Below are positions 1 through 64,000 of a DNA stretch of 64,000 nt, piece after piece; the stretch's first letter is position 1; the number at the start of each line of letters is the position of its first letter. This stretch comes from Burkholderiales bacterium (GTDB lineage: Bacteria; Pseudomonadota; Gammaproteobacteria; Burkholderiales; JAEUOS01), in assembly GCA_016790635.1 (NCBI GenBank), contig JAEUOR010000002.1:1-64000 (forward strand), given 5' to 3'. The notes beneath the pieces were generated by a model that saw only the letters and a program-made list of their open reading frames with translations, did no database searches and had not been told where the DNA came from. The translations under genes were made by a program, and so were the position numbers.

Positions 1-63
1 GTCCGCCCCTTGACTCCAGCGCCCGTGCTTCTCACCGGCGGTAGCGCCAGCATCGTTTTCTGA
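1..63 (+). CDS. C-terminal tail of an upstream gene (partial)
   Basis: The first 21 codons are open in frame 1 and stop at TGA 61-63, giving a tail that ends in TGGSASIVF. The stop lies 27 bases before the next start, which is typical operon spacing on the same strand. Too little is visible to name a family, and the frame could be chance. A real gene here would probably be co-transcribed with the opine-dehydrogenase-like gene that follows. Confidence 0.35.
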   Translation, partial: VRPLTPAPVLLTGGSASIVF

Positions 64-90
64 CTGCCTGAAGCCTCCCTGGAGCAATCC

Positions 91-1182
91 ATGAAGATCG
101 CCGTACTGGGCGGGGGCAACGGCTGCTATGCAGCCGCCGCCGAGCTGTCCGAAAAGGGCCACGAGGTCCGCTTCTGGCGCCGCGACGCCGCGGCGCTGAA
201 GCTTGTGATCGAAGCGGGCGCCATCACCGTCAAGGACTGGCGTGGAAAGCGCGAGGTGAAGATCCCGCTTGCCACTGCAGACATCGGCGCGGCGCTGCGC
301 GGCGCCGAACTGATCGTGATCCCGACCCCGGCCTTTGCCCAGGCCGACATCGCCCGATCGATGGCGCCGCATGTCGCCGATGGCCAGGTGGTGTTCCTGC
401 CGCCGGGCACCTTTGGCAGCTATGTGATGGCCAAGACCCTGCGCGAGGCCGGCAGCAAGGCCAAGCTGACCTTCGCCGAGACCGGTACCCTCCCCTACCT
501 GGTGCGCAAGCACGGACCGGCGGAGATCCAGATCTCGGTGTATGCCACGAGGCTGCCGACCGGCTGCTTTCCGGCGAACGATTCGAAGCGCGCACTGGAG
601 ATCATTCGCAAGGCCTACCCCTCGGTGGAGCCCGCCGAGGACGCGCTGGCTGGCGCGCTGATGAACGCCGGCCCCATCATCCATCCGCCGCTCATACTGA
701 TGAACGCCGGGCCGCTGGAGCATTTCGACAAGTGGGACATCCACAACGAGGGCACGCAGCCCTCGATCCGCGCGGTCACCGACCGGCTGGATGCCGAGCG
801 CATGGCCACGCGCGAGGCGCTGGGCTATGGCAGGCCGCACTTTCCGCTCTCGGACCATTACACCGGCGCCGATGAATGGATGTACGGCAGGAAGTCGCAC
901 CAGATGCTCACCGACTCGGGCGACTGGCGCGAGCATATCGTGCTTACCGAGCACCGCTACATGCGCGAGGACGTGGAATACGGCCTGGCACTCCTGGTAT
1001 CGGTGGCCGAATGGGCGGCGGGCGGCAAGAACGCCTGCCCGATCGCCGCGGGGCTTCTCGCCATGGGTTCGGCGATCTGCGGCGCCGACTTCCGCCGCGA
1101 CGGCCCGCGCACCCTGGAAAAACTGGGCCTCGCCGGACTGGACCGCAAGGCGATGACCCAACTGCTGCAGGTGGGGCTCTGA
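91..1182 (+). CDS. NAD(P)-dependent opine/octopine dehydrogenase family protein
   Basis: This is a 363-residue oxidoreductase of the NAD/NADP octopine-nopaline dehydrogenase family. Members reductively couple an amino acid to a 2-oxo acid, or oxidise such opines or related branched 2-hydroxy/amino acids. The Rossmann glycine motif GGGNG sits at residues 7-11, directly after the first beta strand. The C-terminal half carries the all-helical substrate domain with the NAGPIIHPP segment (about residue 192) typical of the family. A GGAG ribosome site lies 8 bases before ATG 91. The stop overlaps the next start as TGATG, so translation is probably coupled to the 3-hydroxyacyl-CoA dehydrogenase. The true substrate cannot be read from sequence; 2-dehydropantoate-reductase-like activity is an alternative. 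Confidence 0.85.
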   Translation: MKIAVLGGGNGCYAAAAELSEKGHEVRFWRRDAAALKLVIEAGAITVKDWRGKREVKIPLATADIGAALRGAELIVIPTPAFAQADIARSMAPHVADGQVVFLPPGTFGSYVMAKTLREAGSKAKLTFAETGTLPYLVRKHGPAEIQISVYATRLPTGCFPANDSKRALEIIRKAYPSVEPAEDALAGALMNAGPIIHPPLILMNAGPLEHFDKWDIHNEGTQPSIRAVTDRLDAERMATREALGYGRPHFPLSDHYTGADEWMYGRKSHQMLTDSGDWREHIVLTEHRYMREDVEYGLALLVSVAEWAAGGKNACPIAAGLLAMGSAICGADFRRDGPRTLEKLGLAGLDRKAMTQLLQVGL

Positions 1183-2228
1183 TGGCGACAAAGAAGGTAG
1201 CGAAGAAAGTAGCGAAACCTGTCGCGAAGCGCGCCGTAGTCGGCGCAGCGCATCACGAACGCGCCGTGATCGGCGCATTGGGCGCCGGGCGCATGGGCCG
1301 CGGCATCGCGCATGCCTTTGCCTTTGCCGGGCACGAGGTGTGGCTGATCGACGTCAAGGCGCGCTCGCCCGAGGATGCGAAGCGCCTGGAAAAGGAGGCC
1401 CGCGCCGAGGTCAAGACCAGCCTGCAGCTGCTCGCCTCGCTCAAGGCCTTCGACCGGCGCGCCATCCCGAAGATCATGGCGCGGGTGCATTTCGCCGCGC
1501 TCGCCGACGCGCCTTCCGCCTTGAAGCATGTCGACGTGCTGTTCGAGGGCGTGCCCGAGACCATGGCCGCCAAGCGCGCGGGCCTCGCCTACGCCTGCCG
1601 CCATCTGCGCGCGAACGCCATCATCGCCTCCACCACCTCGACCTTCCTGGTCACCGACGTGGCCAAGTTCGTCACGCGACCGCAGCGTTTTCTCAACGGC
1701 CACTGGCTGAACCCCGCGTTCCTGATCCCGCTGGTGGAAGTGAGCCCGCATGCGGGCACCTCGCCCGCGGTGCTGCGGAGGTTTCGCGCGCTGCTCGAAT
1801 CGGTCGGCAAGGAGGTGGCGCTATGCAAGCCGGCGCCGGGCTTCATCGTGCCGCGCCTGCAGTCGCTGATCATGAGCGAGGCGGCGCGCATGGTGGAAGA
1901 AGGCACGGCCACGCCCGAGGACATCGACCATGCGGTGCGCTACGGCTTCGGCTTTCGCTACGCCAACATGGGCCCGGTGGAGTTCATCGATTTCGGCGGA
2001 CTGGACATCCTGCACTACGCCAACCTCTACCTCAGCCGCACGCTGGGCAAACGCTACCGGGCGCCCGCCATCATCGGCCGCTACATGCAGGAAGGCCGGC
2101 GCGGGCTGCGCGAGGGCCGCGGCTTCTACGACTGGCGCAAGGTGGACACCGCGGCCTACCGCAAGGCCACCCTGGGACGCATGGTGGCGATGCTGCGGTT
2201 CATGAACAGGCTGCCGGCACCGCGCTAG
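1182..2228 (+). CDS. 3-hydroxyacyl-CoA dehydrogenase (HbdA/PaaH type) with lysine-rich N-terminus
   Basis: A 348-residue NAD-dependent 3-hydroxyacyl-CoA dehydrogenase, a single-copy Rossmann plus helical C-domain protein acting on short 3-hydroxyacyl-CoAs. The cofactor motif GAGRMG is at residues 34-39. The catalytic region reads GHWLNP, with His174, and Glu122 in FEGVPE is the usual partner. The C-terminal domain starts near residue 195 (PGFIVPRLQ). ATG 1182 overlaps the previous stop (TGATG) and is preceded by GGTGGGG. No later Met or Val precedes the Rossmann fold at a better place, so about 25 extra residues rich in Lys-Ala-Val repeats are translated. The His motif has Trp-Leu instead of the more common Phe-Phe. 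The neighbour suggests joint catabolism of an amino or hydroxy acid. Confidence 0.85.
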   Translation: MATKKVAKKVAKPVAKRAVVGAAHHERAVIGALGAGRMGRGIAHAFAFAGHEVWLIDVKARSPEDAKRLEKEARAEVKTSLQLLASLKAFDRRAIPKIMARVHFAALADAPSALKHVDVLFEGVPETMAAKRAGLAYACRHLRANAIIASTTSTFLVTDVAKFVTRPQRFLNGHWLNPAFLIPLVEVSPHAGTSPAVLRRFRALLESVGKEVALCKPAPGFIVPRLQSLIMSEAARMVEEGTATPEDIDHAVRYGFGFRYANMGPVEFIDFGGLDILHYANLYLSRTLGKRYRAPAIIGRYMQEGRRGLREGRGFYDWRKVDTAAYRKATLGRMVAMLRFMNRLPAPR

Positions 2229-2245
2229 CTTGCATCTTTACCGAA

Positions 2246-2269
2246 CCACCCGCTTGCCCGCCCGGGTGG
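2246..2269. terminator. Inverted repeat between convergent genes
   Basis: CCACCCG (2246-2252) pairs with CGGGTGG (2263-2269) around a 10-base loop. It lies in the 62-base gap where the plus-strand dehydrogenase and the minus-strand TRAP operon converge. It has no T-run, so it is at best a weak or Rho-assisted bidirectional terminator. Confidence 0.35.
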
Positions 2270-2290
2270 CCGCATCGCTGCGCCTGCAGC

Positions 2291-3307
2291 CTACTTTTTC
2301 TCCAGGCGCCTCACTTCGGCGCGCATGAACTCCAGCGCGGCCTTGCCGTCGACGTTCTTCTTCGCCGCCGCCGCGATCCAGTCACCCTCGAGCCTGGCCA
2401 GGCGCCCGCGGATCTCGTTCATCAGCGCCGGCGAGGCGACCTTGACATCCACCCCGGCCTTCCTCATGTCATCGATTGCCGCAGCGTTGGTCTTGTCCCA
2501 CAGCTCGCCCCAGGCACGCGCCCAGTATTCCCCGATGACCTTGTCCACCGCTGCCTGGTCCGCAGGGGAGAGCGCCCTGAACTTCGCTTCGTTGATGATC
2601 AGCGCTTGAACGTTCTGGTTGAAGCCGCCGGGCACATGCAGGCCGTGCTTGACCGTGCTGGTCACCTTGAAGCCCGGGATGGATTCCGGCGGAAACAGCT
2701 CGCCATCACCCACGCCCTTGGAGAGCACATCGAAGGTCTGCGGCGCCGGGGCGAAGAACGGCGTGGCGCCTAAGAGCTCCACCACCGCCTTGGTGATGCC
2801 GCCCGCTTCGCGGATCTTCTGGCCCTTGAGGTCATCAAGCGAGTTGACCTGCTTGTTGGTGGTGTAGATCTGGTAAGGACCTACCAGGGCAAGACCGCCG
2901 AACTTGACGCCGTCGAACTCATTGGCCTTGGCAAAGAAGCGCTCGTAGGTGCGCTGGGCAGCCACGGACATGGCCGAGTTCTGGTCCGACAGGAACGGCA
3001 GCTCCAGTCCGCCGGTGAGCACGAAACGGCTTGCGGTGTAGGAGGTGGTGATGTTGGTGACATCGGCAACGCCGTTTCTCACCAGATCCAGATGCCCTTG
3101 CGGAGCGCCCAGCGGCGCGATCACCTCGACCCTGACGCGCCCCTGGGTGGCGGCTTCCACTGCCTTGGCCCAGGGCAAGGTCACCTGGGAGCTGACCGGG
3201 TGGGTGGGCGGCAGCCAGTTCGAATAGCGCCACACGGTCTGGGCGGCGGCGATGCCCGAGAACAGGGAGGCGGCGAGCGCTGCGGACATCACTAGGTTCT
3301 TCTTCAT
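2291..3307 (-). CDS. dctP: TRAP transporter solute-binding protein (DctP family)
   Basis: This is the periplasmic receptor of a tripartite ATP-independent transporter, 338 residues. A signal peptide covers residues 1-22 (MKKN start, hydrophobic core, AAA-Q cleavage). The mature part has the DctP fold, with the family segment KIREAGGITKAVVELLGATP near the hinge. ATG 3307 follows a GGAGAT ribosome site and places the signal peptide at the very start; an upstream extension in the same frame lacks both. It is the last gene of dctQ-dctM-dctP, 38 bases after dctM. Substrates of the family are usually organic acids such as C4-dicarboxylates, 2-oxo acids or lignin monomers. Nothing here fixes which one. 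Confidence 0.9.
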   Translation of the reverse strand: MKKNLVMSAALAASLFSGIAAAQTVWRYSNWLPPTHPVSSQVTLPWAKAVEAATQGRVRVEVIAPLGAPQGHLDLVRNGVADVTNITTSYTASRFVLTGGLELPFLSDQNSAMSVAAQRTYERFFAKANEFDGVKFGGLALVGPYQIYTTNKQVNSLDDLKGQKIREAGGITKAVVELLGATPFFAPAPQTFDVLSKGVGDGELFPPESIPGFKVTSTVKHGLHVPGGFNQNVQALIINEAKFRALSPADQAAVDKVIGEYWARAWGELWDKTNAAAIDDMRKAGVDVKVASPALMNEIRGRLARLEGDWIAAAAKKNVDGKAALEFMRAEVRRLEKK

Positions 3308-3345
3308 GGCATCTCCAGGAAAACGGGTTGGTTGGACCGGAAAAC

Positions 3346-4638
3346 CTACTTCATGAACGATGGTAGCAACAGAACGACGGACGGAACAAGCACCAGCAGC
3401 GAGATGCGCAGCAGGTCGGCCACCACGAACGGCGCCACCCCGCGGAACACGTTGCCCGTGCCGACGTCCCGAAACAGGCCGGAGATGACGAACACGTTCA
3501 GCCCCACTGGTGGCGTGATCAGGCTGATCTCGGTCGCCACCACCACGATGATGCCGAACCACACCGGATCAAAGCCCAAGGCACTCACGATGGGAAAGAA
3601 CACCGGCACAGTGAGCAGGATCATCGTGATCGACTCGAGCACACAGCCCAGAACGAAATAGATGGCGATGATGGCGAAGATCACCGCCACCGGCGGGACG
3701 TCCAGTCCCTTGACGAACGCCGACAGCGCGGCCGGAAGCCCCGCGACGTTGACGAAATTGGAGAACACGATCCCGCCGATCAGCACCGCGAACATCACAG
3801 CGGTGGTGGCTACTGTTTCCAGCAGCACGCGGCCGATGGCAGGCCAGTCGAGCGTGCGCCGGGCCAGCGCCACCGCCAGCGCTCCAAAGGCGCCGATGCC
3901 CGCCGCCTCGGTGGGGGTGAACACGCCGAAATAGATGCCGCCGATCACCCCGAGAAACAGCGCCGCCACCGCCCAGACCCGGCGCAGCGCCGCCCAGCGC
4001 TGGGCGGCGGACATGCGCTCACCCGGCGGGCCCGAGGCCGGATCGCGCCAGACGGTCCATTGCACCGCGGCGATGTAGAAGAGGATGCCGAGAATTCCAG
4101 GAAGGATTCCAGCGGCAAACAGCTTGCCGATGTCGGTGCTGGTCATGATGCCGTAGATCACCATCACCACCGAGGGCGGGATGAGGATGCCAAGCGTGCC
4201 GCCCGCGGCGACGCTGCCCACCGCGAGCCGGTCGGAGTAGCCGAACTGGCGCATTGCCGGGACCGATACCTTGCCCATGGTGGCGGCAGTGGCCACCGAC
4301 GAGCCCGACACGGCGGCAAAGCCGCCGCAGGCCACGACGGTCGCCATGGCCAGCCCGCCGCGCCGGTGGCCGAGAAAGGCGTTGGCCGCGCCATAGAGTT
4401 CCCGGGACAATCCCGCGTGGTTGACGAAATTGCCCATCAGGATGAACATCGGCAGCACCGACAGGCCGTAGTTCTGCGCCGTCTCGAACGCGATCTGTCC
4501 CACCATGTAGGCCGCGCCCTGCCACCCGTTGAGCATGCCGAAGCCGGCAAAGCCGATGGCAAGCATCGAGAAGGCGATCGGGATTCCCATCAGGGAAATT
4601 CCGATCAGCAAGGCAAACGCGAGCAGTCCGGTGAGCAT
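3346..4638 (-). CDS. dctM: TRAP transporter large permease (DctM family)
   Basis: The 430-residue large membrane subunit of the TRAP transporter catalyses Na+-driven solute import. It is hydrophobic throughout with about a dozen predicted helices. Family signatures are visible: GNFVNHAGLSRELY near residue 68 and ASSVATAATMG-type glycine/serine turns (SGSSVATAATMGKVS) near residue 112. A second inverted-repeat half carries ITPPVGLNVFV near residue 376. Length is normal for DctM. It starts 9 bases after dctQ and precedes dctP, so all three are one operon. It sits in the inner membrane with the small subunit and takes substrate from the receptor encoded downstream. Confidence 0.92.
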   Translation of the reverse strand: MLTGLLAFALLIGISLMGIPIAFSMLAIGFAGFGMLNGWQGAAYMVGQIAFETAQNYGLSVLPMFILMGNFVNHAGLSRELYGAANAFLGHRRGGLAMATVVACGGFAAVSGSSVATAATMGKVSVPAMRQFGYSDRLAVGSVAAGGTLGILIPPSVVMVIYGIMTSTDIGKLFAAGILPGILGILFYIAAVQWTVWRDPASGPPGERMSAAQRWAALRRVWAVAALFLGVIGGIYFGVFTPTEAAGIGAFGALAVALARRTLDWPAIGRVLLETVATTAVMFAVLIGGIVFSNFVNVAGLPAALSAFVKGLDVPPVAVIFAIIAIYFVLGCVLESITMILLTVPVFFPIVSALGFDPVWFGIIVVVATEISLITPPVGLNVFVISGLFRDVGTGNVFRGVAPFVVADLLRISLLVLVPSVVLLLPSFMK

Positions 4639-4647
4639 TCCCGGCGC

Positions 4648-5148
4648 CTAGTCCCGGTAGCGCAGCGCGCGCCAGGCAACCGACAGGAAGACGATCACCG
4701 CGAGTGCCGCCATCGCCGCCATGAACCAGGCAAACGGCGCATTGGGAAGATCCAGGTGCGAGGAGCGGTCGCCGAGCCGTGCGAGTTCGTTGCCGCGCAG
4801 CAATAGCCGCCAGGCGACAAAGCCGATCACCAGCGCTGCGACCAGGCTGCCGAACACCCGCTGCCAGCGCAGCAGGGTCCGCGGCAGCATGTGATCGAGC
4901 AGATCGATGCGGATATGCTCCCCGGTCGCCGCGGCGATCGGAATGCCGGCGAACACCAAGCAGGCGAGCAGGAACTCGGTGGCTTCCGCCGAACCCTTGA
5001 GCGGGCGATCAAGGAAGTAGCGCCCAACCACGTCCACGACCGTGACTGCCATCATCAGCACCACCAGCGCGCCCGCCGCCCAGGCAAGCCAGCGTAACGG
5101 CCGGGCCATGGCGGGCGCTGAAGGAGTACGGTCAGAGTCGCTGGACAT
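4648..5148 (-). CDS. dctQ: TRAP transporter small permease (DctQ family)
   Basis: A 166-residue small TRAP subunit with four predicted membrane helices (about residues 18-40, 56-73, 94-114, 136-156). The motif VDVVGRYFLDRPLKG after helix 1 and the EHIRIDLL segment after helix 2 are hallmarks of DctQ. It is the first gene of the transporter operon and divergent from the glutaredoxin-like gene, across 125 bases that must hold both promoters. The N-terminal 15 residues are polar and variable, so the exact start is not certain. A later Met (residue 14) would also give a complete DctQ. Confidence 0.88.
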   Translation of the reverse strand: MSSDSDRTPSAPAMARPLRWLAWAAGALVVLMMAVTVVDVVGRYFLDRPLKGSAEATEFLLACLVFAGIPIAAATGEHIRIDLLDHMLPRTLLRWQRVFGSLVAALVIGFVAWRLLLRGNELARLGDRSSHLDLPNAPFAWFMAAMAALAVIVFLSVAWRALRYRD

Positions 5149-5273
5149 CGAATCGGCAAGGTCAATCGGAATGGTAACCGCCGCTATGGCGCTGCGGCCG
5201 GGAGCAAGCTCTTGCAGCCAAACCTGCCAGCGGGAGTTTAGACTGGTGACCCCGAATCAAGGCGCGTTTGCAC

Positions 5274-5654
5274 ATGTCCCGCTCTATCCTCCCGGAATCG
5301 CGCATCCACCCGGCGGTGCGCGACTTCGTCGCCGGCTACAACGCCGCGATCGTTCGTGAAGTCGAGGCCGCAATCGCCGCCGACGACATCGTGGTTGTCG
5401 GCATGCGACAGAACCCGTTTCCGCGCAAGGCCAGGAAGCTCCTGGAGGCGCGCGGCCATGTGTTCCGCTATCTCGAATACGGCAGTTATCTGTCGGACTG
5501 GCGCAAGCGCGGTGCGCTCAAGGCCTGGAGCGGCTGGCCGACCCTGCCGATGATCTTCATCAAGGGCGTTTTGATCGGCGGGGCAGAGGACTTGGGGCGG
5601 CTGGATGCGAGCGGCGAGTTGAAACGCCTGCTGGAAGCACCGCGCGCGGCTTGA
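5274..5654 (+). CDS. Glutaredoxin-like protein lacking all cysteines
   Basis: A 126-residue protein with the thioredoxin-fold layout of monothiol glutaredoxins: the loop after VVVGM, the WPTLPMIF cis-proline strand, and the closing FIKGVLIGGAEDLGRL segment that normally binds glutathione. The position of the CPYC or CGFS active site reads NPFP (about residues 47-50). The whole chain contains no cysteine, so it cannot perform thiol chemistry. I recall similar cysteine-free glutaredoxin-like proteins from other Burkholderiales, so this is probably a conserved variant rather than decay. ATG 5274 is preferred to an in-frame TTG six bases upstream. It is divergent from the TRAP operon and 28 bases before a histidine kinase. 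Function unknown; a glutathione-binding or scaffold role is possible. Confidence 0.75.
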   Translation: MSRSILPESRIHPAVRDFVAGYNAAIVREVEAAIAADDIVVVGMRQNPFPRKARKLLEARGHVFRYLEYGSYLSDWRKRGALKAWSGWPTLPMIFIKGVLIGGAEDLGRLDASGELKRLLEAPRAA

Positions 5655-5682
5655 GTCGATATCCGGCAGCGAGCGCGCGGAC

Positions 5683-6984
5683 GTGTCTGTTCTGGATGCC
5701 CTGATTCCCGCCGCGGCGCGCGGCGACACGGCCGCGGCGCGGCAGGTGCGCGCCGTGGTGCGCTCGCTACTGGCGATCTCGGCCACGCTTGCGGGACTGC
5801 TGATCGGGTTCCTGCTGCTACGCAGTGCGCCGACCGCGGTCGAGGTCGGCATGTTCGCGATGGCGCTCATGATCCCGCTGGCGGGCATCGCGCTGATCCG
5901 ATTGACCGGGCGCATCGTCGCCGGCTTGGTGCTCATCACCATGGCCGGCATGGCGCTGCTCGGTGCCTGGGCGTGGATGACCGGCGGCATCCATTCGGTG
6001 GTGCTGCCCTGGGCGCTTGCGCTGCTGGCCTTGCTCTCGATCTTCGGCAACCTGATCCTCCTCACGGTTGCCGGGGCGCTGCTGGTGACCATGCTGGTCG
6101 TGCTTTACGTGGCTTCGGTGCGCGGCTGGAATCCGGAGTCGCTCTTGCCCGCCGATCTGGTTGCGGAAATGCTGCTCCTGTCGCTGCTGTCGTCGGCCTT
6201 GCTCATGGTATTCGCGGCTGCGCTGGTGCTGCGCGAACGCGAAGAGTCGCGTCGGCGATTGCGCGCCGCCCACCATGACGTGCTGGCGGCCAGCCGCGCC
6301 AAGTCGGCGTTCCTGTCCTCGGTGAGCCACGAATTGCGCACACCCCTGGCCGCGGTGATCGGCTACGCCGAGGTCCTGAAGCTGGATGACAGCGAGCCAT
6401 TGACCCGCACGCAGGGTGCGCATGTCGAGCACATTCTGGTGGCGGGCGACCACCTGCTGGCACTGGTCAATCAGATGATAGAGATCGGACGCATCGAGGC
6501 CGGCGACCTGGAATTGCACGTCGAGGCGGTGCGCGTTTCCGAAGCTGTCGCCGCTGCGCTGGCCATGGTCGAGCTGCCGGCCGGCCGGCGCGGCATCGTG
6601 ATCGAAAACCGGCTGCGTGGTGACATCGAGCATTTCGTTCGTGCCGATGCGACGCGCTTGAAACAGGTGCTGGTCAACCTGATTTCGAACGCGCTCAAGT
6701 TCAATCGTGACGACGGCCGCGTCGTCGTCGCGGTGGTCCAGGGCTCGCCCGGCTTTACCCGCATCGCGATCAGCGACACCGGACTGGGCATCGCGCCCGA
6801 GATGCTTTCCGGCATTTTCGATACCTATGCGCGCGAAGGCGCCGGGTCATCCCGTCAGGGCTCGCGCGGACTGGGCCTGTCCATCGCCAGTCGCCTGGTC
6901 GCGGCCATGGGCGGCGGCGTAGGCGCAGAGTCGACCGAGGGCGCTGGTTCGACCTTCTGGGTCGAGTTGCCGGCAGCGGACTGA
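5683..6984 (+). CDS. Membrane-bound sensor histidine kinase
   Basis: A 433-residue sensor kinase. Residues 25-185 hold about six hydrophobic helices with short loops, like the 5TM/6TM sensor modules that sense through the membrane. A short coiled linker (residues 185-205) leads to the HisKA domain with SSVSHELRTP, phospho-acceptor His216. The ATPase domain has the N box LVNLISNALKF (about 335-345), the DTGLGI box and GLGLSIASRL. The start is GTG 5683, the first usable codon after the preceding stop. No response regulator is adjacent, so this is an orphan kinase. The two genes before it (glutaredoxin-like) and after it (class V PLP enzyme) give no clear signal. Confidence 0.88.
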   Translation: MSVLDALIPAAARGDTAAARQVRAVVRSLLAISATLAGLLIGFLLLRSAPTAVEVGMFAMALMIPLAGIALIRLTGRIVAGLVLITMAGMALLGAWAWMTGGIHSVVLPWALALLALLSIFGNLILLTVAGALLVTMLVVLYVASVRGWNPESLLPADLVAEMLLLSLLSSALLMVFAAALVLREREESRRRLRAAHHDVLAASRAKSAFLSSVSHELRTPLAAVIGYAEVLKLDDSEPLTRTQGAHVEHILVAGDHLLALVNQMIEIGRIEAGDLELHVEAVRVSEAVAAALAMVELPAGRRGIVIENRLRGDIEHFVRADATRLKQVLVNLISNALKFNRDDGRVVVAVVQGSPGFTRIAISDTGLGIAPEMLSGIFDTYAREGAGSSRQGSRGLGLSIASRLVAAMGGGVGAESTEGAGSTFWVELPAAD

Positions 6985-7116
6985 GGCTCGCCGCCATCGA
7001 GGAGCCGGTGGGGAGCGCAATGGGCCGCGTCTCTGCGTGGTGATACAGTAGCCCTGGACAAGAATTGGTGGTTAGACTTTTCCGTACCGAGAAATCAGAC
7101 TCATTGAGTTGACGCG

Positions 7117-8262
7117 ATGAACGACCGCCTACCCGACTGGTCCGCGCTGCGCGCGGAGTTTCCGACGCTCGAGCGCTGGACCTACCTTGACGTGGCGAGA
7201 AAAACCGTGCCACCGCGCTGCCAGGAGCGCGCGTTCCAGGAATACACGCGCGACATCTACGAGACCGCCGGCGCCGAGTCCTGGGCGGTGGATCAGGTGA
7301 CCGGCGCGCGCGAGGCGCTGGCACGGCTGCTCGGCGCGAAGCCGGCCGAAATCGCCTTTACCAAGAACACCACGGACGGCCTCAACATTGCCGCGCATGC
7401 GTTCGAGCTGAGGGCCGGCGACAACGTCGTGCTCTCCGACATGGAGCACACGGCCAACCTCTGGGTATGGAAGCACTGGGAGGCGAAGGGCGTGGAACTG
7501 CGCAAGGCGCGCAGCCGCGACGCTCGCCTGCCGCTCGACGCGTTCGAGGAGCAGATGGACGCGCGCACGCGCGTCGTGTCCACCGCCTGGGTCACCTATG
7601 GGAATGGCTATCGCGTCGACCTGCCGGGTCTCGCCAAGCTCTGCCGCGCGCGCGGCGTGAGGCTGGTTGCCGACGGCGTGCAGGGCGCCGGAATCCTCGC
7701 CACACCGCTTGGTGAACTGGGGCCGGACATGATTGCGATCGGCGGGCACAAGGCATTGTTCGGGCTGACGGGGTCCGGCATACTGTATTGCCGCGAGGCG
7801 CTCGTCGAGCAAGTGACCGTGCCCTTCGTCAAGCAAGCGCAGGCGCAGCCGGGCGTCAGCGCTCATGCCAACAGCCAGTTCGACTATATGCGAATCGCGC
7901 ACCGCTTCGAGGGTGGCAATCCGAATTTCCTCGGCGCGCGTGTGCTGCGCGCGGGAGCTGCATTCATCGAGTCCATCGGCCTTTCGCGCATCGAGACACG
8001 CGTGCGTGCACTGACCGACGAATGCCTGCGCCAGGTGAAGGCCGCGGGACTAACTTCGCGCACGCCGCAGGAGTGGGGGGAGCGCGCCCAAATCGTAAGT
8101 GTCCCGGTCGCCGACGCCGCCGGCGTCATGGCGCGGCTGCGCGAGAAACACCGGATCATCGTCAACGTGAAGGATGAGGCGCTGCGTCTTTCGATGAGTT
8201 TCTTCAACAATGAAGAGGACATCGAAAAGACGGTGAGCGCGATCAAACGGGAGATCAGTTGA
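7117..8262 (+). CDS. Class V aminotransferase / cysteine-desulfurase-like PLP enzyme
   Basis: A 381-residue fold-type I PLP enzyme of aminotransferase class V. FTKNTTDGLN (residues 81-90) binds the cofactor phosphate. DMEHTANLW follows at 109, ADGVQGAG at 186, and GGHKALFG carries the Schiff-base Lys212. The loop after Lys lacks the catalytic cysteine of true IscS/SufS desulfurases, so it is more likely an aminotransferase, lyase or isopenicillin-epimerase-like member. ATG 7117 comes after 132 bases of non-coding DNA. The stop is one base before the start of a Bug solute receptor, so the enzyme and receptor are co-expressed and the receptor's ligand may be the enzyme's substrate or precursor. 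Confidence 0.82.
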   Translation: MNDRLPDWSALRAEFPTLERWTYLDVARKTVPPRCQERAFQEYTRDIYETAGAESWAVDQVTGAREALARLLGAKPAEIAFTKNTTDGLNIAAHAFELRAGDNVVLSDMEHTANLWVWKHWEAKGVELRKARSRDARLPLDAFEEQMDARTRVVSTAWVTYGNGYRVDLPGLAKLCRARGVRLVADGVQGAGILATPLGELGPDMIAIGGHKALFGLTGSGILYCREALVEQVTVPFVKQAQAQPGVSAHANSQFDYMRIAHRFEGGNPNFLGARVLRAGAAFIESIGLSRIETRVRALTDECLRQVKAAGLTSRTPQEWGERAQIVSVPVADAAGVMARLREKHRIIVNVKDEALRLSMSFFNNEEDIEKTVSAIKREIS

Positions 8263-8263
8263 A

Positions 8264-9223
8264 ATGAAGCGCTTCGCGTTCCTCCTGTCGACCTTGCTCG
8301 CCGCCGCGAGCGCGCATGCCCAGGACTGGCCGTCCAAGCCCATTCGCCTCATCGTGCCCTACGGCGTTGGCGGCGGCTCGGATTTCGTCGGCCGGCTGGT
8401 AGGGCAAAAGCTCTCCGAGCAGCTTGGCCAGCAGGTGGTAGTCGAGAATCGGCCCGGCGCCGCGTCGCTGGTCGGGACCGAGGCGGCGGCGCGCGCGGCC
8501 CCCGATGGTTACACGCTGCTTCTCGCCGATTCCGGCTTTACCATCAACCCGGCTTTCTACCGCAACATCAAGTACGACCCGACCAAGGATTTTGCCCCGG
8601 TGAGCGTCGTTGCCGAGACGCCCTACCTGCTGGTCGTCAACCCATCGCTTCCCTTTGCAGGGAGCCTGAAGGACTTTCTTGCCGCGGCCAAGGCGCAGCC
8701 CGGGCGGATCAACGTTGGGTCGGCGGGCAACGGAAGCGGCACCCACCTGACTGCGGAATTGCTGAAGCTGCGTGCGGGCATCGACCTCACGCACGTTCCC
8801 TACAAGAGCGCGGGGGCCGCTGTCGGTGACGTGGTGGGCGGGCAAATCCAGGCGACCATGAGCTCGCCGCCCGCGGCGCTGCCGCTGGTCAAGGCCGGCA
8901 AGCTGCGCGCGCTCGCGGCCGCTGCGGCAAAGCGCAGCAGCCTGATGCCCGACGTGCCGACCTTTCTCGAAGGTGGCGTCGAGGGGGTGCAGGTGACCAA
9001 CTGGTATTCGGTGATGGCGGTGGCCGGGACCCCGCGGCCCATCATCCAGCGGCTGCACGCTGAAGTGGCGCGCGCGGTGGCCTCGCCGGACATGCGCGAG
9101 CGGCTGAACGGCGGTGGCCTGGAGCCGGCGCCGAACACTCCCGAGGAATTCGGTCGCATGGTTGCAGGCGAACTCACGCGCTGGATGCAGGTGATCCGGG
9201 ACGCGAAGATTCGACAGGAATAG
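8264..9223 (+). CDS. Bug-family (TctC) tripartite tricarboxylate transporter receptor
   Basis: A 319-residue periplasmic binding protein. It has a signal peptide (MKRF... through SAHA, cleavage near residue 20) followed by the Bug start WPSKPIRLIVPYGVGGGSD. The hallmark ligand loops are seen: NRPGAASLVGTEAAARA, the NVGSAGNGSGTHLTAEL motif that clamps carboxylates, and VPYKSAGAA. Bug proteins bind carboxylates or amino-acid-like ligands and often act without a dedicated TctAB permease nearby, as here. The gene follows the PLP enzyme by one base and ends before a terminator-like hairpin facing the convergent P450. Ligand unknown. Confidence 0.92.
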   Translation: MKRFAFLLSTLLAAASAHAQDWPSKPIRLIVPYGVGGGSDFVGRLVGQKLSEQLGQQVVVENRPGAASLVGTEAAARAAPDGYTLLLADSGFTINPAFYRNIKYDPTKDFAPVSVVAETPYLLVVNPSLPFAGSLKDFLAAAKAQPGRINVGSAGNGSGTHLTAELLKLRAGIDLTHVPYKSAGAAVGDVVGGQIQATMSSPPAALPLVKAGKLRALAAAAAKRSSLMPDVPTFLEGGVEGVQVTNWYSVMAVAGTPRPIIQRLHAEVARAVASPDMRERLNGGGLEPAPNTPEEFGRMVAGELTRWMQVIRDAKIRQE

Positions 9224-9236
9224 GCATTTCGAGTAA

Positions 9237-9262
9237 GGGCCCGGCCATGGATGCGCGGGCCC
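9237..9262. terminator. GC-rich hairpin between convergent genes
   Basis: GGGCCCG (9237-9243) pairs with CGGGCCC (9256-9262) around 12 bases. It sits in the 63-base gap where the Bug receptor and the cytochrome P450 end face to face. It lacks a T-run on either strand. A bidirectional transcript end is the likely role. Confidence 0.4.
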
Positions 9263-9286
9263 GGGGACAGCCGACGTTCGAGCTTC

Positions 9287-10585
9287 CTACGATCGTGCCT
9301 GGCCCCGCAGGTGCAGCGCCTGCAGTCCGCGCAGGTTGATCATCGGCCGCCAGCGAATTTCCTCGTCGACGAGCGCCAGCGTGCCGAAGCGCTGCAACAG
9401 CGCTTCGAAGGCCACTTCGGCTTCCAGTCGTGCCAGTGGCGCGCCCACGCAGTAGTGCACGCCGCCACCAAAAGCGAGTTGCGGGTTCGGGTTGCGGCGA
9501 ATGTCAAAACGTCCGGGCTCGACAAATACTGCAGGGTCGTGATTCGCCGCGCCCACCATGCAGTACAGCGCCTCGCCAGCGGGCACGGTCAGGTCGCGGA
9601 TGGTCCACGGCTCGATCGTGATGCGGGCCACCATGTTGGTCGGGCTCTCATAGCGCAACATCTCTTCCACGGCCGAGGGCAGCAGCGTGGCCGGGTCGCT
9701 GCGCAGCAGGGCGAACTGATCGGGGTGGCGCAGCAGCGCGAGCAGTCCGTTGCCCAGAAGGTTAGTGGTGGTTTCGTGCCCGGCCACGAACAGCAGGATC
9801 AGGTTGGCGAGCAACTCGTCATCGTCGAACGCCGGTTCGTCGCGCTGCGCGGCGATCATCCGGTCGAGCACGGTGTCGCCCGGGTGTACGCGGCGCCGCG
9901 CGACCTGTGCCTCGAGGAACGCCGTGAGTTCGGCCACGGCGCGCGCACCCTCGGCGCGTTCGGTGCGCGAAGCCAGCGGTTCCACCACGCGGGCGGCGGC
10001 ATCCGACCAGGCCTTGGCCTGATCGAAGTCGCCGGCGTCGATGCCCAGCAGATCGCAGATCACGCGGATTGGCAGCACCTGCGCGAAATCGCGCATGAAG
10101 TCGAAGGGCGTGCCGTCGGCCGGCAGCGTCGCGACGAGCGCGCGTGCAGTCGCGGCGACGCTCTCGCGCAGGGTGCGGGTGGTCACGGGGGTGAAGGCCG
10201 CGGCAACCACGCGTCGCAGACGCGTATGCACCGGGGCATCGTTGAAGAGCATGAAGCGTTCGGCCGCGTGCTCCAGCGCCGATCCGGCGACAAAGGGGCG
10301 CTGCTTCGCGTAGCCGCTGTGTTGCCGGGGATCGCGGCTTAAGCGGGCGCTCTGCATCACGGCGCGGCAATCGGCATGGCCCAGCAGCAGCCACAGGCCC
10401 TGGGTGTCGCGGTGCACGCGGCCGCGCTCCCGCAGCCTAGCCGCCTGTTCGCGCGGCGCGGTCAGCCAGGCCGGGTCGCGTAGATCTGCCAGCGCACGCG
10501 CCAGCGTGGGAACGGTGAGGGCGGTGTCGGCGGGCGTTTGATGGCCCGCGGCGGCGGCGGGTGCCTCCAAAGCATGCAGCGTCAT
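9287..10585 (-). CDS. Cytochrome P450
   Basis: A 432-residue soluble bacterial class I P450 that would hydroxylate a small organic substrate using a separate ferredoxin and ferredoxin reductase; neither is in the window. The I-helix oxygen-activation motif AGHETT is at residues 268-273, ExxR at E308-R311, and the heme loop FGGGVHYCVG has the cysteine ligand at 379. The start is taken as ATG 10585, with GAGAAAG upstream. A TTG at 10654 extends the frame by 23 residues but has no ribosome site. The gene follows the hydrolase-LuxR fusion on the same strand after 151 bases. That leader contains phased repeats, suggesting it is the regulator's target. Confidence 0.9.
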   Translation of the reverse strand: MTLHALEAPAAAAGHQTPADTALTVPTLARALADLRDPAWLTAPREQAARLRERGRVHRDTQGLWLLLGHADCRAVMQSARLSRDPRQHSGYAKQRPFVAGSALEHAAERFMLFNDAPVHTRLRRVVAAAFTPVTTRTLRESVAATARALVATLPADGTPFDFMRDFAQVLPIRVICDLLGIDAGDFDQAKAWSDAAARVVEPLASRTERAEGARAVAELTAFLEAQVARRRVHPGDTVLDRMIAAQRDEPAFDDDELLANLILLFVAGHETTTNLLGNGLLALLRHPDQFALLRSDPATLLPSAVEEMLRYESPTNMVARITIEPWTIRDLTVPAGEALYCMVGAANHDPAVFVEPGRFDIRRNPNPQLAFGGGVHYCVGAPLARLEAEVAFEALLQRFGTLALVDEEIRWRPMINLRGLQALHLRGQARS

Positions 10586-10644
10586 GGCGATGGGCTTTCT
10601 CAGGTTATCGAGATCGCGTCGGTGTGACGCGCGTTCTCGGAGCT

Positions 10645-10657
10645 GCATTGTCAATGC
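10645..10657 (-). promoter_or_regulatory. TTGACA-containing palindrome upstream of the P450
   Basis: GCATT-GTC-AATGC is a perfect 5-bp inverted repeat. On the minus strand its centre reads TTGACA (10654-10649), a consensus -35 box about 65 bases before the P450 start. No good -10 box follows at 16-18 bases, so it may be an activated promoter or chance. Confidence 0.3.
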
Positions 10658-10684
10658 GGCCCCAGCGCGACCACAGTCGGCCCA

Positions 10685-10735
10685 CTACGGTACGGCGGCT
10701 GTGCAACGACCGTACGGCTACGGTGCGGCTACGGT
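10685..10735 (-). repeat. Three helically phased CTACGGT repeats upstream of the P450
   Basis: CTACGGT occurs at 10685-10691, 10718-10724 and 10729-10735, so start-to-start distances are 33 and 11 bases, exact multiples of about one DNA turn. The last two copies extend to GGCTACGGT. A palindrome CCGTACGG (10710-10717) lies between them. The block begins right after the stop of the LuxR-fusion gene and is 100-150 bases before the P450 start on the same strand. This is the arrangement expected of an activator site with several same-face contacts. The assignment to the LuxR fusion is inference. Confidence 0.45.
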
Positions 10736-10736
10736 A

Positions 10737-11837
10737 TCAGGGCCCCAGCAGCTTCCACTGGTGTGCGCGGTTCACGGCCTCGGAGCGGTTGCGCGCGCCG
10801 AGCGTCGCCAGCGCGCGCGCCACGTGCATCTCAACCGTGCGCGGGCTCAGGCTCAGCACGCGTGCGATCTCCTTGTCGCTCAGGCCGCGGGCGACGTGCT
10901 GCAGCACGTCGCGCTGGCGCCCGGTGAGTTCTGGTGCTGCGCCTCGAGGTGCTGCTCCCTCATTGCCCTCGATTGTGGCGAGAAACTGCGATATTTCGCG
11001 CTCGATGGTCGGCCAGCCGGGGTCAGTGGCCAGCGGCAGGTGGTTGCGCCCCGGCACGCTGACCCAGCGCGCGCCCGGCACCAGCGACGCAACCAGCTCA
11101 CCTTCGCGCTGCAGGATCAGCGAGTCGTCAGCCACATGCATGACAAGCGTGGGGCAACGTACCTGCGTGGCGTCGGCGCGTGCGTCGAGCTCGAAGAAGG
11201 CCTGCATGTAGCGTGCGGCCATCGGGCCGCTCACGCTGTGCCGATGCAGCTCGTCGTAGGCGTCGAGCACGCCGGTCGGCGCAGTGGGCATGAGGTGCGC
11301 GGTGAAAAGGCGTCGGAAGGCGCTGGCGTCGTGTCCCCAGCCAAGCTCGGCGATACGGACCATTTCCTTGAAGACGATCTGGGTCTTGGCGGACAGCCCC
11401 TGGTGGAACACGCCGCGCACGAAGCCGGCGTACAGCACCAGCGCGCGCACCCGCTCGGGGTGGCGCGCCGCGTAGCGAATGGCGATTGCCGCACCTTGCG
11501 ATATGCCCAGCAGCACGAAGCGATCCTGGCCGCTGGCATCAGCCACTGCTTCGAGGTCGCGCACCCAGGCATCGAGCGAGATGTCGTCGACCTCGCGGTC
11601 GGAAAGGCCGCAGCCGCGGGCGTCGTACCACAGCAACTGGTGCGTGCGCGCAAGGTGATCGACCCAGTGCCGCGTGGAGGGCAGCTGCGCGTCGGCCTGC
11701 AGGTTCCCCAGCCAGTTGGCTGCCTTGACGATGAGCGGCCCGCGGCCCACGCTGCGCATGGCGAGCTTCACGCCATCGCTGGTGGTGCAGTAGCTGAGTG
11801 GCCCGGCCTGGGCGAGGGTGGGGCGGGGCTTGGTCAC
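10737..11837 (-). CDS. Alpha/beta-hydrolase fused to a LuxR-type DNA-binding domain
   Basis: A 366-residue two-domain protein. Residues 10-288 form an alpha/beta-hydrolase: the oxyanion turn GRGPLIV, the nucleophile elbow GISQG with Ser113, an acid in VADDS (Asp237/238) and the catalytic His266 in GRNHLP. Residues 303-360 are a GerE/LuxR helix-turn-helix: LTGRQRDVLQHVARGLSDKE, then the recognition helix SPRTVEMHVARAL. All three catalytic residues remain, so the sensor half may hydrolyse its ligand or only bind it. Related hydrolase-LuxR proteins exist but are uncommon. It lies upstream of the P450 on the same strand and 89 bases from the response regulator gene. The likely job is ligand-controlled transcription of the P450. 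Confidence 0.85.
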   Translation of the reverse strand: MTKPRPTLAQAGPLSYCTTSDGVKLAMRSVGRGPLIVKAANWLGNLQADAQLPSTRHWVDHLARTHQLLWYDARGCGLSDREVDDISLDAWVRDLEAVADASGQDRFVLLGISQGAAIAIRYAARHPERVRALVLYAGFVRGVFHQGLSAKTQIVFKEMVRIAELGWGHDASAFRRLFTAHLMPTAPTGVLDAYDELHRHSVSGPMAARYMQAFFELDARADATQVRCPTLVMHVADDSLILQREGELVASLVPGARWVSVPGRNHLPLATDPGWPTIEREISQFLATIEGNEGAAPRGAAPELTGRQRDVLQHVARGLSDKEIARVLSLSPRTVEMHVARALATLGARNRSEAVNRAHQWKLLGP

Positions 11838-11926
11838 GGCAGCGGCCTGAACTGACGGGCGGTCACTGATGCTCGAACAGAGGATTCTTGCGGGCTCCCG
11901 GCACGGCGATCTGGTGTGAAACGCGG

Positions 11927-12361
11927 TCAGGTCGCCGGCGGCGCCACGTTCAGCAATAGCCAGAAGAGGCCAAGCCGGCCGGCCGCTTCGATGAACTCGT
12001 CAAACGAAACCGGCTTCTGCACATAGGCGTTGCAGCCGCTGCGGTAGCCGCCGAGCACGTCCTTCTCCTCGACCGAGGTGGTGAGCATCACGACCGGCAG
12101 CAGCGCCGTGCGCGGCGTGGCGCGGATACGCTTGAGGACCTCGAGCCCCGAGATCTTCGGCAGGTTGAGGTCGAGGATCACGACCGCAGGCAGTTCGGGC
12201 GGCTTTTCGTCGCCTTCCTTGCCAAACAGGCGCTCGAATGCCTCGACGCCGTCGCGTGCAACCACGATTGGATTGGCGATGTTCTTTTTCTGGAACGCGA
12301 GAATCGTGAGGTCGGCGTCGTCGGGGTTGTCCTCGACCAGCAAGATAGCAGGCTGCTGCAC
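11927..12361 (-). CDS. Single-domain response regulator (Rcp1-like)
   Basis: A 144-residue receiver domain with no output domain. The acidic pocket is E10-D11, the phospho-acceptor is Asp64 in VILDLNLP, the switch Thr is in MLTTS (94-95), and the conserved Lys is 116 in QKPV. A long loop between alpha2 and beta3 (residues 46-58, KEGDEKPPEL) is typical of Rcp1-type regulators that serve phytochrome-like and PAS kinases. The gene follows the seven-PAS kinase by 20 bases on the same strand, so it is very likely the cognate phosphate receiver. Output must occur through protein-protein contact or onward phosphotransfer. Confidence 0.9.
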   Translation of the reverse strand: MQQPAILLVEDNPDDADLTILAFQKKNIANPIVVARDGVEAFERLFGKEGDEKPPELPAVVILDLNLPKISGLEVLKRIRATPRTALLPVVMLTTSVEEKDVLGGYRSGCNAYVQKPVSFDEFIEAAGRLGLFWLLLNVAPPAT

Positions 12362-12381
12362 CTTCTTCCTCCCGTCGACCT

Positions 12382-15300
12382 TCAGGCCGGTAAAGTGAAA
12401 CGAAACGTCGCGCCCTTGCCTGGCATGCCCTCGCCTTCGACGCTGCCGCCGTGCCTCGCCACGATGCGCAGCACAGTCGCAAGGCCCACGCCCGAGCCCT
12501 CGAACTCGTGCGCCCCGTGCAAACGCTGGAACGGCATGAAGAGGCGATCAGCGAAGGTCATGTCGAAACCGGCGCCGTTGTCGCGCACGAAAAATTGTAT
12601 CCGGTCTCCGGAACGACCAGTCGTGCCCACCTCGATGCGCGCGGGGGAGGCATCGCGGCTGTATTTCAACGCATTGCCCATCAGATTGTTCAGCAAGACA
12701 CGCATCAGGCCCGCATCGCACCGCGCCCGCATCCCCGGCGCGATGTGCCATTCGACGCGCCGGCCCTGCACCTCTGGCGCGAGGTCGTCCACGACCTGGG
12801 CGGCGAGCGCCGAGAGATCGACGTCCTCAGGCTGGAGGGGCGCGCGCGTGACCCGCGAGAGCGCCAGCAGGTCGGCAATCAACTGGCCCATGCGCTGTGC
12901 CGCGGCGCGCACGCGTTCGAGCAGGCGCCGGGCCGCCGGGTCGAGCTGCGCCGCGTGCTGGTCGAGCAGCACCTGGCTGAAGCCGTCGATGGCGCGCAGC
13001 GGGGTGCGCAGGTCGTGCGATACGGAATAGGAGAATGCCTCGAGTTCCTTGTTTGCCGTCGCGAGTTCCGCGGTGCGCTCCGTCACCTTGCGCTCGAGAT
13101 CGGCATTCAGCCGGCGCAATGCGTCCTGCGCGTCTACCTCGGCCGTGACGTCGCGGCCCGTGCCGTGGTAGCCGAGGAATGCGCCGGAGGCGTCGAACAG
13201 CGGCGTGCCGCTGATTTGCGACCAATAAAGGCGTCCGTCCTGGCCCCTCCGCGCCGTCATCAGATCGCGAAACTCCTCGCGGCGCGCCAGCACTGCACGA
13301 TGTGCTGCCCAATCGGCCTCGGTCAGGTTCGTCACGCCGATTTCCCATCGCGTCTTGCCGTAGTCGGCTTCCACGGGCAGGTTCATGCGACGCAGGATCT
13401 CGCCCGCACGCAGCACGAAGCGGTGCTCGGAGTCGGTGCGCCAGTAGAAGTCCGACGACAGATCCACCAGCGCGCGATAACGCTGCTCGCTGTCGCGCAG
13501 CGCGGCCTGGGTGCGCTTTTGCTCGGTCACGTCGCGGCCCACGGTCAGCAGGTGCGGCTCGCCGCCTACCTCCAGCACCGCCATGGAGATCAGCATCTGA
13601 TGCAGGCCGCCGTTCCGGTCGCGCATCAGCACCTCGGCATCGCGTACTGCAGCGCCCGTCCTGATTTTTTCGAGGAGCGCCTTGCGCTCCTGCGGACGAA
13701 CCCACAAGCCAAGGTCCAGAATGCTGCGGCCCGCGGCCTGCTCGCGCGAATAGCCGCTGATGCGCGTGAATCCTTCGTTCACCTCGATGAAGTCGCCGCT
13801 GTCCGGCTTCGAGAGCACCACCCAGTCCGGGCTGAAGTGAAAGGCCTTGGAGAATTTGTCCTCCGATTGGCGTAGCCATTGCTCAGCCAACACGCGATCG
13901 GTGATGTCGGTCGCCACGCCGAGCACGTGCACCGTGCCGTCGGGCCGCACGAGCGGTACCTTGACCGTGCGAAACCAGTGCGTCGTGCCGTCCGGTGCGG
14001 TATTGATCTCGTCCCGGGTCACCCGCAGCCGGGTTCGGATCACCTCCTTCTCGGCGCCGACGAAGGAAGCGGCCTCGGATGCATGCTCGTGGAACTGGCT
14101 GGTCGACTTCGCCAACAGCGACTCCATACTCGTCCCGTAATAGTCCGCGGTGCGTTGGTTGGCGAACAGCAGGCGGTCGTTCGCGTCCTTTACGAAGATC
14201 ATGTCCGGCGAGGTGTCGACGATGAGCTGGAGAAATTCCTTGGTCTCCTGCAGCGCGGCGGTGGCGCGCTTTCGCTCCGTGACGTCACGCGCGACTACCA
14301 GGGCCGCCTGCTCGCCGTCGATCATCAGCCGCGCCGAGGCCACCTCGATCTCGATCGGCGCACCGTCGAGCCCGACGAACCGATATTCGATGCCGGGCAA
14401 GGCGGGTGCGCCATCGGCCAGCGCCTGGAGCCGTGCACGCGCGAGGTCGCGTGAATCAGAGTGTGTGAGCTCGTATACGGAGCGCCCGATGAGGTCGGCG
14501 GTGTCGCTTGCGCGGAACAGGCGTGCCGCGCCCTGGTTGGCATACGTGATGTGGGCGTCCTTGATCACATAGATCGCATCCGGCGAGACTTCCACGAGTC
14601 TGCGGTAGCGTTCTTCGGACTCGCGCAGGGCGGCTTCCGAGCGCAGCCTCTCGGTGAGGTCGATCGAGATCGCCAGCATCAGGCGCTTGCCGTCCTCCTC
14701 GATGACCTCGGCGGCGATCAGGCGCTCGAACTCCTCGCCGTTCCTGCGCCGCGCGCGCGCCTGGAAATCCCGTACGCGGCCCTGCGCCGCGAGGCGCCGG
14801 TGGAGTTCGTCGCGCTGCCGCGAATCCGCCCAGATGCCCATCGCCAGGCTGCGCTGGCCGACCAGTTCCTCGCGGCGCCAGCCGAACATGCGCTCATAGG
14901 CTTCGTTCACGTCGAGCATCGCACCGTCGACGGTATCGGCGATGACGATCGCCGCCGGGTTGTTGCGGAACACCTTGGCGAGGCGTTCGTTCGCCGCGCG
15001 CAGCGCGGCCTCGGCGCGGCACTGCTCGGTGACGTCGAGCACCATGACGAGCAGGATTTCCCCGCGGGCGTCCTCGATGATCTCTCCCGATACCAGCACA
15101 TCAATCACCGCGCCGTCGCGCTTGCGCGTTCTTGCCGCATAGTCGGTGGCGCGGCCGTCCGCGGCGAGCAGGGCGCGGAAGCGGTCGCGTCCCGCAGGAT
15201 CGACCCACAGATTCAGGTCGTCCACGACGCGCCCGACAGTCTCCTCGCGGCGCCAGCCGTGGATTCGCTCGTAGGTCTCGTTGACGTCGAGCACGACGCG

Positions 15301-16761
15301 GGAGCTGGCCTGCAGCATCATGATTGCCGCGGGGCTGCCGCGGAATATCTTCTCCAGCCGTTCGCCGGACGAGCGCAGGGCGGCGGCAATCCGGCGTGTC
15401 TCCGTCACGTCGCGGAATATCGCCGCGACCATCTCGAGGCGGCCCTGCGCGCCATAGACGCCCGAGATGCTGATCTGCACGTCGATCGGTGTTCCGTCCT
15501 TGCGCAGGCGCACGGTCTCGAAGGTCGGTGTGGGCTTGCCCTGCTCGAGCATCACCGTGTTCTCCCGCGCCTGGTGTTGGTACTGCGCGGAGGAAATGAG
15601 GGAGATGTCGCGGCCGATGGCCTCGGCCGCCGTCCAGCCGAACATGCGCTCGGCCGCGGCGTTCCAGGTGAGGATCTCGCCGTTCGGACGTCGCGTGATG
15701 ACGGCGTCGCCGGTCGTCTCTACGACCGCAGCGAGGCGCGCGCGCGCCGCCTCCGCCTCGCTGCGCTCGCGCTCGGCTGCGTGCTGCAGCCGGCGCGCCG
15801 CCACGAGCGTGCCGGCACCGGCGAGGACGAAGAGCAGGTACAGCGCGGCGGAAAAGCGCATCTGCCGGAACCACTCTGCGAGCACCTTGTCGTGCGGCAC
15901 CGAGACGACGGCGACCAGGCCGTGATCGCGCAGGCGCTGGTGCGCGCCCAGGCGCCGCGTGCCGTCCAGTCCGAGGTCATCGGCGAAGGCGCCCGTCTCG
16001 CCCGGGGCGAGCGCAGCGATGCGCGCTGTCAGCGAGTCGGGCAGCGGCGTCGTGTAGAGCCGCTCCCGCAGCTCGGCGGCGAGCGGCTGCGCCAGCTGCA
16101 GGTAGCCGTCTGTGCGCAGGAGGTGCACGCCGTAGCCCTCGGGCAGCGCTACACGGGACAGGAAGTAGTCGCCCGTTTCAGTCGACATCCCGCCGCCGAC
16201 GAAAAGCCGCACTACACCGGCCCGATCGCGCACGGCATAGCGCATCGGCATCACCCAGTCGCCGAACGGGTTGCGGAACGTGCGCGCGAGCGCCAGTCCG
16301 CGCTGGCCCTCCGCATCCGTATAGGTTAGCAACGTTGCCGCGTCCCTGAGCGCCCCGCCCGGCACCTGCGGCCCAAGGGGCGCGCTGAGGTAGAGCGGCT
16401 CGCCTGACGTGCGCAGCACGACCACGCGCTTGAATCCCGGGGTGCTATCGGCGAATTCCTGCATCACGGCGGCGATCGCGGCCCGGTCGTCCCGCTCGTC
16501 CAGCTCGAGCAAGCGGTCGCCGATCACGCGTGCGTTTCCCGCGACCTGGGTAAAGGTGGATTCGGTCGCCTGAGCGAAGAGCTGGGCAAGCAACCGGGTT
16601 TCCTGCGCGGCGTCGCGCAGCCTGTCCTGCCAGAGATAGTGGCCGTGCACCGCGAAAGCGGCTGTGAAGAGGGCCAGCAGGCCCGCGCCGGCGAGGGCGA
16701 ACGGAGGAAACCGCCTGCGCCCGGCGCCGGCTGGTGTCGCCGCTGTGTTCGACGCCCCCAT
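12382..16761 (-). CDS. Seven-PAS membrane sensor histidine kinase
   Basis: A 1459-residue hybrid-free sensor kinase. TM1 spans about 20-42 and TM2 about 303-322, enclosing a periplasmic Cache-like domain of about 260 residues. Seven PAS modules follow at roughly 340-455, 463-580, 587-705, 712-830, 838-955, 963-1080 and 1088-1208. Several end in the PAC signature xDVTE/DITD. A coiled segment (1210-1240) leads to HisKA with SVSHDLRTPLRAIDGF (His1249) and an ATPase domain with NNLMGNALKYS, DNGAGFD and GSGVGLATV. The kinase domain resembles bacteriophytochrome kinases, but no chromophore cysteine or GAF-PHY unit is seen. It is first in an operon with the single-domain regulator. A perfect inverted repeat covers the expected ribosome-binding region. 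Confidence 0.92.
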   Translation of the reverse strand: MGASNTAATPAGAGRRRFPPFALAGAGLLALFTAAFAVHGHYLWQDRLRDAAQETRLLAQLFAQATESTFTQVAGNARVIGDRLLELDERDDRAAIAAVMQEFADSTPGFKRVVVLRTSGEPLYLSAPLGPQVPGGALRDAATLLTYTDAEGQRGLALARTFRNPFGDWVMPMRYAVRDRAGVVRLFVGGGMSTETGDYFLSRVALPEGYGVHLLRTDGYLQLAQPLAAELRERLYTTPLPDSLTARIAALAPGETGAFADDLGLDGTRRLGAHQRLRDHGLVAVVSVPHDKVLAEWFRQMRFSAALYLLFVLAGAGTLVAARRLQHAAERERSEAEAARARLAAVVETTGDAVITRRPNGEILTWNAAAERMFGWTAAEAIGRDISLISSAQYQHQARENTVMLEQGKPTPTFETVRLRKDGTPIDVQISISGVYGAQGRLEMVAAIFRDVTETRRIAAALRSSGERLEKIFRGSPAAIMMLQASSRVVLDVNETYERIHGWRREETVGRVVDDLNLWVDPAGRDRFRALLAADGRATDYAARTRKRDGAVIDVLVSGEIIEDARGEILLVMVLDVTEQCRAEAALRAANERLAKVFRNNPAAIVIADTVDGAMLDVNEAYERMFGWRREELVGQRSLAMGIWADSRQRDELHRRLAAQGRVRDFQARARRRNGEEFERLIAAEVIEEDGKRLMLAISIDLTERLRSEAALRESEERYRRLVEVSPDAIYVIKDAHITYANQGAARLFRASDTADLIGRSVYELTHSDSRDLARARLQALADGAPALPGIEYRFVGLDGAPIEIEVASARLMIDGEQAALVVARDVTERKRATAALQETKEFLQLIVDTSPDMIFVKDANDRLLFANQRTADYYGTSMESLLAKSTSQFHEHASEAASFVGAEKEVIRTRLRVTRDEINTAPDGTTHWFRTVKVPLVRPDGTVHVLGVATDITDRVLAEQWLRQSEDKFSKAFHFSPDWVVLSKPDSGDFIEVNEGFTRISGYSREQAAGRSILDLGLWVRPQERKALLEKIRTGAAVRDAEVLMRDRNGGLHQMLISMAVLEVGGEPHLLTVGRDVTEQKRTQAALRDSEQRYRALVDLSSDFYWRTDSEHRFVLRAGEILRRMNLPVEADYGKTRWEIGVTNLTEADWAAHRAVLARREEFRDLMTARRGQDGRLYWSQISGTPLFDASGAFLGYHGTGRDVTAEVDAQDALRRLNADLERKVTERTAELATANKELEAFSYSVSHDLRTPLRAIDGFSQVLLDQHAAQLDPAARRLLERVRAAAQRMGQLIADLLALSRVTRAPLQPEDVDLSALAAQVVDDLAPEVQGRRVEWHIAPGMRARCDAGLMRVLLNNLMGNALKYSRDASPARIEVGTTGRSGDRIQFFVRDNGAGFDMTFADRLFMPFQRLHGAHEFEGSGVGLATVLRIVARHGGSVEGEGMPGKGATFRFTLPA

Positions 16762-16763
16762 GC

Positions 16764-16776
16764 GGTAGATTCTACC
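16764..16776 (-). promoter_or_regulatory. Palindrome and -10-like box at the start of the PAS kinase
   Basis: GGTAGA and TCTACC form a perfect 6-bp inverted repeat with one central base, ending 3 bases before the kinase ATG (16761). No Shine-Dalgarno sequence is seen. On the minus strand the repeat contains TAGAAT (16774-16769), which would put transcription start within about one base of the ATG. Two direct copies of AACCGGAT (16778-16785 and 16794-16801) lie just upstream. The set could be an operator plus promoter for a leaderless mRNA. Confidence 0.35.
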
Positions 16777-16925
16777 GAACCGGATTCCCGGAAAACCGGA
16801 TCATGCCTGAGCGTACGTCTTGGCGCGCGACGTATGCCGCTGGCGCCGCGGTCCTGGACGACGCGGTAAACCCGGGCGTCAGTCGATGCCCGGTCGGCTG
16901 CACGCGGCAGCAGACCGAGTCTCGC

Positions 16926-17393
16926 CTACAAGGCGCCTTCGGCGGCCAGGCGGCGAATCATGCGGATCGCATCGACATCGGCCGCCACGTAGGCCTGCTT
17001 GACGAAGCCGTCGTAGAACTCGCCGGCCGGCGCGGCGCCGGCCGGCACGCCAGTTTCGTACTCGAAGCGCACGAAGAGGCTGCCGGGGTGGGGCATTTCG
17101 ATGGTCGTGGTCATGGTCGCGCGCGCGAGATTCGGGGCCGGCTCGACTTCGACACGCAGGCGACGCATCGGCTCGAATTGCACCGTATCGTGCACGATCA
17201 GGGACCCGTAGCGCAGTTCGCGCCGTACCCAGTTGTCACTGCGTTCCAGAATCGCTGCTGAGTCCAGGTTGTCGGCGAAGCGTTGCGGCTCCAAGGCGCG
17301 CAGCTCGAGTCCGCGCCACACCTGCTCCTGCGTCAGCGGGTCGATGAGAGGATTGAAAGGATCGTTGATCTCGACCAAGTGGGCGAACTTCAA
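16926..17393 (-). CDS. AtaL-like / DUF1857 SRPBCC-fold protein
   Basis: A 155-residue protein of the DUF1857/AtaL-like family within the START/SRPBCC superfamily, small helix-grip folds with a deep hydrophobic cavity. Family features seen are the opening HLVEINDP, the LTQEQVWRGLELRA helix and the closing FVKQAYVAADVDAIRMI helix. Members are mostly uncharacterised and thought to bind or convert hydrophobic small molecules. ATG 17393 overlaps the stop of the dioxygenase by four bases. The three-gene set methyltransferase-dioxygenase-AtaL-like is therefore translationally coupled, and this protein may bind the dioxygenase substrate or product. No catalytic residue can be assigned. Confidence 0.75.
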   Translation of the reverse strand: MKFAHLVEINDPFNPLIDPLTQEQVWRGLELRALEPQRFADNLDSAAILERSDNWVRRELRYGSLIVHDTVQFEPMRRLRVEVEPAPNLARATMTTTIEMPHPGSLFVRFEYETGVPAGAAPAGEFYDGFVKQAYVAADVDAIRMIRRLAAEGAL

Positions 17394-18184
17394 TCGTTGC
17401 CCCCGAAGATGCAGCTGAGCATGCTGATTGATCCCATGTCGATGCCGGAGGTCGGGAAGGCGACCGCCTCCCCGGGTTGGCGCGCGCCGGCGGCGACGAG
17501 CAGCGGCAGCAGATGCTCGGGCGTCGGATTGGCCAGTCGTGCATCCGGATCATGGTCCACCAGCCGCTGTAGTGCGTCTTCATCGCTTGCGATGAGGGCA
17601 TCGCGGACTGCGGTCTCGAAGCGCGTCGCCCAGGGGTAGGCAGACGCAGTACCATCCCTGCGCATGGCGCGCAAGTTGTGAACCACGTTGCCGCTGCCGG
17701 CGATGAGCACGCCGGACTCGCGCAAGGTGCGCAGGCGCCTGCCGACCTCGAGATGAAATGCCGCCGGTTGGGTCAGGTCCAGCGACAGCTGAACGACCGG
17801 AATATCGGCGGCCGGATAGGCGTGTCGCAACACGCACCAGGTGCCATGGTCAAGGCCCCATTGCCGGTCCGCCGCCACCGGCAGCGGCGAGAGCAGGTCG
17901 CGCACGCGCTCGCCCAGCGCAGCGCTGCCCGGCGCCGGATAGGAGAGTGCATAGAGTTCCGGCGGGAAGCCGTGGAAGTCATGGATCGTGGCTGGTCGCT
18001 CAGCGCCGGTCACGCGGAGCCCTTGCGTGCACCAATGCGCCGAGACCATGAGGATCGCCGCCGGTCGCGGCAGGGCCTCTGCGATGCCGCGCCAGGCGCG
18101 CGGATAAGGGCCGTCGTCCAAGGCCAGCATGGGGCTGCCGTGGCCGAAGAACACAGCCGGCATGCGCAGGGGACCGAGGCTCAT
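17390..18184 (-). CDS. Class III extradiol dioxygenase, YgiD/DODA family
   Basis: A 264-residue non-heme Fe(II) LigB-superfamily ring-cleaving dioxygenase of the 4,5-DOPA-extradiol type. Metal and acid-base histidines are visible in FFGHGSP (His14), SAHWCTQG (about His49) and NVVHNLR (about His160). LDHGTW (about His112) supplies the conserved active-site His. The C-terminal segment GSISMLSCIFG matches the family ending. Such enzymes cleave catechols such as DOPA or caffeate next to the hydroxyls. The gene overlaps the neighbouring genes by four bases on each side. The pairing with a Tat-type methyltransferase and an AtaL-like protein is not an arrangement I recognise. Confidence 0.85.
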   Translation of the reverse strand: MSLGPLRMPAVFFGHGSPMLALDDGPYPRAWRGIAEALPRPAAILMVSAHWCTQGLRVTGAERPATIHDFHGFPPELYALSYPAPGSAALGERVRDLLSPLPVAADRQWGLDHGTWCVLRHAYPAADIPVVQLSLDLTQPAAFHLEVGRRLRTLRESGVLIAGSGNVVHNLRAMRRDGTASAYPWATRFETAVRDALIASDEDALQRLVDHDPDARLANPTPEHLLPLLVAAGARQPGEAVAFPTSGIDMGSISMLSCIFGGND

Positions 18185-18753
18185 GCGCGTTTATGCTCCG
18201 GTTTGATGGTCCAGAGAAAGGCCTTGCGATAGCGGGTCGGCACATCGAAAGTCCGGTCCGGCGCCCAGTCGCCCATGTCGAAGGCGTTGGAGACGATGCG
18301 CGAGCCGACGGCCAGTTCCTTCCACAACTTGGGCCGCAGCTTGACGTTGAGCTCCGGCAGCAGGTACAGGGTGATGACCGATGCCGGCGACAGGTCGACG
18401 GTGAAGATGTCGCGCACGGCAAAGCGCACGCGCTCGTCGACGCGCTCGGCCAAGGCATTGGCGGTGGCCCATTCGACCAGGTTGGGATTCAGGTCGAACC
18501 CCAGCCCCTGCGCGCCGCGCCGCGCGGCGGCCACCACGAAGCGGCCGTCGCCGCAGCCCAGGTCGTAGACGCGATCGCGCGGGCCGACGTTGGCCGCGTT
18601 GATGAGGGTCTCCACCACCGCCAGCGGCGTCGGTTCATAAACGACGTCCGCGGTGCGCGGCGGGACGCAGGGCGGCGCGGCGCTGTTCTGCGCCGATGCG
18701 CTGGAGGCGATTGCCGCAGGCAGGGCGGCGTGCAGGAAGAATCGGCGGTCCAT
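18181..18753 (-). CDS. Exported SAM-dependent methyltransferase-like protein
   Basis: A 190-residue class I methyltransferase-fold protein. SAM-binding motif I is YDLGCGDGRFV near residue 72, and motif II carries GFDLNPNLVEWA. The C-terminal DVPTRYRKAFLWTI continues the core fold. ATG 18753 begins a leader with MDRRFFLHAALPAAIA and ends ASSASAQ, so it resembles a Tat signal (double Arg followed by Phe-Phe-Leu). A periplasmic SAM enzyme would lack its cofactor, so the protein may be a non-catalytic relative, or the leader may be an anchor. It is the first gene of the triad with the dioxygenase (4-base overlap) and divergent from the radical-SAM gene, 73 bases away. Confidence 0.75.
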   Translation of the reverse strand: MDRRFFLHAALPAAIASSASAQNSAAPPCVPPRTADVVYEPTPLAVVETLINAANVGPRDRVYDLGCGDGRFVVAAARRGAQGLGFDLNPNLVEWATANALAERVDERVRFAVRDIFTVDLSPASVITLYLLPELNVKLRPKLWKELAVGSRIVSNAFDMGDWAPDRTFDVPTRYRKAFLWTIKPEHKRA

Positions 18754-18810
18754 TCGCGTGCTCCGTGAAAGCAAGTGGCTGATTATCGCAAGGGCGGCGC
18801 GGGCGGCACG

Positions 18811-18816
18811 TAGAAT
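18811..18816 (+). promoter_or_regulatory. -10-like TAGAAT just before the radical-SAM start
   Basis: TAGAAT ends 10 bases before ATG 18827, which would give a leader of only about four bases. No clear -35 box is present. This matches the arrangement seen before the DUF3579 and murJ genes in this window. Confidence 0.3.
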
Positions 18817-18826
18817 TCCAGCCGCG

Positions 18827-20362
18827 ATGGCTGCGATCCTCCTCTCCACCCTCAACGCGCGCTATTCGCACGCGTCGCTGGGCTTGCGCTACCTGCGCGC
18901 CAACATGGGGCCGCGCCGCGACGACACGCAGATCATGGAATTCGTGCTGGGCGTCAAGGCCGAAGTTGCGGTCGAGCGCATCCTGGCGGCCGCACCGCGC
19001 GTGGTTGGTTTTGGTGTCTATATCTGGAATGTCGAGGAGACCACGCGCATCGTCGCGGTCCTCAAGGCGGTCGCGCCGCACGTCACGGTGGTGCTGGGCG
19101 GGCCCGAGGTGAGTTTCGAGACCGCCGAACAGCGCATCTGCGCGCTTGCCGACTACGTCATCACCGGGTGGGGTGACTTGAGCTTCGCGCGCCTGGTGGA
19201 TGCCATTCTCGACGGCCCGCGTCCGCTGATGAAGGTGCATGCGGGGGTGCAGCCGCCGCTGGACCAGCTGGTCCTGCCCTATGACCTGTACGATGCAGAG
19301 GACATCGCGCAACGCAATCTCTACGTGGAAGCCTCGCGCGGCTGCCCCTTCAAGTGCGAGTTTTGCCTGTCCGCGCTCGACAAGACCGCGTGGCCGTTCG
19401 ACCTGGATGCGTTTCTTGCACACATGGATTCATTGCATCGCCGCGGCGCACGGGTGTTCCGCTTCGTCGATCGCACGTTCAACCTCAACCCGCGCACCGG
19501 GCGCGCGATCCTGGATTTTTTTCTCGCGCGCATCGAAGCAGCCTCCGACGATCCTGTCTTCGTCCACTTCGAGGTCGTGCCCGACCATCTGCCCGACGCC
19601 CTCAAGGAGGCGATCGCGCGCTTTCCCGCCGGGACGCTGCAATTCGAGATCGGCATCCAGACCTTTGATGCGGAAGTGCAGGCGCGCATCTCACGCCGCC
19701 AGGATAACCGGCGTGCCGCGGAAAACATCCGCTGGCTGCGCGAGCACTCCCGGGCTCACCTGCATGTCGATCTGATCGCCGGCTTGCCGGGCGAGGACCT
19801 GGCGTCGTTCGCGCGCGGCTTTGATCAGCTCGTGGCGCTGGGCCCGCACGAAATCCAGGTCGGCATCCTGAAACGCCTGCGCGGGACGCCGATCATCCGC
19901 CATACCGACGCGTATGGCATGCGCTACAACCCGGAGCCGCCATACAACGTGCTCTCCACCGCCGCGATCCCGTTTGCCGACATGCAGCGCATCGCGCGAT
20001 TCGCGCGTTACTGGGACCTGATTGCCAATTCCGGGCGCTTCGCGGCAACATTGCCGCTGTTGCTGGCGCGGCCGCCGCAATCGCCCTTCGCGCGTTTCAT
20101 GCATCTGGCCGATCGGCTGTTCGCGCAGGGCGGACAGACCCATGGCATCGCCATGGAGCGTTTGTTTCGCCTGGTCGGCATGCACCTGGTCGAAGGGCTC
20201 GGCCTATCCTCGGCCGAGGTCGGCGCGGCCTTGCAAAAGGATTACATCACCGCTGGCGGCAAGGGTTCGTTCGAGTTTGCCGGCGCCATGCTGTCGGCCG
20301 CGCGTGCTGCGCCTGCGCGTCTGCCGCGTCGCCAGGCCCGCCACGCCGCCTCCGGCGGCTGA
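18827..20362 (+). CDS. B12-binding-domain radical SAM protein (DUF4080-type)
   Basis: A 511-residue radical SAM enzyme. Residues 1-130 form a Rossmann-like cobalamin-binding domain (LLSTLNARYSHASLGLRYL start, VVLGGPEVSFE, ITGWGD). It lacks the DxHxxG lower-ligand motif, so any B12 would bind base-off without His. The radical SAM core has C173-x3-C177-x2-C180 in SRGCPFKCEFC, ligating the 4Fe-4S cluster. VDLIAGLPGED follows at about 310, and the C-terminal part is DUF4080-like. It is a stand-alone gene, head-to-head with the exported methyltransferase. Members are largely uncharacterised methyltransferases or C-C bond-forming enzymes, and the substrate is not known. Confidence 0.88.
   Translation: MAAILLSTLNARYSHASLGLRYLRANMGPRRDDTQIMEFVLGVKAEVAVERILAAAPRVVGFGVYIWNVEETTRIVAVLKAVAPHVTVVLGGPEVSFETAEQRICALADYVITGWGDLSFARLVDAILDGPRPLMKVHAGVQPPLDQLVLPYDLYDAEDIAQRNLYVEASRGCPFKCEFCLSALDKTAWPFDLDAFLAHMDSLHRRGARVFRFVDRTFNLNPRTGRAILDFFLARIEAASDDPVFVHFEVVPDHLPDALKEAIARFPAGTLQFEIGIQTFDAEVQARISRRQDNRRAAENIRWLREHSRAHLHVDLIAGLPGEDLASFARGFDQLVALGPHEIQVGILKRLRGTPIIRHTDAYGMRYNPEPPYNVLSTAAIPFADMQRIARFARYWDLIANSGRFAATLPLLLARPPQSPFARFMHLADRLFAQGGQTHGIAMERLFRLVGMHLVEGLGLSSAEVGAALQKDYITAGGKGSFEFAGAMLSAARAAPARLPRRQARHAASGG
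20345..20359 (+). terminator. Short GC hairpin at the 3' end of the radical-SAM gene
   Basis: GCCGCC-TCC-GGCGGC forms a 6-bp stem with a 3-base loop within the last codons. The gap to the convergent pyrD is only 13 bases. There is no T-run, so the function is uncertain. Confidence 0.25.
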
Positions 20363-20375
20363 GTTCGAAGCTTCG

Positions 20376-21407
20376 TCAGCGTGCCCTCAGAGCTGCCGCC
20401 GCTTCGGCGACCAGCGCAGGGCCGCAGTAGATGAGCCCGGTATAGAACTGCACCAGGCTGGCGCCAGCTTCGATCTTTGCGCGCGCGTCCGCGCCGCTCA
20501 TGATGCCGCCCACGCCGATGATGGGCAGGGCGCCGTCCAAGTGGGCTGCCAACTCGCGAATGACGCGGTTGGACGGCTCGAAAACCGGCGCGCCGGAGAG
20601 TCCGCCGGTTTCCTCGGCGTGCGGCAATCCGGCGACGGCATCGCGGGCCACGGTCGTGTTGGTCGCGGTGATCGCATCGATGCGGTGACGCGCCGCAAGT
20701 CGCGCCACGGTCTCGATTTGCGCGCTGTCCAGATCGGGGGCGATCTTGATCGCCAGCGGCACGTAGCGGCCATCACGGTCGGACAGGCGCGCCTGCTCCC
20801 GCTTCATGCGCTTCAGGATCGGCGCGAGTGCGTCCTCGTCCTGCAGGGCGCGCAGGTTCTTGGTGTTGGGCGAGGAGACATTGATGGTCGCAAACGCGAC
20901 GTGGGCGTGCAGCTTGTCGTAACAGATCGCGTAGTCGTCACCGGCGCGTTCCAGCGGGGTGACCAGGTTCTTGCCCAGGTTGACCCCGATGACGCCCTGG
21001 TAGCGTGTGCGGCGCAAGCGCTCGACCAGATGATCGACGCCCAGGTTGTTGAAGCCCAGGCGATTGATCACCGCGCGTGCGCGTGGCAGGCGAAAGACAC
21101 GCGGCCGCGGGTTGCCGGGCTGCCCCAGGGGCGTGACCCCGCCGAGCTCCAGGAAGCCGAAACCCAGGGCGCCGAAACCTTCGATGCACTCGCCGTTCTT
21201 GTCCGCCCCGGCCGCCAGGCCGACCGGGTTGGGGAAGCGGATGCCCATGACGGTGCGCGGATCGTCGGGCACGCGCGGTGCGACGAGCCGGATCGCGCCG
21301 GTGGCGGCCATCGCGTTCAAGGCGCGCATGGTGGCGGCGTGCGCGGCCTCGGGCTCCAGGCGAAACAGCGCTGCGCGCGCCAGTGGAAAGGCGGCGGAGA
21401 AAGTCAC
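20376..21407 (-). CDS. pyrD: Dihydroorotate dehydrogenase (quinone), class 2
   Basis: A 343-residue membrane-associated FMN enzyme that oxidises dihydroorotate to orotate with quinone, step four of pyrimidine synthesis. An N-terminal amphipathic segment (RAALFRLEPEAAHAATM) is typical of class 2. FMN and substrate signatures follow: GLAAGADKNGE, NRLGFNN, and NVSSPNTKNLR with the catalytic Ser of class 2. TNTT and VGGIMSGADA sit in the C-terminal half. The start is GTG 21407, chosen by match to the family N-terminus; a longer open frame reaches into the upstream LOG gene. It follows the LOG-family gene on the same strand by 37 bases. Confidence 0.95.
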   Translation of the reverse strand: MTFSAAFPLARAALFRLEPEAAHAATMRALNAMAATGAIRLVAPRVPDDPRTVMGIRFPNPVGLAAGADKNGECIEGFGALGFGFLELGGVTPLGQPGNPRPRVFRLPRARAVINRLGFNNLGVDHLVERLRRTRYQGVIGVNLGKNLVTPLERAGDDYAICYDKLHAHVAFATINVSSPNTKNLRALQDEDALAPILKRMKREQARLSDRDGRYVPLAIKIAPDLDSAQIETVARLAARHRIDAITATNTTVARDAVAGLPHAEETGGLSGAPVFEPSNRVIRELAAHLDGALPIIGVGGIMSGADARAKIEAGASLVQFYTGLIYCGPALVAEAAAALRAR

Positions 21408-21444
21408 TTCCGAAGCGCAGGGCCGCGTCCGGCCGGGCGCGTGA

Positions 21445-22011
21445 TCAGATCCACTTGGACACGTTGCCCGGCGCGTAGCGGCCGAGCCGGTCGAGCACAT
21501 CATTGACGTCGGTACCGACGACCAGCCAGTCCTTTTGCCCGGCAGGCAGGAAACCGTCGTCGATCATGCGGTCGATCATCGCCAGGAGCGCGTCGTAGTA
21601 GCCGGCGGTGTTGACGATGCCGATCGGCTTCCTGAGTCCGCCCAGCTGGGCGCGACTCCACATGTCGCTCATCTCTTCCAGGGTGCCGACCCCGCCGGCC
21701 AAGACCAGGAAGCTGTCGGCAAGCACTGCGAAGCGGTGCTTGCGTTCGGCCATGTCGGCGACGACCTCGCAAACCTGGATGCGCTGGTGCATGAGTTCGC
21801 GCGACTTGAGGAACTCGGTGATGACCCCGTGCACCCGGCCGCCCGCGGCTAGGGCCGCGTCGGCAACCGCGCCCATCAGGCCGCGGTGTCCGCCACCATA
21901 GACCAGCAGGAGATCGCGCGCGGCGATGCTGCGGCCCGCAGATGCCGCGCTGGCCGCAAAGCACGGGTCATGTCCGGTATTGGAACCGCAGAAGACGGCG
22001 ACGGATTTCAA
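21445..22011 (-). CDS. LOG-family protein (TIGR00730; nucleotide 5'-monophosphate phosphoribohydrolase)
   Basis: A 188-residue Rossmann-like protein of the lysine-decarboxylase-like LOG family, which hydrolyses cytokinin ribotides or purine monophosphates to base and ribose 5-phosphate. Motifs seen are FCGSNTG near the start, YGGGHRGLMGAVADAA (38-53), MAERKHRF (88-94) and GGVGTLEE (106-113). The usual PGGxGTxxE motif has Ala105 instead of Pro; all charged catalytic positions (Arg90/Lys91, Glu112/Glu113) remain. It precedes pyrD on the same strand, so a nucleotide-salvage link is plausible. In bacteria the physiological substrate is generally not established. Confidence 0.88.
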   Translation of the reverse strand: MKSVAVFCGSNTGHDPCFAASAASAGRSIAARDLLLVYGGGHRGLMGAVADAALAAGGRVHGVITEFLKSRELMHQRIQVCEVVADMAERKHRFAVLADSFLVLAGGVGTLEEMSDMWSRAQLGGLRKPIGIVNTAGYYDALLAMIDRMIDDGFLPAGQKDWLVVGTDVNDVLDRLGRYAPGNVSKWI

Positions 22012-22141
22012 GTTGGATCGGTGTTGCGTGGTGATGGCGTGGATGCGCCAACAGGATTTTACCCGCGGGCACGAGGCGCCTGCCGGTGCGTCCGCGCGAC
22101 CGTGGCCAGGTGACCCTCCCCGCGGCGGCGTTGGCAGGCCC

Positions 22142-22147
22142 TACAAT
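22142..22147 (+). promoter_or_regulatory. -10-like TACAAT upstream of DUF3579
   Basis: GCCCTACAAT is identical to the -10 region of the sodB promoter in this window. Here it ends 11 bases before ATG 22159, leaving a leader of about five bases. No convincing -35 box is seen at 16-18 bases. Confidence 0.35.
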
Positions 22148-22158
22148 GCCGGTCTTCC

Positions 22159-22482
22159 ATGTCCAACCAGAACCGCGAGTTCGTCATCCAGGGTGTCAAC
22201 ACCCGCGGCGAGGCGTTCCGTCCTTCCGACTGGGCCGAGCGGCTGGCGGGCGTCATGAGTTCGTTCGGCGGCGGGCGTCTGGGCTATTCGCCATACTGCT
22301 TCCCGATCACTTCGGGACGCATCAAGTGCGTGGTCGTCGACGCACGGCTCAAGGAAATAGAGCCGATGGCGTACAACTTCCTGGTCAATTTCGCGCGCGA
22401 CAACGAACTGCAAGTGCGTCCCGGGCGCGATGCCGAACGACCCGAGGCGGGCGACGTGGCGGCACAAAAAAGGCCGCCCTGA
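22159..22482 (+). CDS. DUF3579 domain protein
   Basis: A 107-residue protein of the betaproteobacterial DUF3579 family. The start EFVIQGVNTRGEAFRPSDWAERL and the segment YSPYCFPITSGRIKCVVV are the conserved core; the last 25 residues are variable and charged. Function is unknown. The family is often found near argF or other core genes in Burkholderiales. It is convergent with rpsT. The terminator of rpsT lies across the last codons of this gene, so its end also encodes an RNA hairpin. Confidence 0.85.
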   Translation: MSNQNREFVIQGVNTRGEAFRPSDWAERLAGVMSSFGGGRLGYSPYCFPITSGRIKCVVVDARLKEIEPMAYNFLVNFARDNELQVRPGRDAERPEAGDVAAQKRPP

Positions 22483-22496
22483 ACCCCGGGGCGGCC
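22466..22496 (-). terminator. Rho-independent terminator of rpsT
   Basis: Read on the minus strand, GGCCGCCC (22496-22489) and GGGCGGCC (22479-22472) form an 8-bp GC stem with a 9-base loop. Six Ts follow (22471-22466). It is 20 bases after the rpsT stop. It overlaps the last four codons and stop of the convergent DUF3579 gene. Confidence 0.85.
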
Positions 22497-22515
22497 AGCT
22501 TGCACTGCCTGCAGG

Positions 22516-22809
22516 TCAGGCGAGGGCCTTGACCGCGGCGGACAGGCGGCTCTTGTCGCGCGCCGCCTTGTTCTTGTGGACGATGCGCTTGTCGGCGATC
22601 GAATCGATCACCTTTTGCGCTGCCTTGAGGCTGGCCCCGGCGACTGTCTTGTCACCGCCGGCGATCGCCTTGCGCACCGACTTGATCGCCGTGCGCAGAC
22701 GCGAGCGCAGGCTCGAGTTGCGGGCGTTTTCCTTGATGCCTTGACGCGCGCGCTTGAGCCCGGAGGCGGTGCGCACCGTTCTTTTCTTTGCTTTTGCCGC
22801 TGTTGCCAT
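22516..22809 (-). CDS. rpsT: 30S ribosomal protein S20
   Basis: A 97-residue highly basic helical protein that binds 16S rRNA in the 30S body. The pattern is [10 protein letters not shown]...GLKRARQ, then [13 protein letters not shown], and [26 protein letters not shown] near the C-terminus, as in all S20 proteins. ATG 22809 gives the usual length. On the minus strand a TATACT box (22850-22845) lies about 36 bases upstream and gives a 28-base leader. A classic terminator follows. It is divergent from murJ across 140 bases. Confidence 0.97.
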
Positions 22810-22844
22810 GGGTTGTCCCGAGTCGGAATCCGGTAAAGCCCTAC

Positions 22845-22850
22845 AGTATA
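22845..22850 (-). promoter_or_regulatory. -10 box TATACT of rpsT
   Basis: On the minus strand TATACT lies at 22850-22845, giving a predicted transcript start near 22838 and a 28-base leader to ATG 22809. The -35 region is poorly matched. Confidence 0.45.
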
Positions 22851-22936
22851 GCAGAGGAGAGCGGGCCGACGCAGGTGTCGCGCGCATGGCGACCGGACAG
22901 GCCGGCCTGTCGGGGCATGCCCGGCGCCGCGGCGGT

Positions 22937-22942
22937 TATACT
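22937..22942 (+). promoter_or_regulatory. -10 box TATACT just before murJ
   Basis: TATACT ends 7 bases before the GTG start at 22950, so the transcript would begin about one base before the start codon (leaderless). No Shine-Dalgarno sequence is seen, in agreement, but no clear -35 box is present either. Confidence 0.4.
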
Positions 22943-22949
22943 GGACCAC

Positions 22950-24497
22950 GTGAATCTTCTCGGTGCACTCGCCAGGGTCAGCGGCTTCACCTTCGCCTCG
23001 CGCGTCACCGGGCTCATCCGTGAATTCCTGATCGCGCGCGCCTTCGGCGCCTCCGCCGCGACCGACGCCTTTTTCGTCGCGTTCCGTATTCCCAACCTGC
23101 TGCGCCGGCTGTTTGCCGAAGGGGCTTTCGCGCAGGCCTTCGTGCCGATCCTGGCCGAATCGAAAAACCGCGTGAGCGTTGAGGAGACGCGCGATCTGAT
23201 CGAACATACCGCCGGCGCGCTCAGCGTCGCCCTGGCGATCGTGACTGGCCTGGGCGTGTTGTGCGCACCGCTGGTGATCCTCCTGACTGCGCCCGGCTTT
23301 GCGCAGGATGCCGGGAAATTCGAACTCACCGTCGCCATGCTGCGCCTCACCTTCCCGTACATCCTCCTGGTGTCGCTGACCGCTTTTGCCGGCGCGGTCC
23401 TCAACACGTGGAACCGTTTTTCGGTGCCGGCAGCGACCCCGGTACTGCTCAACCTGTCTTTCATCGCCTGCGCGTTGTGGCTCGCCCCGCATGTCGATCC
23501 GCCCGCGCTGGCCCTGGCCTGGGCGGTGCTGATCGGCGGCGTCGCCCAGTTGGCGCTGCAGCTGCCGGCGCTCTCCCGGCTGGGTGCGCTGCCGCGCCTG
23601 CGTTTTGACTGGCGGCATGCCGGCGTGCGGCGCATCCTGCGCGCCATGGCGCCGGCGCTCCTGGGCGTTTCGGTGGCGCAACTGAGCCTGGTCATCAACA
23701 CCATCATCGCCTCGTTCCTGGTCGCCGGCAGCGTGTCGTGGCTCTACTACGCCGACCGGCTGATGGAGTTTCCGGCCGGCATGCTTGGCGCCGCCCTGGG
23801 CACGATCCTCCTGCCCAGTCTCTCCAAGGCGGTCGCCGACAGCGATGCGGCGGGATACTCCAACCTGCTTGACTGGGGCCTGCGTCTCTCGCTGCTGCTC
23901 GCGGTTCCGGCAACGCTGGGCTTGGCGCTGCTGGCCACACCCATGGTGACGGCGATGTATCACTACGGGGCGTTTTCCGCCGCCGATGTCGCGGCGACCC
24001 GCAGCGCGCTGATGGCCTATGCCGTGGGGCTGGTCGGCCTGATCCTGGTCAAGGTGCTGGCGCCCGGCTTCTATTCGCGCCAGGACATCCGCACCCCGGT
24101 GCGCATCGCGATCTTCACCCTGATCCTCACCCAGGTCTTCAACGCCGTGCTGGTGTGGCCGCTGGGTCTCGGGCACACGGGCCTGGCGCTTGCCATCGGC
24201 CTGGGCGCGATCGTGAATGCCGGGCTCCTGTGGCGCGAGCTGCTGCGCCGGGGCCACTTCCAGGCACGTCCCGGCTGGCTATGGTTTCTAGCGCGCGTCG
24301 CGCTGGCCAACCTCGTCATGGCCGGCGTTCTCCTGTGGCTGTGCCCTCCGGAAGCCCACTGGCTCGCGCTGCGCGAGCGTCCCTGGGAGCGTGCGCTCTT
24401 GCTCGGCGGCATGGTTGGCGCCGGCGCGCTGGCCTATCTTGCGGCGCTTGCCGGACTGGGCTTCCGGTTGCGCGATTTCCGTCAGTCACTGCGATGA
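22950..24497 (+). CDS. murJ: Lipid II flippase MurJ
   Basis: A 515-residue inner-membrane MOP-superfamily protein with about 14 predicted helices that flips lipid II for peptidoglycan synthesis. Signatures are SRVTGLIREFLIARAFGAS, DAFFVAFRIPNLLRRLFAEGAFAQAF and FPYILLVSLTAF. The essential Arg residues in loop 1 and the central cavity are kept. The start is GTG 22950, matching the family N-terminus VNLL; longer reading upstream would cross the rpsT promoter. The stop overlaps the next start as ATGA, coupling it to the SirB1-family gene. Confidence 0.95.
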   Translation: MNLLGALARVSGFTFASRVTGLIREFLIARAFGASAATDAFFVAFRIPNLLRRLFAEGAFAQAFVPILAESKNRVSVEETRDLIEHTAGALSVALAIVTGLGVLCAPLVILLTAPGFAQDAGKFELTVAMLRLTFPYILLVSLTAFAGAVLNTWNRFSVPAATPVLLNLSFIACALWLAPHVDPPALALAWAVLIGGVAQLALQLPALSRLGALPRLRFDWRHAGVRRILRAMAPALLGVSVAQLSLVINTIIASFLVAGSVSWLYYADRLMEFPAGMLGAALGTILLPSLSKAVADSDAAGYSNLLDWGLRLSLLLAVPATLGLALLATPMVTAMYHYGAFSAADVAATRSALMAYAVGLVGLILVKVLAPGFYSRQDIRTPVRIAIFTLILTQVFNAVLVWPLGLGHTGLALAIGLGAIVNAGLLWRELLRRGHFQARPGWLWFLARVALANLVMAGVLLWLCPPEAHWLALRERPWERALLLGGMVGAGALAYLAALAGLGFRLRDFRQSLR

Positions 24498-25336
24498 GCG
24501 ATTCCCGTCTCGAGCGTTTTCGCGATGCGGTCGCCCCGGAGCGGCGCCGCATCGACCTGACCGAAGCGGCGCTCCTGTGCGCGCAGGATGCGTATCCCGA
24601 CCTCGACATCCTTGGCGTGCGCGCCGAGATTGACGCGCTGGCTGACCGGCTGGCGCGGCGCCTTCCCGAGGACTTCTCAACCACCCACCGCCTGATCGCG
24701 CTCAACAACTATCTGTTTCGCGAACTTGGCTTCAGCGGCAACATCGACGACTATTACGATCCGCGCAACAGCTTCCTGAACGACGTCCTGGCGCGTCGCA
24801 CCGGCATCCCCATCACCTTGTCCATCCTCTACATGACCTGCGGGGAACGTCTCGGACTGAAGCTTTCCGGCGTGTCCTTTCCCGGGCACTTCCTGGTCAA
24901 GGCCCGGGTCAACGGCGGCGATCTGGTGTTGGACCCGTTTGCCGGAGGACGCTCGCTGTCGGAGGAGGACCTGCGCGAACGCCTGGGCCAAGTCGCGGGA
25001 AACAGCGCATCGCGCGAGCTGCCCATCGCCGAGTTTCTCGATGCTGCATCGCCGCGCCAGATTCTCGGCCGCCTGTTGCGCAATCTGAAGGCGATCTATC
25101 TGGAAAAGGGCGACGACCAGCGCGCGCTTGCCGTCATGCACCGCCTGGTGATTCTTCTGCCGGACGTGCCGGAGGAACGGCGTGATCGGGGACAGGCCTT
25201 TGCGCGACTCGAGTGTCCGCGCGCCGCGGCGCAGGATCTGGGCTTCTATGCCGCAGAACGACCGCATGCGGCCGATGCCGCGCAAATCGCGGCTGCGCTG
25301 GCTGCGGTGACAGTCCAGGCGGCGCGCCTGAACTGA
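24494..25336 (+). CDS. SirB1-family transglutaminase-like/TPR protein
   Basis: A 280-residue SirB1 (YchA) family protein. The N-terminal transglutaminase-like fold includes NYYLF-type (NNYLFRELGFSGN) and YYDPRNSFLNDVLARRTGIPITLS near residues 90-115, and FPGHFLVK with the conserved His. The C-terminal quarter has TPR-like helices (LRNLKAIYLEKGDDQRALAVMHRL). The catalytic Cys of true transglutaminases is not evident, so a protein-binding role is more likely. ATG 24494 overlaps the murJ stop. Convergent with gamma-glutamyltransferase, 22 bases apart. Cellular role of the family is unclear. Confidence 0.88.
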   Translation: MSDSRLERFRDAVAPERRRIDLTEAALLCAQDAYPDLDILGVRAEIDALADRLARRLPEDFSTTHRLIALNNYLFRELGFSGNIDDYYDPRNSFLNDVLARRTGIPITLSILYMTCGERLGLKLSGVSFPGHFLVKARVNGGDLVLDPFAGGRSLSEEDLRERLGQVAGNSASRELPIAEFLDAASPRQILGRLLRNLKAIYLEKGDDQRALAVMHRLVILLPDVPEERRDRGQAFARLECPRAAAQDLGFYAAERPHAADAAQIAAALAAVTVQAARLN

Positions 25337-25358
25337 AGGCGGGTCGCGCGGGCGCGGA

Positions 25359-27230
25359 TCAGCGTCCGGCGGCGGTACCGTCGCGCCGCGGGTCGGCGGC
25401 ACCATGCCAGCGGCAGCTGCCGTTGCCGGCCCCCTGGCGAGTCGGTGCCGGGGAGTCACAGACGCGCGATATGGCATGCACGCCGCTCTCGATCGCCAGT
25501 TCCACGACATCATGCCCCTTGGCGCGGAGTTCCCGCGTGAGGTCGGCCGGAAAGCGGCCGCGCTCGACTTCCAGCGTGCCCGCACTCCCCAGGTTGCGAC
25601 TGCCGAAGTTGGGCAACTCGAGCACCTGCTTGATGGGCATCTTCCAGTCCAGGCTGGCCACCAGGACCTTGGCGACGAAACTGATGATCACGCTGCCGCC
25701 CGGCGAACCGGCCACCAGCACAAGCGGGCCGCGCTTTCCATCCGCGCCGCGTTCGAACACCAGCACTGGCGACATCGAGCTGCGCGGCCGCTTGCCTGCC
25801 TCGACGCGGTTGGCGACCGGCTTGCCTTCGTGTTCGGCCAGAAACGAAAAGTCGGTCAGCTGGTTGTTGAGGATGAAGCCGTTGACCATCAGTTGCGAGC
25901 CGAAGATGGTCTCGATGGTGGTGGTCATCGCCACCGCGTTGCCGCGCGCATCGACGATCGACAGATGAGAGGTGGAAGGCAGTTCGGGCGAGCGATCGTC
26001 GGCGCGCGAGAGTTGCACGCCGGGGGGAACCCCGGCGCGCGCCAGGCCGGACGACGCAGCGCCGATCGCGCGGGCACGCTCGCGCAGGTAGGCCGGGTCG
26101 GTCAGGCCCGGCGGCACGATGACGAAATCACTGTCGGCGACATAGCGATTGCGATCGGCGAAAGCGAGCTTGGCCGCCTCCGAAAACAGGTGCACGGCCT
26201 CCGCGGAAAAGGGCGGCGCCGCCGCGAAACCGGCGGCGTCCAGCATGCCCAGCATCTGTGCCAGCGCGATGCCTCCCGACGAGGGCGGCGGCATCGAGCA
26301 GATCTCGTAGGCGCGGTAGGGGAAGCACAGCGGCTGGCGCAGCTTGGCGCGGTAGTCGCGCAGGTCAGCCACCGACAGGTGGCCGGGGTTGGTACCGTGG
26401 GCGCGCACCTCGGCGGCGATGTCGACCGCGCTGTCGCCGGTATAGAAATGGTCGGCGCCGTGGCGTGCGATGCCGCGCAGGAGATTTGCGTAACGCGGAT
26501 TGCGGATCAAAGTCCCGATCGGCTTGGGACTGCCGTCCTCGTTGAAATACAGCGCGCGCGCCTCCGGGTCATTCTTGAGCGCCTGATCGACTGCCAGCCA
26601 GCGCGAAAGTTGCGGGCTGATGGGATAGCCCTTGTCTGCCAGGCGGATGGCAGGCGTGAACAGATCGCCCCAAGGCAGGCGGCCATGCTTCTTGTGCGCC
26701 ATCTCGGCCATGCGCAATACACCGGGAACACCAACCGCCAGGCCGCCGACCAGGGCGCGCCTGAACTGCATGGGCTTCTGGCCGGCTTCCATGAAGAGGT
26801 CGGTGGCGACTGCTGCCGGCGCGGTTTCGCGGCCATCGTAGGCTTCGACGGCTCCGGACTTCGCCTCGAAGTGCATCAGGAAGGCACCGCCGCCGATGCC
26901 GGACGAGTGCGGCTCGACCAGTCCCAGCACCAGCTGCACCGCGATGGCGGCATCGACCGCGGAGCCGCCCCGGTCAAGCATCGCCGAACCGGCGGCGACG
27001 GCCAGGGGGTGGGCGGCCGACACCATGTGCCGCTGGCCGACCGCGGTGTCCTTTTCCTGGAAGCGGCTGCCGATCGGGAATTGTCCGACGCCGAGCGGCT
27101 GGGCAAGCGCCAGCGGCGCAGCCGCGAACCAGGCCGCGGCGATCGTCGCGGCCGCCAGCGCGGGAGTGCGTGCTGCGCGCTGCAGGCGCATGGTGCGCGC
27201 GGCCGGCGAGGCGGAGGGCGGCGTCGTCAT
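25359..27230 (-). CDS. ggt: Gamma-glutamyltransferase (glutathione hydrolase), N-terminal nucleophile enzyme
   Basis: A 623-residue precursor that self-cleaves before Thr420 (STSHLSIVD) into large and small subunits. It transfers or hydrolyses the gamma-glutamyl group of glutathione in the periplasm. Other signatures are GGSAVDAAIAVQLVLGLVEPHSSGIGGGAF (88-117), YDGRETAP, PPPSSGGIALAQ and the catalytic glycine pair in AGSPGGSVI. A hydrophobic leader (residues 22-43, ending ALA-Q) indicates export. Start ATG 27230 sits just after the SDR stop; a Met at 27191 could also be the start and would place the leader closer to the N-terminus. The two genes are 7 bases apart, so they are probably co-transcribed. 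Confidence 0.92.
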   Translation of the reverse strand: MTTPPSASPAARTMRLQRAARTPALAAATIAAAWFAAAPLALAQPLGVGQFPIGSRFQEKDTAVGQRHMVSAAHPLAVAAGSAMLDRGGSAVDAAIAVQLVLGLVEPHSSGIGGGAFLMHFEAKSGAVEAYDGRETAPAAVATDLFMEAGQKPMQFRRALVGGLAVGVPGVLRMAEMAHKKHGRLPWGDLFTPAIRLADKGYPISPQLSRWLAVDQALKNDPEARALYFNEDGSPKPIGTLIRNPRYANLLRGIARHGADHFYTGDSAVDIAAEVRAHGTNPGHLSVADLRDYRAKLRQPLCFPYRAYEICSMPPPSSGGIALAQMLGMLDAAGFAAAPPFSAEAVHLFSEAAKLAFADRNRYVADSDFVIVPPGLTDPAYLRERARAIGAASSGLARAGVPPGVQLSRADDRSPELPSTSHLSIVDARGNAVAMTTTIETIFGSQLMVNGFILNNQLTDFSFLAEHEGKPVANRVEAGKRPRSSMSPVLVFERGADGKRGPLVLVAGSPGGSVIISFVAKVLVASLDWKMPIKQVLELPNFGSRNLGSAGTLEVERGRFPADLTRELRAKGHDVVELAIESGVHAISRVCDSPAPTRQGAGNGSCRWHGAADPRRDGTAAGR

Positions 27231-27237
27231 TTCCGGA

Positions 27238-27999
27238 TCAGCGTGGCGCCATGCGGATCGCGCCATCCAGGCGAATGGTTTCGCCATTCAACATCGCGTT
27301 CTCGAATATGTGGCGCGCCAGCGCGGCATACTCCTCGGGCTGGCCCAGGCGCGGCGGGAAGGGCACCTGGCGCCCGAGGGATTCGCGCACGTCTTCCGGC
27401 AGGCCCGACAGGAGCGGGGTCAGGAACAGGCCTGGCGCAATGGTCATCACGCGCACGCCGTCGCGCGACAGGTCGCGCGCGATCGGCAGGGTCATGCCGA
27501 CGATGCCGCCCTTGGAGGCCGAGTACGCGGCCTGGCCGATCTGGCCGTCGAAGGCCGCAACCGAAGCGGTGTTGATGATCACGCCGCGCTCGCCGCCCGC
27601 ATTGGGAGTGTTCTTGAGCATCACCGTTGCCGCAAGCCGGATCATGTTGAACGAGCCGATCAGGTTGATGTTGATGACGCGCGCGAACTTGGCCAGGTCT
27701 GCGGGCCCGTCCTTGCCCACCGTCTTTTGCGCACCGCCGACGCCGGCACAGTTGACGAGGCCGTCGATGCGGCCGAAGCGCGCGACGGTTGCGTCGACGG
27801 CAGCCTGCCCGTCGGCGGCGTTGGCGACATCGCAACGCGCGAATACGCCGCCGAGTTCCGCGGCCAGCTTTTCGCCGGCTTCGACATTGAGGTCCGCCAG
27901 CGCGATTTTCGCTCCGGCTGCGGCGAGATTCCTGGCCGTTGCCGCACCCAGACCGGACGCTCCTCCGGTCACCAGTACCACTGCTCCCGAAACTTGCAT
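27238..27999 (-). CDS. Short-chain dehydrogenase, 3-hydroxyacyl-CoA dehydrogenase type-2-like
   Basis: A 253-residue classical SDR. The NAD motif TGGASGLG is at 11-18, and NCAGVGG at about 86. Catalytic Ser lies in [11 protein letters not shown] and YSASKGG carries Tyr and Lys. The overall pattern ([26 protein letters not shown]) matches the HSD10/3-hydroxy-2-methylbutyryl-CoA dehydrogenase branch used in isoleucine and branched-chain degradation. GGGAGGA lies 6 bases before ATG 27999. The strong terminator of hppA lies just upstream, so this gene needs its own promoter or depends on read-through. Followed by gamma-glutamyltransferase. Confidence 0.88.
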
Positions 28000-28012
28000 G
28001 ATGATCCTCCCG

Positions 28013-28054
28013 AAAAAAGAAAAGGGCGGTCGCGCCGGATCGCGCAGCCGCCCC
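28013..28054 (-). terminator. Rho-independent terminator of hppA
   Basis: On the minus strand GGGCGG (28053-28048) and CCGCCC (28029-28024) pair around inner CGCG arms. The run TTTTCTTTTTT follows (28023-28013). It is about 25 bases after the hppA stop and ends just before the ribosome site of the SDR gene, separating the two units. Confidence 0.8.
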
Positions 28055-28079
28055 GAGAATGTCTTGCGCGGTACCTGCC

Positions 28080-30146
28080 CTACAGCAGCGGCACCATCAG
28101 CAAGGCGACGATATTAATGATCTTGATCAGCGGATTGACGGCCGGACCGGCGGTGTCCTTGTAGGGGTCGCCCACGGTGTCACCCGTGACCGCCGCCTTG
28201 TGCGCGTCCGAACCCTTGCCGCCGTGGTTGCCTTCCTCGATGTACTTCTTGGCATTGTCCCAGGCGCCGCCGCCGGTACACATCGAGATCGCGACGAAGA
28301 GGCCCGTCACGATGGTGCCCATCAGGACGCCGCCCAAGGCCTGCGGCCCGAGAATGATGCCGACCAGCACCGGCACCAGCACCGGCAGGATCGACGGGAT
28401 CATCATCTCCTTGATCGCCGCGGTGGTCAGCATGTCGACCGCGCGCCCGTACTCGGGCTTGGCCGTGCCTTCCATGATGCCCTTGATCTCGCGGAACTGG
28501 CGGCGCACTTCCTCGACCACCGCGCCGGCCGAGCGACCGACGGCTTCCATGGCCATGGCGCCGAACAGGAACGGGATCAGTCCGCCGATGAAGAGGCCGA
28601 TGACGACCTTGTGGTCAGCCAGGTCGAAGGCGAAGTGCATCTTCTTGGCCGCCTCCAGCGCGTGCGTGTAGTCGGCGAAAAGCACCAGCGCAGCCAGACC
28701 CGCCGAACCGATCGCGTAGCCCTTGGTCACGGCCTTGGTGGTGTTGCCGACCGCATCCAGCGGGTCGGTCACGTTGCGCACTGCCGGCGGCAGTTCGCTC
28801 ATCTCGGCGATGCCGCCGGCGTTGTCGGTGATCGGGCCGTAGGCGTCGAGCGCCACGATGATGCCGGCCATGGACAGCATCGAGGTCGCCGCGATGGCGA
28901 TGCCGTACAGGCCCGCCAGCGCGAAGGCCAGGTAGATCGACAGGCACACCACGATCACCGGCCAGGCGGTCGACTTCATCGACACGGCGATGCCGGCGAT
29001 GATGTTGGTCGCGTGACCCTTGGTGGACGCTTCGGCCACGTACTTGACCGGGTGGAAGTCGGTGCCGGTGTAGTACTCGGTGATGTAGACGAGCAGTCCG
29101 GTCAGCGCCAGTCCCACCACGCAGCACAGCCACAGGCGCATGACCGCGCCGGAGGCGAAGCCGTCGCCGGCCAGGGCATTGTCAGGGATGAACATCTGCG
29201 TGATCGGATAGAAGGCGATCAGGGACAGCACGCCGGCCACGGCCAGGCCGCGGTAGAGCGCGTTCATGATCTTGCCGCCTTCACGTGCCTTGACGAACAT
29301 GCAGCCGATGATCGAGGCCACGATCGAGACGGCGCCCAGGAGCATCGGATAGATGACGCCGGCATCGCTGCCCTTGATGAGCAGCGCGCCCAGCACCATG
29401 GTCGCGATCAGGGTCACGGCATAGGTCTCGAAGAGATCGGCGGCCATGCCGGCGCAGTCACCGACGTTGTCGCCGACGTTGTCGGCGATGACTGCCGGGG
29501 TGCGCGGGTCGTCTTCGGGGATGCCGGCCTCGACCTTGCCCACCAGGTCGGCGCCGACGTCGGCGCCCTTGGTGAAGATGCCGCCGCCCAGGCGCGCGAA
29601 GATCGAGATCAGGGACGCGCCGAAGGCCAAGCCCACCATGGGCTTCAACAGGTCAGCCAGGGTCACGGTCTTGCCCAGACCCATCGGTGCCGCGCCGTGC
29701 AGCACGCCGTAGAAGCCGGCCACGCCGATGAGGCCCAGGCCAACCACCAGCATGCCGGTGATCGCGCCGCCGCGGAAGGCGACGTCAAGCGCCGGCGACA
29801 GGCCCTGGGTGGCGGCCTGTGCGGTGCGCACGTTGGCGCGCACCGATACGTTCATGCCGATGAAGCCGGCCGCGCCCGACAGCACCGCGCCGATCAGGAA
29901 GCCGGCGGCGGTCATCCAGCCCAAGCCCGGGATCACGCCCAGGATCAGGAAGATCACGACGCCGACGATGGTGATGGTCTTGTACTGGCGCGAAAGATAG
30001 GCCTGGGCGCCCGCCTGCACCGCCGCGGCGATTTCCTGCATGCGCGCGTTGCCGGCCGGCAGGGCCAGAATCCACTTGAAGGTCAAGAAGCCATAGGCGA
30101 CGGCCAGAATACCGGCCGCCATGGCGATCCACACAGGGGTTGACAT
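28080..30146 (-). CDS. hppA: Membrane-bound H+-translocating pyrophosphatase, K+-independent type
   Basis: A 688-residue polytopic protein (about 16 helices) that couples PPi hydrolysis to proton export. Catalytic motifs are present: [31 protein letters not shown] and [17 protein letters not shown]. In [10 protein letters not shown] the Lys stands where K+-dependent enzymes have Ala, which marks the K+-independent H+ pump class. A strong GGAGGA site precedes ATG 30146, and a true terminator follows the stop. It comes right after a PPi-type phosphofructokinase and adenylate kinase on the same strand. The cell would recover energy from PPi and possibly make PPi when the pump runs in reverse. 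Confidence 0.95.
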
Positions 30147-30204
30147 CAGCTCCTCCGAAGGGCTTTATTGGGTTGCTTGATTTGTGATGCCCGTTTGATG
30201 CACG

Positions 30205-30240
30205 CACCGCGAAAACGCCAGCGCCGCCAGCCGGTGGCGC
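30205..30240 (-). terminator. Possible hairpin between pfp and hppA
   Basis: On the minus strand GCGCCACC and GGCGGCGC pair (one mismatch) around about four bases and are followed after five bases by TTTT. The 123-base gap could hold attenuation between the kinase gene and hppA. This is weaker than the hppA terminator. Confidence 0.3.
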
Positions 30241-30269
30241 ACGGCCCCCACGTTTCGCTCCGGGCAGAA

Positions 30270-31532
30270 CTACGGAATTATAAAAGATTCGGCCAGCTTC
30301 TTCGGCACCGGCTTCAACTTGAGCCTGGGATAGGCCGGCAGGCCATTCCGGTAAGGCGGGACGTCGACACCCGCGATCAGCGGCAACAGGTAGTCGCGGC
30401 AGGCCTGGGTGATGTGAAAACCGTCGCCGGTGATGAACTTCTTCGGCATCATCTTCTCGTGGTTGGCAACCTTGGAAAGCGCCACCGGCTCGATCTTCCA
30501 GCGATAGGGCTTGTTGGAGGTGCGCTTGATCGCCGCCATGACCGCGGTCTTGCCGGCCACCGCATAGCGTACTGCCTCGCGTCCGACCGCATAGGCTTGC
30601 AAGACGTCGGTCTTGGAGGCGAGGTGACGCGCGGCGCGTTGCAGATAGTCGGCCACGGCCCAGTGATACTTGTATCCCAGCTTGTCCTTGACCAATTGGG
30701 CGATGAGCGGCGCGACGCCGCCCAACTGGGCATGGCCGAAGGCGTCCTTGAGACCGGTCTCGGAGAGGAACTTGCCTTCGGCGTTCTGCAATCCCTCGGA
30801 CACGGCGATGGTGCAATAACCCCACTTCTTGACCGTCGCGTCCACGCGGGCCAGGAAGCGCGCCTCATCGAAGCGAACCTCCGGCATCAGGAGGATGTGC
30901 GGCGCCTGCCCGGCTTCCTCGGCGGCCAGTCCGCAGGCGGCCGTGATCCAGCCGGCATGACGGCCCATGACCTCGAGCACGAAGATCTTGGTGGAGGTGC
31001 GCGCCATCGACGCCACGTCCATGCCTGCCTCGCGCATCGACACCGCCACGTACTTGGCGACTGAGCCGAAGCCCGGACAGTTGTCGGTCTCGGCCAGGTC
31101 GTTGTCTACCGTCTTGGGCACGCCGATGCAGGCGACCGGATAACCCAGCGCGCGGCTGACTTCGGAGACCTTGTTGGCGGTATCCATTGAGTCGTTGCCG
31201 CCGTTGTAGAAGAAGTAGCCGATGTCGTGCGCGCGAAATACGTCGATCAGTCGGCGGTACTGCGCTTCGGACTGCTCGAAGGACTTGAGCTTGTAGCGGC
31301 AAGAGCCAAACGCGCCGCCCGGGGTGTGGCGCAGTCCGGCGATGGCCGCGGCCGACTCCGCCCCGGTGTCGATCAGGTCCTCGGTCAGGGCGCCGATGAT
31401 GCCGTCGCGGCCAGCGTAGATGCGGCCGATGTGCTTCTTGTGCTTGCGCGCCTCTTCGATGACGCCGCAGGCAGAGGCATTGATGACGGCGGTGACGCCA
31501 CCGGACTGGGCATAGAAGGCGTTGCGCGGCAC
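30270..31532 (-). CDS. pfp: Diphosphate-type 6-phosphofructokinase
   Basis: A 420-residue phosphofructokinase-A superfamily enzyme. GGNDS at 111-115 replaces the GGDGS of ATP enzymes. The Asp after the second Gly position and PKTVDND at 139-145 indicate the PPi-using long type, which converts fructose 6-phosphate and fructose 1,6-bisphosphate reversibly. MGRHAGW and the catalytic Asp in TVDND are intact. GTG 31532 has AAGGAG 8 bases upstream; an ATG farther up lies inside adk. It sits between adk and hppA on one strand. Glycolytic and gluconeogenic flux could therefore run on PPi, whose pool hppA and adk help to set. Confidence 0.88.
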   Translation of the reverse strand: MPRNAFYAQSGGVTAVINASACGVIEEARKHKKHIGRIYAGRDGIIGALTEDLIDTGAESAAAIAGLRHTPGGAFGSCRYKLKSFEQSEAQYRRLIDVFRAHDIGYFFYNGGNDSMDTANKVSEVSRALGYPVACIGVPKTVDNDLAETDNCPGFGSVAKYVAVSMREAGMDVASMARTSTKIFVLEVMGRHAGWITAACGLAAEEAGQAPHILLMPEVRFDEARFLARVDATVKKWGYCTIAVSEGLQNAEGKFLSETGLKDAFGHAQLGGVAPLIAQLVKDKLGYKYHWAVADYLQRAARHLASKTDVLQAYAVGREAVRYAVAGKTAVMAAIKRTSNKPYRWKIEPVALSKVANHEKMMPKKFITGDGFHITQACRDYLLPLIAGVDVPPYRNGLPAYPRLKLKPVPKKLAESFIIP

Positions 31533-31551
31533 GACAGGCTCCTTGGGGATT

Positions 31552-32235
<684 letters not shown>

Positions 32236-32249
32236 GCCGCAATGGCTCC

Positions 32250-33017
32250 TCAGCCGTTGTGCGCGAAGAGAGTCCGCACCAGTTCGAGGTCGGCGGCGGT
32301 GTCCACGCCGGGTGCCGCGGTCGCGCTCGTCACATGCACCGCGATGCGCATGCCGTGCCACAGGGCGCGCAGCTGCTCTAGGGCTTCGAAGCGCTCGAGC
32401 GGCGCCGGTTCGAGGTGTGGAAAGCGGCGCAGAAAGCGTACCCGGTAGGCGTAGATGCCGATGTGGCGATGCACCGGCAGCCCGGGTGGCAACATCGATC
32501 TGTCGCGGGCGAACGCATCGCGTGCCCACGGGATGGTCGCGCGGCTGAAATAGAGCGCGGTATCGCGGGCGTCGAGGGCGACCTTGACCACATTGGGGTT
32601 GAACAGGTCGTGCGCATCCGCGAGCAGGTGGCTGGCGGTGGCGATCTCGCAATCCTGGCGCCGGTCGAGCAGCGTGGCCACCGCGGCGATGAGGTCCGGC
32701 GCGATCAGCGGTTCGTCGCCCTGCACGTTGACCACGATGGCGTCGTCGGCAAGTCCCAGCAGTTGCGCGGCTTCGGCCAGCCGGTCGGTCCCCGAAACAT
32801 GATCGGCGCGAGTCAAGAGCGCGCGATGCCCATGGCTCTCGACAATCGACTTGATCTCGTCGTCGTCGGTGGCGACGACGACCTGCAGGGCGCCGCTGGC
32901 GCGCGCGCGCTCGGCCACGCGCACCACCATCGGCTTGCCGCCGATGTCGGCCAGTACCTTGTTGGCCAGGCGCGAGGAGGCGCGTCGCGCGGGAATCAGC
33001 GCGACGAAGGGCGTCAT
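32250..33017 (-). CDS. kdsB: 3-deoxy-manno-octulosonate cytidylyltransferase
   Basis: A 255-residue enzyme that activates Kdo as CMP-Kdo for the LPS inner core. [15 protein letters not shown] at residues 8-22 binds CTP, followed by [25 protein letters not shown] at about 95 carries the metal Asp. [15 protein letters not shown] and the C-terminal [11 protein letters not shown] complete the family pattern. The motif LANKVLADI has Asn-Lys-Val where many homologues have Gly-Lys-Pro. The start overlaps the Trm112-like stop by four bases. Together with lpxK this is a Gram-negative lipid A/core cassette. Confidence 0.96.
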
Positions 33018-33196
33018 CGCGCCAGTTCGTCCTCGGCGAGCTTGCGCGCTTCTTCCTCGAGCATGACGGGGATGCCGTCGCGCACGGGGTACGCGAGTCT
33101 GGCCGAGCGCGAGATCAGTTCCTGGCGCTCGCGGTCGTACACGAGCGGGCCCTTGGTCACCGGGCAGACGAGGATTTCAAGCAGTTTCGGGTCCAC
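33014..33196 (-). CDS. Trm112-family small protein (YcaR-like)
   Basis: A 60-residue Trm112-like protein with the pattern [39 protein letters not shown]. The start is GTG 33196 inside the end of lpxK, with GGAGAGG before it; an apparent upstream extension in the same frame is only overlap with lpxK. The first zinc motif reads CPVT rather than CPxC and no second cysteine pair remains, so no zinc knuckle can form. The place between lpxK and kdsB is conserved in Gram-negatives. A role in supporting a methyltransferase or envelope enzyme is unproven. Confidence 0.88.
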
Positions 33197-34179
33197 TCCA
33201 ACCTCTCCACGATCGCATCGATGAGCCCGGTCGGAACATTCGCGGTGACCGGAGCGACCCACAGGCGCGGGTCGGCGAAGGCCGCGCATTTTAGCGCGTC
33301 CTTTTCGGTCATCAGGATGATGTCGGCGTCAATCGAGTTGAAATCCGCCGCCTGGAAGGCGTGATGGTCGGGAAACGCGCGGCAGTCCGCCGTCAGGCCG
33401 GTCGCGGCCAGCGCATCGAAGAATCGTGCCGGATTGCCGATGCCGGCGACCGCGGCCAGGCGCTTTCGGGCCAGACTCTGAAGGGGCGCGGCGGTGTGCG
33501 GCGCATTGATCTGGTGCGGCGCGTCGAATTCCAGGGTCATGGCCCATGCGCGTCGCGGGACGCCTGCGGCCCCTGCGCCGTTGATCACCACCGCATCGAC
33601 ACTGTCGATGCGCTGCAGTGGTTCGCGCAACGGTCCAGAGGGCAGCAGCCGCCCGTTGCCCGCGCCGCGATTGTCGAAAACGGCAATCTCGAAGTCGCGT
33701 GCGAGGCGCAGGTGTTGCAAACCGTCGTCGCTGATCAACACGTCGGTGCGCGGGTGCGCGGCCAACAGGGCGCGCGCGGCGGCCACGCGATCGGGTGCGA
33801 CCCAGACCGGCATGCCCGTGCGCCTTCTGATGAGCAGAGGTTCGTCGCCGACCCGGGACGGGTCAGCCTCCGGGCTGACTTCGAGCGGGGCATCGATCTG
33901 CGCGCCGTATCCGCGCGACACCAGACCCGGCGTGAAGCCACGCGCCGCCAGCGAATTCGCCAGCGCGACGGCCAGCGGGGTCTTGCCCGTGCCGCCCACG
34001 ACAAGATTGCCGACGATCAGCACCGGGACCGGCAGTCGCTCCGCTTTGAGCCATCCGCGCCGATACAGAGCGCCGCGCACGGTCATGAGCACGCCGTACA
34101 CGGAGGCCACGGGCAGCAGCAGGGCGCAGCGCCAGGTCAGCCCGCCTCGCCACCAGTCCGCGGCGATACCCATGCGCAC
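33157..34179 (-). CDS. lpxK: Tetraacyldisaccharide 4'-kinase
   Basis: A 340-residue membrane-associated P-loop kinase that phosphorylates the 4' position of lipid A precursor. An N-terminal amphipathic/hydrophobic helix ([15 protein letters not shown]) docks it to the inner membrane. The Walker A loop GGTGKTP is near residue 62, SRGYG near 89, and DDGLQH near 150 binds metal and substrate. TEKDALK near 310 closes the family pattern. It starts 19 bases after exbD and overlaps the Trm112-like start. This exbB-exbD-lpxK-ycaR-kdsB order is classical for beta- and gammaproteobacteria. Confidence 0.96.
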
Positions 34180-34198
34180 CCGCGCGGTTCCGGTGCCG

Positions 34199-34621
34199 CT
34201 ACTTGGCCGAGGACTGCGTGGTGAAGGTCACCTGGCCGAGTCCGGCCATCTGCGCGGCCTGCATGACGTGGATGACCGCCTGGTGGGTTGCCTGGGCGTC
34301 GGCGTTGATCACCACCACCGGATCCTTCTTGCCCGTCGCGGCCGACTTGAGCTCGGCCGACAGGGTGGCGACGTCGCGGAACGTCGTTGCGACGCCATTG
34401 ATCGCGTAGCGCGCGCCGGAGGTCACCCCGACATTGATCTCGTTGGGCCGTTCGAGTTGCTTCTCGGCGTCGGCCGTCGGCAGGTTGATCTGCAACTCGG
34501 CGTACTTCGAATAGGTGGTCGTGATCATGAGGAAGATCAGGATCACCAGGAGGACGTCGATCAACGGAATGAAGTTGATCTCCGGCTCCTCGGGCTGCCG
34601 GTTGCGGTTGCGGAAATTCAT
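34199..34621 (-). CDS. exbD: ExbD/TolR-family energy-transducing protein
   Basis: A 140-residue inner-membrane protein with one N-terminal helix (about 18-37, INFIPLIDVLLVILIFLMITT) followed by a periplasmic ExbD domain. The membrane Asp in PLIDVLLV is the proton-path residue of the family. With the gene before it, it forms the proton-driven motor that energises TonB-type or Tol-type partners. The gap to exbB is 10 bases. No TonB or receptor gene is in the window. Whether it powers TonB, Tol or a polymer-export partner cannot be decided here. Confidence 0.92.
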   Translation of the reverse strand: MNFRNRNRQPEEPEINFIPLIDVLLVILIFLMITTTYSKYAELQINLPTADAEKQLERPNEINVGVTSGARYAINGVATTFRDVATLSAELKSAATGKKDPVVVINADAQATHQAVIHVMQAAQMAGLGQVTFTTQSSAK

Positions 34622-34631
34622 CCCGGCGTCT

Positions 34632-35240
34632 TCAGGCCTTGCGGTCGCCGTGCGCGATATCGAGAAGCTTGATCGCCGCCTGCTCCATCTCGACCACGAA
34701 TCCTTCCACCTTGGCGCGGAAATGGCGGTAGAAGATCAGCGCCGGCACCGCGATCAGGATGCCGAAGCCGGTGTTGTACAGGGCTACCGAGATGCCTTGC
34801 GCCAGCGCGGTCGGGTTGCTGCCGGACGGGCTCTGGCTGCCGAAGATCTCGATCATGCCCACCACGGTCCCGAACAGCCCCATGAGCGGCGCCGCGGTCG
34901 CGATGGTGCCCAGGCCGTTGAGAAACCGCCCCAGTTCGTGGGTGACGAAACTGCCGGCCTCCTCGATGGCTTCCTTCATGACGTAGCGCGAACTCTTGTC
35001 ATTGCGCAGCCCCGCGGCCAGAACGCGCCCGAGCGGTGAATTGGCCTCGATCTTGTCGATCAGTTCCGGCGTGATCTGCTTGCCCTTGTAGAGGGTCAGC
35101 ACCTCACCCAGCAGTCGCTCGGGAATCACCTTGGACTTGCGCAGCACGATCAGGCGCTCAATAATCAGCGCGACCGCGATGATCGACGCGATGATCAGAG
35201 GATAAATCGGCCATCCGGCCGCCTTGATGATGTCCAGCAC
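34632..35240 (-). CDS. exbB: ExbB/MotA/TolQ proton-channel protein
   Basis: A 202-residue protein with three predicted helices (about 12-30, 108-130, 146-170) and the MotA/TolQ/ExbB signature: LGTIATAAPLMGLFGTVVGMIE, then ALYNTGFGILIAVPALIFYR. It makes the proton channel with ExbD. It is the first gene of the LPS block and divergent from xseA. The 198-base divergent region carries a head-to-head pair of DnaA-box-like sequences. Length and motif order are normal for ExbB. Confidence 0.92.
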   Translation of the reverse strand: MLDIIKAAGWPIYPLIIASIIAVALIIERLIVLRKSKVIPERLLGEVLTLYKGKQITPELIDKIEANSPLGRVLAAGLRNDKSSRYVMKEAIEEAGSFVTHELGRFLNGLGTIATAAPLMGLFGTVVGMIEIFGSQSPSGSNPTALAQGISVALYNTGFGILIAVPALIFYRHFRAKVEGFVVEMEQAAIKLLDIAHGDRKA

Positions 35241-35307
35241 GAAGGCAACTCCCCGTCTCGGCTCGCGCAGCTTGCGCGATGCGGTCCGCAGTTTAACGGA
35301 AAGGTCA

Positions 35308-35334
35308 GGTTATCCACAACGACGGTGGATAACC
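35308..35334. promoter_or_regulatory. Head-to-head DnaA-box pair between exbB and xseA
   Basis: GGTTATCCAC (35308-35317) and GTGGATAACC (35325-35334) form a perfect 10-bp inverted repeat with a 7-base spacer. The plus-strand arm reads TTATCCACA (35310-35318), the classical DnaA box. The minus-strand arm reads TTATCCACC, one base off. It lies 68 bases before the exbB start and 105 before the xseA start. DnaA could act as a regulator of either gene; no AT-rich unwinding element is seen, so it is not an origin. Confidence 0.6.
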
Positions 35335-35438
35335 CTGTTGAGAAACGCTCTGCCGGTCCGCCGCATGCCTTGTGCGACAACGATCTGCGGTTGTCTGCCC
35401 GCGCATTGGGCGGTCCGCATGCGGGAGCGCGCGAGTTC

Positions 35439-36788
35439 ATGTTGAGTCGTCCCACCGACCCCGTAGCGGTAGGCAGCATGGCCGGCGGGACGTCGCGTGC
35501 CATGAGCGTGGCCGAACTCAACCGGACGGCACGCAGTCTGCTCGAGAGGGGCCTGCCGTTGGTGCAGGTGGCCGGCGAAGTGTCCGGCGTGGCGCGCCCC
35601 TCCTCGGGGCATGTGTATTTTTCGCTCAAGGACGGGCAGGCGCAGGTGCGCTGCGTCCTCTGGAAGGGGCGAGCTGCGGCGCAGTCGTTCCTGCCACGCG
35701 ATGGCGACGCCGTCGAGGTACGGGCCGGCGTGACCCTGTTCGAAGCGCGTGGTGACTACCAGCTCAATGTCGAGTCGGTGCGCCGCGCCGGGGCAGGCGC
35801 TCTCTACGAGGCTTTCGTCCGTCTCAAGGAGCGTCTCGGCCATGAGGGATTGTTCGACGCCTCGCGCAAGCGCGCGCTGCCCGTTTTTCCGCGCGCGATC
35901 GGGATTGTTACCTCGCCCGACGCAGCGGCCTTGCGTGATGTGGTCACCACGCTTAAGCGCCGCGCGCCGATGATCCCCCTGGTGCTCTACCCGGTTCCGG
36001 TGCAGGGCGAGCGGGCGGCGCCCGCGATCGCCGCGGCGCTGGCCGAGGCGAATCGGCGTGCCGATGTCGATCTGCTGCTCGTTTGTCGCGGTGGCGGCAG
36101 TATCGAGGACCTGTGGGCATTCAACGAAGAGATCGTGGCGCGCGCGGTCGTGGCAAGCAGTCTTCCGGTGGTGTCAGGGGTCGGCCACGAGACCGATTTC
36201 ACGATCTGCGATTTCGCCGCCGACTTGCGGGCGGCGACACCGACCGCGGCCGCCGAACTGTGCGCTCCGGCCGCGACGGAACTGCTTGCCCGACTGGCCG
36301 GCGGCGCGCTTGCGCTGGCGCGCGCTGCGGCCGACCGGGTGGCGACCTTGCGCCAACGCCTGGACTGGTCCACGCGCGAGCTGGTCGCACCGCAGGTGCG
36401 GCTCGAGGCGCAGAAAAAGCATCTCGAATACCTGGCGCGGCGCCTGGCGAGCGCCGCGCAGCTGCGCTTGTCCGCGATGGCCGCGCGCGCCGATCGCGTC
36501 GCCGCTGCCTTGCGCGCCCCGGACTCCGCGCGCTGGCGCGAGCGACTGGCGGGTCAACGACGCAGCCTGGCGTTCGCGGCGCGAGCCGAAGGCACGGAGC
36601 GCGCGCGCAGACTGGCGGCGCTGAAGGACGCGCTGGGACATCTCGACCCGCAGCGGGTGCTCTTGCGCGGCTACAGCCTGGTGCGCGATGCAGAGGGCCG
36701 CCTGGTGCGTGACGCGGCGCTGCTGGCAACGGGCGACCTCCTGGCGATCGATTTTGCCAATGGCAGTGCGAAGGCGCGGGTCGAATAA
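35439..36788 (+). CDS. xseA: Exodeoxyribonuclease VII large subunit
   Basis: A 449-residue nuclease subunit that degrades single-stranded DNA with the small subunit XseB. The N-terminal OB-fold domain has VAELNRTARSLLE and GEVSGVARPSSGHVYFSLKD. The catalytic core includes GIVTSPDAAALRDV, GGGSIEDLWAFN, SLPVVSGVGHETDFTI and ATPTAAAEL. A long Arg/Ala-rich coiled region (310-420) ends in QRVLLRGYSLV. ATG 35439 gives the usual length of about 450; more upstream starts would enter the DnaA-box region. No xseB is next to it. Divergent from exbB. Confidence 0.94.
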   Translation: MLSRPTDPVAVGSMAGGTSRAMSVAELNRTARSLLERGLPLVQVAGEVSGVARPSSGHVYFSLKDGQAQVRCVLWKGRAAAQSFLPRDGDAVEVRAGVTLFEARGDYQLNVESVRRAGAGALYEAFVRLKERLGHEGLFDASRKRALPVFPRAIGIVTSPDAAALRDVVTTLKRRAPMIPLVLYPVPVQGERAAPAIAAALAEANRRADVDLLLVCRGGGSIEDLWAFNEEIVARAVVASSLPVVSGVGHETDFTICDFAADLRAATPTAAAELCAPAATELLARLAGGALALARAAADRVATLRQRLDWSTRELVAPQVRLEAQKKHLEYLARRLASAAQLRLSAMAARADRVAAALRAPDSARWRERLAGQRRSLAFAARAEGTERARRLAALKDALGHLDPQRVLLRGYSLVRDAEGRLVRDAALLATGDLLAIDFANGSAKARVE

Positions 36789-36805
36789 CCCCTCTGCCAT
36801 CGGGT

Positions 36806-36834
36806 TTGCCGCGCCGCGCGGGCTGCCCTACAAT
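36806..36834 (+). promoter_or_regulatory. sodB promoter
   Basis: TTGCCG (36806-36811) and TACAAT (36829-36834) are separated by exactly 17 bases. Transcription would start near 36841, 59 bases before ATG 36900. It is the best sigma70-like match in the window. The leader contains CCGGCCGGCGTACCGGCC, an imperfect hairpin that could affect mRNA stability. Confidence 0.6.
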
Positions 36835-36899
36835 CGCGCTCCTGCCGGCCGGCGTACCGGCCAGGCTTCAACTCAACACCCGCTCCCGGAGAATCCGCG

Positions 36900-37478
36900 A
36901 TGGAACACAAGCTTCCCGAATTGCCCTACGCGCTGGATGCGCTCAGCCCGCACATCTCGAAAGAGACACTCGAGTTCCACTACGGCAAGCACCACCAGAC
37001 CTACATCACCAATCTCAACAACCTGATCAAGGGCACTGAATTCGAGAACATGAGCCTGGAGGACATCGTGCGCAAGTCCTCCGGCGGCATGTTCAACAAC
37101 GCCGCGCAGGTGTGGAACCATACCTTCTACTGGATGGGCCTGTCCCCCAAGGGCGGCGGCGAGCCGTCCGGCGCGCTGGCCGCAGCGATCAACGCCAAGT
37201 GGGGCAGTTTTGCCAAGTTCAAGGAAGAGTTCACCAAGGTGAGCGTCGGCACCTTCGGTTCGGGCTGGGGCTGGCTGGTGAAGAAGGCCGACGGCTCGCT
37301 CGACCTGGCGTCGACCTCGAACGCCGCTACGCCGCTGACCGGTGCCGACAAGCCGCTGCTCACCTGCGACGTGTGGGAGCACGCCTACTACATCGACTAC
37401 CGCAACGCGCGTCCCAAGTACGTCGAAGCGTTCTGGAATCTGGTCAACTGGGACTTTGTGGCGAAGAATTTCGCCTGA
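36900..37478 (+). CDS. sodB: Superoxide dismutase, iron type
   Basis: A 192-residue cytoplasmic superoxide dismutase. Metal ligands are in the N-terminal [12 protein letters not shown] (His27), HTFYW (His74), and [11 protein letters not shown] (Asp157, His161). [14 protein letters not shown] and GSGWGWLV are typical of iron enzymes. A sigma70-type promoter lies 66 bases upstream and a hairpin follows the stop, so it is monocistronic. It removes superoxide made by aerobic metabolism and may protect the iron-sulfur fumarase encoded nearby. Confidence 0.96.
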
Positions 37479-37500
37479 CGACCGGCCGCCTGCCGGTCGT
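37478..37500 (+). terminator. Hairpin after sodB
   Basis: ACGACCGGC (37478-37486) pairs with GCCGGTCGT (37492-37500) around CGCCT, a perfect 9-bp stem starting at the last base of the stop codon. It is followed by TGCAACG and not by a T-run, so it is a terminator-like or stabilising hairpin. Confidence 0.5.
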
Positions 37501-37629
37501 TGCAACGCGCCCGTCGCGCCGGCTGCCCCATCGTTGGAGGGGACCGAGCGCGGCGCGCGACCCTGATGGGTCGGGATCGCGCGGCCTGCGGGGTGCGCCC
37601 GACGGGCTTCTGACCTGACTGCCTAGGCC

Positions 37630-38655
37630 ATGTCCCAGAAGCCCAAGCGAATCAATCTCGCCCTGCAGGGCGGCGGTGCCCACGGCGCGTTCACCTGGGG
37701 CGTGCTCGATCGCCTGCTCGAGGACGGCCGGCTGGCATTCGACGGCCTGTGCGGCACCAGCGCGGGCGCGATGAACGCGGTGGTCTGCGCCCATGGCATG
37801 CAGCGCGGCGGGCGCGATGGGGCGCGTGCCGCACTCGAGGAGTTCTGGCGCAGGGTTGCAGCCGCCGGCGCGGTCTTCAGCCCGGTGCGCGGATTGCCCT
37901 TTGACGCGCTCTTCGGCGGGGCCTGGCGCGCCGCCAGCCATGCCGCCTTCGACACGCTGACGCGCAGTTTTTCGCCCTATCAGTTGAATCCGCTCAACTT
38001 CAACCCGCTGCGCCAGGTGCTGGAGGCGGTGGTTGATTTCGATGCTCTCAAGGCCTGTGACTGCGTCGAACTCTTCGTCTGTGCGACCAATGTCCGCAGC
38101 GGCAAGCCGCGCATATTCCGCAACCGTGAGGTCAGCGCGGATGCCGTGCTCGCGTCGGCCTGTCTGCCCTACCTGTTCCAGGCGGTCGAGATCGACGGCG
38201 AGGCCTACTGGGACGGCGGCTACATCGGCAACCCGGCCATCTATCCGCTGATCTACGAGACCCGCACGCGCGACATCCTGGTCGTGCACATCAATCCGAT
38301 CGCGGTTAAGGAGGTACCGCGCACCGCGGCGGAGATCCTCGACCGCGTCAACGAGATCTCCTTCAATTCCTCCCTGGTGCGCGAGATGCGCGCCATCGCC
38401 TTCGTGCAGAAGCTCATCGACGATGGCTGGATCAAGGACCAGCACAAGTCCCAACTCAGGAAGCTGCGCATGCATGCGCTGTCGGCAGACGAGGATCTGG
38501 CCCACCTGGGGCTGGACACCAAGCTCGATGCGTCCTGGGACAACCTGGTCGCGCTGCGCGACAAGGGGCGTGCGCGCGCCGACCTGTGGCTTGCCGCCAA
38601 TCACGCGGCCGTGGGCCGCAGCGCGACGGTCGACCTGCGCGCGGCCTACCTGTGA
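37630..38655 (+). CDS. Patatin-like phospholipase
   Basis: A 341-residue patatin-domain serine hydrolase. The oxyanion hole is QGGGAHGAF (13-21), the nucleophile elbow GTSAG holds Ser near residue 51, and the catalytic Asp is in DGGY near 197. After the catalytic domain (about 1-210) comes a helical C-terminal region (FVQKLIDDGWIKDQHKSQLRKL) of the bacterial RssA-like group. No signal peptide is seen, so it acts in the cytoplasm or at the inner membrane on phospholipids or acyl esters. It stands alone between sodB and convergent fumarase. Confidence 0.9.
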   Translation: MSQKPKRINLALQGGGAHGAFTWGVLDRLLEDGRLAFDGLCGTSAGAMNAVVCAHGMQRGGRDGARAALEEFWRRVAAAGAVFSPVRGLPFDALFGGAWRAASHAAFDTLTRSFSPYQLNPLNFNPLRQVLEAVVDFDALKACDCVELFVCATNVRSGKPRIFRNREVSADAVLASACLPYLFQAVEIDGEAYWDGGYIGNPAIYPLIYETRTRDILVVHINPIAVKEVPRTAAEILDRVNEISFNSSLVREMRAIAFVQKLIDDGWIKDQHKSQLRKLRMHALSADEDLAHLGLDTKLDASWDNLVALRDKGRARADLWLAANHAAVGRSATVDLRAAYL

Positions 38656-38671
38656 GGCGCGCGCGCCGGTT

Positions 38672-40201
38672 CTAGGCGACCTTGAGGGGAATCTTCAGGT
38701 CGTGGATGCGCGTCTTCCAGGCCTGCGGCCCGGTGACGTGTGCCGAGGTCCCGCCCGAATCGACAGCGACGGTGACCGGCATGTCCTTGACGTCGAATTC
38801 GTAGATCGCCTCCATGCCAAGGTCGGCAAAGGCCACCACCTTGGCGGCCTTGATGGCCTTGGCGACCAGGTAGGCGGCACCGCCGACGGCCATCAGCGAG
38901 GCGCTGCCGTGTTTCTTGATCGATTCGATCGCGACCGGACCGCGCTCGCCCTTGCCGATCATCGCGATGAGCCCGGTCTGGCCCAGCATCACGTCGGTGA
39001 ACTTGTCCATGCGCGTCGCGGTGGTCGGACCAGCCGGGCCGACCACTTCGTCGCGCACCGGATCGACCGGGCCGACGTAGTAGATGACCCGGTTGGTGAA
39101 GTCCACCGGCAGCTTTTCCCCGCGTGAGAGCATGTCGGCGATGCGCTTGTGCGCCGCGTCGCGGCCCGTCAGCATGCGTCCGTTCAGGAGCAGGGTGTCG
39201 CCGGGTTTCCAGGCCGCGACCTCGGCACGGGTCAGCGTGTCCAGATTGACGCGCTTGCTCTTCTCGACGTCCGGAGTCCAGTTGACCTTCGGCCAGTCGT
39301 CCAGGGAAGGCGGATCGAACACCGCCGGGCCGGAACCGTCGAGCACGAAATGCACATGGCGGGTCGCGGCGCAATTCGGGATCATCGCGACCGGCTTGGA
39401 GGCGGCATGGGTCGGATACTGCGCAATCTTCACGTCCAGAACGGTGGTCAGACCCCCGAGGCCCTGCGCGCCGATGCCCAGCGCGTTGACTTTCTCGTAG
39501 AGCTCGATGCGCAACTCCTCTGCCTTGTCGGCAGGGCCGCGGGCCAGCAGCTCGTGCATGTCGATCGGTTCCATGAGGACTTCCTTGGCCATCAGCATGG
39601 CCTTCTCGGCGGTGCCGCCGATGCCGATGCCGAGCATGCCGGGCGGGCACCAGCCCGCGCCCATGGTGGGGACGGTCTTGAGCACCCATTCGACCAGGTC
39701 GTCGGAAGGGTTCATCATGATGAACTTGGACTTGTTCTCGCTGCCGCCGCCCTTGGCGGCGACGTTGACATCGACATCGCCGCCGGGCACCACGTCCATG
39801 TGTATCACTGCCGGGGTGTTGTCGCGCGTGTTCTTGCGCGAGAACTGCGGGTCGGACAGCACCGATCCGCGCAACACGTTGTCCGGATGGGTGTACCCGC
39901 GCCGCACGCCTTCATTGACCGCATCGGCGATGCTCCCTGCAAAACCTTCCCACTTCACATCCATGCCGATCTTGAGGAACACGTTGACAATGCCGGTGTC
40001 CTGGCAGATCGGCCGGTGGCCCTGGGCGCTCATGCGGCTGTTGGTGAGTATCTGCGCGATCGCATCGCGCGCTGCCGGCGACTGCTCGCGTTCATAGGCG
40101 CGGGCGAGATGGGCGATGTAGTCCTTGGGGTGGTAGTAGCTGATGAACTGCAGCGCGTCGGCGATCGAGGCGACGAAGTCGGAATAGCGGATGGTGGCCA
40201 T
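38672..40201 (-). CDS. fumA: Fumarate hydratase class I (4Fe-4S)
   Basis: A 509-residue oxygen-sensitive fumarase that interconverts fumarate and malate. The N-terminal alpha domain has GHRPICQDTGIV with the first cluster Cys, PPGMLGIGIGGT with WCPPG Cys, and PNCAATRH with the third. The C-terminal beta domain (from about 345) includes GRDAAHKR, YYVGPVD and AVDSGGTS. Domains alpha and beta are joined in one chain as in FumA/FumB. ATG 40201 gives the normal length; an upstream frame extension overlaps the divergent gene. On the minus strand TAGAAT (40239-40234) gives a plausible -10 box and 26-base leader. Confidence 0.96.
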   Translation of the reverse strand: MATIRYSDFVASIADALQFISYYHPKDYIAHLARAYEREQSPAARDAIAQILTNSRMSAQGHRPICQDTGIVNVFLKIGMDVKWEGFAGSIADAVNEGVRRGYTHPDNVLRGSVLSDPQFSRKNTRDNTPAVIHMDVVPGGDVDVNVAAKGGGSENKSKFIMMNPSDDLVEWVLKTVPTMGAGWCPPGMLGIGIGGTAEKAMLMAKEVLMEPIDMHELLARGPADKAEELRIELYEKVNALGIGAQGLGGLTTVLDVKIAQYPTHAASKPVAMIPNCAATRHVHFVLDGSGPAVFDPPSLDDWPKVNWTPDVEKSKRVNLDTLTRAEVAAWKPGDTLLLNGRMLTGRDAAHKRIADMLSRGEKLPVDFTNRVIYYVGPVDPVRDEVVGPAGPTTATRMDKFTDVMLGQTGLIAMIGKGERGPVAIESIKKHGSASLMAVGGAAYLVAKAIKAAKVVAFADLGMEAIYEFDVKDMPVTVAVDSGGTSAHVTGPQAWKTRIHDLKIPLKVA

Positions 40202-40233
40202 GAGCGGGCGTCGGTTGCCGTTAAACTCGATCG

Positions 40234-40239
40234 ATTCTA
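40234..40239 (-). promoter_or_regulatory. -10 box TAGAAT of the fumarase gene
   Basis: On the minus strand TAGAAT at 40239-40234 would start transcription near 40227, 26 bases before ATG 40201. The 94-base space to the divergent glycosyltransferase must also hold that gene's promoter. No matching -35 box is clear. Confidence 0.4.
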
Positions 40240-40295
40240 CGCCAGCGCAATTGCATGCATTCGACCCCGACACCTGCGCGCCAGCCCAAGGCAAC

Positions 40296-42122
40296 ATGCT
40301 CGGCCGCCTGATCGGCGTCCTGCGGGGTGCACGCGCCGCGCCCGCCGCGAGGGCCTGGGCTTTCGCGCCGGCGGATCTGCCTGCGACCGACACAGTCGCG
40401 CTTGAACTCGCTCTGGGTGCGGCGCTGGCGGGCTACGAGCATTACCTGCAGGGCGAATCCGGAGGCGCAGAGCGGGAGTTCACTTCCGCACGGGCGCATG
40501 ATCCGCAACAACGGATCGCGCTGCACTTCCTGAATCGCGGCCGCGAGCATCTCAACGGCAACGCGCCGGACGCCGCCGAGCCCTGCCTCATGCTTGCGCA
40601 CCTGCTGGTGCCGGGCGCCGCGTTGCCGCTCGAGATGCTCGGCTTCCAGGCCTACCTGGCAGGCGATGTCGCGGCTTGCCGGAACTGGTATGACCGTGCG
40701 CTCGAGTGTGCGAGTGCCGACGAACGCGGCGCCCTGGCCTTGAACCGGCTCGTGCTGACCGTGCCGCAGATCGCAGCCAGCAGCGCGGAAATCGCCGCCT
40801 GGCGGGCCGGGTTCGAGGCTGACCTCGGGCGCATGCTTGCGAACCCGCCGATCGTGGAGGATCTGCTCTCCGGGCTGCGCCGGCCGCCCTTTTTCCTGGC
40901 TTACCAGGGCTTCGATGAGCGGCCGCTGCTCGAAAAGGTGGCGCAACTCCTTCTGCGCATCGACCCGCGCCTTGCCCATGCCGCTGCGCACGCAGGCAAC
41001 CCCGAGCCCTTGCACGGGCGCCGCATTCGTCTGGGTCTGATATCGCTGCACCTGGGTCGCCACTCGGTCGGCTTGTGGTACCGCGACCTCTTCCGGTTAC
41101 TGATCGAATCGCGGCAATTCGAGGTGACCCTGATCACCGACGACGCGGAAGCCGATGCGGGACTCAAGGCGGCGGCGGTCGCGCACGGCACGCATGTGCG
41201 GATTCCGGCCGATCTTGTCATCGCGCGCGAGGCCATCGCGGCGCGCCGTTGCGACATCCTCATCTACACCGATGTCGCGCTGCACGTGTTGCCCTACCTG
41301 TTGTCGTTTGCGCGCCTCGCGCCGCTGCAGGCGCTCCTGGTGGGTCATCCTGCCACGTCCGGCGTGCCCGCTGTCGATTGGTTCATCAGCAACGTCCACC
41401 AGGACCAGGTCGGCGCCGCTGCCCACTACAGCGAAAAATTGGCGCGGCTGCCCGTGATTCCGGCCTATGTGGCAAAGAACCCGGCGCCCACGCGACGCTC
41501 GCGCGCCTCGTTGGGGATGGACGACGGCAGGCACTACTACCTGTGCCCGGTCATGCTGCAGAAGATCCATCCGGACTTCGACGCGGCGCTGGCGGGCATC
41601 CTGGCGCGCGACCCGCAGGCACACATCATGTTTTTTTCCGACCGCACCCGCCCGCTCTGGCAGGAGCGGCTCGAAGAGCGCTTCGCGCGTGTGCTGGGCG
41701 ATGCCGCGCGACGCATCATTTTTCGACCTTTCGTGCCCAAGGACGAGTTCCTGGCACTGCTCGACGCCGCCGATTGCGTTCTCGACCCGCCGCACTTCAC
41801 AGGCGGAGTGACTACCTACATGGCGTTTTCCCTGGGCTGCCCGGTGATCACACTGCCCGGAGCGCTGTTCCGCTCGCGCATGACCAGCGGGATGCTGGCG
41901 CAGGCCGGAGTCGAGGACACCGTCGCTGCCTCGCTGGATCAGTATGTGGAACTGGCGACGACCTACGCTGCCGACCCGGCGCGTCGCAGCGCGACGCGCG
42001 AGCGGCTCCAGGCCGCCGCGGACCGCTTGTTCGCCACCCCACAGGCCGTTTCCGCTCTGGCCGACTGGATCGAGACGGTCGTGGCATCATCGGTCGATCA
42101 AACCCTCGGGAGAAGCACTTGA
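40296..42122 (+). CDS. SPINDLY/OGT-like glycosyltransferase (GT41 family) with short helical repeat region
   Basis: A 608-residue protein. Residues 1-230 are helical with TPR-like units (ALAGYEHYLQGESGGAEREF, CRNWYDRALECASADERG). Residues 250-600 are the GT41 double-Rossmann transferase seen in O-GlcNAc transferase and SPINDLY. LISLHLGRHSVGLWYRDL is the H-loop region, LVGHPATSGVP the acceptor side, and FRPFVPKDEFLALLDAADCVLDPPHFTGG the nucleotide-sugar site. CPVITLPGALFRSRMTSGML near 555 closes it. Bacterial GT41 enzymes glycosylate proteins or act in O-antigen-like paths. ATG 40296 has AAGG before it; an earlier frame start overlaps fumarase. Its stop overlaps the next start as TTGA. Confidence 0.82.
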   Translation: MLGRLIGVLRGARAAPAARAWAFAPADLPATDTVALELALGAALAGYEHYLQGESGGAEREFTSARAHDPQQRIALHFLNRGREHLNGNAPDAAEPCLMLAHLLVPGAALPLEMLGFQAYLAGDVAACRNWYDRALECASADERGALALNRLVLTVPQIAASSAEIAAWRAGFEADLGRMLANPPIVEDLLSGLRRPPFFLAYQGFDERPLLEKVAQLLLRIDPRLAHAAAHAGNPEPLHGRRIRLGLISLHLGRHSVGLWYRDLFRLLIESRQFEVTLITDDAEADAGLKAAAVAHGTHVRIPADLVIAREAIAARRCDILIYTDVALHVLPYLLSFARLAPLQALLVGHPATSGVPAVDWFISNVHQDQVGAAAHYSEKLARLPVIPAYVAKNPAPTRRSRASLGMDDGRHYYLCPVMLQKIHPDFDAALAGILARDPQAHIMFFSDRTRPLWQERLEERFARVLGDAARRIIFRPFVPKDEFLALLDAADCVLDPPHFTGGVTTYMAFSLGCPVITLPGALFRSRMTSGMLAQAGVEDTVAASLDQYVELATTYAADPARRSATRERLQAAADRLFATPQAVSALADWIETVVASSVDQTLGRST

Positions 42123-42550
42123 CGACTGCTGCTGCGCTGGTGCCGGGCGTTCGCGCCAGCAAGTCCATCGTTGTTGCTGAGGAGCACACCGCGCCGCACG
42201 TGGGCAGCGGTCAGGTCCGGGTGCTGGCGACACCGGTGCTGATCAACCTCTTCGAGGCGGCGGCGCTGGCCGCGGCGGAGGGCTTCGTACCGGCCGGCCG
42301 CCAGACCGTCGGCACGCTGCTATCGATGCGCCATCTGGCAGCGACTCCGGTCGGCATGCGCGTCGAGGCCCATGCCGAGGTGATCGCCGTCGAGGGGCGC
42401 CTGATCCGTTTCCGCGTCTGGGCCGAGGATGAAGTCGAGCCGATCGGCGAGGGTGTTCACGAACGCATCATGATCGGGTTGGACGGGTTCGACACGCGCA
42501 TGGGCGCCAAGATCCTGCGCCGCGTGCCCAGCGTGCGCAAAAGCGATTGA
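42119..42550 (+). CDS. FlK-like hotdog-fold thioesterase
   Basis: A 143-residue hotdog protein resembling fluoroacetyl-CoA thioesterase FlK. The pattern is VLATPVLINLFEAAALAA (catalytic Thr and Glu), TVGTLLSMRHLAATPVGM (catalytic His) and IGEGVHERIMIG. FlK-type enzymes hydrolyse short acyl-CoAs; fluoro-specific residues cannot be judged here. The likely start is TTG 42119, which overlaps the glycosyltransferase TGA as TTGA and has GGGAGA upstream; GTG 42140 is an alternative. It is convergent with the ketosynthase, 7 bases apart. Its probable work is removing unwanted acyl-CoA or feeding free acids. Confidence 0.78.
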   Translation: MTTAAALVPGVRASKSIVVAEEHTAPHVGSGQVRVLATPVLINLFEAAALAAAEGFVPAGRQTVGTLLSMRHLAATPVGMRVEAHAEVIAVEGRLIRFRVWAEDEVEPIGEGVHERIMIGLDGFDTRMGAKILRRVPSVRKSD

Positions 42551-42557
42551 GCCGGGA

Positions 42558-43787
42558 CTAGGCCGCGGCGGCGATCAGAACCGCGTTGACCCCGCCAAAA
42601 CCGAACGAGTTCGACATGACCGCGCGCGCGTCGGGCAGATCGCGCGCCGCGAGCGCCACGTAGTCGAGGTCGCACTCGGGGTCGCGCTGCCACAGGTGCG
42701 CGGTCGGCGGCGCGACGCGCCGGCGCAGTGCCATCAGCGCAGCCAGGAATTCCAGCGCCCCCGTCGCGCCCATCAGGTGGCCATGCAGGGCCTTGGTGGC
42801 GCTGACTGCGATTGCGTCCGCATGAGCTTCGAATACCGCGCGGATGGCGCGCGTCTCGACGACATCGCCGACCTTGGTGCCGGTGCCGTGACTGTTGATG
42901 TGCGCGATGGCCGATGGCGCCATGCCGGCGTCGGTCAGCGCCATGCGCATCGCGCGTGCCTGGCCGCCGGCGTCCGGCTGGGTGATGTGGCTGGCATCGC
43001 TGGTGTTGCCGTAGCCCGCCACCACCGCCCACGGCGTGGCGCCGCGCGCTGCGGCCATGTCTTCACGCTCGAGCACCACTGCGGCCGCTCCCTCGCCCAG
43101 CAGGAAGCCGGCGCGGTCGCGCGCGAACGGTCGGCAGGAGGTTTCAGGCCGTTCGCCATCCGCGCGCGCGATGGTGCCGAGCGATTCCCAGGCCTTGATC
43201 ACGCCGCGGGTCAACAGTGCCTCGGATCCGCCGGCGATCGCCCGGTCGACGACGCCGGCGCGAATCGCGCGTGCCGCCTCGCCGATGGCAACCGCTGACG
43301 ACGAGCAGGCCAGGTTGAAGGTATAGGTAGGTCCGAGGACGCCGAACTCGATGCCGATCTGCCCGGCCGCGGCGTTGTTCATGGTCTTGACGATGGTCGA
43401 GGGCTTGAGCCGCGCCGCCCCGGCGACAAGCAGGTCCTCGTACGCCGACTCCAGGGTGGCAGCACCGCCCATGCCGGTGCCCCAGTAGACACCGGCGCGT
43501 TCGCCGTCAAGGGTGCGCAGGTCGAGCGCCGCGTCGCGCACCGCACTGCGCGCGGCGATCAGCGCGAACATGCTGGCACGATCCAGGCCGGTCAGCGCGA
43601 TCTTGCTGAATTCCGCGGCGACATCATCTTGGACGATTCCGGCCCAGGGCGTCTGCAGGTCCTTGGCCCATGGCGCGGCGATCCTGCGGATGCCGCTCCT
43701 GCCGCCGGAGAGCGCGTCGAACACCTGCTGCGGGTCGCGCCCCAGCGGGCAGATGACACCCGCGCCGGTGATGACGACGCGCGTCAC
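42558..43787 (-). CDS. Beta-ketoacyl-ACP synthase II-like enzyme (FabF type)
   Basis: A 409-residue thiolase-fold condensing enzyme. The Cys-His-His triad of elongating ketosynthases is complete: Cys161 in NLACSSS, His300 in HGTGT and His337 in LHGHLMGATG, with Lys332. The N-terminal VVITGAGVICPLG is typical. It is preceded by its own ACP gene (overlap of four bases) and not by the usual fabD-fabG-fabH genes, so this is an accessory pair. It would extend an acyl-ACP in a specialised lipid or natural product path. A FlK-like thioesterase converges on it. Confidence 0.9.
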   Translation of the reverse strand: MTRVVITGAGVICPLGRDPQQVFDALSGGRSGIRRIAAPWAKDLQTPWAGIVQDDVAAEFSKIALTGLDRASMFALIAARSAVRDAALDLRTLDGERAGVYWGTGMGGAATLESAYEDLLVAGAARLKPSTIVKTMNNAAAGQIGIEFGVLGPTYTFNLACSSSAVAIGEAARAIRAGVVDRAIAGGSEALLTRGVIKAWESLGTIARADGERPETSCRPFARDRAGFLLGEGAAAVVLEREDMAAARGATPWAVVAGYGNTSDASHITQPDAGGQARAMRMALTDAGMAPSAIAHINSHGTGTKVGDVVETRAIRAVFEAHADAIAVSATKALHGHLMGATGALEFLAALMALRRRVAPPTAHLWQRDPECDLDYVALAARDLPDARAVMSNSFGFGGVNAVLIAAAA

Positions 43788-44047
43788 GCGACCGGGGCTG
43801 CAGCTTTCCTGGCCAGGAGGCGGTCGATCTCCTCCGCGATCTGACCCACGGTCTCGATCGGCGCCGGTTCGCTGTTCATGTCGAGCCCGAAGCGTTCCTC
43901 CAGGCTGAAGAGGAACTCGATGGTTGCCAGCGAGTCAACGCCGAGATCGGCCAGCTTGCCCTCGGGCACCACCTGTTCGGCGCTCAGGTCGAACTGCTCC
44001 ATGAGCATCTCTTGAACGACCTCGAGCGTGGTCTTGTTGGTGGTCAT
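43784..44047 (-). CDS. Acyl carrier protein
   Basis: An 87-residue acidic helical carrier protein with the phosphopantetheine Ser39 in LGVDSLATIEF. Helix I is LEVVQEMLMEQFDL, and helix III ends with the EEIDRLLARK segment. Start ATG 44047 is preferred to ATG 44077: the longer start lies inside a TAGAAT -10 box on the minus strand (44081-44076). It overlaps the ketosynthase start by four bases and works with it as a dedicated ACP. A 4'-phosphopantetheinyl transferase is not in the window. Confidence 0.88.
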   Translation of the reverse strand: MTTNKTTLEVVQEMLMEQFDLSAEQVVPEGKLADLGVDSLATIEFLFSLEERFGLDMNSEPAPIETVGQIAEEIDRLLARKAAAPVA

Positions 44048-44075
44048 GACGCCAGTGCCGCGAACGAAAGCGCGC

Positions 44076-44081
44076 ATTCTA
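44076..44081 (-). promoter_or_regulatory. -10 box TAGAAT of the ACP-ketosynthase operon
   Basis: On the minus strand TAGAAT at 44081-44076 predicts transcription from near 44069 and a 22-base leader. It overlaps an upstream ATG and so rules that ATG out as the start. GTGAAG 16 bases further up is a poor -35 candidate. Confidence 0.4.
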
Positions 44082-44135
44082 GCGACATCCCCCGCTGCTT
44101 CACCCCAGCCGCCGCATCCCGCGCCGCCCGCCGTG

Positions 44136-45209
44136 TCAGAAGCGCTTGGTCAGCATGAGCGTGTTGCCGTCGCGCTTCATCTCGACGCGGTTGAGGAAGC
44201 TCATGCCCAAAAGGCCGATGCCGATGCCGGGTCCTTCCAGAACACTGCCGTCGACGTTGAAAAGCGTGATCGGTCCCAGTGCCACCGAGTCGAACTTGAC
44301 GCGCCAGGCGCGCACCGTGCCGTTGGCCGTCGAAGCCAGTACTGGCGTGCCGTTGCGGTAGTTGATGCCGACGCGCTGCGCGGTCGCGGCATCGATGGCG
44401 ATCAGGGTTGCGCCGGTATCGACCAGGAAGGGCAGCGCGACGCCGTTGATCTTGGCTTCCGCGGTGAACATTCCGCCGCGCGTCTCCTTGAGCTGGATAC
44501 TGGGCCGCGTATCGCGGCGCTCGCTGGGGCCGGAGCGCATGGCCAGGCGCAGGTTGCCGCCCTCGCGCGCCATCGACAGCTGCGACAGGAAGCTCATGCC
44601 GAGCAGCACGACATCCTTCGACCCGGCGCCTTCGCCGACGGCCGCGTCGATGTCGGTCAGGGTGATGGCGCCGACGCGCACGCTCCTGAGCGTCACCTGA
44701 TGGGCAGTGCGTGGCCCGCCGGCCGTGTTGGCCGTGAACGTCGGCCCGTTGCGCCACGCCAGTCCGATCCGGTCGGCCACCTCCGCTGGCAGGTAGACCA
44801 TGCTGGCCCCGCTATCGACCAGAAAACGCACCGCGCGATCATTGATCGCGCCGACGGCCAGGAAGTGCCCGGTGGAGTCGGCGGGAAGAACCACTTCGGC
44901 GCCGTTCGGTGCGGCCTGCCCTGCCGCCGCGGGAGGCGCGCCGCCGCGCCTGACGCCGGCCAGCGACTCCCCGACCCGCAGCGCACGCCGCTGGCCATCG
45001 ATTTCCAGGGTGGCTTCCGCGGCGCCGATGGCGACAACAGTCACGCCTTCTGCAGTACGCTGACCGACCGCCAGTGTGCGCGGCGCGCCCCCGTCGATGG
45101 AAACGACCGCCTTGCCCGGGAACAGCCCGACCAGGCTGACCTGCGTCGCCCAGGTCAGGGCGGGCAGCAGGGCAAGCCAGAGCGCGACCGCCGTGCGCAG
45201 CGTGCGCAT
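44136..45209 (-). CDS. Secreted protein with two tandem retropepsin-like aspartic protease domains
   Basis: A 357-residue exported protein (leader 1-21, ALTWA end). Residues 25-85 form a small beta-domain (LVGLFPGKAVVSID, then TVVAIGAAEATLEI). Two retropepsin-like domains follow. The first has FLVDSGASMVYLP with Asp132, ending LLGMSFLSQLSM (about 202-213). The second has FLVDTGATLIAID with Asp264, ending LLGMSFLNRVEM (about 333-344). Bacterial clan AA enzymes of the TIGR02281 type usually have one such domain and dimerise. Here two Asp-containing halves are in one chain, as in pepsins. It is preceded by yajQ, 4 bases upstream on the same strand, and followed by the ACP gene. Confidence 0.85.
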   Translation of the reverse strand: MRTLRTAVALWLALLPALTWATQVSLVGLFPGKAVVSIDGGAPRTLAVGQRTAEGVTVVAIGAAEATLEIDGQRRALRVGESLAGVRRGGAPPAAAGQAAPNGAEVVLPADSTGHFLAVGAINDRAVRFLVDSGASMVYLPAEVADRIGLAWRNGPTFTANTAGGPRTAHQVTLRSVRVGAITLTDIDAAVGEGAGSKDVVLLGMSFLSQLSMAREGGNLRLAMRSGPSERRDTRPSIQLKETRGGMFTAEAKINGVALPFLVDTGATLIAIDAATAQRVGINYRNGTPVLASTANGTVRAWRVKFDSVALGPITLFNVDGSVLEGPGIGIGLLGMSFLNRVEMKRDGNTLMLTKRF

Positions 45210-45213
45210 GACC

Positions 45214-45699
45214 CTAGTCGCGAAAATTCTGGAAAGCGAGCGGGAACTCCGTCACCTCGCGGCGCACCAGCGCGATGGCCGCCTGCAGGTCGTCGCGTTT
45301 GGGCCCGGCCACGCGCACGGATTCGCCCTGGATACTGGGCGTGACCTTGATCCTGGCGTCCTTGATCAGGCGCACGACGCGCCGCGCCAGTTCGGAATCG
45401 ATGCCGTTGCGTACCTTGATCGATTGCTTCATCTTGTCGCCGCCGATCTTCTCCGGCGTGCCCGCATCGAGAAAGCGCACGTCAACCGAGCGTTTGGCCA
45501 TCTTGGCGAAGAGGACGTCGCGCACCTGGCCCAACTTGAACTCGTCATCGGCAAAAGCAATCAGTTCGCGTTCCTTCTGCTCGACGCGCGCGTCAGAACC
45601 CTTGAAATCGAAGCGATTGGCAACCTCCTTGTTGGCCTGGTCGATCGCGTTCCTGACTTCGACCATATTGGCTTCGAGAACGATGTCGAATGAGGGCAT
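45214..45699 (-). CDS. yajQ: YajQ-family nucleotide-binding protein
   Basis: A 161-residue protein of the YajQ family (two ferredoxin-like RRM domains); some members bind cyclic di-GMP or tRNA/rRNA. Signatures: [19 protein letters not shown], the FDFKGSDA segment, [19 protein letters not shown] and [16 protein letters not shown] 45699 gives the usual 161 residues; upstream frame is only overlap with the divergent region. On the minus strand TACAAT (45734-45729) gives a possible -10 box and 23-base leader. Divergent from murB. Which ligand it binds here is unknown. Confidence 0.94.
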
Positions 45700-45728
45700 G
45701 GGGAAAAATCCAGGCAGGCCGGCAGACC

Positions 45729-45776
45729 ATTGTAGTGGCGAAGCCCGCGCGAGGCGAGGCGCCGGCATCGTATAAA
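45729..45776. promoter_or_regulatory. Divergent yajQ/murB promoter region
   Basis: Minus-strand TACAAT (45734-45729) faces yajQ and plus-strand TATAAA (45771-45776) faces murB, giving leaders of about 23 and 28 bases. Neither has a clear -35 box, and the two hexamers lie 36 bases apart. Confidence 0.35.
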
Positions 45777-45810
45777 TTCCGCTTCCGGCGCCGGCTTGCG
45801 CCTCCGTCCC

Positions 45811-46827
45811 ATGCCCATCCTCGAACACGACGTAGCCCTCCGGGAATACAACACCCTGGGCCTGGCGGTACGCGCCCGGCGCCTGGTGCGCTGCCGCAGC
45901 GCGGCCGATGTGGCCTGGGCGGTCGCGCTGGCGCGTCGCGAGGGCTGGCAGCGCCTGGTTCTGGGAGGCGGCAGCAATGTCGTCTTCACGGGGGATTTTG
46001 CCGGCCTGGTACTGCGCATGGAGAGTCGCGGCATGGCGCTGGCGGGACGCGATGCGCGCTCGCGCCTGGTGCGGATCGCGGCCGGCGAGGACTGGCATGG
46101 CGTGGTCATGGCCACGCTCGCACGCGGCTGGCCGGGGCTGGAGAACCTGGCGCTGATTCCCGGCACGGTCGGCGCGGCGCCGGTGCAGAACATCGGCGCT
46201 TACGGCGTCGAGCTGGAATCGCGCTTCGAATCACTGCGCGCCTTCGACACGCAGGCCGGTCGGGTGCTGCAGATGGATCATGGCGCTTGCGGTTTCGGTT
46301 ACCGCGACAGCGTCTTCAAGCGGAATCCGGGGCGCTTCGTGATCCTGGAGGTGACCCTGCGCCTGCCGCTGGTGCATGCCCCGGTCACGACCTATGCCGA
46401 TGTGCGGGATACGCTCCTTGCGCGCGGCATCACACAGCCGTCGGCGCAGGACATCGCCGCAATCGTCATCGCGGCCCGGCGGTCCAAGCTCCCGGACCCC
46501 GCCTTGCTCGGCAACGTCGGCAGCTTCTTCAAGAATCCGATCGTCAGCGCGGCGCGCATGGCTGCGTTGCAGGCGGCGCACCCCGGGTTGAACGGGCACA
46601 TCCAGGCCGACGGCAACTTCAAGCTGGCGGCGGCGTGGTTGATCGACCAGGCCGGCTGGAAGGGACGTCGGGTGGGCGCGGCGGCGGTGCACGAGCGGCA
46701 CGCCCTGGTGTTGGTCAATCGCGGCGGTGCCACCTCCGATGAGGTCGCGCGCCTGGCAACGACGATCCGTGCCGACATCCGGCGGCGCTACGCGATCGAC
46801 CTGGAGGTGGAGCCGGTTTTTGTCTGA
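45811..46827 (+). CDS. murB: UDP-N-acetylenolpyruvoylglucosamine reductase
   Basis: A 338-residue FAD enzyme, the second dedicated step of peptidoglycan precursor synthesis (NADPH reduction of the enolpyruvyl group). FAD motifs: [20 protein letters not shown] and AGEDWHGVV. Substrate motifs: [19 protein letters not shown], then YRDSVFK with the catalytic Ser, and the C-terminal Glu in [19 protein letters not shown] marks the type I enzyme. ATG 45811 is preferred; a TTG 15 bases earlier is in frame. The gene is monocistronic or shares a promoter with the flavin reductase 105 bases downstream. Confidence 0.95.
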
Positions 46828-46932
46828 GGCCGCGTTGGCATGACCGCGCGGCCCGTCTGGCTTCGTCGATACGCTAGAGTTCAGCCAAAGCGCGCCTGCG
46901 CCGGGCGCCGCGACCCACATTTCGTCGACATC

Positions 46933-47574
46933 ATGGATTTCGATTTTTCCCAGCTTACCGAGTATCAGCGCTACAAGCTCATGGCCAGCCTGATCGTGCC
47001 GCGGCCGATCGCGCTGGTCACGACGCTCTCTGCCAACGGCGTGGTCAACGCCGCACCGTTCTCGATGTTCAACATGATGGGCGAGGAACCGCCGATCGTG
47101 ATGATCAGTGTCAACAAGCACTCTGACGGGCAGATCAAGGATACGGCCGCGAACATACTGGCCAGTGGCGAGTTCGTCGTGCACCTGGCCGACGAGGCCA
47201 TCGCCGAACAGATGCACGCCTGCGGCGAACGTCTGCCTCCGGAGGTGAGCGAGGTGGAGCGGGTCGGATTCTCCACCGCGCCCAGCAATGCGGTCGCGCC
47301 GCCGCGCATCGTCGAGGCGCCGGTCGCCTTCGAGTGTCGCCTGTGGGAGAAGCTCGAGACCGATAGCCGCTACATCTTCATCGGCCGCGTCCTCTGGCTG
47401 CATGCCCGCGAGGGACTCATCGACATCGAGTCGTTTCGCGTGCGGCTGCAGGACTACTTCCCGGTCGCGCGCTTCGGCGCCAGCTTCTACATCAACACGC
47501 GCGAACGCTATCCGCTGGGCGTTGCGGGGGGCGGCGGGCAGGCATCGCGCGCGACCCCGATCGACGAGATCTGA
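46933..47574 (+). CDS. Flavin-reductase-family (FMN-binding split barrel) protein
   Basis: A 213-residue protein of the flavin reductase-like family. The FMN-binding pattern is YKLMASLIVPRPIALVTTLSANG, then NAAPFSMFNMMGEEPPIVMISVN and DTAANILASGEFVVHL. Such proteins either reduce flavin for a partner oxygenase or carry bound FMN. ATG 46933 is taken as the start; an upstream ATG at 46840 adds a basic, low-complexity stretch. It is 72 bases ahead of the core-MetE gene, which suggests a functional pair because some short MetE enzymes depend on oxygen and partner redox proteins. Confidence 0.85.
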   Translation: MDFDFSQLTEYQRYKLMASLIVPRPIALVTTLSANGVVNAAPFSMFNMMGEEPPIVMISVNKHSDGQIKDTAANILASGEFVVHLADEAIAEQMHACGERLPPEVSEVERVGFSTAPSNAVAPPRIVEAPVAFECRLWEKLETDSRYIFIGRVLWLHAREGLIDIESFRVRLQDYFPVARFGASFYINTRERYPLGVAGGGGQASRATPIDEI

Positions 47575-47646
47575 GGCGAACGGACCTGCCTCGGCCACCC
47601 CATCACCGATTCACGCAACGCGCCTTGCGCCTCAAAGGGAGATCCC

Positions 47647-48684
47647 ATGTTCGAACCCACCATCGTCGGCAGCCTGCCCAAGCCCGCCTGGCTGGCGGAG
47701 ACCGGCAAGCTGTGGCCGCAGTGGCGCGCTGACGGCGCCGACCTGGCCGCGGCCAAGCGTGACGCCACGCTCTTGTGGCTCAAGGCCCAGGAGGACGCAG
47801 GGCTTGCCGTCGTGACCGACGGCGAGCAGTCGCGCCAGCATTTCGTGCACGGCTTTCTCGAGTTCGTCGACGGCATCGACTTCGAGAACAAGGTCAAGAT
47901 GGGCATTCGCGACAACCGTTACGACGCGATGGTGCCGCAAGTGGTGGGCCCGCTGGCACTGAAGGGCCGGGTGCATGCCGACGAAGCGCGCTTCGCCAGG
48001 GCCCACACGCACAAGAAGCTCAAGATCACCCTGCCCGGGCCGATGACCATCGTCGACACCGTGGCCGACCGCTTCTATGGCAGCAAGGAAAAGCTCGCCA
48101 TGGCGTTCGCGGAGATCCTCAACACCGAGGCGCGTGCTCTGGAGGCCGATGGGGTCGATGTGATCCAGTTCGACGAGCCGGCCTTCAACGTCTACATGGA
48201 CGACGTCAGGTCCTGGGGAATACGCGCGCTGGAACGCTCCATCGAAGGACTGCATGTCACCACCGTCGTGCACATCTGCTACGGCTACGGCATCAAGGCC
48301 AACCTGGACTGGAAGGAGACCCTGGGCGGGGAGTGGCGGCAGTACGAGGCGATCTTTCCGGCCATCGCCGCCAGTCGCATCGACCAGGTCTCGCTGGAAT
48401 GCGCCAATTCGAAGGTGCCTCCCGAACTCATGCGCCTGCTCAAGGGCAAGGACGTGCTGGTCGGCGTGATCGACGTCGCGAGTGACCGCGTCGAGACCGC
48501 AGAGGAGGTCGCGGCGACCATCGGCAGGGCACTGAACTACGTGCCGGCCGCGCACCTGATTCCCTGCACCAACTGCGGCATGGCGCCGATGGATCGCGAG
48601 GTGGCGCTGGCCAAGCTTACGGCGCTCACGCAAGGGGCGGCGCTGGCGCGAGAGCGCTACACGGACAGCGGCCAGCCGCGCTAG
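47647..48684 (+). CDS. Core-MetE-type cobalamin-independent methionine synthase
   Basis: A 345-residue protein equal to the C-terminal catalytic half of MetE, without the N-terminal folate-binding half. Zinc ligands are in HICYGYG (His and Cys), SLECANS (Glu) and PCTNCGM (Cys). The family start MFEPTIVGSLPKP and DGEQSRQHF, QFDEPAFN are seen. Short MetE proteins use methyl donors other than polyglutamyl methyltetrahydrofolate; some need a partner such as DUF1852 and oxygen. No DUF1852 gene is in the window; a flavin reductase precedes it. AAGGGAG lies before ATG 47647. Methyltransferase toward another thiol is an alternative. Confidence 0.85.
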   Translation: MFEPTIVGSLPKPAWLAETGKLWPQWRADGADLAAAKRDATLLWLKAQEDAGLAVVTDGEQSRQHFVHGFLEFVDGIDFENKVKMGIRDNRYDAMVPQVVGPLALKGRVHADEARFARAHTHKKLKITLPGPMTIVDTVADRFYGSKEKLAMAFAEILNTEARALEADGVDVIQFDEPAFNVYMDDVRSWGIRALERSIEGLHVTTVVHICYGYGIKANLDWKETLGGEWRQYEAIFPAIAASRIDQVSLECANSKVPPELMRLLKGKDVLVGVIDVASDRVETAEEVAATIGRALNYVPAAHLIPCTNCGMAPMDREVALAKLTALTQGAALARERYTDSGQPR

Positions 48685-48707
48685 ACCAAAGCGGTGGTGT
48701 GCCGCGA

Positions 48708-49100
48708 CTACTTCTTGGGCGCGTCGTCCTCGTTGCAGCGCGCCTTGGCCATCTGTGCGTCCAGGCTCTTGCGCTGCTCGGTGTACTTCGCCATCTGATC
48801 GGCGTTGCCGCCGCGCGAGAGGATTCCCGAGACGATCTCGCGATTCGCCTTGAGCGGGTCGCACTGTGCCTTCTTGATCGCGCTGGCGCGTTCGGCCGCG
48901 GACTTGTCGAGGGGGGCGTTGCCGGTGCCCGGCGTGGACGCGGCTGCCGGGGGCTTGGGCACGTTCCTGGCGTCGACCGGCACCCCGCCGGGGCAGGGTG
49001 AGGCCTGATAGACGTTGCCGCACTTGTACATGGTCTGCGCGGCGGCGCCCGACGCGGCGAGGGTCAGCGCGGCGGCAAGAAAAGAGAGGGCGAATCGCAT
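48708..49100 (-). CDS. Exported DUF4124 protein
   Basis: A 130-residue secreted protein. The signal peptide is 1-21 (LSFLAAALTLAASGAAAQ). A short DUF4124-like segment follows (MYKCGNVYQASPCPGG) with two cysteines, next a proline-rich linker, and a charged helix (ERASAIKKAQCDPLKANREI). DUF4124 proteins are common in beta- and gammaproteobacterial periplasms and have no known role. It ends the arginine gene block on the same strand, 15 bases after argG, and could be co-transcribed with it. Confidence 0.8.
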   Translation of the reverse strand: MRFALSFLAAALTLAASGAAAQTMYKCGNVYQASPCPGGVPVDARNVPKPPAAASTPGTGNAPLDKSAAERASAIKKAQCDPLKANREIVSGILSRGGNADQMAKYTEQRKSLDAQMAKARCNEDDAPKK

Positions 49101-49115
49101 GATCAGGAGGACGGC

Positions 49116-50374
<1,259 letters not shown>

Positions 50375-50378
<4 letters not shown>

Positions 50379-51298
50379 TTCGCTTCCACTTTTCCCAGTA
50401 ACAGGTATTCGAGCAGGGCCTTCTGCACGTGCAGGCGATTCTCGGCCTCGTCCCACACCACCGAATGCGGCCCGTCGATGACCGCCGCCTCGACTTCCTC
50501 GCCGCGATGCGCTGGCAGGCAGTGCATGAAGAGGGCGTCGGGCCGGGCCGCGCGCATCATGTCGGCATCGACACACCAGTCGGCAAAGGCTTTTTTTCGC
50601 GCCTCGTTTTCAGCCTCGAATCCCATCGAGGTCCAGACATCGGTGGTGACCAGGTCGGCGCCGCGCGCGGCGTCCATCGGGTCTGCGAATTCCTCGAAGT
50701 GGTCCTGGCCGAAGAGCCCGGCGCGCTCCGGCTCGACCTCATAGCCCGGCGGGGTCGATACGTGCACGTTGAAGTCCAGCACCTCGGCGGCCTGCAGCCA
50801 GGTGTTGCACATGTTGTTGGAATCGCCGATCCAGGCCACGGTCTTGCCGGCGATCGACCCGCGGTGCTCGATGTAGGTGAAGATGTCGGCCAGCACCTGG
50901 CAAGGGTGATATTCGTTGGTCAGCCCATTGATGACCGGCACGCGCGAGTTGGCCGCGAAGCGTTCGATGATGTCCTGCTCGAAGGTGCGGATCATGACCG
51001 CGTCGACCATGCGGCTGATCACCTGTGCGGCGTCCTCAACAGGCTCGCCGCGCCCCAGCTGGGTATCGCGCGTGGACAGGAAGATCGACGAACCGCCCAG
51101 CTGCTGCATGCCGGCCTCGAAGGACAGGCGCGTGCGCGTCGAATTCTTCTCGAAGATCATCGCCAGGTGGCGGTCGAAGAGCGGGTGGTAGGTCTCGAAG
51201 GACTTGAATTTGGCCTTGATCCACGCGGCGCGCGCGAACAGGTGCTCGAACTCGCCGCGCGAGAAGTCCTTGAACTGGAGAAAATGTCTGATCGCCAT
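50375..51298 (-). CDS. argF: Ornithine carbamoyltransferase
   Basis: A 307-residue transcarbamylase forming citrulline from ornithine and carbamoyl phosphate. STRTR in [12 protein letters not shown] binds carbamoyl phosphate, [11 protein letters not shown] contains HPCQ, and [10 protein letters not shown] binds ornithine. ATG 51298 matches the family start ([12 protein letters not shown]). On the minus strand a perfect TATAAT (51365-51360) lies 55 bases upstream of the start as -10 box. It is the first gene of argF-argG. Divergent from the DHH phosphoesterase. Confidence 0.97.
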
Positions 51299-51359
51299 GG
51301 GCGAGCGTGTCGCGCTGCTCGAAAAACAGCGCGAGATATGAAACACTGGCAAGCCTTAA

Positions 51360-51365
51360 ATTATA
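51360..51365 (-). promoter_or_regulatory. -10 box TATAAT of argF-argG
   Basis: On the minus strand a perfect TATAAT at 51365-51360 predicts transcription from near 51353 and a 55-base leader to argF. The -35 area is poor (TCTGTC at 17 bases). The AT-rich patch could also serve the divergent DHH gene. Confidence 0.5.
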
Positions 51366-51401
51366 GCTGACCCCTCACGTGCGACAGAGGCGAACCAAGC
51401 G

Positions 51402-52358
51402 ATGACACGCCGCGTGCTGGTGTTCAACGGCGACGCCGACGGCCTGTGCGCGGCGCAGCAACTGCGCCTGTCGGGCTTTGTTCCCGATGCCATTGTCACC
51501 GGGGTCAAACGCGACATCGGGCTCCTTGCGCGGGTGGAACCCGCCTGCGACCTGCGCGTCGCGGTGGCCGACATTTCGCTGGATGTGAATCGCGCCGACC
51601 TGCTGCGCCTCTTGGACGCCGGCGCGAAGGTCGATTGGTACGACCACCATTTCGCAGGCGAGATCCCGCCGCATGCCGGGCTCACCGCGCGCATCGAGAC
51701 CGCCCCCGACCGCTGCTCGGCGCTGATCGTCGACGCGGCACTGTCCGGTCGTTTCAGTTCGTGGGCGGTGGCGGCAGCATTCGGCGACAACCTCGGTGAG
51801 GTTGCGGCGCGGCGCGGGGCAGCCGCCGGTCACGATGAGGCCGCGCTCATGGTGCTGCGCGAATTCGGCGAACTCCTCAACTACAACGCCTACGGCGAGA
51901 GCGAGGAAGACCTGCATCACCCGCCCGCACAGGTGTTTGCCGGCTTCGGCGATTGCGCCGACGCGCTTGCCTATGCCCGCGACGCCGCGATCGTCCCGCA
52001 ACTGCGCGCAGGCATGGCCGAGGATCTGGCGCTCGCGCGCGCTGTGCCATCCCGCTCGATTGGTGCGGGGGCACGGCTATTGGTGCTGCCGGCTGTTGCC
52101 TGGGCGCGTCGCGCATCCGGGGTATTGGCCAACGAACTCGCGCGGTCGCGGCCGGGGCAGGCGCATGCGGTCCTGACGTCTGCCCCAGGCGGTTACCAGG
52201 TCAGCGTGCGGGCTCCCCTGTCCCGACCTTATGGTGCTGCGGCACTGTGCCGTCGCTTCGCCACCGGCGGAGGGCGCGAGGCAGCCGGTGGAATCAATCA
52301 CCTGCCGCACGCCGACCTCGCGCGCTTCGAGGCCGCGCTGGCAGTTGCCTACGGGTAG
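51402..52358 (+). CDS. DHH-family phosphoesterase
   Basis: A 318-residue protein of the DHH/DHHA1 superfamily. Metal and catalytic motifs: FNGDADGLCAAQQ (residues 8-20), DWYDHHFAG near 82, and the DHHA1 loop GGGREAAGGINHLP near the C-terminus. This group includes nano-RNA phosphodiesterases and pAp or c-di-NMP hydrolases; related two-domain proteins of proteobacteria remain uncharacterised. ATG 51402 follows a weak site. The stop is 100 bases before malonyl-CoA decarboxylase with an AT-rich regulatory region in between, so they are probably separate units. Confidence 0.82.
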   Translation: MTRRVLVFNGDADGLCAAQQLRLSGFVPDAIVTGVKRDIGLLARVEPACDLRVAVADISLDVNRADLLRLLDAGAKVDWYDHHFAGEIPPHAGLTARIETAPDRCSALIVDAALSGRFSSWAVAAAFGDNLGEVAARRGAAAGHDEAALMVLREFGELLNYNAYGESEEDLHHPPAQVFAGFGDCADALAYARDAAIVPQLRAGMAEDLALARAVPSRSIGAGARLLVLPAVAWARRASGVLANELARSRPGQAHAVLTSAPGGYQVSVRAPLSRPYGAAALCRRFATGGGREAAGGINHLPHADLARFEAALAVAYG

Positions 52359-52371
52359 ACCCTGTGGGATT

Positions 52372-52412
52372 TTGACAACAATTAACCGTAAATTGGATGA
52401 TGTTGTCGTCAA
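52372..52412 (+). promoter_or_regulatory. Paired TTG-N4-CAA operator-like sites before the malonate operon
   Basis: TTGACAACAA (52372-52381) and TTGTCGTCAA (52403-52412) have the same TTG-N4-CAA pattern, 31 bases start-to-start (about three DNA turns). Their arms also form the long inverted repeat GACAACA/TGTTGTC. TTGACA at the first site is also a -35 candidate. The pattern is like the TTGTATACAA operator reported for the GntR-type malonate regulator MatR, as I recall it. The region is strikingly AT-rich against the GC-rich genome. No MatR gene is in the window. Confidence 0.5.
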
Positions 52413-52458
52413 ATAAAGGCAAAATGATGTAGTCAGCGGTCTTTCCCGTCATCGATTC

Positions 52459-53850
52459 ATGTCATCCACCGACGCGGCCCCCGACGCTGCCGATGCCCGC
52501 AGCCCGCTAGCCCGCATTTCGTCCTGGTTCAAGGAGCGGGTAAAGACCGAGGACGACCCGTCCCCGGCTGGTGGCGAGTTGCGCGCCTGGCAGCGCGAAC
52601 TCGATGCCTGCGCGCGCGAACAGGGCGGTCCGGTGGCGGCCCGGGCGCGGGCGCGCGAGCTCATCGACCTCTACCTGGCCATGAATGGGGTGACCCGCCT
52701 GGAGGCCCTGCGGGTCTTCACCACCCGCCTGGGCCCGAATCCCGAAAACATCGCCGCTGCCGCCGCGCGCCATGCGAGCGCGCTTGGTTCGGCCGATGAG
52801 TGGCAGGCGGAAATGGCGCTGCGCGCCAGCCTGGCCTCGCCGCGCGCGCGCGTGATCCGCCAGTTCGGTGCCGCGCCGCACGGCGTGCGTTTTTTGGTTG
52901 ACCTGCGCGCAGACCTCCTCGGGCGCCTTGACGAGGCGCCTGAGCTCGCCGTGCTGGAAGATGAACTGGCACTGCAACTGGGCGACTGGTTCGACGTCGG
53001 CTTTCTCGAACTCAAGCGCCTTTCGTGGGAATCGCCCGCGCATGTTCTCGAGAAGCTCATGCAATACGAGGCGGTGCACGAGATCCGCTCCTGGACCGAC
53101 ATGAAGAACCGGCTCGACCACGACCGCAGGGTCTACGCGTTCTTCCATCCGCGCCTGAAGGACGAGCCGCTGGTGTTCGTCGAGGTCGCGCTCACGGAGG
53201 CCATCGCCGGCAACGTGCAGGCGATTCTCGATGAAGGCGCGCCGCTGTTCGATCCCAGGCGCGCCCGCGCGGCGATGTTCTACTCGATTTCCAGTACCCA
53301 GGAAGGCTTGCGCGGCATTTCCTTCGGCAACTTCCTGATCAAGCGCGTGGTCGAGGACCTCAAACGCGACTTCCCGCGCCTGCAGCAGTTTTCCACGCTG
53401 TCGCCGATGCCGGGATTTGCGCGCTGGCTGGCGGCGACCTCCGGCGTGCCCACCGCGCTGCGCGACGCCCTCGCGCGTCGCGACTGGTTCGACGATGCCA
53501 AACTTTCGGCCGAGCTGCGCGCCCCGCTCATGAGCCTGGCCGCGCAATACCTGCTGGAAGCCAAGCGCGGCGCGGGACCGGCGCCGGCGCAGCCGCTGGA
53601 CGCCGTGGCGCGCTTTCATCTGGGCAACGGCGCGCGTGCCGAACGCCTGCAGTGGCTGGCGGACCGCTCGCCCAAGGGGCTTTCCCAGTCGCACGGACTG
53701 ATGGTCAACTATCTATATGACCTTGACGAGATCGAAGCCAACGTCACCCGCCTGTCGACATCCGGCGAAGTCGCCGCTGGCCCACGCATGCAGCGCCTGG
53801 CACAGATCGGCGCGCGCATGCGGTCCGAAGCGGCAGCGAGTGCAGGTTAA
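52459..53850 (+). CDS. mcd: Malonyl-CoA decarboxylase
   Basis: A 463-residue enzyme converting malonyl-CoA to acetyl-CoA and CO2. The N-terminal helical domain (about 1-190) is followed by a GNAT-fold catalytic domain: VFVEVALTEAI, SISSTQEGLRGISFGNFLIKRVV, FSTLSPMPGFARWL, and HGLMVNYLYDL with the catalytic His near the C-terminus. The Ser/His pair is present. It is first of a four-gene set with a Bug receptor, enoyl-CoA hydratase-like protein and CoA-transferase, which matches malonate use: import, CoA loading, decarboxylation. Upstream paired repeats look like operator sites. Confidence 0.94.
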   Translation: MSSTDAAPDAADARSPLARISSWFKERVKTEDDPSPAGGELRAWQRELDACAREQGGPVAARARARELIDLYLAMNGVTRLEALRVFTTRLGPNPENIAAAAARHASALGSADEWQAEMALRASLASPRARVIRQFGAAPHGVRFLVDLRADLLGRLDEAPELAVLEDELALQLGDWFDVGFLELKRLSWESPAHVLEKLMQYEAVHEIRSWTDMKNRLDHDRRVYAFFHPRLKDEPLVFVEVALTEAIAGNVQAILDEGAPLFDPRRARAAMFYSISSTQEGLRGISFGNFLIKRVVEDLKRDFPRLQQFSTLSPMPGFARWLAATSGVPTALRDALARRDWFDDAKLSAELRAPLMSLAAQYLLEAKRGAGPAPAQPLDAVARFHLGNGARAERLQWLADRSPKGLSQSHGLMVNYLYDLDEIEANVTRLSTSGEVAAGPRMQRLAQIGARMRSEAAASAG

Positions 53851-53937
53851 AATTCGCGCCGTTTTGCGGCATTGACCGGACCTACAAATACCCCGTGGCG
53901 AGTCTTCGCCGCGGCGACAACCCAGGAGACCAGAAAC

Positions 53938-54918
53938 ATGTTCAGCAGACGACAGTTCGTCGCCGGCGCCACCGCGTCCGCGGCCCTGGCGGCGACCGGC
54001 CAGGCGCGTGCGCAGGCCTGGCCCGCCAAGCCGGTGCGGGTCATCAACCCGTTTCCTGCCGGCGGTGGCACCGACGCCTTTCTGCGGCCGATCGCGGCGC
54101 GGCTTTCGACCACCATGGGGCAGCAATTCACGGTCGAGAACCTGGGAGGCGCTGGCGGGACCGTCGGCGCGGCAGCGGCCGCGAAGGCCCCCGCTGACGG
54201 CTACACACTGTTTTGCGGCGCGGTACACCACACCATTGCCGAGACGCTCTACACACGCCTGCCGTACAACCTGGAACGCGACTTCGTTCCCATCACGGTG
54301 CTGGCCTATGTGCCGAACGTCGCGGTCATTCATCCCAAGTTCACCAGCATCAACAGCATTGCCGACCTGATCGCCTACGCCAAGAAAAACCCCGGGCGGC
54401 TCAATTTCGGTTCAGCCGGCAACGGTACCTCGCATCACCTGACAGTCGAACTGTTCAAGCAGATCACGGGAACCTTCATGGTGCATATCCCGTATCGAGG
54501 CGCAGGCCCTCTCATGGTCGACCTGCTTGCCGGCGCGGTCGATTTTGCCTTTGACGGCATGGGCACTTCAGCGGCGCAGATCCGCGGCGGCAAGCTCAAG
54601 CCCCTGGCCGTGACCTCGACCAAGCGCACGCCGGCCTTTCCCAACATTCCGACCATGCAGGAGGCCGGCATCAAGGGCTACGAGGCGACCACCTGGTACG
54701 CGCTGTGGGCCGTCAGGGGTACGCCGCCGGAGGTGATCTCGCGGACACAGGAGGAAGTGGCCAAGGCACTGCAGGAACCCTCGATCAAGGAGATCTGGTT
54801 CAACCAGGGCGCCGAACCCGGCGGCAACTCCCCGGCGGATTTCACCCGGTTCATTCGCAGCGAGATCGAGAAATGGGCCAAGGTGGTCAAGGCCTCGGGC
54901 GCAAAGATCGACCTTTGA
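53938..54918 (+). CDS. Bug-family receptor of the malonate operon
   Basis: A 326-residue TctC/Bug periplasmic receptor. A Tat-type leader (SRRQFVAGATASAALAATG, cleavage near ARA-QA) is unusual for Bug proteins, most of which use Sec. The mature part has WPAKPVRVINPFPAGGGTD, NLGGAGGTVGAAAAAKAP and NFGSAGNGTSHHLTVEL. Start ATG 53938 has AGGAG upstream; an earlier in-frame start lies outside the leader. Context implies malonate or a similar dicarboxylate as ligand. The next gene starts at its stop (TTGA overlap). Confidence 0.92.
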   Translation: MFSRRQFVAGATASAALAATGQARAQAWPAKPVRVINPFPAGGGTDAFLRPIAARLSTTMGQQFTVENLGGAGGTVGAAAAAKAPADGYTLFCGAVHHTIAETLYTRLPYNLERDFVPITVLAYVPNVAVIHPKFTSINSIADLIAYAKKNPGRLNFGSAGNGTSHHLTVELFKQITGTFMVHIPYRGAGPLMVDLLAGAVDFAFDGMGTSAAQIRGGKLKPLAVTSTKRTPAFPNIPTMQEAGIKGYEATTWYALWAVRGTPPEVISRTQEEVAKALQEPSIKEIWFNQGAEPGGNSPADFTRFIRSEIEKWAKVVKASGAKIDL

Positions 54919-55697
54919 GTTCGCCGATCGAGTTCGCCATCGACGGTCGCATCGCGACCGTCACCCTTGCCACCCCGGGCAAGCTGAACGCGCTGTCCGT
55001 GGCGTCCTGGGACGCGCTGCGCGATGCGTTCGCCACGCTCTCGGCCGACCCACGGCCGCGCGCGATCGTCGTGCGCGGCACTGGCGGCAACTTTGCCGCC
55101 GGTGCCGACATTTCCGAGTTCGAGACGGTGCGCTCCAACGTCGCCGACGGCACTGTCTATCACGAGCGGACGGTCAAGGGCGCGCTCCTGGCCATCTCGT
55201 CCTGCCCGATCCCCACCGTTGCGCTGATCGAGGGCGCCTGCGTCGGTGGAGGCCTGGAGATCGCCTGCTCGTGCGATCTGCGCATCGCGGCCGAGTCGAG
55301 CCGTTTCGGCGTGCCGATCAACCGGCTGGGCTTCCCGCTCGCGCACAGCGAATTGACCGCGCTCCTGGCGCTGGCCGGCCGTGCGATTGCGCTGGAGATC
55401 CTGCTCGAAGGCCGCGTCTTCGGCGCGCGCGAGGCCTATGAGAAGGGTCTGCTCACGCATGTGGTCGCCGACGACGCGGTCGAGGCCGAGGCCTACGCGA
55501 CCGCGCGGCGCATGGCGGAGGGCAGCCCCGCGGCGGCGGCGGCCAACAAGCGCTGGATCGCCAGGCTGACCGCCATGCCCGAGCCGCTAACGGAGGCCGA
55601 AAAGCGCGATCACTACGGCTACTTCGACACCGCCGACTACCGCGAAGGCGTGCGCGCCTTCCTGGCCAAGACCAAACCCGAGTTTCCCGACAGGTAA
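54915..55697 (+). CDS. Enoyl-CoA hydratase/isomerase family protein
   Basis: A 260-residue crotonase-fold protein. The oxyanion-hole segments are GGNFAAGADISEF and ALIEGACVGGGLEIACSCD; RLGFPLAHSE follows. The catalytic Glu positions of true hydratases are partly replaced (ERTVKGAL area), so another acyl-CoA reaction is possible. The start is TTG 54915, overlapping the Bug stop as TTGA; no ATG or GTG is placed better. It lies between the Bug receptor and the CoA-transferase and may handle a side branch of malonate or a related acyl-CoA. Confidence 0.82.
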   Translation: MSSPIEFAIDGRIATVTLATPGKLNALSVASWDALRDAFATLSADPRPRAIVVRGTGGNFAAGADISEFETVRSNVADGTVYHERTVKGALLAISSCPIPTVALIEGACVGGGLEIACSCDLRIAAESSRFGVPINRLGFPLAHSELTALLALAGRAIALEILLEGRVFGAREAYEKGLLTHVVADDAVEAEAYATARRMAEGSPAAAAANKRWIARLTAMPEPLTEAEKRDHYGYFDTADYREGVRAFLAKTKPEFPDR

Positions 55698-55701
55698 GCC
55701 C

Positions 55702-56919
55702 ATGCCCGGCCCGCTCTCGCACGTCCGCGTCCTCGACTTGTCCCGTGTTCTGGCCGGCCCCTGGGCGGGCCAGAACATGGCCGACCTGGGTGCCGAAGTC
55801 ATCAAGGTCGAGCGCCCGGGCAAGGGCGACGACTCGCGTGCCTTCGGCCCGCCGTGGCTGACCGGCGCCGATGGCAAGCCCACCAGCGAGGCGTCCTATT
55901 ACTTAGCCGCCAACCGCGGCAAGAAATCGGTCACCGCCAACCTGTCGCACCCGGATGGCCAGGCGCTGGTGCGCGAACTGGCCAAGACCTGCGACGTGGT
56001 CATCGAGAACTACAAGTTCGGCGACCTGGCGCGCTATGGCCTGGGGTACGAGGACTTGAAGGCGGTCAATCCCGGCATCATCTATTGCTCGGTGACCGGC
56101 TTCGGCCAGACCGGCCCATGGCGCGAGCGCCCCGGCTACGACTTCATGGTGCAGGGACTGACCGGACTCATGAGCGTGACTGGCGAGCGCGACGACGTCG
56201 CTGGCGCCGGCCCGATGCGGGTCGGCATTCCGATCATCGACATCCTGACCGGCATGTATGCGTCGGTGGCGATCTGCGCGGCGCTCGCGCATCGTGAAAA
56301 GACCGGTGTCGGCCAGCATCTCGATCTGGCGTTGCTCGATACCGGGCTTGCGTTCCTGTCGATCCAGGGCATGACCTATCTGACTACGGGCGTCGTCCCG
56401 GGGCGCATCGGCAACACACACCCGACCATCGTCCCCTACCAGGTGTTCCCGACCAAGGACGGCAGCGTCATCCTGGCCTGCGGCAACGACAACCTGTTCG
56501 GCAAGTTCTGCAAGGCGGCTGGTTGCGAGCACCTGGCCGGTGATGCGCGCTTCGCGAAGAATGCCGGACGCGTCGAGAATCGCGCCGTGCTGGAGCCGCT
56601 GCTCAACGCAGTATTCGCGACGCGCACCACCAAGGAGTGGGTCGTCATTCTCGAAGAAGCAGGTGTCCCCAACGGCCCGATCAACAGCATCGAGGAGGCC
56701 TTTGCGGAGGAGCAGGCCATCGCGCGCGGCGCGCGCTTCGATCTACCGCATCCGTTCGGCACGACTCCGATGATCGCCAGCCCGATGAAATTCTCCGCTA
56801 CGCCGGTACGGCAGGACACACCGCCGCCGACCCTGGGGCAGCACACCGACGAGATCCTCGGCGCCATCGGCATGAGCGCCGAGAAGATCGCGCAACTGCG
56901 CAAGGCAGGCGCGATCTAG
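55702..56919 (+). CDS. CaiB/BaiF-family CoA-transferase
   Basis: A 405-residue class III CoA-transferase, an intertwined dimer that moves CoA between acyl groups through an enzyme aspartyl-CoA. Signatures: VRVLDLSRVLAGPWAGQNMADLGAEVIKVE, YYLAANRGKKSV, and VGIPIIDILTGMYA with the catalytic Asp in this region. The gap after the enoyl-CoA hydratase is 4 bases. Its likely job is loading malonate with CoA from succinyl-CoA or acetyl-CoA before decarboxylation. Its stop is one base before the winged-helix gene, but that gene is unlikely to be part of the pathway. Confidence 0.9.
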   Translation: MPGPLSHVRVLDLSRVLAGPWAGQNMADLGAEVIKVERPGKGDDSRAFGPPWLTGADGKPTSEASYYLAANRGKKSVTANLSHPDGQALVRELAKTCDVVIENYKFGDLARYGLGYEDLKAVNPGIIYCSVTGFGQTGPWRERPGYDFMVQGLTGLMSVTGERDDVAGAGPMRVGIPIIDILTGMYASVAICAALAHREKTGVGQHLDLALLDTGLAFLSIQGMTYLTTGVVPGRIGNTHPTIVPYQVFPTKDGSVILACGNDNLFGKFCKAAGCEHLAGDARFAKNAGRVENRAVLEPLLNAVFATRTTKEWVVILEEAGVPNGPINSIEEAFAEEQAIARGARFDLPHPFGTTPMIASPMKFSATPVRQDTPPPTLGQHTDEILGAIGMSAEKIAQLRKAGAI

Positions 56920-56920
56920 G

Positions 56921-58027
56921 TTGCCCGCGACTACGCGAGCGGTGCGCCCGGTGACGCTCGAAGACCTGCGGCGCTTTGCCCTCGCGCGCAGCCTCTTCGC
57001 GCCGACGACCTTGAAGCGCGCCATCGACAAGCTCGGTTTCGTCCAGGCCGACCCGATCCGCGCGCCGGCGCGCGCCCAGGACCTGACGCTGCGGCAGCGG
57101 GTCAGGGGCTACCGCGCCGGCGACCTGGAACGGCGCTACGCCGACCTGGGAATCGAGGAGGACTTTTTCGTCAACTACGGCTTCCTGCCGCGTCCCATCC
57201 ACGCGCTCATGCATCCGCGCAAGGCGCGCCTGGCATGGAGCCCCGCGCGGCGCCGCCAGGCCGAGGCGGTGCATGCATTCGTGCGCGAACACGGGGTCGT
57301 GCATCCGCGCCGCGTCGACGCGCATTTCAAGCACGGGCGCGTGATCAGCGGCTTCGGCGGGGCGTCCTCGGCGAGTACGCGCATGTTGGACGACATGCAC
57401 TACCGCGGACTCCTGCGCGTCGCGCGCCGTGAAGCCGGGATCCGGCTCTATGCAGCGCGCGAGGCGAGTCCGCCGGTGGCCGACCCGCACGCGGTGCTGG
57501 ATCGACTCATCGATGTCATCGTCGCCAAGTACGCGCCGCTGCCTGCCGCTTCGCTTGCGCAACTGGTGCGGTTCCTGGGCGGTGGCGTACCGCAGTGGCG
57601 CAGCCAGCTTGGCAGGAGTCTCGACCGCGCCAAGCAGCGCCTGGCGCACGCCGACGTCGAAGGCATGGCTTGGTATTGGCCGGCCGGTGAGGCCATGACC
57701 GCGCGCGGGCCCGACGACCGCGTGCGCCTGCTCGCGCCCTTCGACCCCGTCGTGTGGGATCGGCGGCGCTTCGAAATGTTCTGGGGCTGGGCCTATCGCT
57801 TCGAGGCCTACACCCCGGCCGCGAAGCGCAGGCTTGGCTATTACGCGCTGCCTCTGCTGTGGCGAGACAAGGTCATCGGCTGGGGTAACCTCAGTGTCAG
57901 CGACGCAGCCCTTGTTGCGAGCTTCGGCTATGTCTCCGGAAGGGCGCCGCGTGACGCGGCGTTCCGGCGTGCGTTGGAGGAGGAATTGCGGGACATGCGT
58001 GTATTCCTGGGTGTGGGCAAGGCATGA
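56921..58027 (+). CDS. YcaQ-type DNA glycosylase (winged-helix HTH_42 protein)
   Basis: A 368-residue protein of the HTH_42/YcaQ (AlkX) family. These unhook interstrand crosslinks and remove alkylated bases. Near the N-terminus GFVQADPI has Gln42-Ala-Asp44, the Q-x-D catalytic motif of YcaQ. Tandem winged helices follow (about 95-260), then the C-terminal beta domain (RVRLLAPFDPVVWDRRR, WGWAYRFEAYTP). The start is taken as TTG 56921 right after the CoA-transferase stop; GTG 56942 is possible. It overlaps the DinB fusion gene by four bases, suggesting a DNA-damage or alkylation-stress pair. Confidence 0.85.
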   Translation: MPATTRAVRPVTLEDLRRFALARSLFAPTTLKRAIDKLGFVQADPIRAPARAQDLTLRQRVRGYRAGDLERRYADLGIEEDFFVNYGFLPRPIHALMHPRKARLAWSPARRRQAEAVHAFVREHGVVHPRRVDAHFKHGRVISGFGGASSASTRMLDDMHYRGLLRVARREAGIRLYAAREASPPVADPHAVLDRLIDVIVAKYAPLPAASLAQLVRFLGGGVPQWRSQLGRSLDRAKQRLAHADVEGMAWYWPAGEAMTARGPDDRVRLLAPFDPVVWDRRRFEMFWGWAYRFEAYTPAAKRRLGYYALPLLWRDKVIGWGNLSVSDAALVASFGYVSGRAPRDAAFRRALEEELRDMRVFLGVGKA

Positions 58028-58824
58028 ACGGCGATCTCGGCAGCTTGCGCATGCTGATGCGCTACAGCGCCTGGGCCAACGGGCGCATGTTCGATGCACT
58101 GGCGGCGCTGCCGGCGGGCGAAGCCGAGCGTGCGCGTGCGACCGGCTTCGGCAACATGCTGCACACCCTCAACCACCTGCTCGTGGTCGATCAGATCTGG
58201 CAGGCGCACCTGGAGGGGCGCGCGCACGGATTCACCGCGCGCAACACCGCGAGCCATCCGCCGCTGGGTGCGCTGCGCGAGGCGCAGGAACAGCTCGACG
58301 CTTGGTACATGCAGTACGCGGAGCGCATGAGTGAAGCTGCAGCTGGCGAAACCGTGCGTTTCGAGTTCGTCGGCGGCGGCAAGGGCGCGATGACTCGCTC
58401 CGACATCCTGCTGCACGTGGTCAACCACAAGACCTACCATCGCGGCGTGGTCGCCGACATGATCTACCAGGTGCCGGCGCGGCCGCCGGTCATGGACTTG
58501 CCGGTGTTCCTGCGCGATGTGCCGCAAGCTGCGACCGAAACGCCGCCGGCGTCGCCACGATCGGGCGCGCCCGAACCGGAACTCCCCGCGCTGCCGACCC
58601 TTGCCCGGGGGCGCTATCGCCACTACAAGGGCGGCGAGTACGAGGTCCTCGATGTGACGTGGCACAGCGAAACCCGCGAGCCGATGGTGCTCTACCGTCC
58701 GCTGTACGGCGACTCCGGACTTTGGGTGAGGCCTTACGCGATGTTCGTCGAGGAGGTTGTCGTGGATGGCAGGCGGCAGCCGCGTTTCGCACTGCTTGGC
58801 GACGAGGTCCGCACGGGCAACTGA
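58024..58824 (+). CDS. DinB-like four-helix protein fused to a DUF1653 domain
   Basis: A 266-residue fusion. Residues 1-160 are a DinB/YfiT-like four-helix bundle with metal-type histidines in MLHTLNHLLVVDQIW and LLHVVNHKTYHRGVV. A linker rich in Pro/Ala (164-196) leads to DUF1653 (about 198-262), seen as GRYRHYKGGEYEVLDV, VLYRPLYGDSGLWVRP and MFVEEV. DUF1653 is normally a stand-alone small protein. The gene overlaps the YcaQ-type glycosylase (ATGA) and is followed by an M19 dipeptidase. DinB proteins often use bacillithiol-like thiols; that is not shown here. Confidence 0.82.
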   Translation: MNGDLGSLRMLMRYSAWANGRMFDALAALPAGEAERARATGFGNMLHTLNHLLVVDQIWQAHLEGRAHGFTARNTASHPPLGALREAQEQLDAWYMQYAERMSEAAAGETVRFEFVGGGKGAMTRSDILLHVVNHKTYHRGVVADMIYQVPARPPVMDLPVFLRDVPQAATETPPASPRSGAPEPELPALPTLARGRYRHYKGGEYEVLDVTWHSETREPMVLYRPLYGDSGLWVRPYAMFVEEVVVDGRRQPRFALLGDEVRTGN

Positions 58825-58847
58825 CCCGTGACGAAGACAACTCACTC

Positions 58848-59963
58848 ATGTTGACCGCTGTCGACGGGCAATCGCATTCCGCGCTTGGCAATGCGCCGCG
58901 CCGACGTTTTCTCGGTCGTGCTTTCTGTGCTGCCCTGCTGGGCAGTCCACACCTGGCCCCTGCGCAGCAGTTGCGCGTGCCGTTGGCCGACATGCACAGC
59001 CACTTCGGCCTTATCACGCGGCGCCTGGCCGATTCCGGGCTGGCCGAGGACATGCGCGAGCAGGGCGTGGCGCTGCTCGCCTGGACGCTGGTATCGGACG
59101 CGCGCTGGATTCGCGGCACGCCTTTCGGAATCGAGCAGTTCAGGGAGCCACAGCCGGGTGAACTGGGGCGGTACTTTCATGCCAGGCTGGACCTCATGCG
59201 CAATTACCTCGCGACGCACAAGCTCAAGACCGTGCTCACGGTCGCCGATGTGGATGCCTGCCTGGCGGGCGAAGCCGGCGTCGTGCTTGCTGCCGAGGGT
59301 GCGGACTTTCTCGAGGGACATATCGGAAATCTGGAGGCGGCATTCGACAAGGGCTTGCGGCACTTGCAGCTGGTGCACTACATCCGCACGCCGGTCGGTG
59401 ACTTCCAGACAGTCGCGCCGGTGCACAACGGCCTGAGCGAGACGGGCCGGCGCCTCGTGGAGGCGTGCAACGCCCGCGGCGTGCTGGTGGACCTGGCGCA
59501 CTGCACGGGGCCGGCGGTCGACCACGCGCTGGAAGTGGCCAAGCGACCGACGGTCTGGTCGCACGGCTGGGTGGACGGGGAGGGCGGCGACTGGCGCGAC
59601 CCCTACGGGTTCCTGCGTCGACGCCTGTCGATCGCCCACGCCCGCAAGATTGCCGCGCGCGGCGGCGTGGTCGGGCTGTGGGCACTGGGACTGTCGCGCC
59701 CAGGTCGTCTATGGCCGGTAGGACCTGCCGACACCCGCGCGTATGCGCGCGAAATCGTCAAGCTGGTCGGCATGATCGGCGCCGAGCACGTGGCTTTCGG
59801 CACCGACATCGAGGGTGTCGGGCCGAACTGGGCAGTCAACCACTATGGCCACCTGCGCAACGTCATCGATCATCTGCAGGAATTCAAGGTCGCCGCTTCC
59901 GTCATCGAGCACGTGGCCTGGCGCAACTACGCGCGCGTGCTCAAGGCGGCGTTGCCCGGCTGA
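58848..59963 (+). CDS. Tat-exported membrane dipeptidase (peptidase M19)
   Basis: A 371-residue zinc dipeptidase-like protein with a Tat leader (PRRRFLGRAFCAALLG, ending APAQQ). Metal ligands fit the M19 fold: DMHSHFG (first His pair), AAEGADFLEG with the bridging Glu, LVDLAHC and WSHGW histidines, and FGTDIEG Asp near the C-terminus. ATG 58848 gives the complete leader with DNSL-like context; an earlier in-frame start lies inside the fusion gene. Substrates of the family are dipeptides, beta-lactams or cysteinyl-glycine. Its function here, separate from the malonate genes, is unclear. Confidence 0.88.
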   Translation: MLTAVDGQSHSALGNAPRRRFLGRAFCAALLGSPHLAPAQQLRVPLADMHSHFGLITRRLADSGLAEDMREQGVALLAWTLVSDARWIRGTPFGIEQFREPQPGELGRYFHARLDLMRNYLATHKLKTVLTVADVDACLAGEAGVVLAAEGADFLEGHIGNLEAAFDKGLRHLQLVHYIRTPVGDFQTVAPVHNGLSETGRRLVEACNARGVLVDLAHCTGPAVDHALEVAKRPTVWSHGWVDGEGGDWRDPYGFLRRRLSIAHARKIAARGGVVGLWALGLSRPGRLWPVGPADTRAYAREIVKLVGMIGAEHVAFGTDIEGVGPNWAVNHYGHLRNVIDHLQEFKVAASVIEHVAWRNYARVLKAALPG

Positions 59964-60027
59964 GTGCCTTCTCTGAGAATGTCGGCGCCCGCGGTCCTGC
60001 GCAGGTCGAGTGCTGCGCTTCCTGCGA

Positions 60028-61749
60028 TCACTGTCCTGTCGCACGCGCCGCGATCGCGCGCAGCTCGGCCTTGATCACCTTGTTGTTCGGGTTGCGCGGC
60101 AGGCCATCGAGGCAAACCAGGTGCTCGGGCAGCTTGACGATGCCCACCTGGCGCTGGTCGCGCAGCCATGCCACCAGGTTGGCGAGCGACAGGGTCTGAC
60201 CGGCGCGCAGCACCACGCAGGCACAGACGCGCTCGCCCAGCCGCGGATCGGGCAGCGGCACCACTGCCACCTCCGCGACGGCCGGGTGTTCGGCCACCAG
60301 GCCCTCCACCTCGGCGGCAGAGATGTTCATGCCGCCGCGGATGATGATGTCCTTGGCGCGGCCGGTGAAGCGGTAATGCTCGCCCTGCGCGCCGGCGATC
60401 TCGAACAGGTCGCCGCTGCGATAAAAGCCGCGTTCGTCGAAGGCCGCGGCGCTCAGCTCGGGCTCGTTCAGGTAGCCCGTCATGACCATGGGCCCGCGGT
60501 AGCGCAATTCACCGGCGCGACCGGGTGACAGGATGTCCTCGCCCGTGCTCAAGTCCACCAGCCGGGTTTCGACCAGTGCTGAAGCCGGATGCGACCAGGC
60601 GAAGCCGCCGCTGCCGAAGCGCGGAAAGCAGTGGGCGCGCAGGCGCGCATCGGGAACGTCCTGCGGCGTGGCGACGAGCGAGGCGCCCTCGGTCGACCCG
60701 AAGAAGTTGATCACCCGCACGCCGAAGCGCTCCTCGAAGGCCTGCAACAGCGCCGAATTCAACGGCGCGGAGCCGGAGCCGACGTACTTTAGGTGGCGCA
60801 GGTCCACGTCGCGCAGCAGTTCCGGTCGCGCCAGCAGCGTGGCCACCAGCGCCGGCGCCAGCGCGGTGAAGCTGATTCGCTCGTCGTGCAGTTGACGCAG
60901 GAACAGCGGCAAGGTGAACGGGTGGTGATTGACCAGCGTGGCGCCGTGGTACAGCCAAGGCGTGAGGCTGCCCACGAAGGCGCCGTGCGTCACCAACGGG
61001 CGGCCATTGAGCAGGCGGGTGTGGGCGCCGACCTCGTAGGCCCCGCCGATCTGCGGCCCGTACAGCATCCAGTCGTTGTGGGTGCGCGCAACGCCTTTGG
61101 CGCGGCCCTCGCTGCCCGAGGTCCACAGAATGCTCACGGTTTCATCGGCGCTGACAGGGTGGGTGGCCTCATAGGCGGCCAGCCGCGCCCGGTCGGCTGC
61201 GATCGGCAAGGCGCGCCACAGGTCGGTGACGCCGGGGGGCAAGACTGCCTCGGCGGGCGCGAACGCCAGGACGGCCGGCGGGCGCGCCTGCCGTGCGGCC
61301 AGAGCGGACGCCATGGCCGCGTGGTCATGCGCGCCGATGCGCGCGCTGACCACGATGGCCCGGGCCCGCGTCCGTTGGAGCATCGGCTCGAGCTCGTGCT
61401 CGCGGTACTGCGCCACGGTCGGGCTGACGATGATGCCCAGACGGGCGCAGGCCAAATACAGCGCAGGCAAGGCGTGGTTGTTGGCCATCTGCACCAGCAC
61501 GACGTCGTCCTTGTTCAGCCCGGCATCCAGCAGTGCGCAGGCCAGCCGCTCGACCAGTGAATGCACCTGGGCCCAGGTGAGTCGCTGCGGCGCCTCGCCC
61601 GTGACCTCGGCCAGGTTGGGCGGGTCGACCAGCGACTCCCGCCCGGGCGCCTCGCGGGCGTGACGTGCCAGCAGGTCGTGCAGGCGGGTCTCGCCCCACC
61701 AGCCGCGTTCGCGGCGCTCCTGCCGGGTGCGCGCGTCGTGGATCAGCAT
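60028..61749 (-). CDS. AMP-dependent acyl-CoA ligase
   Basis: A 573-residue ANL-superfamily synthetase. The P-loop-like motif is LWTSGSEGRAKGVARTH, YVGSGSAPLNSALL and NFFGSTEGASLV mark the adenylation site, and YRSGDLFEI and GRAKDIIIRGG mark the hinge, with the C-terminal domain ending in RNPNNKVIK Lys. It activates a carboxylic acid through an acyl-AMP to the CoA thioester; the ligand could be aromatic, alicyclic or medium chain. It is last in the right-end operon and overlaps the flavin oxidoreductase by seven bases. The Bug receptor in the same operon suggests the acid is imported through it. Confidence 0.9.
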   Translation of the reverse strand: MLIHDARTRQERRERGWWGETRLHDLLARHAREAPGRESLVDPPNLAEVTGEAPQRLTWAQVHSLVERLACALLDAGLNKDDVVLVQMANNHALPALYLACARLGIIVSPTVAQYREHELEPMLQRTRARAIVVSARIGAHDHAAMASALAARQARPPAVLAFAPAEAVLPPGVTDLWRALPIAADRARLAAYEATHPVSADETVSILWTSGSEGRAKGVARTHNDWMLYGPQIGGAYEVGAHTRLLNGRPLVTHGAFVGSLTPWLYHGATLVNHHPFTLPLFLRQLHDERISFTALAPALVATLLARPELLRDVDLRHLKYVGSGSAPLNSALLQAFEERFGVRVINFFGSTEGASLVATPQDVPDARLRAHCFPRFGSGGFAWSHPASALVETRLVDLSTGEDILSPGRAGELRYRGPMVMTGYLNEPELSAAAFDERGFYRSGDLFEIAGAQGEHYRFTGRAKDIIIRGGMNISAAEVEGLVAEHPAVAEVAVVPLPDPRLGERVCACVVLRAGQTLSLANLVAWLRDQRQVGIVKLPEHLVCLDGLPRNPNNKVIKAELRAIAARATGQ

Positions 61750-62738
61750 GTGCCGAGCCGGTGCCGCTGCATCCAGGGATCGGTCAGCTCCGCAGCCAGG
61801 GCCGCGGCGTACTCGTCACGCAGGCGGCCGACCACCGTGCGCACGGGCTCGATGGCCTTGATCTGCCCCACACCCTGGCCCGCGGACCAGAGGTCCTTCC
61901 AGGCTTTGCCGCCGTCCTCGCCGCGCGTCAGGTCGAAGCCTCCGCGGCGCACCTCGAGGCGATCGGGGTCGAGTCCGGCGCGTGCCAGGCTGGGGCGCAG
62001 CTTGTTGGCCCAGGCACCGGTGATGGCATTGGTGCAGACGATGTCACGGCTGGCACTGTCCACGATCATCTGCTTGTAGTCCGGCACGGCCAGGCTCTCG
62101 TCGGTGGCGATGAAGCGTGTGCCCATGTGCACCAGGTCGGCGCCCAGGATCTGGGCCGAGCGCACGGCCGCGCCCGTGGACATGGCACCCGCCACGACCA
62201 GCATGCCGTCGAAGAACTCGCGCACGCTGGCGACGAAGGCCGGCGCCGCGATCATGCCGGTGTGGCCGCCGGCGCCGGCGCAGACCAGCACCAGCCCGTC
62301 AACGCCGAAGCGGGCGGCCTTGGCCGCGTACTCGGGCGTGTTGACGTCGGCAAATACCAGGCCGCCGTAGCCGTGGACGGCTTCGACGATGGCCTGCGGT
62401 CCGCCCAGCGCCGTGATGACGATGGGGGCGCGATGCCGCACGCACAGGGCCAGGTCGTCCTGGAGTCGTGCGTTGCTGCGGTGCGCCACCAGGTTCACCG
62501 CCCAGGGGCCGACCTGCGGTTCCCTGGCGCGGGCCAGCGCGGCCGTCAAATCGGTCAGCCAGCGGTCCAGGATTTCGCTGCTGCGGGCGTTGGCTGCCGG
62601 CAGCGCCCCAATGATGCCGGCCCGGCAGGCCGCCTCGACCAAGGCTGGGCCGGAGACCAGGAACATCGGCGCGGCGATCACCGGAAGTGCCAGACGGTCC
62701 AGCAGCGCCGCTGGCAGACGCGTGCGTTGCGAGTTCAT
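61743..62738 (-). CDS. NAD(P)H-dependent flavin oxidoreductase / nitronate monooxygenase family
   Basis: A 331-residue TIM-barrel FMN protein of the nitronate monooxygenase/2-nitropropane dioxygenase family. Signatures: APMFLVSGPALVEAACRAGIIGALPAAN near residue 20-47, then VDGLVLVCAGAGGHTG with the catalytic His near 180, and ADLVHMGTRFIATDES. These enzymes act as nitronate oxidases, quinone reductases or enoyl reductases. The gene overlaps the Bug receptor by four bases and the acyl-CoA ligase by seven, so the three are tightly coupled. It may dehydrogenate or detoxify an intermediate of the ligase pathway. Confidence 0.87.
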   Translation of the reverse strand: MNSQRTRLPAALLDRLALPVIAAPMFLVSGPALVEAACRAGIIGALPAANARSSEILDRWLTDLTAALARAREPQVGPWAVNLVAHRSNARLQDDLALCVRHRAPIVITALGGPQAIVEAVHGYGGLVFADVNTPEYAAKAARFGVDGLVLVCAGAGGHTGMIAAPAFVASVREFFDGMLVVAGAMSTGAAVRSAQILGADLVHMGTRFIATDESLAVPDYKQMIVDSASRDIVCTNAITGAWANKLRPSLARAGLDPDRLEVRRGGFDLTRGEDGGKAWKDLWSAGQGVGQIKAIEPVRTVVGRLRDEYAAALAAELTDPWMQRHRLGTC

Positions 62739-63694
62739 TCCAGCGTGATCTTGAGTGTCTTGTTCAGTTCGCGCAGTTCGTCGAGCTCGCGCGCGACGCG
62801 GGCGGCGAACGCATCCCCGCTGATGCTGCGCGGCTCGACCCCGCCCTTGCTGTAGCTCGCCACTACCGCCGGGTCGGTGACCGCCGTGGTGAAGGCGGCG
62901 ATCAGCCGATTGCGCACGGCAGCGGGTACCCCGGCGGGCAGCGCGAAGCCCAGCCAGCCGGCGCTGACATGCGCGATGCCCAGTTCCTTGACCGTGGGCA
63001 CGTTCGGCAGGCTGGCCAGGCGCCTCTCGCCGGTGTAGGCCAGAGCCACCAACCGGCCGCTCTCCACCATCTGCTGGCTGGCCAGCGACGAGAAGCCGAA
63101 TTCCACCTGGCCGCCGATCAGGTCGGTGAGCAGCGGGCTCTCGCCGCGGTAGGGCACGTGCAGGGCCTTGATGCCGGCTGTGTACATGAACTGCTCGGTC
63201 GCCAGGTGAAAGCCGGTGCCCAGGCCGGTGGAACCGAACTTGATCTTGTCAGGGGCAGCCTTGGCCGCGCTGATCAGCTCGCGCAGGCTCTTGTGCCCCG
63301 ATTTCGGATGCGTGTTGATCAGGTAGTGGGACTCGAGCACCAACGTCAGGTAGGACAGATCGCGGGTCGGGTCGTAGGGCACGTTGCTGGCCAGTGCGGG
63401 ACCGGCGACCACGCCGGCGTTGGTGACCACGCCGATCGTGTAGCCGTCTTTCGCGGACTTGGTCAAGGCGTCGGTGCCGATGCGCTGGCCGGCGCCGGCC
63501 TGGTTTCGGAACACCATGGGCTGGCCCAGGATGGCGCCGGCCTTTTCTGCCACCACCCGTGCATAGCCGTCCACGATGCCCGGCGGGAAGGGGATGATCA
63601 CGTTGATCGGTTTGTCCGGATAGCCTTGCGCGCCGGCCAGGCTGGCAGAGAGCAGGGTGGCAAGCGCGATCAGATGGCGTCGCAGCAGCTGCAT
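62735..63694 (-). CDS. Bug-family (TctC) receptor of the right-end catabolic operon
   Basis: A 319-residue periplasmic receptor with Sec leader (residues 1-22, LLSASLAGAQG). The mature part has YPDKPINVIIPFPPGIVDGYA, FRNQAGAGQRIGTDALTKSA and KFGSTGLGTGFHLATEQF. The loop after IPFPPG reads IVDGYA instead of the usual GGxxD, so the ligand pocket may differ. AGGAGACACC precedes ATG 63694. It is followed by the nitronate monooxygenase-like and ligase genes and preceded by an alpha/beta-hydrolase; the ligand may be the acid that the ligase activates. Confidence 0.9.
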   Translation of the reverse strand: MQLLRRHLIALATLLSASLAGAQGYPDKPINVIIPFPPGIVDGYARVVAEKAGAILGQPMVFRNQAGAGQRIGTDALTKSAKDGYTIGVVTNAGVVAGPALASNVPYDPTRDLSYLTLVLESHYLINTHPKSGHKSLRELISAAKAAPDKIKFGSTGLGTGFHLATEQFMYTAGIKALHVPYRGESPLLTDLIGGQVEFGFSSLASQQMVESGRLVALAYTGERRLASLPNVPTVKELGIAHVSAGWLGFALPAGVPAAVRNRLIAAFTTAVTDPAVVASYSKGGVEPRSISGDAFAARVARELDELRELNKTLKITLE

Positions 63695-63748
63695 GGGGTG
63701 TCTCCTATTACTTTGTCGGGAACGGGGGTTTGACGGCAGTGATGGGGT

Positions 63749-64000
63749 TCAGCGCGGCTGACATCGCCGCGCCAGAAAGTCCAGCACGGAGGTGTTGAAA
63801 CGCTGCGCATCCTCGGCCCAGCCGAAGTGGCCCAGCCCGGAGAGATTGACGAATTCGGCGCCGGTGACCTTGGCTGCCATCTTCTCCATCACGGCAGCGG
63901 GCGCGGTCTTGTCCAGTTCGCCGGCGATGCACTGCACCGGCACGTCGAAGGTGGGCAGCACGTCGCGCGCCTCGAAGCCGACAATTGCGGCCACGGCCGC
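63749..64000 (-). CDS. Alpha/beta-hydrolase, C-terminal part (runs off the window)
   Basis: The last 84 or so codons of an alpha/beta-hydrolase on the minus strand; the gene continues beyond base 64000. The visible part has VLPTFDVPVQCIAGELDKTAP with the acid-loop Asp (GELDKT) and LSGLGHFGWAE with the catalytic His. The nucleophile Ser is outside the window. It is the upstream gene of the right-end operon, 54 bases before the Bug receptor. The class is probably a ring-fission-product or lactone hydrolase, but this cannot be shown. Confidence 0.8.
   Translation of the reverse strand, partial: AAVAAIVGFEARDVLPTFDVPVQCIAGELDKTAPAAVMEKMAAKVTGAEFVNLSGLGHFGWAEDAQRFNTSVLDFLARRCQPR

Follow-up and report, generated by a model that had tools for sequence, protein, structure and literature searches.

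How did a bacterial gene come to encode two retropepsin-like domains in a single chain, and do the two halves of its product work together as one enzyme? This question is raised by a 64,000-nucleotide stretch of a Burkholderiales genome (JAEUOR010000002.1, positions 1 to 64,000; the window below means this whole stretch). Positions 44136-45209 of the minus strand form an open reading frame with an ATG start that encodes 357 amino acids plus the stop. The gene, its parts and its upstream neighbor are as follows.

44136..45209, minus strand: double-domain TIGR02281 aspartic protease gene (open reading frame with Pfam PF13975 and TIGR02281 matches)
45144..45209, minus strand: probable Sec signal sequence, residues 1-22 (read by eye; predicted helix at residues 3-13)
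44970..45143, minus strand: small beta domain, residues 23-80, with a poorly predicted linker behind it (six predicted strands between residues 24 and 78)
44538..44900, minus strand: protease half 1, residues 104-224 (profile matches, AF2 model and fold comparison)
44805..44816, minus strand: catalytic motif 1, DSGA, residues 132-135, with D132 (sequence; DTGA in three relatives)
44502..44537, minus strand: linker of about 12 residues, 225-236 (gap between the strands at 219-224 and 237-242)
44139..44501, minus strand: protease half 2, residues 237-357 (profile matches, AF2 models and fold comparison)
44409..44420, minus strand: catalytic motif 2, DTGA, residues 264-267, with D264 (sequence)
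45214..45699, minus strand: yajQ, directly upstream (NF003819, 204.6 bits against a cut-off of 146)

The two retropepsin-like domains are real, far beyond chance matches. TIGR02281 (clan_AA_DTGA), which we take to correspond to COG3577 or COG5550, matches two stretches of the protein with 198.7 bits (NCBIfam cut-off, 57.95), as does PF13975 with 169.7 bits (cut-off, 28.2). Compared with each other, the halves share 46 of 109 residues (42%; E 9e-22), and within each of the four two-domain proteins described below (the doubles), the identity between the halves lies at 37 to 43%. The first-pass annotation, made from the DNA letters, had pointed to two catalytic Asp motifs with matching LLGMSFL endings; both are in place, the endings at residues 202-208 and 333-339, and each of the two profiles matches twice. 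In the predicted models, both halves have the fold of the retropepsins (MEROPS family A2) together with Asp-Thr/Ser-Gly-Ala, and the protein departs from the one domain per chain of that family by having two. The profile of the pepsin family (MEROPS A1; PF00026) reached 11.4 bits, below its cut-off of 19.9 bits (E 0.21), and no RloA/RimB family was among the six Pfam families with E values of up to 1, a range in which HMMER drops most weak matches.

The same annotation had placed a small beta domain and an export signal in front of the protease halves, and both descriptions hold, the first through the six predicted strands and the second as a likelihood. The N terminus resembles a signal sequence, judging from its residues and the predicted helix, and export is likely; the protein is thus probably exported and presumably periplasmic. 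Residues 88 to 101, behind the front domain, have a pLDDT under 50 in the AF2 model of the full protein. The front domain is weakly similar, below the cut-off, to PF16537 (T2SSB, type II secretion protein B), a likeness also seen in one tested single-domain relative.

The two-domain form is restricted to one family among the genomes sampled. The window protein is matched in 27 of 41 genomes, the window's own among them. Of the five genomes examined from the same family as the window, four have a full double, and one (84% complete, 520 contigs) gave no match to the gene. A profile of the four doubles matched 155 of 300 genomes of the order at 1e-10. With at most six candidates scored per genome and the matches sorted by E, only the four doubles among the matches listed covered nearly the whole profile (from position 1-5 to 360; E 2.6e-189 to 1.6e-184), all of them in the window's family, and the next match listed (E 2.3e-64) covered positions 14 to 229 of 360. 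The three relative doubles are L032 (JAQGMJ010000017.1), L033 (JAEUOS010000227.1) and L034 (CANJDH010000017.1), in records titled as Betaproteobacteria or Burkholderiales metagenome-assembled genomes. In the orthologues read from beyond the family, a front domain of this kind is joined to a single protease domain, and the length is typically about 220 residues. Loss of one half in all relatives, which the first-pass annotation had named as counting against a double protein, therefore does not apply: the relatives outside the family are single-domain proteins, and the other doubles keep both halves.

In a wider collection of contigs, the window protein alone as query found no matches; a four-row alignment found 466 relatives among 517 stretches, and the best 80 were used as loci. 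Matches of about 1 kb occurred in three of these best 80 and correspond to the doubles of genomes G002 to G004. A domain count in 141 loci returned 142 open reading frames with the domain and 11 two-domain rows, all of them copies of the four doubles. A 1.5-kb match at locus L054 was set aside as a double, being two separate adjacent genes. Phage records gave no match. Among plasmid records, 24 had a match, and the single place covering at least 80% of the query consists of two pieces within 576 bases, too short for two domains. A contig end in one relative's genome (G002:C191; L209:4047-4139) encodes a 31-residue fragment that is 68% identical to the C terminus, perhaps a second copy or a strain variant. 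Two contigs titled Rhodospirillales (L061) and Nitrospira (L081) carry copies close to proteobacterial ones, so that their labels or bins may be doubtful; the yajQ of the former is 68% identical to the window's yajQ, and the latter groups among Muproteobacteria in the tree.

The surroundings of the gene bear on how the second domain arose. Four bases separate the yajQ stop codon from the protease ATG on the same strand; beyond yajQ lies a divergent murB, and on the other side of the protease gene lie a ketosynthase gene and one for an acyl-carrier-protein-like product that stays below the NCBIfam cut-offs. Directly upstream of all four doubles is yajQ. Among the 80 loci, yajQ is matched in 31 and murB in five, namely, the doubles L032 and L033 and the single-domain loci L039, L040 and L054. 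At the single-domain loci L039, L054, L068 and L077, fewer than 40 bases lie between the end of yajQ and the downstream start that our script selected, and at the remaining loci, yajQ is further away or outside the stretch examined. That single-domain genes and doubles occupy the same yajQ locus in these cases argues for a change in place. An alternative route is pictured at L054 (positions 3890-5518), where two complete single-domain genes, 3 bases apart as open reading frames, stand head to tail behind yajQ in what reads as a whole-gene tandem duplication at the same locus. A tandem-gene stage is thus possible. As an alternative to internal duplication, the doubles could stem from the yajQ-type gene having fused with another gene, which would be such a tandem whole-gene copy or a membrane-anchored TIGR02281 paralogue.

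A paralogue of this second kind, TIGR02281-like, with a membrane-anchor-like N terminus and without the front domain, was read in the genomes of 12 relatives (L197 to L208); the window's genome has no further match beyond the gene studied here.

Phylogenetic trees place the first halves of the four doubles in one clade and the second halves in another, both with support of 100/97. These separate clades place the doubling before the four genomes diverged. In the free trees, the two clades do not come together, and when the 12 membrane-anchored paralogues are added, the first halves group with them (96/91), which speaks against in-place duplication and for the fusion just described. However, a joint clade of both halves is not rejected (AU test, p 0.26; p 0.35 with the paralogues), and in all four doubles the first half scores higher on a profile of 70 yajQ-type single-domain proteins (115 to 135 bits) than on a profile of the 12 paralogues (91 to 110 bits). 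Moreover, the first halves are 45 to 60% identical between genomes and the second halves 61 to 65%. The first halves thus changed faster, making attraction in the tree possible and the grouping with the paralogues perhaps an artifact, although the tree program raised no long-branch flag for them. Taking the locus, profiles and trees together, we favor in-place duplication without regarding it as proven, and consider gene fusion rather unlikely.

Of 28 columns conserved in 72 single-domain rows, the first halves of the doubles keep 103 of 112 cells and the second halves 107 of 112. Both Asp-Ser/Thr-Gly-Ala motifs are retained in all four doubles, and the motif Asp, Gly and Ala as well as the LLG motif are found in either half of each. 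Half 1 reads DSGA in the window copy only, and this Ser for Thr could be taken as a sign that protease function was lost and that the protein now has a peptide-binding or structural role. DSG is a normal pepsin-type motif, and the retention of the motif residues and LLG in both halves of every double makes such a loss quite improbable.

Do the halves differ from each other in a consistent way? Five residues (L259, P260, D273, G330 and G332) are fixed in the second halves and occur in under 10% of the 70 single-domain proteins, while 70 control quartets, which overlap, had at most three such residues (mean, 0.46). P260 lies four residues before D264, at a position where 53 of the 70 single-domain proteins have Arg or Lys; G330 is also present in one first half. 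No residue is fixed in the first halves and rare in the 70 single-domain proteins, and no column of the four doubles has one invariant letter in the first halves and a different one in the second, which speaks against specialization. The five fixed residues of the second halves are a hint of specialization, and a thin one.

Structure predictions were obtained in two AF2 jobs, the first on the full protein with 51 rows (pLDDT 89.0, pTM 0.51) and the second on the two halves with the four doubles (pLDDT 84.5, pTM 0.47). MAFFT placed the single-domain sequences either all on half 1, when full-length proteins were present, or all on half 2, when there were fragments only, and never on both; the alignment of the first job accordingly holds 47 single-domain rows that cover half 1 only. 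Each half is predicted to fold as a retropepsin. In the first job, the model of half 1 matches the Rickettsia conorii protease APRc (5c9f) with a Z score of 17.4 (3.1 Å over 128 residues), and human immunodeficiency virus (HIV) protease gives Z scores of 12.7 for half 1 and 12.4 for half 2 over 99 residues. In the second job, half 2 reaches a Z score of 15.9 to APRc, half 1 being hardly tested there.

How the halves are arranged is a separate matter. Foldseek alignments that span both halves, with tethered HIV protease, plasmepsins and other pepsins, have root mean square deviations of 12.6 to 16.2 Å, meaning that the halves are not docked in the models as they are in tethered HIV protease or in pepsins. 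They are undocked in both AF2 models, and at a pTM of about 0.5, their relative placement neither shows nor refutes pairing. The linker between them holds the sole stretch with a pLDDT under 50 in the two-halves model. A dimer with two active sites could form if each half paired with its counterpart in a second chain and not with the other half of its own. The undocked halves, the poorly predicted linker, the retention of both motifs in all four doubles and the lack of columns fixed differently in the two halves all speak for such cross-chain pairing. However, the uneven evolution of the halves and the residues fixed in the second halves are more easily explained by a division of labor, and the undocked result is no test of cross-chain pairing, since AF2 was run on one chain only. 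We therefore rate cross-chain pairing as unlikely and retain pairing of the two halves within one chain as the preferred reading.

The two-domain layout is not unique to the window's family. PF13650 matches were present in 129 of 200 genomes of the phylum, and both matches in the window's genome lie in this one gene. Twenty of the listed PF13650 places, chosen mainly for long open reading frames, were examined: four had two profile hits, a fifth had a second DSGA, and the other 15 had one hit. Pfam, run on five of the places only, found two stretches (Asp_protease_2) in each of L173, L176, L180, L181 and L182. A profile of L176, L180 and L181 matched 10 of the 200 phylum genomes, three of them its own sources, and had no match in the window's genome at 1e-10. 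In trees, these five proteins fall on long branches outside the group that holds the window protein. The search for other bacterial double proteins that the first-pass annotation had proposed thus found some, and its view of the present doubling as independent is supported, the window protein being set apart from the other bacterial doubles in the trees. A PDZ domain is also present in L182, and L173 and L176 have DTAA as their first motif. The Bacteroides fragilis structure 9iy9, which Foldseek aligned over 299 to 307 columns across both halves, may be another double. Among the papers listed for bacterial double retropepsins in an open-licence library, no title or abstract describes the doubling reported here.

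The answer that we propose is an in-place duplication: the gene at the yajQ locus would have doubled its single protease domain in the ancestor of one family of uncultured Burkholderiales. Its two halves would most likely pair with each other inside the chain, one catalytic Asp coming from each, and the presumed homodimer of the single-domain relatives would thereby have become a single-chain pseudo-dimer whose lobes are free to diverge. We put the probability of this reading, an exported retropepsin-like protease that arose by a family-specific in-place duplication and forms a single-chain pseudo-dimer, at roughly 0.6; the parts of it that we infer are the pairing of the halves, the proteolytic activity, the location in the periplasm and an origin by duplication instead of gene fusion. 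In terms of mechanism, an exported aspartic protease working as a single-chain pseudo-dimer is most likely. A more far-reaching interpretation, for which we would give a little less than even odds, is that the family repeats in nature what has been proposed for the origin of pepsin. In-place duplication would have turned a retropepsin-type homodimer into a two-lobed aspartic protease of one chain; sister families still carry the single-domain form at this locus, and a division of roles between the lobes would have begun.

Several known systems can be set beside this protein. Prokaryotic single-domain peptidases of clan AA, COG3577 and COG5550, are described in PMC2642776, and among the matches listed, the TIGR02281/PF13975 relatives from this order carry a single protease domain in each gene, the four doubles excepted. 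The best solved relative, both by sequence (E 1.2e-9) and by fold, is APRc/ApRick of R. conorii (5c9b, 5c9d and 5c9f), which has one domain, whereas the window protein has two. Passages of PMC4140852 report that APRc accumulates as a dimer, with dimers seen by cross-linking, and passages of PMC11313796 report that the usual homodimer is not formed in its structure; given the latter, the pairing mode is presumptive even for the single-domain form. The Pseudomonas enzymes RloA and RimB are also bacterial and retropepsin-like, RloA having a signal peptide (PMC12239564; PMC11957791), but RloA is described as forming dimers of one-domain chains (PMC12239564), in contrast to the two-domain chain found here. 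The exported Pseudomonas enzymes are reported to affect osmotic tolerance, biofilm and cell shape (PMC12239564). Any likeness of role would be a loose analogy, as they appear to belong to another family.

Tethered HIV-1 protease dimers (4q5m and 1hvc) likewise hold two retropepsin domains in a single chain, and Foldseek aligns them across both halves; they are man-made, and their docking is not reproduced by our models (about 15 Å root mean square deviation). The bacterial pepsins of family A1 (PMC2761423) are bilobed with one Asp per lobe, an arrangement that our protein may share. According to the same source, sequence likeness between pepsin lobes is confined to the surroundings of the active-site motifs, bacterial pepsins are predicted to be intracellular, and the proposed origin of pepsin is a dimeric, one-lobed ancestor that was duplicated and fused, the question of which form came first being debated. 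The interest of the present family lies in the comparison with this origin, although other bacterial doubles exist: with one-domain and two-domain forms at the same locus in related bacteria, and with halves that are still 37 to 43% identical, the step proposed for pepsin becomes testable by ordinary enzymology, which could also help to settle how APRc-type enzymes form their active site.
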